A stretch of DNA of 24,695 bases from positions 1-24,695 of the IMG/VR virus record IMGVR_UViG_3300025138_000332. One strand, written 5' to 3'. Shown piece by piece: positions 1-24,695 of this stretch. Under the pieces are notes generated by a model. It saw only the letters and a program-made list of their open reading frames with translations. It made no database searches and was not told the origin of the DNA. Numbering within the stretch: the stretch's first letter is position 1; each line of letters opens with the position of its first letter. Origin of the DNA: a virus. Both the position numbers and the translations under genes were made by a program.

Positions 1-772
1 TAACTACAAATGTAGAATCAAACCACATAGCATAACCACCTTTATTCATTAATTTTGGTTGTCCCATAGGAGATTCAGCTTTTAATGTCCAAACTTTATT
101 AATACAAACTAATGTATTAGTAAAAGGGGATGATTCCTTTCTGGATAATGTAATTTTTTGATTTACACTATTACCAAATTGAGTTGACATTGCACCTGCA
201 TTCCATTCATTGTTATTTTTATTAGATTTTATAGACATTTCACAAGGTACTGATCCAATTGAATCCCATAAAAATAATAAATCATAAGGTAAATTGCCTT
301 TCTTTTGTTCATCAATTAAATCTAAAATAAACCCAGCTACATCTTCAATAGAATTAATAGTTTCTCTATCTACGTAAATAAAATTACCTTCATAGTTTAT
401 TACTTCACCTGTTTCAGGATCTTTAACTTCATCAACTTCAAGTCCCATCATTTTAGCATGATCCCATGACCACTTCATTTCAGTTATAATAAATACAGGC
501 ATAATATCTCGTTTTTGTGCCGAGACTGCTGCTTCTAAAAGAGCTGTAGTTTTTCCAGTATCCGAGTGACCCCTAAGGAGCACAATGTGCCCCATAGGAA
601 TACCTGGAATTGAAGTTACTTCTTGGAATGCCGACGAAATAGGAATCCAGTCTTGATCCTTGAATTTAATATTTGATTTTAAACCTTTTTTGGTTTTAAA
701 AGCATCTAAATTGAAATTTGATTGTATTTCTTTAGAGACTGCTTCCCCCAGTGTTTTTTTCTTTTTCGCCAT
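1..772 (-). CDS. uvsX: UvsX/RecA-like recombinase, C-terminus cut by window edge
   Basis: Strand-exchange recombinase that would coat ssDNA and drive recombination-dependent phage replication and repair, working with the gp32-like protein encoded just upstream. I translated it by hand: ATG at 772-770, then 257 codons open to the left edge with no stop, so the C-terminal third is missing (T4 UvsX is about 390 aa). Seen in sequence: Walker A GHSDTGKT at residues 68-75, Walker B-type LLFLWDS at 165-171, and a RecA-fold core between them with FIITEMKWSWD at 94-104. The N-terminus is lysine-rich (MAKKKK). The start lies 10 nt after the ssDNA-binding protein's stop codon, so the two are probably co-transcribed. 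The leader is A/T-rich with no Shine-Dalgarno. A RecA/DnaB-type ATPase of another kind is possible, but gene context and motif spacing favour UvsX. Confidence 0.86.
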   Translation of the reverse strand, partial: MAKKKKTLGEAVSKEIQSNFNLDAFKTKKGLKSNIKFKDQDWIPISSAFQEVTSIPGIPMGHIVLLRGHSDTGKTTALLEAAVSAQKRDIMPVFIITEMKWSWDHAKMMGLEVDEVKDPETGEVINYEGNFIYVDRETINSIEDVAGFILDLIDEQKKGNLPYDLLFLWDSIGSVPCEMSIKSNKNNNEWNAGAMSTQFGNSVNQKITLSRKESSPFTNTLVCINKVWTLKAESPMGQPKLMNKGGYAMWFDSTFVV

Positions 773-782
773 ATATTATTTA

Positions 783-1604
783 TTAAAACGGTAAATCATC
801 TCCTTTACTCTTATCATCTGAGAATAAGTCGTCAAATTGATCTGCTTTAGACTTAGATTTATTAGTATCTAGTGAGTAATTATTTGTTAAAACCGGAGCT
901 GGAGCTGTAGTAGTTGTAGTTGTTGTTGAAACTTGTGTTTCACCATCAGATAAATACTCCTGCAATGCTGCTTTAACTTCATCAAATGTAAATCTTTTAA
1001 ACACCTCAAGTGGGTTTGGTTGATTTTCAAGAAGGTTTTTAGCAGTAACATCATCACCTGATAGTGCAGATGTTTTTAAAGAAGGTCCTACTGATGTTTT
1101 ATTATAAGGAGTTCCTGTTACTTCAGGTCCTACTGTAGTTAATTTAATGTCTCTACCTCCTACAATGTCAGTATAATCACCAATTTCTTCATCAGCTGCC
1201 ATATTTAAGAAATCTTGATAAACTTCTTTACCAAATTGCCATAACTTAATACCTTCATCTTCTTGTCCTCTTACTATAATAGGAGCAAAGATACGCGTTT
1301 TAGCATCTAACTTTTTAGCAAGTCTCCAATTTTCTTTATCACCACTATTACGTAGTTGTTTTGTAAATTCTTGAATTGGATCCTTTTCTTGCCAATTTTG
1401 AGGTGATGCCATCACTCTCTGACCAATACCATAATAAAATAGCATTTCTGTAAAAGGAAATTGTTTATTGTACTTATTAGGTACTACTCTAACTACTTCT
1501 TTACCAACTGATGGTTTCCAAAATAGTGATTTTCCACCTCCACTATTTGCCGAGGTTTGCTTGTTCATTTGTTCCAAGCGATTTTTAATTGCATTTAAAT
1601 CCAT
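783..1604 (-). CDS. 32: gp32-like single-stranded DNA-binding protein
   Basis: 273-aa ssDNA-binding protein that would protect replication intermediates and organise the replisome and recombinase. Seen: a basic N-terminus (MDLNAIKNRLEQ), an aromatic-rich core with WKPSVGKEVVRVVPNK near residues 29-44 as in the gp32 OB-fold of T4-like phages, a threonine/proline linker at about 225-237, and an acidic C-terminal tail ending KGDDLPF. There is no cysteine anywhere, so the zinc-binding Cys/His motif of T4 gp32 is absent. The final GDDLPF resembles the tip of bacterial SSB (DDDIPF in E. coli), not the T4 gp32 tail. It sits between the 157-aa gene and uvsX, the expected replication/recombination context. 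A 74-nt AT-rich leader precedes the ATG. Identification comes from motif, length and neighbours. Confidence 0.85.
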   Translation of the reverse strand: MDLNAIKNRLEQMNKQTSANSGGGKSLFWKPSVGKEVVRVVPNKYNKQFPFTEMLFYYGIGQRVMASPQNWQEKDPIQEFTKQLRNSGDKENWRLAKKLDAKTRIFAPIIVRGQEDEGIKLWQFGKEVYQDFLNMAADEEIGDYTDIVGGRDIKLTTVGPEVTGTPYNKTSVGPSLKTSALSGDDVTAKNLLENQPNPLEVFKRFTFDEVKAALQEYLSDGETQVSTTTTTTTAPAPVLTNNYSLDTNKSKSKADQFDDLFSDDKSKGDDLPF

Positions 1605-1654
1605 AAAGATAACTTTTTAATTGTTTTATAACGTTTATTATTGTGATGAATATA

Positions 1655-1668
1655 CGAACGAATGTTCG
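1655..1668. repeat. Small palindrome in the leader of the ssDNA-binding protein gene
   Basis: CGAAC-GAAT-GTTCG forms a perfect 5-bp inverted repeat with a 4-nt loop, in the 74-bp gap between the 157-aa gene and the ssDNA-binding protein start. It is more G/C-rich than its surroundings. No T tract follows it in the direction of transcription, so it does not look like an intrinsic terminator. It could be an operator or a leader hairpin. T4 gp32 represses its own mRNA through a leader structure, which makes the position suggestive, but this is only inference. Confidence 0.35.
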
Positions 1669-1678
1669 GTTTGCCTAA

Positions 1679-2152
1679 CTATACTTCAAGAATCTTGTAG
1701 ATTTTTGTCTTTAATTCTTTTAACTCATCTCTTTGAGTAAGAAGGATAGTATTCTTGTAATGTTCCCAAGTAATTGGAAATTTTGTATCAACTACTCCAC
1801 CATTAAGTCTTTTAATTAGTTCATTTAAAGCATTTATAGTGTATAGTGTATTAGATTCTTTTTTTCTATGTACTAGAATAGTATTTTCTGGTAATGTGCT
1901 TAGATTTGCTTGGTCAATATTGTATGTACACACATATTCATCATTACTTTTAACATGCAAAACAAATATTTTATTATACATGATATTATATGTGGAAGTT
2001 AGCCTACTAATTAAAGGGTCTAACTCTTCTAATGTTGTAAAGGTGCAAAATAGTTTATTGTTCAAATCCTTTATGTTTAGTGTAGCGAATTCAGAGAAAT
2101 CGTCTACGGTATACATATTGACCTGATTATTTAAAATTGTAGGTGTTTCCAT
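1679..2152 (-). CDS. Conserved small protein of unknown function in replication cluster
   Basis: 157-aa protein with no enzymatic motif I can name. It is mixed alpha/beta, with an acidic aromatic segment near the N-terminus (MYTVDDFSEFATLNIKDL at residues 13-30), a central NKIFVLHVKSND strand region and the segment ILVHRKKESNTLYTINALNE at about 91-110. No signal peptide or membrane helix is seen. As drawn, it overlaps the polymerase stop by 26 nt. An internal ATG at 2116 (residue 13) would remove the overlap, and the better-looking part of the protein begins there, so the true start is uncertain. Its position between polymerase and ssDNA-binding protein suggests a replication accessory role, but the sequence itself does not show one. 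Confidence 0.72.
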   Translation of the reverse strand: METPTILNNQVNMYTVDDFSEFATLNIKDLNNKLFCTFTTLEELDPLISRLTSTYNIMYNKIFVLHVKSNDEYVCTYNIDQANLSTLPENTILVHRKKESNTLYTINALNELIKRLNGGVVDTKFPITWEHYKNTILLTQRDELKELKTKIYKILEV

Positions 2153-3398
2153 AACTTTCTTTTATTTGTAACTTATTATTATTAATTATTTGTTTAATCT
2201 CATCAATTAAATCTTCTTCACTATTATCAAAATCAAACAAAAACGAATCATAAGTATATAAAACCAACTTAGTTTTACGCCCTTTTAATGATCTAAATAT
2301 TTCCCACAATATACGAACATTCATTGCTGTCTCCAAATTTTGTAGTACATAATTTAATAGTTTTTGTGGTTTCATTTCATTACCATTTTTTAATAATTCC
2401 TCCTTTTTAAAAATATGTTTTGAAAGTGGGCATTCTATATAACCCTTTTTTTGGAAATTTTCCCACAACTCATCCGTATATGCTTGTACTTTTTGAAAAA
2501 ATTCCAGTTCTTTAAACTGCTCAAATACTCCTCCGTATAGTTGTTTAAATGTTAATTCTTTAGCTTTTTTGTAATCCACACCATACATTTTTGAAAATTC
2601 TTTGTGAATATCACTATCATTAAATGTATAACCCACCAACAAACCCAAAAGAGTAGGATGATAAGCACTAATATCCAACTCAATAAACTTATTATTACGT
2701 GGAATAAAACTTTCCCTACATCCATTATCCTTATTAAGTGCTGCATAATTTACTCCTCCGAATTTATTTGATGGTCTTGTTGTTGTTGTTTTAAAGTTGT
2801 ATTGCGTGTAGGTGATGTCTCTATCGATAGGGTGAAAGTGCGATTCAAATTTCTTTCTGTCAATTCGTATTCCACTTCGCTCCATGGCGTTGAAAACCAC
2901 TGTTGCTTTGTTGTTGTAAAAGTCGTTGATTGGCTCATTTATTCTTTCTTTTAATTCATTAAATAATTTTTCACAATATTCATAATGTTTAACTATAGGT
3001 ATTATTCTATTTATATCTTTTTTATCACTATGTTTACTATAAAAATAACTATGTGTTTTAGTGTATTCTGGTATATACGTAGGTGAATTTAGTGTTGTGT
3101 CTAAAAGGCTTTTAAATATTAAATAATGTAAAAATTCCTTTTTATCTCGTACATATATGTTATCAAATCCATTTAATACGCATTTAACCGCGTTTAAATC
3201 AATGTTTAATGTTTCACTATGGGATATGGTGATCATATACCCCTTTGCGCTATCTAACGGTTTAACATATATAGCACATATTTCGTTTTGAGTTGGGTGC
3301 TCTACATTATTGTAAGGAATTATTTCTACAAATGCATCTTTCTTACAATAGTTTTGAAACTTTTCTAATTGTTCATTATTTTCAATTAACCAAAACAT
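2127..3398 (-). CDS. Short family A (Pol I-like) DNA polymerase, no exonuclease seen
   Basis: 423-aa protein whose C-terminal half matches the family A polymerase palm and fingers. Motif A is ELDISAYHP at 240-248, with D242 aligning with E. coli Pol I D705. DIH follows at 263-265. Motif B (O helix) is K280-xxx-F284-xxx-Y288-G289, the K758/F762/Y766 pattern. Motif C is YTYDSF at 381-386, with D384 aligning with D882. The TTTTRPSNKFGGVNYAALN segment at 204-222 corresponds to the T-GR-SS...NLQ region. Oddities: motif C is YDS instead of HDE, Y276 stands at the R754 position, and the N-terminal ~200 residues lack a visible DxE exonuclease triad. At 423 aa it is much shorter than Pol I or T7 polymerase. 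It lies upstream of ssDNA-binding protein and uvsX, so it is a good candidate for the replicative or a repair polymerase. I recall that phage RM378 has separate polymerase and exonuclease genes, which would fit. Confidence 0.75.
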   Translation of the reverse strand: MFWLIENNEQLEKFQNYCKKDAFVEIIPYNNVEHPTQNEICAIYVKPLDSAKGYMITISHSETLNIDLNAVKCVLNGFDNIYVRDKKEFLHYLIFKSLLDTTLNSPTYIPEYTKTHSYFYSKHSDKKDINRIIPIVKHYEYCEKLFNELKERINEPINDFYNNKATVVFNAMERSGIRIDRKKFESHFHPIDRDITYTQYNFKTTTTRPSNKFGGVNYAALNKDNGCRESFIPRNNKFIELDISAYHPTLLGLLVGYTFNDSDIHKEFSKMYGVDYKKAKELTFKQLYGGVFEQFKELEFFQKVQAYTDELWENFQKKGYIECPLSKHIFKKEELLKNGNEMKPQKLLNYVLQNLETAMNVRILWEIFRSLKGRKTKLVLYTYDSFLFDFDNSEEDLIDEIKQIINNNKLQIKESYGNTYNFK

Positions 3399-3429
3399 AA
3401 CTATTATTTTGGTACAATATAATAACTAA

Positions 3430-4098
3430 TTAGTCGGTATCCAAATTAGATTTATAAAACTTAGTCCAATTTTCATTTAAAAACCCACTTAATCCTATTC
3501 TTTTTGTTCTTTGTTGAGCTATTAATGTTTGGTTTCTATTAGTAATGCTTACAGAATTTTTATCCCCTGTTAAAGTCCATTGAAGTTTAAAAATTTTATA
3601 TAATTCACAAGTATATTTTTTAGATTTTTCCTTTAATTTATTATACACTTCTTTTGATAACTCTAAATATTGAAGTTCATTAATTTTGACACAAAAATAT
3701 CTTGTAAATACTCCTAAAGCATAATCATCTTCTGTTGGTTTGGGGTAGTATTGTTGGGGGATTAATTTTGCAATAGATATATCTGTTTTTGTAATTAAAT
3801 TATAGTTTATAACATCTTCCATTTTTTGAAATTGACCAGGAACTACTTCTCCATCAAAATTTTCAGCATATTGTTGAAACTTTAATTCTTCATTAGTTCT
3901 TACCCAAGAACTATCCATTTCTGCTGATTGTTTTATTATTTCTAATTTTGGTTTTTCATTCTGTGTTTTGCCAGTAAAGAATTTACCAGTCCATAAACTG
4001 TGATAATAGCCAATGTAATTAGTTTTATCTGCTTTTACTATAAACTCATTACCTGATGTGTATAAATTTGTCTTTATTCTATTTTTAGGTATATACAT
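3430..4098 (-). CDS. Conserved phage protein of unknown function, probably baseplate-associated
   Basis: 222-aa protein with a compact, aromatic-rich sequence. The N-terminus (NLYTSGNEFIVKADKTNYIG at about 11-30, then YYHSLWTGKFFTG) and a central YYPKPTEDDYALGVFTRYF segment (117-135) look like conserved blocks of a structural family, but I cannot name a fold or catalytic motif. No signal peptide, membrane helix or coiled coil is apparent. Its ATG lies 3 nt after the hub gene's stop codon, so it is almost certainly translated from the same mRNA. A 31-bp gap separates it from the polymerase gene downstream. Position at the end of the baseplate block suggests a baseplate or tail-completion role. 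This is inferred from order only. Confidence 0.72.
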   Translation of the reverse strand: MYIPKNRIKTNLYTSGNEFIVKADKTNYIGYYHSLWTGKFFTGKTQNEKPKLEIIKQSAEMDSSWVRTNEELKFQQYAENFDGEVVPGQFQKMEDVINYNLITKTDISIAKLIPQQYYPKPTEDDYALGVFTRYFCVKINELQYLELSKEVYNKLKEKSKKYTCELYKIFKLQWTLTGDKNSVSITNRNQTLIAQQRTKRIGLSGFLNENWTKFYKSNLDTD

Positions 4099-4101
4099 AA
4101 A

Positions 4102-7100
4102 TTATAATACATTTTTAGCTCTCGCTAATGATTTTACTGTTTCATTAAATGTTGAAGGTAAAGTATTAGAAGCTCCTCCTCCTTGATTAATAATTTCCAT
4201 TTTAAAAGAACCTACAGAATATAATGACGCTGTTAATTTATCCATAGCTTTATATGATTCTGATTTAGCAGGTTCTAAGTATTTTTTACCTGTTCCTTGT
4301 TGTCTTCCTTTTTGGTTTCCACTTGTGTTAAACTTAAGACCAGGACCTATACAACCTAAAGCCCATCCAGGAGCTTTTGGAAACATATGAATTAAAACTG
4401 CTGTTCTAATATACCCGTTTCCAAATAATTTATTAAATGCATATCCTCCTTGTTCATTACCAATTAACCAAAAACATCTACCATGTTTAGCACTAACATG
4501 AGATTTAACTCTAAAATTATCAGCTGGGACACAACTTACTGAATTTTTGTTACCTTTCCATGGTAATTCAGATGTAGGTAAAGAATACAATACAGTTTGT
4601 TCATCTGTGTCTAAGATATCCATTATACCTAAAGTTTGGGTACCATCATCCATTATCCTAGTTAATCTTATTCTTAATAAGTCTTCATCAGGAGGATTTT
4701 GTCCAGGGGGTGGTGGAAGGGCATTTCCATTAGGATTTGTTGCATTTTGTTGAGTAGTAGGAGATGTTAAAGGTGCAGGGGAATTAACAGGATTCATTTT
4801 ACTATGAGGAGCTGCTTGAGTATCTATTTGTGTTACCCAAGATGATGGAGAAAGTTGATGATTTAAAGATTTTACTAATAAATCTACATTTCCTTCTCCA
4901 TAAGAAGGAGGTAAAACTCTATCATCAATTAAAAATTTTTCAAATAATTTAATACCAGATATTCCGTCTAAATCAAAGCTTAAATTAAATGGTAAAAAAG
5001 ATGGAGATTGTAGTTGTTTATCTACAACTAATTTCCCACATACCATATTCATATAGTCAATATTTAATTCACTTAAACATCCTATATCTTCCATTATAAA
5101 ATTTCGTGAGTTATAAACACTTCCAAATAATGAAGTTCCATCTTCATTAGTTTTATTAATTTGTTTATTCCATTTATCTTCAACTGTATCAATTACTGCT
5201 TCTTCTTCTTCATCAGGTGTTGTTTCTTGATAATCTGTAGCACTTAATTTTTTAGGAATTACCCTATCTATTAATCCTCTATTATAATTAGCAAAACCTG
5301 TAGCATTTGCTGTTAATTTATTTCCACTTATTTGAGAACCAATAGCTATTAAAGATGCAAATTTAGGTCCTAATTCTCCACTCATAACAATATTCCTAAC
5401 AAAAGAACCTTCAGTATCAGGTTTTACACCAAATGTATTTATTCTAGCAAATGTTAAATCTGTAGGTTCATTATCAAATCTTTGAGGAGCATTTTCTATA
5501 AATACTATTTTACCAGTTACTTCATCTACTTTAATTGAAATCATATTAATCCCTCCTAAAGCTTGTGTAAAATCTGAAATTAGATTTTTAAGAAAAGATA
5601 ATAATGATAAACTACCATCTTCTTCTCTTGGTGATTTGTCTAAAACAGTAGCAATATGATTGATATTTAAATAAATATGCATTAATCTACCTAAATATGT
5701 ATTATAATTCCAATTACTACTAACAGAAGTCATTGTTTGGTTTAATGCAGTTTCAGGATAAGGAACATTTACTCCTTCTATATTTGTTCCTTCATAAGGA
5801 ATAAGACACACTAAAGGATTTGAACTAAATTGTCCTGGGATTTTAACTATGTAGTTTTTATCTTCATTAATATTTTTAAAGTCTACAGAAAAATCAAATA
5901 ATGGAGCTCCTTGCTCATTATATATTAATAAGTATTTTTGTATTATAGCTATTAGAGAACCAAATGTAATATAAACTTGGGGGCTTGCATTGGTATCTTC
6001 ATCTGTAGTAACCCCTTGTAAAGATAACATTCCGCCAATAATATTTAAATCTTCTTTTTTAAATTCTGTTGTTTGGGATGCATCATTTGGACTTACTTCT
6101 ACTTGGGCTAAAGGAGAAGAAGGTAATTTTACATCCCAAAAAGCATCTTGATCACTTACCCCACTAGTTTGTTCAAATAACCCAAATAAAACTTTATTTA
6201 GAGTAGTTTTTTCTTTATTAGCAATTAATGGTGGTTGATCAGTTTCACCTGCTGGTTCTTCTGTTTGTTCTTGATCATTATCTGCTTTAGATGGTAATTT
6301 TATATTTACTTTTAAAGATTCCATCATATCCCCCATTCCTGTTAAATCAGTAGAGCAATCATAACTTCCATCAGGGTTAAATGACCAATTAAAATTAGTT
6401 ACTTTTCCAAATACCCCTTCATAATTGCCATCTGTAGCAATTCTTTCACCTTGAATTAAATCTAATACATCAAAATGTGTTGGTGATGAACTTCCTTTGG
6501 GTTCTGGGTTAAAAATATATCTTAATGCAGGAGTTCCAAAAGTATTTGCTGATACTAATTCACTTTTGTTATTTAAATACTGGCTCCATCCAAACTCCAA
6601 AAGTAAATTATAACCAGGTCTCATATAAAGAACATCTAACATTGCTAGTTGATTTCTAGAGAAACATTTAAAATTAATTGTTGCCTTAGATAAAGCACCA
6701 TTATTATAATATTTAACAGTTGCGCCTGTTATTCCGGGCATTGGAACATATCCTCTTTGATCTAATCCTCCCCAACCATAAGCTCCATTATAAAGTGAAT
6801 TTGAGGAATTTAATCCAAAATTAGCTTCTCCTGAGTCTGATGTTGTAAGGCTTGTAGGTTGTACAAAATTAGTTGGTTCAGTAGTTACTATTTGAGTTGT
6901 TCCTCCTTGTAATATTAAATTTCTTGCTATTTGATCTCCTAATACTTTAGAATCTGGTAGTCCAAACTTTAATAATCTACTATAAACATCTTCATTGCTT
7001 CCATCACCAAGAGTAGTTACATCTACAGTGCTAGCTAATCTAATCCATGGTGTTTTTGAATTCTGATAAAGCAAGTTATCATTAGATAAATTAGTACTAT

Positions 7101-7173
7101 CTCCTAAAGATCTTTGTCTTACATTAATTTGCTCAGTTACCCAAGGTGAAAAAGGCTGTCCTAATATATTCAT
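4102..7173 (-). CDS. Large baseplate hub-like protein with C-terminal DUF5675-like domain
   Basis: 1023-aa tail protein. The N-terminal ~800 residues look like a phage baseplate/hub protein, with a conserved-looking block GWGGLDQRGYVPMPG (133-147) and YMRPGYNLLLEFGWSQY (183-199). A Pro/Ser/Asn-rich linker at about 797-829 (including PPPPGQNPP) leads into a separate domain at about 829-948. That domain has SELPWKGNKNSVSCVPADNF (868-887), LIHMFPKAPGWALGCIGPG (927-945), H929 and C941, a pattern I associate with DUF5675. DUF5675 has no established activity; the His...Gly-Cys layout recalls L,D-transpeptidase-type sites, which is only an analogy. By position it could act on the cell wall at the tail tip, as the T4 gp5 lysozyme does in the gp27-gp5 hub. 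The start is 2 nt past the stop of the LysM-like gene, so the two are translationally linked. Hub assignment is moderate. Confidence 0.72.
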   Translation of the reverse strand: MNILGQPFSPWVTEQINVRQRSLGDSTNLSNDNLLYQNSKTPWIRLASTVDVTTLGDGSNEDVYSRLLKFGLPDSKVLGDQIARNLILQGGTTQIVTTEPTNFVQPTSLTTSDSGEANFGLNSSNSLYNGAYGWGGLDQRGYVPMPGITGATVKYYNNGALSKATINFKCFSRNQLAMLDVLYMRPGYNLLLEFGWSQYLNNKSELVSANTFGTPALRYIFNPEPKGSSSPTHFDVLDLIQGERIATDGNYEGVFGKVTNFNWSFNPDGSYDCSTDLTGMGDMMESLKVNIKLPSKADNDQEQTEEPAGETDQPPLIANKEKTTLNKVLFGLFEQTSGVSDQDAFWDVKLPSSPLAQVEVSPNDASQTTEFKKEDLNIIGGMLSLQGVTTDEDTNASPQVYITFGSLIAIIQKYLLIYNEQGAPLFDFSVDFKNINEDKNYIVKIPGQFSSNPLVCLIPYEGTNIEGVNVPYPETALNQTMTSVSSNWNYNTYLGRLMHIYLNINHIATVLDKSPREEDGSLSLLSFLKNLISDFTQALGGINMISIKVDEVTGKIVFIENAPQRFDNEPTDLTFARINTFGVKPDTEGSFVRNIVMSGELGPKFASLIAIGSQISGNKLTANATGFANYNRGLIDRVIPKKLSATDYQETTPDEEEEAVIDTVEDKWNKQINKTNEDGTSLFGSVYNSRNFIMEDIGCLSELNIDYMNMVCGKLVVDKQLQSPSFLPFNLSFDLDGISGIKLFEKFLIDDRVLPPSYGEGNVDLLVKSLNHQLSPSSWVTQIDTQAAPHSKMNPVNSPAPLTSPTTQQNATNPNGNALPPPPGQNPPDEDLLRIRLTRIMDDGTQTLGIMDILDTDEQTVLYSLPTSELPWKGNKNSVSCVPADNFRVKSHVSAKHGRCFWLIGNEQGGYAFNKLFGNGYIRTAVLIHMFPKAPGWALGCIGPGLKFNTSGNQKGRQQGTGKKYLEPAKSESYKAMDKLTASLYSVGSFKMEIINQGGGASNTLPSTFNETVKSLARAKNVL

Positions 7174-7175
7174 AT

Positions 7176-7499
7176 TTATAACTCATTTAATCTATTGTAA
7201 CTATCTATAAACCCACTTATATTAGTAGGTATACTTAATTGTGTTCCGACAGGAATAAATAATGAACCAAAACCAACTTTATTTGGGTTGGATAATGCTA
7301 TTATCCAGTATAATGTAACATCCCCATAAAATTGAAAAGCTAATCTATCTAATCTATCACCCCATTCAGTTTCAACATATATGTCTGTTTCTGATGGTTT
7401 TACTTCAGGATAAAATACAGTTTCATAATATAAATCTCCTAAAGTTCCGACAAATTCATTAGTATTTCTAATCTTAGTTATGCTATTATATCTATTCAT
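7176..7499 (-). CDS. LysM-like baseplate wedge protein (T4 gp53-like)
   Basis: 107-aa protein with a LysM-type signature: WGDRLDRLAFQFYGDVTLYW at about 66-85, then ALSNPNKVGFGSLFIPVGTQLSIP. This is the 'process...time...asparagine...pro-x-G-x-x-L-x-I-P' layout of LysM and of tail proteins such as P2 gpX and T4 gp53. In phage tails this fold clips baseplate parts together rather than binding peptidoglycan. No signal peptide is seen, as expected for an intracellular assembly part. Its ATG overlaps the stop region of the upstream 1024-aa gene by 1 nt and its stop abuts the hub gene, so all three are translated as a tightly coupled block. Confidence 0.75.
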   Translation of the reverse strand: MNRYNSITKIRNTNEFVGTLGDLYYETVFYPEVKPSETDIYVETEWGDRLDRLAFQFYGDVTLYWIIALSNPNKVGFGSLFIPVGTQLSIPTNISGFIDSYNRLNEL

Positions 7500-10400
7500 T
7501 ATTCACCTAATATATTATTTTGATTATTATCATCACCATCCCCTGTTGCTAATTGCATTTGGTATGTATCATTGTAACTTCCATGTCCACTATTGTTTGA
7601 TAACGCTATGTATCTTTCATTAGGATTCCTAGCGTCATTTGGCTTTTGTGGTAAGAAATTTTGTATTGGGGTAAAGGTTAATGAAGAAACTTTAATCATA
7701 TGTGGTAATTCTTTAACACTAGTATCTTGTCCCCCTGCAGCATTTATAGCAATTTCCCAAGGTGTTTCTTGAGGTATATCATAAGTTAAAGATGTAATAA
7801 ATCCTGGTTGTTCATATAAATAACCACCCATTGTTAATCTTACTAAATTTCCTCTCATATAACCAGCATTAGTATAATCTGGTGCTAATGTTGATGCTAA
7901 ATAGTTTAACTTTTTATACATTGGTATTAATTCAGGTTTTGATTGTGCAAAACAAGTAAAAGACATATTAATACTTCTATTAAATCCTGTATAATTATAT
8001 AAATCTTCTCCCCTTCCTGAGTATTTTACAGGGTCCCAACTAGCATTGTAACTATCACTAAATCCATCTATAAATGCTCTAAAATGCATATAAACCGCAC
8101 TTCCATTAGCATCTGGTTCATTATTTATTGCTGCTATTCTAAACTTTACAAAATCATTAATTGCTAATGAAGTATTAGGTCCTTGACCATCATACATGGG
8201 CATAGCAGTTAATTTATCTAAAGCATATCCTTCTGTAGCAGGTATTCCATAATCAAATACATTTTTTGTATTATTTTTAGTATTAACTCTTCCTGGGTCT
8301 CCTCTATTTATTCTATTTGTAGCATTTTTTAATGCATAAGAGGGGGCTAATGATAAAACGCTACTTTCTGTAATTCCTTCACTTTCAATAATAGGAACTC
8401 TAAAATCTCTTATTCCCTGTCTTGCAGTTTGCCCATCCAATTGGGCTTGAGTCATAGTTTGGGTTTGATTATAATAAGCTGGACCTGTTGGGTCAGTTTT
8501 TAAATTAGAATCATAAACATTATTATTATATAATCTAAATCCACCTCCCCCTGATGGACTAAATTGGTCAAACATATTGCCTTCTGCTCCTGGAAAAGCA
8601 TTAATATAAGCATAACTAACACTACTACCTTCTACAAAAATATTTTCTTTAACTGGTAGATTTGATTGAGGGAGAAAAACATTATAAAAATTAGGACCAT
8701 CAGGATTAAAAAATCCTTTTTCTTGTAATTTAAAGTTTTTAAATGTAGATTGAGGAGTATTATTAGCTTCAATTTGACTTATATCATTTGCTTCTCCTAC
8801 TTCTTGACCAGTTTCAAAATTAGCTGCTCCTGGATCTATTGAGAATGCATTAGATGCTCCTAATATAAATTTATTTATTTTATCTTCTTCATCAAGAAAT
8901 TGTATTCCTTGAGAATCTGTATCTCCAAAATTTTTAAATACATTAAAATTATTATATTTTGATGTTGGGTTAAAGAAATTAGCTTCTTCTAGCTTATAAT
9001 TTTTAAATGTTGACTGCGGAGTATTATTATTTTGTATATTACTAATATCTGTTAATTCTGCTAACTCTGCATCGCTTATAGAAGATGATGCTTGTGAAGA
9101 TTGTAATATCTTTGTTAAACCATTTTCATAACTTATACTAGATGAAGATTGTGCTTCACCAAAGTTTTTAAATACATCAAAATTATTAGGACCATCTGGG
9201 TCAAAGAAATTAGCTTCTTCTAGCTTATAATTTTTAAAAGTAGATTGAGGAGTATTGTTATTTTGTATAGCATTAACGTCAGTTAATTCTTCTAATGTTT
9301 CATCGCTTATAGATGCTGATGCTTGTGAAGATTGTAATACTTGTGTTAAATTAGTCTCATAATTTATACTAGATGATGTTTGTGATTCACCAAAGTTTTT
9401 AAATACATTAAAGAAATTAGGACCATCAGGATTATTAAATCCAATATTAGTTAAATAAGCACTATCAATAGTAGAAGGTTGTGCATTTATATTTTGTAAT
9501 GTAGCATCATCTGTAAATCCTTCTAATGATTCTTTTTCATTAGGAAATGCCATTTTTGCTTGAAAAGTAGCATTTAATTTTGTTTGAAAGTTTTTATATA
9601 TAGAAGGAGAAGTAATTAAATATCTATCTTTTCCATAATCTCCTCCTAAAAAATATGAAGGGTCATTTGTAGCAGTTGCATTATTAATTCCAGTTCTTTG
9701 ATCTGCAAAATTTATAGTAGTAGAACCTATTCCTAATATAGAACCAGGACCTCCTGTATATTCAATTAATTCTGGTTTGTCAAAAGTTATTTCTATTTTT
9801 TTATTGTAAAGCTCAACTAGTCTATTATTAAATCCATCTTCAGATGTGCTTACTGTTTTTGTTACTGTTTTTATAATAAATTCAGGTTCAGATGGTTGTT
9901 CTGATCCTAATATTAATGTATTTGGTATAACTGGAGAATTATAAACGTATTTTTCAAAACTTTGTTCTTTTGTTGAATAGTCTGCAAAATTATTATTTTT
10001 ATTCATTGCAGCTGTGTAGGTAGTTAAACCTGCACCTGGAAATAATCCCCCACCATCACCTACATTTGCCATAGGATCTGATGGGTCTAAACCTAATAAA
10101 TTTAAATGTGTTCCTGTAAATCCTACTGCTGCTTGAGCAAATGTACTTAAGGGTGTATATATCCCAGCATTAACAGCTCCACCACCTGTACCTTTTATAA
10201 AATCAGGTTGAGAAACACCTCCATAACCTATACCATATGATGCTTCTGTTTTTACTGCTGTTCGGGATAATAAATTTTGTTTAGCTATAAATTCAAAACC
10301 ATTAGGTGATTTTGTATCAAACATCATTTGTGTAAGTCTACTTACATCCCTTGCTGCTTCTACAGGAGCCATAAATCCATCTCTTAATAAGAAATCAATT

Positions 10401-10573
10401 CCTGTTTTTGCAGGAAGATCTCCACCATCATTAAAGAGAGTTGGATTTGGATCGTTAACATTGACCCCAGGGATATCACGTTTGATATAAGGTTGGCCAC
10501 TATTACCGTTATCATATCTATCGTTACCCCATTTAATCTTGTTAAGACTTGTTTTGGAGGTGATTAAAGGCAT
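7499..10573 (-). CDS. Baseplate / tail-tube initiator-like protein with internal tandem repeats
   Basis: 1024-aa structural protein. The C-terminal ~250 residues look like a conserved baseplate domain: MHFRAFIDGFSDSYNASWDP, GRGEDLYNYTGFNRSINMSF, ELIPMYKKLNYLASTLAPDY, MRGNLVRLTMGGYLYEQPGF, then TPWEIAI. This pattern fits proteins at the tube-baseplate junction (the role of T4 gp48/gp54). The middle, about residues 368-638, holds three clear and one partial copy of an 80-90 aa repeat built on NNTPQSTFKNYKLEEANFF and NPDGPNFFNVFKNFGE. It is far longer than T4 gp48 or gp54, and the extra length is mainly the N-terminal part and the repeats. It overlaps the LysM-like gene by 1 nt and follows the 105-aa gene by 10 nt. 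The structural role is secure; the exact T4 equivalent is inference. Confidence 0.7.
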   Translation of the reverse strand: MPLITSKTSLNKIKWGNDRYDNGNSGQPYIKRDIPGVNVNDPNPTLFNDGGDLPAKTGIDFLLRDGFMAPVEAARDVSRLTQMMFDTKSPNGFEFIAKQNLLSRTAVKTEASYGIGYGGVSQPDFIKGTGGGAVNAGIYTPLSTFAQAAVGFTGTHLNLLGLDPSDPMANVGDGGGLFPGAGLTTYTAAMNKNNNFADYSTKEQSFEKYVYNSPVIPNTLILGSEQPSEPEFIIKTVTKTVSTSEDGFNNRLVELYNKKIEITFDKPELIEYTGGPGSILGIGSTTINFADQRTGINNATATNDPSYFLGGDYGKDRYLITSPSIYKNFQTKLNATFQAKMAFPNEKESLEGFTDDATLQNINAQPSTIDSAYLTNIGFNNPDGPNFFNVFKNFGESQTSSSINYETNLTQVLQSSQASASISDETLEELTDVNAIQNNNTPQSTFKNYKLEEANFFDPDGPNNFDVFKNFGEAQSSSSISYENGLTKILQSSQASSSISDAELAELTDISNIQNNNTPQSTFKNYKLEEANFFNPTSKYNNFNVFKNFGDTDSQGIQFLDEEDKINKFILGASNAFSIDPGAANFETGQEVGEANDISQIEANNTPQSTFKNFKLQEKGFFNPDGPNFYNVFLPQSNLPVKENIFVEGSSVSYAYINAFPGAEGNMFDQFSPSGGGGFRLYNNNVYDSNLKTDPTGPAYYNQTQTMTQAQLDGQTARQGIRDFRVPIIESEGITESSVLSLAPSYALKNATNRINRGDPGRVNTKNNTKNVFDYGIPATEGYALDKLTAMPMYDGQGPNTSLAINDFVKFRIAAINNEPDANGSAVYMHFRAFIDGFSDSYNASWDPVKYSGRGEDLYNYTGFNRSINMSFTCFAQSKPELIPMYKKLNYLASTLAPDYTNAGYMRGNLVRLTMGGYLYEQPGFITSLTYDIPQETPWEIAINAAGGQDTSVKELPHMIKVSSLTFTPIQNFLPQKPNDARNPNERYIALSNNSGHGSYNDTYQMQLATGDGDDNNQNNILGE
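8660..9470 (-). repeat. Tandem 240-270 bp coding repeats in the 1024-aa baseplate gene
   Basis: Three good copies of NNTPQSTFKN(Y/F)KL are encoded near 8705-8775, 8974-9045 and 9217-9290, and NFF(N/D)P...NVFKNFG precedes or follows each of them. A fourth, weaker copy (NNPDGPNFFNVFKNFGESQ) lies near 9380-9450. Spacing is about 243 and 270 bp, all in frame. Serine-rich SSQAS(A/S)SISD segments fill the units between 9060 and 9330. Confidence 0.8.
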
Positions 10574-10583
10574 CTAACGAATA

Positions 10584-10901
10584 TTAAAATGATCTATTTT
10601 CGGGTGCGTTGTTGCTGTATCTGTTAGTTTCACCTTGATATGCTTCTGCACTTTGACCCAATGCTGATGGGTTTGGAGGAGTATATCCTGCTTGTGCTAA
10701 TCCAGCATTAGTATAAGGTGATGTTGTTATTACAGGATCTCCAATATTTGAATATTGGTTATGTAATAATGAATTACCTTGTACATTAATAGATGGATCT
10801 GTTAATGGATTTGCATTTGGCGATACGGGTACTGCTAATTGTGATCCATTAGTATCAAATATTGACTTAACTGATTCTGCTCTGTTGTTACTTGTTGGCA
10901 T
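10584..10901 (-). CDS. Small Asn/Ser/Pro-rich protein of unknown function
   Basis: 105-aa protein rich in Asn, Ser, Pro and Gly with few hydrophobic stretches, so much of it may be extended or disordered. Segments such as NANPLTDPSINVQGNSLLH and TNAGLAQAGYTPPNPSALGQ are visible, but I recognise no domain. It lies between the tape measure and the tube-initiator-like gene, with its own late box at 10921-10938 overlapping the tape measure stop codon. The ATG at 10901 is preceded by a purely A/T/C leader. A minor structural or assembly protein of the baseplate block is the most likely reading, from position alone. Confidence 0.65.
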   Translation of the reverse strand: MPTSNNRAESVKSIFDTNGSQLAVPVSPNANPLTDPSINVQGNSLLHNQYSNIGDPVITTSPYTNAGLAQAGYTPPNPSALGQSAEAYQGETNRYSNNAPENRSF

Positions 10902-10920
10902 AATTTTTGGTTTTAAATTG

Positions 10921-10938
10921 TTTTATTATAAATATTAA
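10921..10938 (-). promoter_or_regulatory. Late box upstream of the 105-aa gene
   Basis: Minus-strand TTAATATTTATAATAAAA, about 20 nt before the ATG at 10901. It is identical in its core to the boxes before the tube, tape measure and fibre genes and overlaps the tape measure stop codon. It probably starts the baseplate transcription unit. Confidence 0.6.
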
Positions 10939-13900
10939 CCCATTCTAGAAGATTGCAATGCTAGTGTATGACCTACTTTACTTCCATCTAAATAAACATC
11001 TCCTCCGGATTTTACTACTTTTATTAATTCTTTTAATAATGTTGTTATTTCGTTTGTTCCTAAAACATTACCAGCTTGATTTAAAGGTATTATTGCTTCT
11101 GGGCCTGCTTCACCAACACCACCAATCATAGGTTGTGTTACAATCCCCCCTTCAGCAAACCAATTTCCAGGATTCCAATTTGATTCTTTAAATGAATCAA
11201 CTGCTCCCCCTACTGCTTGTCCTACTGATGAGTCTGCTATTGATGAACCTATAGAACTTAATGTAGACATAGCATATTCACCTGCTTGGGATGCAATTTC
11301 TTTTGTTCCATTTGCTAATGAAGTTATTCCTTCCCCTGCAAATTTATTAAATTCAGTAAATCCTTCTGTAGCTGTTGTACCCCATTCTGATAACTGTTCA
11401 CCTGCTGATGAGGCAAATGATGATATTGCTTCTTTTGCTCCAGCATCCCACTCAAGAAGTGTAGATCCTGCTGATGAAGCCCAACCACTAATAGAACTAC
11501 CTGCTGATGAAGCCCAACCTGATATAGTATCTGCTGTACCTGAGGCAAAATCTGTAATTCCTTGTCTTAATGATGAATTTGGATCTGAAAATACTTTAAA
11601 TCCTTCTGATACTGTTCCTACTACAGCTCCTACAGCAGCACCAACTGCTGTACCTACTACAGGTATTACTGAACCTATTGCTGCTCCAGTTAAAGCACCT
11701 CTACCAGCTGCCATACCTATACCTAAAGCTTCATCTCCAGCACTTCCTTTTTCTCCCCCCAACATTTCAGTAAACATAGAACCTTTTTCAGCTCCTCCTG
11801 TTAAAACACCTTGTACAGTTGCTTCTCCTTTTCCAATTCCTTCTTTTACTCCTGCTTCTTTTTGTTCACTAGCTGACATATCAGCTTGTGCTGATCCTGT
11901 AAATCCTCCAACTACTAAATCTGCTACAGCACCTATAGGACCTAATACTTTTGCTGCTTTTGTAATCCCTGATATTACTTTTGAGCCTCCTTTTGCTGCT
12001 AAATTAGTAGCTTTACCTACAACACTTGTAGGAGCTGCCCCTGCTGTTTTAGGAGCAAATGCTAATGGATTTGTATATTTAGAAGCCATAGCAAATGCTC
12101 TAGTATTACCTGATGCACCTGATTTAGCTATTTTGGCCATATTATTAGTACCAAAATTCTTTGTTAAATTACTAAATGAAGAAGGTATTACTTTAGACAT
12201 TACTTGTGTAACGGGTTTTCCAATGCTAGTCATAATTTTATTAGTACCTAACTTACCAATACCATTATATAACATTTTACCAAATCTTCCTTTACCAAAT
12301 GCTTTTAATCCAGCTCTTTGGAAAGTACGAGTTAATCCTCCTCCATTTTTACCTAAATATTTAAATATATTTCCTTTAAGACCTTTACCTAAATTAAAAT
12401 CCATTCCACCCCCTCCTTGTTGGTTTACAACATAAACATAATTAGGATTAACTGGGGTTGCTCCTTGTTTTGTCATTGAAGAAAAAGCACTACTAAAGAA
12501 TCCCATAATTCCTTTAGATGCTTTAGCTAATAAAACCCCACCAGCTGCTAATCCAGCTATCATTAACATTGTTTTTCCTGCTTTAGTTTGAAGAAAATTA
12601 GCTACAAAAGTTGCACCTTTTATTAACATAGGTCCTACTATTTTTGCAATGGGTTCTAATGCTGCTTTTAAAGATCTCATCATTCTTTCCATTGATCTAT
12701 CAAAAGCAACAGCATCTTGGCCTTGTTTTACCATTTCAGCTGTTTTTTCTTTTTCCATTTTTAACTGTTTAGGTGACAGTTTAGATAATCTTTCTTGATT
12801 AGATAATGCTCCTCCTAATTTATCCATTGATATACCAGTTGCCTCTGAAAATGCTTGTTGAGCTAAAACATTACCTTTTAAGGCTGCAGCGTTTTCTTTT
12901 ATTAATCTTTCTTCTTCTGCTGCTTGTGTTGCAACATCCCCGGTTAATGCAGCATATCTTAATTTATCTAAATTTAAATCTTTTTGTAAAAACATTTCTG
13001 CTTCTATTTCTTTAGCTATTGAACTTTCAAAATCTAAATGAGACTCAGCAGCAGCCGCTATTTCATCCATAGACATTCCTAATCTAGCAGCTGTATGAGC
13101 TGCTTTAACTAACCCATCTACTCCCCCTTTAACATTAAATCTAACTTTTCCACTAGATTGAGTTATTGCTTCCATTACAGCCCCCATATCAGAGGATGTA
13201 TTTGATGCTTTATCTAATTCATTAACTGTATCTGCAACATTATCATAAATTTCATTAAAAGGTACTCCGGTTTGAGTAGCAATATTAAATAAACCAGTAG
13301 CTTGTTCTTTTGATAACCCCATATATAGAGTCATATCTTGAAATGTTCTAACGTTTTCTTTATTAAATTTTAATTGTACTCCTGCTGCTTTATTTAAAGT
13401 TATATAACCATCTACTAATTCATCAGTAAAATAAAATAATCCATCTGCACTAGCATCTCCAGCTTGATGGATTTGTTCTTTCATATATTGGGCATTTTTA
13501 CCGGCTATACCTAAAGATTGGCCTACTTTATTTGTAAGTTTTAAAGTGTGATCAAATATACTTGCTAAAAATTGAACTGCTTTAACTAACATAGTTATAA
13601 TAACAAGAGGATCGGATATTGCGTCATATAAGGCTTTTCCTAATCCCACTAATCCCGTACCCATTACTCTAAATTGATCTCCTAAGGTTGCTGCTTTATC
13701 CCCATTATTAGTTAATATAACAGCATGCTCATTCATTTCATTTTTAATATCGGTTAAAGGTTGGGATAAATCCCCAAAACCTATTTTTTCAGCAAAGCCT
13801 GCCATACCACTTATAGCTTTTCCTGTTAAACCTGTAGCTTTGTTAATGTTCTTTTGGGCGTTGACTGTAGCTTCTAAAGATTTATTAAATTTTTCTTGAT

Positions 13901-14441
13901 GACCTACTTTTTCTTCTAAAGTTTGTGCTTCATCTTTAGCAAATGCTAATAATTCCTGAGCATCTGTTAATTCTTTACCTGTTAATTTTCCAGATTTTAT
14001 TTGATTTTGGAGGGACTTTGTTTCTCTAGTTAATCTTTGAAATTCTAAATTAACTTTTGACTGTAGTGATCTTGTTTGTTTAACTGATGATTTTGTTAGA
14101 TCATATTGTATGTCTGATAATTCTTCTGCAAAGTTTCGGATTTTTTTAAAACCCTTAGACATATTTTTTAAAGGGTTATCTATATTACCTAATTCCTTAG
14201 CAATATCATTAAATGATTCCTTTACACCATCTAGCCCTGTGTTTATTTCAAGGATATCAGCTCTAATACCCTTCATACTAGTTTCTACGGTTTTGGTAGC
14301 AGCTGCTACACTTCCATAGGATTTAACTAATTCTTTTGCATCTTTATCCTTAAAAGGAGAAATTCTATTTAGAGATTTATATTTTACCTCTAAATCAGCT
14401 AAAAGTTTATTAAGTTCTTGTAATTGTTTCTTATTAGCCAT
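10935..14441 (-). CDS. Tail tape measure protein
   Basis: 1168-aa protein that would set tail length and pass into the host envelope during infection. Seen: a long charged, helical N-terminal region (residues 1-240, with Lys/Glu/Leu heptad-like spacing), hydrophobic segments at about 277-296 (ISDPLVIITMLVKAVQFLAS), near 620-650 (TMLMIAGLAAGGVLLA) and near 930-960 (Gly/Ala/Val-rich), a repeated SGWASSAG stretch near 1000, and a C-terminal AEGGIVTQPMIGGVGEAGPE block at about 1096-1115 typical of tape measures. It lies directly downstream of the putative chaperone pair, the canonical place. By the usual 0.15 nm per residue rule the tail would be about 175 nm, far longer than that of T4. Its own late box is at 14455-14467. 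T4 gp29 is only about half this size. Confidence 0.9.
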   Translation of the reverse strand: MANKKQLQELNKLLADLEVKYKSLNRISPFKDKDAKELVKSYGSVAAATKTVETSMKGIRADILEINTGLDGVKESFNDIAKELGNIDNPLKNMSKGFKKIRNFAEELSDIQYDLTKSSVKQTRSLQSKVNLEFQRLTRETKSLQNQIKSGKLTGKELTDAQELLAFAKDEAQTLEEKVGHQEKFNKSLEATVNAQKNINKATGLTGKAISGMAGFAEKIGFGDLSQPLTDIKNEMNEHAVILTNNGDKAATLGDQFRVMGTGLVGLGKALYDAISDPLVIITMLVKAVQFLASIFDHTLKLTNKVGQSLGIAGKNAQYMKEQIHQAGDASADGLFYFTDELVDGYITLNKAAGVQLKFNKENVRTFQDMTLYMGLSKEQATGLFNIATQTGVPFNEIYDNVADTVNELDKASNTSSDMGAVMEAITQSSGKVRFNVKGGVDGLVKAAHTAARLGMSMDEIAAAAESHLDFESSIAKEIEAEMFLQKDLNLDKLRYAALTGDVATQAAEEERLIKENAAALKGNVLAQQAFSEATGISMDKLGGALSNQERLSKLSPKQLKMEKEKTAEMVKQGQDAVAFDRSMERMMRSLKAALEPIAKIVGPMLIKGATFVANFLQTKAGKTMLMIAGLAAGGVLLAKASKGIMGFFSSAFSSMTKQGATPVNPNYVYVVNQQGGGGMDFNLGKGLKGNIFKYLGKNGGGLTRTFQRAGLKAFGKGRFGKMLYNGIGKLGTNKIMTSIGKPVTQVMSKVIPSSFSNLTKNFGTNNMAKIAKSGASGNTRAFAMASKYTNPLAFAPKTAGAAPTSVVGKATNLAAKGGSKVISGITKAAKVLGPIGAVADLVVGGFTGSAQADMSASEQKEAGVKEGIGKGEATVQGVLTGGAEKGSMFTEMLGGEKGSAGDEALGIGMAAGRGALTGAAIGSVIPVVGTAVGAAVGAVVGTVSEGFKVFSDPNSSLRQGITDFASGTADTISGWASSAGSSISGWASSAGSTLLEWDAGAKEAISSFASSAGEQLSEWGTTATEGFTEFNKFAGEGITSLANGTKEIASQAGEYAMSTLSSIGSSIADSSVGQAVGGAVDSFKESNWNPGNWFAEGGIVTQPMIGGVGEAGPEAIIPLNQAGNVLGTNEITTLLKELIKVVKSGGDVYLDGSKVGHTLALQSSRMG

Positions 14442-14454
14442 CTAAGCAATTTTG

Positions 14455-14467
14455 TTATAAATATTAA
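14455..14467 (-). promoter_or_regulatory. Late box upstream of tape measure gene
   Basis: Minus-strand TTAATATTTATAA followed by CAAAATTGCTTAG and the ATG at 14441. Same core as the other boxes. The spacing to the start is the shortest of the set, about 13 nt from the inner edge. Confidence 0.6.
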
Positions 14468-14471
14468 AAAT

Positions 14472-14840
14472 TTATGCTTTTGTTGCTTTTGATGTAACAA
14501 AATCTGGTATTGATTGTTTTGGGGGTGGTGGAGTTTTTACAAATTTATCCATATACTTATTTCTTTGAGCGTTAGCTGGGTCTGATCTTTGAGCTTGTTT
14601 AAGTATATCTCTTCCTTTTTCTAAATCATTTGTAGAAGTTCCACTATTTTGTTTATTTTGTTCATCAAAATAGTCTTTAATTTTACTTAATGTAAAGTTT
14701 CTTAACCAAATAGGCATTTCATATACAGTATGCCAATCATACCCACCGTTACCATGAAATACTATATCATGGATTTGTGTAAATAAATTTTGTCGGTATT
14801 CTGCTGCTTGATTAGGCGTCAGGGAAAAAAAAATTTGCAC
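14472..14840 (-). CDS. Putative second tail-assembly chaperone ORF, probably made by frameshift
   Basis: 122-codon ORF between the gp26-type gene and the tape measure. Its only possible start inside the overlap is GTG (14840-14838), directly preceded by an in-frame TAG at 14843-14841. The next ATG is codon 42, inside what looks like the conserved core (HDIVFHGNGGYDWHTVYEMP, about residues 24-43), so normal initiation seems unlikely. The frame overlaps the end of the upstream gene by 29 nt, and the overlap contains nine consecutive T (14833-14825). This frame is +1 (equivalently -2) relative to the upstream gene. The C-terminus is Lys/Pro-rich (KTPPPPKQSIPDF). Position between tube and tape measure matches lambda G/GT-type chaperones, in which the second ORF is expressed as a fusion. 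A separately initiated small protein remains possible. Confidence 0.65.
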   Translation of the reverse strand: MQIFFSLTPNQAAEYRQNLFTQIHDIVFHGNGGYDWHTVYEMPIWLRNFTLSKIKDYFDEQNKQNSGTSTNDLEKGRDILKQAQRSDPANAQRNKYMDKFVKTPPPPKQSIPDFVTSKATKA

Positions 14841-15609
14841 CTATTGGAATGTCAATTACTTCAATTTCTCCGTTACTTAATTCTCGTTCAAACGAGAAAT
14901 CTACATCGGGTTGAACATCTGCTATATAATCTCTAAGTGCTTTTGCATCTCTTGCTAAGAAATAATTATCAACAAAATCTCTAATGTCTTTTTTATCTTC
15001 ATTACCATCTACTGATAATATCATATGTTTCATCCTAGTAGACATTTCAGGTACTACTGCTTTATTAAGTTTTTTTAATCCTCTTAATTCTGCCTCTACC
15101 TTTTTTTCAGTTTTATCAGTCATTAATTGAAATTCAATTAAATTTTCTCCATGAGGTGTTTGGAATGTAAATTTATTTTCTCCTTTAGTAAATAAAGATT
15201 CATCGAAATTTTTATTTTCTAAAGCAGCTAAATCAGCTGTGTAATCTTCACCTCCATATTTAAATTTATAATTAGCTCCATATCCTAATACACGTGATGC
15301 TATTAATAATGCATTTTTATCACCTACAATAAGATCCGATATATCTACACCTTCACTTACTACTAACGCTTCTAGTAATTTATCTACGATTATACCTTTT
15401 TGGATATATGCTTGATTTGTAATAATATCTTCTTCTTTTGCAGTCATATATTTCATTTCTATTACACCACTTGAAAGAGGATTATTAGAAGCATAAATAA
15501 TTCCTTTAGAGGGTAAATCAACCATTTCTGTTGGAAATCTAAATTTAGGTTTACTAGGAATAGTAGGTGTTGGTATTGCTACCTTTGGAGTTTTTGATTT
15601 TGAATCCAT
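14812..15609 (-). CDS. T4 gp26-like protein (T4_baseplate family), candidate tail-assembly chaperone
   Basis: 265-aa protein. After a Lys/Pro-rich N-terminus (about 1-24) comes FRFPTEMVDLPSKGIIYASN (23-42), then an acidic-hydrophobic stretch MTAKEEDIITNQAYIQKGII (54-73) and IVDKLLEALVV. This is the pattern I associate with the T4 gp26 / T4_baseplate family. The C-terminus ends PIGANFFFPDA. T4 gp26 is annotated as a baseplate hub assembly protein. The position here, immediately after sheath and tube and before the tape measure, is that of a tail-assembly chaperone, so it may bind the tape measure during tail building. It is the first gene after the terminator at 15657-15685 and carries its own late box. 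Its last codons run through a T9 tract that may send some ribosomes into the next ORF. Confidence 0.72.
   Translation of the reverse strand: MDSKSKTPKVAIPTPTIPSKPKFRFPTEMVDLPSKGIIYASNNPLSSGVIEMKYMTAKEEDIITNQAYIQKGIIVDKLLEALVVSEGVDISDLIVGDKNALLIASRVLGYGANYKFKYGGEDYTADLAALENKNFDESLFTKGENKFTFQTPHGENLIEFQLMTDKTEKKVEAELRGLKKLNKAVVPEMSTRMKHMILSVDGNEDKKDIRDFVDNYFLARDAKALRDYIADVQPDVDFSFERELSNGEIEVIDIPIGANFFFPDA
14825..14833 (-). other. T9 slippery run in gene overlap (candidate recoding site)
   Basis: The minus strand reads GCA AAT TTT TTT TTC CCT GAC GCC TAA in the upstream frame. Nine consecutive T fall inside the 29-nt window where both frames are open. A +1 or -2 slip of Phe-tRNA on UUU re-pairs perfectly and enters the frame of the second ORF. 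Polymerase slippage on the homopolymer would have the same effect. Confidence 0.55.
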
Positions 15610-15639
15610 ATAAATTTTATTTGTTATAACTTAATTTCT

Positions 15640-15656
15640 TATTATACATATATAAT
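15640..15656 (-). promoter_or_regulatory. Late box upstream of gp26-like gene
   Basis: Minus-strand TATATATGTATAATAAG, a slightly divergent copy of the late box (G for T in the centre, shared with the box before the 84-aa gene). It lies directly downstream of the terminator and about 30 nt before the ATG at 15609, so it would restart transcription for the chaperone genes. Confidence 0.5.
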
Positions 15657-15685
15657 ATAAAAAAAAGCTTGACCAAAGCCAAGCT
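15657..15685 (-). terminator. Rho-independent terminator after the tail tube gene
   Basis: Minus strand AGCTTGGC-TTTG-GTCAAGCT (15685-15666): an 8-bp stem including one G-T pair and a 4-nt loop, followed at once by an eight-T tract (counting the T shared with the stem end). It starts 26 nt after the tube stop codon and is the only clear intrinsic terminator in the window. Confidence 0.85.
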
Positions 15686-15710
15686 ATTTTTAAAAGTATG
15701 TTGATTTTTT

Positions 15711-16199
15711 TTAGAAATTCAAGACGCAGTAATCCATTCCTATTGTCATATCAATATTTTGTGCAGTTCCATCTTCATCCCAGTTATAATCCCCGAATGA
15801 GGCATCTTTAATAAATGCACCTTTTATAATCCATTCAGATACTACATCACCTACTGGTCCTAATACATCAATAGTTAAATCTTTTTTATAAAAATCACTA
15901 TATCCGTCTCTACCAGTTACTGATTCGTGGTGTAATCTTGTCCACTCCATTACTGCTTGAGCTCCTGAAGGTGTAATAGGATCAAATAATTGCATTGTAA
16001 TGTCATTCCATCTTAATTTACCTTTTACTTTTCTATAAGTATTGATATGATTAAGTACAATTTCATCTTGTGCGAATCCCATTCCACTAACACCTTTAAT
16101 AATATATGCTGGTATTCCAGCTACATACATAATGAATCTGTTAGCTACTTTAGGTTCAAATGCTGTGAAAAATATTTCGTTTGGGTTTAATACTGCCAT
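15711..16199 (-). CDS. 19: Tail tube protein (T4 gp19-like)
   Basis: 162-aa protein that would polymerise into the inner tail tube through which DNA passes. Seen: an opening NPNEIFFTAFEPKVANRFIM, the central HINTYRKVKGKLRWNDITMQ, then WTRLHHESVTGRDGYSDFYK and a C-terminal DASFGDYNWDEDGTAQNIDM. The phrasing 'ANRFIMYV..IPAYIIKG' and 'R..GKLRWNDI..QL.DPI..S' is typical of myovirus tube proteins. Length matches T4 gp19 (163 aa). It lies right behind the sheath gene with its own late box at 16220-16232 and a strong terminator after its stop, consistent with a separately controlled, highly expressed message. Confidence 0.93.
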   Translation of the reverse strand: MAVLNPNEIFFTAFEPKVANRFIMYVAGIPAYIIKGVSGMGFAQDEIVLNHINTYRKVKGKLRWNDITMQLFDPITPSGAQAVMEWTRLHHESVTGRDGYSDFYKKDLTIDVLGPVGDVVSEWIIKGAFIKDASFGDYNWDEDGTAQNIDMTIGMDYCVLNF

Positions 16200-16219
16200 T
16201 TTATTTCTTTTTTATTTTA

Positions 16220-16232
16220 TTATAAATATTAA
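16220..16232 (-). promoter_or_regulatory. Late box upstream of tail tube gene
   Basis: Minus-strand TTAATATTTATAA followed by TAAAATAAAAAAG, about 20 nt before the ATG at 16199. It sits in the 45-bp gap behind the sheath gene. Confidence 0.62.
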
Positions 16233-16244
16233 TAATTTATTTTC

Positions 16245-18899
16245 TTATGATGGAAATGATGCTCCTGTTGGTAAAATGTTAAAGTCTAGGTAAATAAATT
16301 CAGCTGTTTTTGTTGGCTGTAAGTATATAGCACCTACCATTTGATTTCTATCAACTACATCGGGTCCATTATTTGAAGCATCCATTACAACTTTAAACGC
16401 GTATAAACCTTGTCTTTGTTGTACTGATTCTAGATATGGGTTTACTTGAGCTAAGAAGTTATTTCTTGTTGCTGCTGTATTTTGTTCAAATACTAAATTA
16501 TCTGCAATTTGTGAAATGTAAGATTTAAGTTCAATTAATAACCTTCTAACATTTACTCTATCTAATGCTGATGCTTGAGATTGTAATGTTTTTTGTCCAA
16601 ATACTACAACTCCTCTTCCTGGGAATGTTGCTATTGGGTTTACTTTTCCAGTATATAAATCATCTCTATTAGTTTGAGTTAATTTTCTTTCTGCTTGTAC
16701 TACTGTAGATAAACCACCTCTATTAATTCCGGCAGGTGCGAACCATGCCTCAGCTGCTTTATCGTTATACGCATATACTCCAGGCATTAACGCTGATGCT
16801 GGGCACCATACTAATTGTGCTGAATCTGGGTCTGTTATTTGAACCCATGGCCAATAAGTTGCTGCATATGAATTATCAACTGCTGCTGCTCCTCCTATTA
16901 TATTTGTAATACTTGAGTTATATGCTACTAAATCCATTATTAAAATTGCATCTCCTCTACTTTGTACATTACTTAATGCTAATGTAAGTGGAGTTGACAT
17001 CATGGAAGCTGCTTTATATAATCCTGGGGCTGTTAAGATGTTAAAACTATAATCATCTTTATTTGCTAATAAGTTGAATGCCGTTTGGTATCCTGTGTTT
17101 GTTTGACCCATTCCTCCATCTACTGTTGAATCTAATCCTTGAGTATCTGAATCTGTTATTTTTTCATAATATCCTATACCTGCTTTTCCACCAATATTAT
17201 TTCCAGTTGCTCCTGAAAATGAACCACTACCAGCTGCTGGAATAGATCCTGTGTATTGATCTTTTGCAATTCCACTATTATCAAAATAATCTGGAGTTTT
17301 TAAATCTACTGATTTAACTCTTACATATCTTGAAGCGTTTCTATAAGATCCTGTAGATTGTAAATACGGTTCAGCAGTTGTTCCATCTTTTAATGTTTCT
17401 GTCATGTCCCCAACAATTCTAGCTACGTAGTTAGATTGTTTTGGATCTAATGAAACATTTGGGAAAACTTCTAATATTGACTTAGATTTTGAATTATCAT
17501 TACCTTGTCTAACTATTAAACTAAATACACCTGATCCTGTATTTGGTGCTTGAACTTCCCATCTAACATTTTGTGCTGATCCACTTGCTAATGCTCCATT
17601 TGCATTTTCTGGGCCTACACTATTCATTATATCACCTTCTGCTATTGTTTCTAATGTTAATACATTTTGAGCTACTAAATCATCAGCTACTAGTGTGTAA
17701 GATAAATCTGTACCACCACCAATTAATCCATTAGCTACTGTTACTACATCATTAATTGCATATCCTGATCCTGCTGCTATAACTGTTGCATCTTCTGCTT
17801 CAACTATTAATTCTGATGTTTGGACTGGGAATGATAAATCTGCTGATGGAGATCCTATACCGGCTAATGCTACTGTTACTACATCCCCATTAGCATATCC
17901 TGATCCGGCTGATGCTGCTGTAACTGATGTAATTGTAGTAGTTAAATTAGGTTGAGTAAATGTTGCTGTTGCTGAACCTCCTAATGCTCCTGAATATCCT
18001 GTAAGTGAATTAATAGATGCTGCTGTTATTGTAAGTACCGAAGTAGCAGTATAACCTGTTCCACCAGATACAAGTTGAACACCTGTTAAAACACCTGCTC
18101 CACTAGCTCCACTAAAAGTTAATTGTACAACTCCACCTGATCCACCGTTGGCAACTGAAGCCCCACCTGTAACTAAATCAGCTACATTTATATTAGCTTG
18201 AGCTGGGAATGTAACATCTGTAATATTTGTTCCTGCTGTTGTTATTGTTGATGCAAAAAATGCATCTCCTGTTGCAGTAATAACTTCTACTGTTAAACCT
18301 GAACCACCTGCGGGTAATACTGATGTTGCTACATTATCAAATGTTCCAACTGAAGTTGCTCCATTTCTTCCGCCTGTAAGAGCACCGCCCATTACTTGAT
18401 TATCAGCAATTTTACCAGATTTAACTCCTTTAACTACTGTTAAGGTTAAACCTGATCCATTATTAGGAACTACTGTAGTTGCTTCACCAACATAAGTATC
18501 TGCTGTTCCTCCTACACCACCTGCTGTAAACGATCCTGATATATTTCTTCCTACTTCTAAAGCTCCACTTTCATCTTCTATAGCTCCAATATTACTTGAA
18601 ACTGCTGGTGCCCATGATCCTGAAGCAACTCTAGTTACAAGTAATGATGTACCACCATTATTAAAGTAGTTATAAGCTGAAATAGAAGTAAAATAAGTGT
18701 ATGTATCTGATCCACTTGTAAAGGTACTTCCATAATTAGCTAAATATTCTGAGTAACTAGTAACAAGTTTAGGTATGTTTACTCTTCCTAATACTGTAGG
18801 ACCTACAATAGCCGCACCTGCTTGAATAGGTTGTGACGTTATTTGCGATTGGTCGTTTTCTCTTGCTAATACTCCTGGGGAAATTAATGTTTCTGCCAT
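16245..18899 (-). CDS. 18: Contractile tail sheath protein (T4 gp18-like) with large insertion
   Basis: 884-aa sheath subunit that would form the contractile outer tail. The N-terminus has the usual sheath opening (ETLISPGVLARENDQSQI at 3-20, then QAGAAIVGPTVLGRVNIPK at 26-44 and SYSEYLANYGS). The C-terminus has EQNTAATRNNFLAQVNPYLE, GLYAFKVVMDASNN and FNILPTGASF. Between about residues 125 and 412 lies an insertion rich in Gly/Ser/Thr/Val, with repeated GSGYANGDVVTVA-type units at about 278-292, 331-345 and 376-390 and GSGLT-type turns at 148-152 and 199-203. T4 gp18 is 659 aa, so the extra length is explained by this insertion, which probably forms surface beta-domains. It has its own late box at 18915-18929. 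Confidence 0.93.
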   Translation of the reverse strand: MAETLISPGVLARENDQSQITSQPIQAGAAIVGPTVLGRVNIPKLVTSYSEYLANYGSTFTSGSDTYTYFTSISAYNYFNNGGTSLLVTRVASGSWAPAVSSNIGAIEDESGALEVGRNISGSFTAGGVGGTADTYVGEATTVVPNNGSGLTLTVVKGVKSGKIADNQVMGGALTGGRNGATSVGTFDNVATSVLPAGGSGLTVEVITATGDAFFASTITTAGTNITDVTFPAQANINVADLVTGGASVANGGSGGVVQLTFSGASGAGVLTGVQLVSGGTGYTATSVLTITAASINSLTGYSGALGGSATATFTQPNLTTTITSVTAASAGSGYANGDVVTVALAGIGSPSADLSFPVQTSELIVEAEDATVIAAGSGYAINDVVTVANGLIGGGTDLSYTLVADDLVAQNVLTLETIAEGDIMNSVGPENANGALASGSAQNVRWEVQAPNTGSGVFSLIVRQGNDNSKSKSILEVFPNVSLDPKQSNYVARIVGDMTETLKDGTTAEPYLQSTGSYRNASRYVRVKSVDLKTPDYFDNSGIAKDQYTGSIPAAGSGSFSGATGNNIGGKAGIGYYEKITDSDTQGLDSTVDGGMGQTNTGYQTAFNLLANKDDYSFNILTAPGLYKAASMMSTPLTLALSNVQSRGDAILIMDLVAYNSSITNIIGGAAAVDNSYAATYWPWVQITDPDSAQLVWCPASALMPGVYAYNDKAAEAWFAPAGINRGGLSTVVQAERKLTQTNRDDLYTGKVNPIATFPGRGVVVFGQKTLQSQASALDRVNVRRLLIELKSYISQIADNLVFEQNTAATRNNFLAQVNPYLESVQQRQGLYAFKVVMDASNNGPDVVDRNQMVGAIYLQPTKTAEFIYLDFNILPTGASFPS

Positions 18900-18914
18900 T
18901 TTATGTTATTTTTA

Positions 18915-18929
18915 TGATAAATATACTAA
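18915..18929 (-). promoter_or_regulatory. Late box upstream of tail sheath gene
   Basis: Minus-strand TTAGTATATTTATCA, continuing TAAAAATAACATAAA into the ATG at 18899. The core matches the other boxes with a C in place of an A and a slightly shifted left arm. Confidence 0.5.
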
Positions 18930-18943
18930 ATTTTTTCAAAAGC

Positions 18944-19198
18944 CTATTTACTTGGTAAAAATTCACCTGTTTCTAAAGAAATACTTCCTTGACCATATTT
19001 TTCTTCTAACTTTTTGGCAAGTTCTCCTTCTTTTTGTTGTAATTTTAATAAACTAGACTTCAATTGTTCTTTTTTTATTTGAATGTTATAATGTTGCATT
19101 TCTACAACTCCTGAAACTTCTGTTAAATTGCTAAATGTTTCTTTTAATTCTTTTAGTTCAGAAATTTCTTCTTCTGTCAAAACTTTTTTTTCACTCAT
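18944..19198 (-). CDS. Small coiled-coil protein of unknown function
   Basis: 84-aa, highly charged and almost wholly helical protein. Two helical segments are seen: VLTEEEISELKELKETFSNL at 6-25 and IQIKKEQLKSSLLKLQQKEG at 39-58, extended by ELAKKLEEKYGQGS, with Leu/Ile spacing typical of a coiled coil. The C-terminus ends SISLETGEFLPSK. No membrane helix or signal peptide. It lies between the fibre-like gene and the sheath gene, each with its own late box, and is therefore probably a late, virion-related or assembly protein. I know of no function for it. Confidence 0.75.
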   Translation of the reverse strand: MSEKKVLTEEEISELKELKETFSNLTEVSGVVEMQHYNIQIKKEQLKSSLLKLQQKEGELAKKLEEKYGQGSISLETGEFLPSK

Positions 19199-19216
19199 TT
19201 TTTAATTTTTTTACGG

Positions 19217-19229
19217 TTATACATATTAA
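19217..19229 (-). promoter_or_regulatory. Late box upstream of the 84-aa coiled-coil gene
   Basis: Minus-strand TTAATATGTATAA followed by CCGTAAAAAAATTAAAAA and the ATG at 19198. It carries the G variant in the centre, as in the box before the gp26-like gene. Confidence 0.55.
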
Positions 19230-19251
19230 TTATTTTTTTAAAAATTCACTT

Positions 19252-21015
19252 TTAAGAGAGTACTGATGACTGAATTGTTTCTATTGTAATTAACCCAACC
19301 CATTTGGTTTGAGTTGTATCTGAATTCTCTACTTGAATATTTAAATTAGCAAATTCCAAAAAACTCCCACCACTAAAATTAAAGGTAATAGTTGCATTTA
19401 AATAATTAGCTAATGTTCTCATTTTTTCTAAGGTGCTTATGTCTAAAGCAGTACCAGACCAATAAGGGGTTCCAATTCCTTTCCAACTAATCAAAATTGA
19501 TCTCTCCATTCTGACCATACGAGCACCACTAGTACTACCATCAGTACCTAAACATGTAAAAGTTATACAATATATCCCATTATCTGCAGGCATATTAGAA
19601 GCATTTAATGTAAATGCTGTTACTGCTGTTGCAGAATTAGTTTCAATTGCTTTACTTCTTATTACTGTTTTTCTAAAATCAGTTGCTGTTACAGTTGGAT
19701 TAAAATTTGTATAAGTTTGCATATTTGTTAAAGAAGATGGATTAGTTGCTCCATCTAGTATTAACTGACCATTTGGCAAAGTAACATCACCAGAAGCTGA
19801 TAGTTCTATGTTAGTAAAAGTACTACTACCACCCCCACCAGCACTTAAGGCTAATTTAGAAGTTGAGTCACTATTATAATTACCTATATATGCTGTATTA
19901 TTTCTATTAAATGCTAAATCATTAGCACCTAAAGATGAAGATGGTAAATTTGATCCAATAGTTCCATTTGGTCCTACTACTAATTCTCTAGTACTAGAAG
20001 CACCTGATGATCCTGAAAGTCTTATTTTACCCTGAACCTCTAATCCATTTGTAACGAAAAAGGTACCTGTTTCTGCTTTTATAATTTGTTCACCTTGATC
20101 AAATGTAAAATATTCCCCCGAGTTCACCCCTCCAAAATACAACAAACCTTCATCTGCTGCAACTGATCCACTTAAAACTATACTATAATCATTTGAACCT
20201 ATATCTTTTATAGAAATTCCAGATAGATCAGATACTTTTAAAGCATCATATGATCCTGTTAATGATGCTATTGTTGATGTTGAATTTACTTGTTGTGAAA
20301 CTGAATCAAAAAAATCAATATTTGTTGATTTAACATATGATGCTGTTGAAGCAGTTTCTATGTAAGTAGCATATGATGCTGTTCCGTGTATATTTTCACC
20401 TGCTGCACTAGCTGATATAATACCTGCTCTTAGTGAGCTACCACTTACTCTCCCTGCTGCTTGTAATGAACCTGCATCTAAAGGATTTAATAAAGCTGTT
20501 GTACTTGATCCTAAACCTACACCTACACTGTCACCAACAGCATATAAAGTATAACTAACTGTGTTTTTTCCAATTATAAAAGGAGTTAAAGCTGATCCTG
20601 CTGCATCTTGTACTATTTGAAAATTATCACTGGGAGATGATGATCCATAAGCACCTAAATCATATGATACATCACTATTTGAAAATCTTATTCTAGCATT
20701 ATCTGTACCAGCATTTCCTTCAAGCAAAACAATTGGATCACCTCCAGCTGCTGTATCTTTAATGTGTAACATTGTGGGAGCTGTTGGAGCTACTACTCCT
20801 AACCCTAGTGAAGTAAATTGTCCTGAAAATTCATTGACAAATGAACCAGTCATTAATAATGAACCTGTTAAATTTAAAGAACCTGATATTGTTATATCGT
20901 ATCCACTACCATTTACTGGGACCTTAGTAAAAGCATTTACAATTTGTGTGATTTCTGATGCTTCAACTATTTGTCCATCTACTATTCCTGTATTTGAAAG
21001 ATTTTGATGAGCCAT
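19252..21015 (-). CDS. Tail fibre-like structural protein
   Basis: 587-aa protein rich in Ser, Gly, Thr and Asn, with the low-complexity beta-strand phrasing of phage fibres: DITISGSLNLTGSLLMTGSF at about 40-59, HGTASYATYIETASTASYVK at about 210-229, and an IKLSGSSG-like turn in the middle. The N-terminus (MAHQNLSNTGIVDGQIVEAS) may be the attachment end. The C-terminal ~130 residues (from about NSATAVTAFTLNASNMPADN) are less repetitive and contain GIYCITFTCLG and WKGIGTPYWSG, so they may be a globular tip. No intramolecular chaperone or peptidase motif was recognised. It lies between the collagen-like gene and the sheath block with its own late box. Receptor binding is inferred from type and location only. 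Confidence 0.72.
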   Translation of the reverse strand: MAHQNLSNTGIVDGQIVEASEITQIVNAFTKVPVNGSGYDITISGSLNLTGSLLMTGSFVNEFSGQFTSLGLGVVAPTAPTMLHIKDTAAGGDPIVLLEGNAGTDNARIRFSNSDVSYDLGAYGSSSPSDNFQIVQDAAGSALTPFIIGKNTVSYTLYAVGDSVGVGLGSSTTALLNPLDAGSLQAAGRVSGSSLRAGIISASAAGENIHGTASYATYIETASTASYVKSTNIDFFDSVSQQVNSTSTIASLTGSYDALKVSDLSGISIKDIGSNDYSIVLSGSVAADEGLLYFGGVNSGEYFTFDQGEQIIKAETGTFFVTNGLEVQGKIRLSGSSGASSTRELVVGPNGTIGSNLPSSSLGANDLAFNRNNTAYIGNYNSDSTSKLALSAGGGGSSTFTNIELSASGDVTLPNGQLILDGATNPSSLTNMQTYTNFNPTVTATDFRKTVIRSKAIETNSATAVTAFTLNASNMPADNGIYCITFTCLGTDGSTSGARMVRMERSILISWKGIGTPYWSGTALDISTLEKMRTLANYLNATITFNFSGGSFLEFANLNIQVENSDTTQTKWVGLITIETIQSSVLS

Positions 21016-21033
21016 ATTGTTAAATTAATTTTA

Positions 21034-21046
21034 TTATAAATATCAA
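21034..21046 (-). promoter_or_regulatory. Late box upstream of the 587-aa fibre gene
   Basis: Minus-strand TTGATATTTATAA followed by TAAAATTAATTTAACAAT and the ATG at 21015. It occupies the 45-bp gap behind the collagen-like gene. Confidence 0.6.
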
Positions 21047-21060
21047 ATAATTATTGTTTA

Positions 21061-24000
21061 TTATTTAGTTGCTATACCATTTTCTACATCAACACTATAA
21101 GCTACATAGAAAGTATCTCTACCCGCCTCACCATCTTCAACAATTGATTCTGGTTCAAAACCAACATATATGAAATCTCCTCCACCTATTCCTTCAGCTA
21201 CATTAATAGTACCTCCATCACAGCAACTATATCTTCCACTACTTACTCCCCATCCTAAAGAAGTTGTGGCTGATTGAGCTCCTTTTTCACTTACAAAACA
21301 ACTAGCTTGAGTAAGCCATACTTTTCCAGAATAAGTAGTTGATCCAGCATTTAAAGGAGATACTGATATGTAAATTCTAAATCTACGATTATAACCTTCT
21401 CCTGTTTCTCCTTGAGAAAATAATTCTGGGATTTTAACTCCATATCTTGCTTGTTCAGTTGCTAAAATGGTTGTTCCTGATCCTGCAAATATTGTTGATG
21501 TACCAACTTTATCCCAACTTTCACTATTCCACGTTCCCTTACTTCCCCCAGCATAAATTGTACTTCCTCCTTGTACTACTCCTGTAAAGAATGAATGTTC
21601 TACTACTCGTGTCCAAGCTGTATTTCCTCCACCACTACCGGTTCCAGATGTACCTGATGAACCTGATGTACCCGAAGATCCTGAAGATCCTGATCCCCCC
21701 TGTTTACCTGATGAACCTGATGAACCTGAAGAACCTGAAGCACCTGATGATCCTGATGATCCTGGTAAACCATTTGCACCTGAAGTACCTGATGAACCTG
21801 ATGATCCTGGTAAACCATTTGCACCTGAAGTACCTGATGATCCTGATGAACCATTACTTGATGTACCTGAAGATCCTGATGAACCTGGATTACCATTTCC
21901 ACCTGAAGTACCTGATGATCCTGATGAGCCATTGCTTGAAGTACCTGATGAACCTGAAGATCCATTACTTGATGTACCTGATGAACCTGATGAGCCATTA
22001 CTTGATGTACCTGATGAACCTGATGAGCCATTACTTGATGTACCTGATGAACCTGAAGATCCGTTACTTGATGTACCTGAAGATCCACTTGAACCATCTT
22101 CACCTGTATCACCTGTTTTACCTGATGAACCACTTGAACCTGAAACACCTGATGATCCACTTGAACCTGAAGCACCTGATGATCCTGATGAACCTGTTTT
22201 ACCTGAAGATCCTGAAGAACCTGAAGCACCTGATGAACCTGAAGAACCTGAAGCACCTGATGATCCTGATGAACCTGATTTACCTGAAGAACCACTTGAA
22301 CCATCTTCACCTGTATCACCTGTTTTACCTGATGAACCACTTGAGCCTGAAGCACCACTTGAACCTGATGAGCCATCTGTACCTGAAGTACCTGATGAAC
22401 CTGAAGATCCGTTACTTGATGTACCTGATGATCCTGATGAACCATTGCTTGATGTACCGCTTGAACCTGAAGATCCGTTGCTTGATGTACCTGATGAACC
22501 TGAAGATCCGTTACTTGATGTACCTGAAGAACCACTTGAACCATCTTCACCTGTATCACCTGTTTTACCTGATGAACCACTTGAACCTGAAGCACCTGAT
22601 GATCCTGATGAACCATTGCTTGAAGTACCTGATGAACCTGAAGATCCGTTACTTGATGTACCTGAAGATCCTGATGAACCTGTTACACCTGATGAACCTG
22701 ATGAGCCATTACTTGATGTACCTGATGAACCTGATGAGCCATTACTTGATGTACCTGATGAACCTGAAGATCCGTTACTTGATGTACCTGAAGATCCACT
22801 TGAACCATCTTCACCTGTATCACCTGTTTTACCTGATGAACCACTTGAACCTGAAACACCTGATGATCCACTTGAACCTGAAGCACCTGATGATCCTGAT
22901 GAACCTGTTTTACCTGAAGATCCTGAAGAACCTGAAGCACCTGATGAACCTGAAGAACCTGAAGCACCTGATGATCCTGATGAACCTGATTTACCTGAAG
23001 AACCACTTGAACCATCTTCACCTGTATCACCTGTTTTACCTGATGAACCACTTGAACCTGAAGCACCACTTGAACCTGATGTACCTGAGGATCCTGAAGT
23101 ACCTGAAGAACCACTTGAACCTGAAGCACCACTTGAACCTGATGTACCTGATGATCCTGAAGAGCCATTACTTGAAGTACCTGATGAACCTGAAGATCCA
23201 TTGCTTGAAGTACCTGATGAACCTGAAGAGCCATTACTTGATGTACCTGATGAACCTGAAGATCCATTACTTGATGTACCACTTGAACCTGAAGATCCGT
23301 TACTTGATGTACCTGATGATCCTGATGAGCCATTGCTTGATGTACCACTTGAACCTGAAGAACCTGATGATACATAACCACAAATTAAAAAATTCTGTCC
23401 TGTTGATGGTGTTGGAATATTTGAAAAAGTTCCTGATTGATAATCTATTGCTACAATATCTCCCGATACTCCTACTAATTCATAAATTGCAGTACCCGTA
23501 AAGGTTGTTCCACCTGTGTTTGCTGGTCCTAATGTAATAGTATCACCTATATTTAAATTCTGAAGTGATAGTATTTGTGGAGCTGTTGCTGAAAAACATT
23601 GAATCTGAGTTATATTACCTGCAGTTAATGTAGTATTGTTACTACTATCTAAAAAGTCTACTTGATCATCATTAGTTACATTATTAGGTGTATATTTACC
23701 TGTTTGACAATTACTTCCATCATCACCTGAAGTACCTGATGAACCACTTGAACCTGAAGCACCACTTGAACCTGATGTACCTGAAGATCCTGAAGTACCT
23801 GATGAACCACTTGAACCTGAAGCACCACTTGAACCTGATGTACCTGAAGATCCTGAAGAACCTGAAGCACCACTTGATCCTGATGAGCCATCTGCACCTG
23901 AAGTACCTGATGAACCACTTGAGCCTGAAGCACCACTTGAACCTGATGTACCTGAAGATCCTGAAGAACCTGAAGCACCACTTGAACCTGATGAGCCTGA

Positions 24001-24695
24001 TTCACCACTTGAACCTGAAGTACCTGATGAGCCACTTGAGCCTGATTCACCACTTGAACCTGAAGTACCTGAAGATCCTGAAGAACCTGAGGCACCACTT
24101 GAACCCGATGAGCCATTACTTGATGTACCTGATGAACCTGATGAACCTGATGATGTAAAGGCACAAATAGTAAAAATATCTCCGTTACTAACTGATCCAA
24201 AACTGCCAGTACCACTATAATCTATATCTACTACACCCGTACCTGTAGTGCTTATTAACTCATACTGTACTCCATTACCATTTGCATCTGTTAATGTAAC
24301 TACATCACCAGCATTTAAAGCATTTAATAATATAAAAGTTGGATTGGTGTTATTAATAAATCTTAATGATACAACATTACTAGCTGTTGTAGTACTAGCA
24401 TTTCCAGAATCTAACATATTAAATTCCCCAGAGCTTGGTGTATTAGTAGAAAATTCAGTCAATTGACAATTACCATCTACACCACTTGTACCAGAAGAGC
24501 CACTTGTACCAGAAGAGCCACTTGTACCAGAAGAGCCACTTGTACCAGAAGAGCCACTTGTACCAGAAGATCCACTTGAACCTGAAGCACCACTTGAACC
24601 TGATGTACCTGAAGATCCTGAAGAACCTGAAGCACCACTTGATCCTGATGAGCCATCTTTACCTGAAGTACCTGATGAACCACTTGAACCTGGTT
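21061..24695 (-). CDS. Giant collagen-like (G-x-y repeat) fibre/adhesin, 5' end outside window
   Basis: At least 1210 codons, open through the right edge. A TTG at 24462 is not the start, because the same frame continues upstream with PGSSGSSGTSGKDGSSG-type repeats to the last base. Layout from the N side: collagen-like repeats (24695-24480); globular domain 1 (about 24471-24148, NCQ...TICAF); repeats (to about 23720); globular domain 2 (about 23718-23372, NCQ...LICGY); a long repeat array (about 23370-21640) mixing G-S-S/G-T-S/G-A-S triplets with GKTGDTGEDG and GTSSNGSSGSS units; and a non-repetitive C-terminal head (about 21640-21061) with RRFRIYISVSP, SRYSCCDGGT-like cysteines and DFIYVGFEPES. 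Such proteins form trimeric fibres on virions, with the terminal head a likely receptor-binding part. That function is inferred. The repeats are rich in Ser rather than Pro, unlike animal collagen. Confidence 0.85.
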   Translation of the reverse strand, partial: PGSSGSSGTSGKDGSSGSSGASGSSGSSGTSGSSGASGSSGSSGTSGSSGTSGSSGTSGSSGTSGSSGTSGVDGNCQLTEFSTNTPSSGEFNMLDSGNASTTTASNVVSLRFINNTNPTFILLNALNAGDVVTLTDANGNGVQYELISTTGTGVVDIDYSGTGSFGSVSNGDIFTICAFTSSGSSGSSGTSSNGSSGSSGASGSSGSSGTSGSSGESGSSGSSGTSGSSGESGSSGSSGASGSSGSSGTSGSSGASGSSGSSGTSGADGSSGSSGASGSSGSSGTSGSSGASGSSGSSGTSGSSGTSGSSGASGSSGSSGTSGDDGSNCQTGKYTPNNVTNDDQVDFLDSSNNTTLTAGNITQIQCFSATAPQILSLQNLNIGDTITLGPANTGGTTFTGTAIYELVGVSGDIVAIDYQSGTFSNIPTPSTGQNFLICGYVSSGSSGSSGTSSNGSSGSSGTSSNGSSGSSGTSSNGSSGSSGTSSNGSSGSSGTSSNGSSGSSGTSSNGSSGSSGTSGSSGASGSSGSSGTSGSSGTSGSSGASGSSGSSGKTGDTGEDGSSGSSGKSGSSGSSGASGSSGSSGASGSSGSSGKTGSSGSSGASGSSGSSGVSGSSGSSGKTGDTGEDGSSGSSGTSSNGSSGSSGTSSNGSSGSSGTSSNGSSGSSGVTGSSGSSGTSSNGSSGSSGTSSNGSSGSSGASGSSGSSGKTGDTGEDGSSGSSGTSSNGSSGSSGTSSNGSSGSSGTSSNGSSGSSGTSSNGSSGSSGTSGTDGSSGSSGASGSSGSSGKTGDTGEDGSSGSSGKSGSSGSSGASGSSGSSGASGSSGSSGKTGSSGSSGASGSSGSSGVSGSSGSSGKTGDTGEDGSSGSSGTSSNGSSGSSGTSSNGSSGSSGTSSNGSSGSSGTSSNGSSGSSGTSSNGSSGSSGTSGGNGNPGSSGSSGTSSNGSSGSSGTSGANGLPGSSGSSGTSGANGLPGSSGSSGASGSSGSSGSSGKQGGSGSSGSSGTSGSSGTSGTGSGGGNTAWTRVVEHSFFTGVVQGGSTIYAGGSKGTWNSESWDKVGTSTIFAGSGTTILATEQARYGVKIPELFSQGETGEGYNRRFRIYISVSPLNAGSTTYSGKVWLTQASCFVSEKGAQSATTSLGWGVSSGRYSCCDGGTINVAEGIGGGDFIYVGFEPESIVEDGEAGRDTFYVAYSVDVENGIATK
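21976..22370 (-). repeat. 395-bp near-perfect direct repeat, copy 1
   Basis: By direct reading this segment matches 22687-23081 with an offset of 711 bp (237 codons, in frame) and one visible mismatch (G at 22344 against A at 23055). It includes two GKTGDTGEDG-encoding blocks. This points to a recent internal duplication or to gene conversion. Confidence 0.85.
22687..23081 (-). repeat. 395-bp near-perfect direct repeat, copy 2
   Basis: Partner of 21976-22370. The match ends on the left where copy 2 reads ttac|acctgatg and on the right where copy 1 continues with agcc and copy 2 with tacc. Confidence 0.85.
23372..23718 (-). other. Globular domain 2 of the collagen-like protein
   Basis: Non-repetitive domain of about 115 residues, from NCQTGKYTPNN to NFLICGYV. 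Shared features with domain 1: the opening Asn-Cys-Gln, a D-(F/M)-LDS segment, a central (L/A)N(I/A)GD(T/V)(I/V)TL strand, YEL(V/I), (A/D)IDY and a closing ICxx before SSGSSG. The conserved outer cysteines could pair. No known family was recognised. Confidence 0.75.
24148..24471 (-). other. Globular domain 1 of the collagen-like protein
   Basis: About 108 residues, from NCQLTEFSTN to FTICAFTSS, homologous by eye to domain 2 (same opening, same GD-VTL strand, same IDY and same closing cysteine). It is flanked on both sides by collagen-like repeats, giving a beads-on-a-rod layout. Confidence 0.75.
24482..24571 (-). repeat. Five tandem 18-bp units
   Basis: The plus-strand unit CCACTTGTACCAGAAGAG occurs five times in a row, exact except for the last base of the fifth copy. 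It encodes SSGTSG repeats with TCT and ACA/AGT codon choices unlike the TCA-rich codons of the rest of the array, so it looks like a recent local expansion. Confidence 0.9.

Follow-up and report, generated by a model that had tools for sequence, protein, structure and literature searches.

Two overlapping reading frames lie between the tail tube and tape measure genes

We analysed a 24,695-nucleotide stretch of DNA from a T4-like phage (IMG/VR record IMGVR_UViG_3300025138_000332, positions 1 to 24,695; hereafter 'the window'), in which two overlapping open reading frames, ORF1 and ORF2, are candidates for the two parts of a tail assembly chaperone (TAC). The locus contains the following features:

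16245..18899, minus strand: tail sheath protein (phrog_23, E 5.5e-67; PF04984, PF17482)
15711..16199, minus strand: tail tube protein of the gp19 type (phrog_4542, E 1.1e-21), adjoining ORF1 upstream
15609-14812, minus strand: ORF1, the TAC-N candidate; zero-frame product of 265 aa, gp26-like (phrog_150, 'baseplate hub')
14841..14843, minus strand: TAG in the +1 frame, immediately 5' of the ORF2 GTG
14840-14472, minus strand: ORF2, the TAC-C candidate; +1-frame extension, 122 codons open from GTG
14824..14832, minus strand: putative slip site TTT TTT TTC (zero frame), within the T9 run at 14825-14833, defined by motif counts and codon conservation
14812..14814, minus strand: zero-frame stop TAA of ORF1, shortly past the slip codons
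10935..14441, minus strand: tape measure protein, 1168 aa, adjoining ORF2 downstream (BLASTP to the annotated tape measure protein of phage immuto, E 8e-30)

The 3' end of ORF1 reads ATA GGT GCA AAT TTT TTT TTC CCT GAC GCC TAA, and the +1 frame after the TAG reads GTG CAA ATT TTT TTT TCC CTG ACG and stays open to 14472. The overlap is 29 nt long, ORF2 lies in the +1 (equivalently, -2) frame relative to ORF1, and its first ATG is codon 42. An earlier note on this DNA had pointed out the T9 run in the overlap, the TAG directly before the GTG, the lack of an ATG before codon 42 and the need for a shift of +1 or -2, all of which the sequence bears out; the fusion that the note put at about 385-390 residues, however, is computed to be 378 aa long for a +1 shift and 379 aa for -2. 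Together, the upstream TAG and the zero-frame stop confine any shift to the 26 nt between 14840 and 14815, inside which the T run is the sole slippery stretch. The part of ORF2 read after the shift would span about 14825-14472.

Elsewhere in the window, a long frame at 21061-24695 encodes SSGSSGTSG and collagen-like repeats (over 1200 aa) and runs off the contig; it likely specifies a fibre or adhesin. The 423-aa product of 2127-3398, which overlaps the next ORF (1679-2152), gives a weak match to DNA polymerase family A (E 4e-4) and seems shorter than the usual phage polymerases.

The +1 frame relation is shared by all distinct relatives

We gathered homologous loci from viral contigs and phage records by ORF1 similarity alone, blind to the slip site, which yielded 242 usable loci collapsing to 212 distinct ones; the counts given below are of homologous loci and not of independent events. 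One locus (L087), with a longer ORF1 tail and no clear +1-frame ORF2, was excluded from the counts. In 212/212 distinct loci ORF2 is a +1-frame extension, reaching 58-114 aa beyond the ORF1 stop in the complete ones, and we saw no in-frame ORF1-ORF2 fusion among the 212. The same +1 relation is found in 11 more loci with a readable junction from bacterial and archaeal metagenome-assembled genomes (MAGs), mostly of Flavobacteriales; the isolates immuto, Mel-JY01, SP-15, GXN1 and RM378 are among the 212. The order tube - TAC - tape measure seen in the window recurs in immuto and SP-15, and all the relatives that we examined bear out the earlier note's proposal of a recoded TAC pair that lies between the tube and tape measure genes and has a gp26-family protein as its first partner.

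Where MAGs give the host, this +1 clade is mostly Bacteroidota-associated; it also includes phages of Bacillus (SP-15), Streptococcus (GXN1), Microcystis (Mel-JY01) and Rhodothermus (RM378). An instance of this +1 site, in a TAC gene near 2.76 Mb of CP070664.1 (L270), comes from a record labelled as a chromosome MAG of candidate division WOR-3; the gene could belong to a prophage or a tail-like particle.

As judged by substitution shares of 0.24/0.14/0.62 over the three codon positions, ORF2 evolves as a coding frame, and its conservation starts at the slip site (FFGLT..). In the immuto, SP-15 and S-RIM8 records the extension is annotated as a protein of 36-45 aa from an internal start codon (L082 4345-4455, L086 4309-4428, L170 3232-3369). 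Current annotations thus miss the ORF2 extension, and public records need a joined CDS.

Phe codons at the slip site are conserved beyond their amino acids

Across the 212 loci the conserved element is TTT TTT T or a close variant, located 3-8 codons ahead of the ORF1 stop and occurring as T7GGCCT, T7ACCCT or T8CCCT. The expectation of a conserved T run with the same frame relation is therefore upheld as regards the frame (212/212) and the TTT TTT T core, but not as regards the length: T9 itself is not conserved. The window belongs to a minority with AAT as the preceding codon, hence its longer run. Its site, AAT TTT TTT TTC, recurs with the same frame relation in L004, L005 and L006, while L002, L003 and L007 have AAC TTT TTT TTC, again with the same frame relation.

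The commonest sites are TTT TTT TGG CCT (154), TTT TTT TAC CCT (23) and TTT TTT TTC CCT (19), followed by TTT CTT TGG CCT (6), CTT TTT TGG CCT (3) and TTC TTT T (2), with single cases in SP-15 (TTT TTT CAC), GXN1 (TTC TTT CGT) and RM378 (TTT TTT TGG AAT). Broken runs arise on separate branches of the tree: TTT CTT T in L181/L188 and in L047/L070/L082, TTC TTT T in L178 and in L182, and CTT TTT T in L141 and in L149. In all loci but L084 the second codon reads TTT or CTT and the next base is T or C, so a P-site YUU could slip +1 onto UUY there; in L084 (AAC TTT CTA TTC) +1 re-pairing is available only one codon earlier, at TTT-C.

The Phe, Phe and Pro codons of the site rank 1-3 among 147 conserved degenerate columns of ORF1: TTT is used at the two Phe positions in 205/205 and 206/209 loci (206/209 being the first slip codon) and CCT in 208/210, compared with 50-83% TTT at the other conserved Phe columns. 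Among 100 diversity-reduced homologues, 97/97 Phe residues at the second slip codon are encoded by TTT (P about 1.6e-11 given the codon usage of the ORF1 body); outside the site, the ORF1 body of these 100 loci is free of TTT TTT T. Conservation of CCT is accounted for by the Leu codon of the +1 frame. The third bases of the Phe codons, in contrast, are unexplained by dual coding if the shift takes place at the second codon, and slippage requires them.

Alternative explanations

We weighed four other ways of accounting for the overlap. Homopolymers are error-prone, and a T run misread in sequencing or assembly could have split one continuous gene, a case that the earlier note had raised; recurrence of the frame relation across 212 distinct loci, the five isolates among them, refutes it, and the loci with AAT or AAC TTT TTT TTC described above agree, leaving this reading with a negligible probability. 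That ORF2 is a separate gene, started from the GTG or translationally coupled at the ORF1 stop, is more plausible yet still very improbable. Such overlaps are common among phages, and in the window and its nearest relatives a GTG is indeed present at the beginning of ORF2, right after the TAG, from which weak independent initiation is possible. It is, however, the Gly-Ala codons of the zero frame that dictate this GTG, the conservation of ORF2 sets in at the slip site, and 72/211 relatives have no ATG, GTG or TTG at all in the interval from the preceding in-frame stop to 10 codons beyond the slip. The earlier note had envisaged relatives with a clear ORF2 start and no conserved run; we found the opposite.

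Transcriptional slippage, by which the mRNA would lose one T or gain two, had been offered as an option in the earlier note, and the T9 of the window is long enough for slippage-prone polymerases. In most relatives, however, the run is T7, and in several lineages it is reduced to 3-4 T (TTTCTTT, TTCTTTT) with the frame relation intact, which rules out a common mechanism of transcript slippage on a homopolymer; nor would such slippage need the strong codon phasing of TTT TTT T in the zero frame. We consider this explanation very unlikely, on a par with independent initiation of ORF2. The strongest competitor, although itself improbable, is -2 ribosomal frameshifting of the Mu or arterivirus type at the T run, which would reach the same frame with one extra residue. 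On T7-T9 the -2 re-pairing of tRNA-Phe equals +1 in quality, and the first slip codon, too, is strongly TTT. The two readings part in the divergent lineages: at TTC TTT T (L178, L182) and TTC TTT C (GXN1) a -2 shift would place tRNA-Phe onto UCU, and at AAC TTT CTA (L084) onto ACU, whereas +1 re-pairing stays good in each. Furthermore, the base preceding the run is not part of any conserved tandem -2 site. Of the two shifts left open by the earlier note, +1 is thus favoured.

A +1 shift would yield two forms of a tail assembly chaperone

Taken together, comparison of the sequences leads us to propose that ORF1 and ORF2 very probably (at a probability of about 0.87) constitute a TAC-N/TAC-NC pair expressed via +1 ribosomal frameshifting. 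In the proposed mechanism, most ribosomes would terminate at the TAA, producing the gp26-like TAC-N of 265 aa, and a fraction would shift +1 at (UUU) UUU-U, a few codons ahead of the stop, with the P-site tRNA-Phe slipping from UUU onto the overlapping UUU(Y) one base downstream. The shifted ribosomes would continue in the +1 frame to yield TAC-NC (378 aa), of which ORF2 would form the helical C-terminal domain. On the model of lambda G/GT, we would expect TAC-N to coat the tape measure protein, encoded by the next gene, and TAC-NC to recruit subunits of the tail tube, encoded by the previous one. We infer the occurrence of the shift, its frequency and the chaperone function alike from sequence comparison. 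Since immuto is grown in the laboratory on Flavobacterium, the +1 claim is directly testable.

We found no clear downstream stimulator: the folding z-score over 90 nt is -0.93 (control, -0.21), with no common stem. A recurring CCATGAAATAGTATTTCATGG stem in HEIVFHG was considered as a stimulatory hairpin and rejected, given that ordinary codon usage accounts for most of its paired bases and that it lies ~60 nt downstream. Nor is an upstream SD-like stimulator conserved (27% versus 12% in controls). Separately, a CCATGAtATAGTATTTCATGG hairpin is present in the ORF2 HDIVFHG codons (window 14750-14780, minus strand) and recurs in relatives; its Ile codon is ATA in 47/57 cases compared with a 33% background, even though the base sits in the loop.

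Cyanophage homologues use the same Phe-Phe site in the -1 frame

A scan with S-RIM8 gp26 returned a cyanophage set of 76 distinct loci, and 76/76 combine a -1-frame ORF2 with the site T TTT TTC. In a maximum-likelihood tree the +1 sequences fall on one side of a branch supported at 100/99, with the -1 group and the T4-type proteins on the other, long branches being involved.

The base ahead of the run is opposite in the two groups: in the +1 clade it is mostly C or G, and T is avoided. For Asn, Ser (AGY) and Asp codons directly before the run, the T:C ratio is 2:55 at the cluster level, against an ORF1 body ratio of 2768:749 (Fisher P 5e-34, a nominal value since the loci are related). In four-fold degenerate boxes G or C accounts for 24/27 codons before the run, compared with 15% in the ORF1 body, and A is also rare at this position in the +1 clade. 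Avoidance of T before the run removes the -1 heptamer. Few +1 loci have T at this position, the window (AAT) being among them; a -1 shift in the window would hit TGA within a few codons.

We think it probable, with less confidence than we attach to the +1 shift itself, that a single TAC family is recoded in opposite directions at the same Phe-Phe site: -1 at T TTT TTC in the Kyanoviridae-type group and +1 at S TTT TTT T (S = C/G) in the window clade, the preceding base acting as a polarity guard that is selected to be T in the former and C or G, neither T nor A, in the latter. If this is true, +1 slippage has a requirement at the preceding base beyond avoidance of -1.

ORF1 and ORF2 relate to T4 gp26 and gp51

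ORF1 matches phrog_150 ('baseplate hub') at E 3.7e-7 over profile positions 8-232/282, and the +1 fusion lengthens the match to 8-274/282 in the window and to position 281 in L178. The same profile matches both T4 gp26 (6.7e-71) and T4 gp51 (2.6e-84), and gp51 additionally matches phrog_634, a family of short 'baseplate hub assembly catalyst' proteins; T4 gp51 can thus be seen as a gp26-like domain extended by a C-terminal one, that is, as a TAC-NC encoded by a separate gene. In profile comparisons ORF2 aligns, weakly, to the gp51 C-terminus, both that of T4 (E 0.004-0.009) and that of the cyanophage type (E 3.7e-6, also weak). In BFVD, ORF1 matches gp26-type proteins (e.g. that of SP-15, E 7.8e-16). 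PF12322 (T4_baseplate) matches T4 gp26, gp51 and the RM378 protein but not the window ORF1, which we read as divergence.

The structures of ORF1 and ORF2 were predicted separately. Although a Foldseek search of the ORF1 AlphaFold model (pLDDT 89) against the PDB gave no match below E 1, the HK97 tail assembly chaperone 2ob9 ranks first among 814 re-aligned PDB chains (Z 4.8, rmsd 7.3; next best 2.4), a resemblance of the model that is suggestive only. ORF2 is predicted to be helical, its first helix beginning right past the slip site, and its model had no convincing fold match. CxxC pairs resembling a zinc ribbon are present in the TAC-N of the distant relatives L084, L085, L086 and L173, the window ORF1 being without them; T4 gp51 also has a CPKC.

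Comparison with known systems

The TAC role of T4-like gp26/gp51 is credited, in two later papers (PMC10885494, PMC12846349), to Vladimirov, Gautam & Davidson 2022 (Virology 566:9-15), which we know through these citing papers only; a chaperone role for the T4 gp26 family, which the earlier note had anticipated, is therefore supported by our analysis but is not new. The window pair resembles T4 gp26/gp51 in that ORF1 belongs to phrog_150 as both do, ORF2 aligns to the gp51 C-terminus and the TAC-N/TAC-NC logic is shared; in T4, however, the two forms come from separate genes, whereas in the window clade they would arise by the +1 shift. The citing papers describe poly-T -1 shifts for other T4-like groups.

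Frameshifting in TAC genes is classic: it is mostly -1, with -2 in Mu and a 'very likely +1' in HSTV-2 (PMC5009743). Lambda G/GT (Atkins et al. 2016, PMC5009743) and SPP1 17.5/17.5* (UUUUUUC; PMC6316719) likewise have a two-form chaperone beside the tape measure gene, with the shift placed towards the 3' end of the first ORF, but theirs is a -1 shift at an XXXYYYZ heptamer, whereas the window clade is +1 and avoids the heptamer. Among the loci collected, ORF2 in the -1 frame is confined to the cyanophage-type group, and all 212 loci of the window clade are +1. The Mu -2 shift (PMC5009743) reaches the same relative frame, but tRNA re-pairing two bases back fails in lineages with a broken run. 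The haloarchaeal myovirus HSTV-2 (PMC5009743) shares the +1 direction in a TAC gene; it is an archaeal virus, and the likeness is one of direction.

In the +1 site of prfB (RF2), CUU-UGA, a P-site YUU slips onto UUU in the manner proposed for the window clade (PMC10885494), and CUU-UGG, found in immuto, L047, L070, L181, L188 and L189, is one base away from it. The prfB A-site, however, holds a stop codon, whereas that of the window clade is a sense codon (UGG, UAC or UUC), with no conserved SD-like element.

A literature search for +1 TAC shifts or frameshifts in Flavobacterium phages found nothing specific. While the kind of recoding is known, the +1 direction and the opposite slip-site signature look new, priority being uncertain. 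With the same Phe-Phe codons, opposite directions and an oppositely selected flanking base, the -1 and +1 groups provide a natural experiment on frameshift direction.
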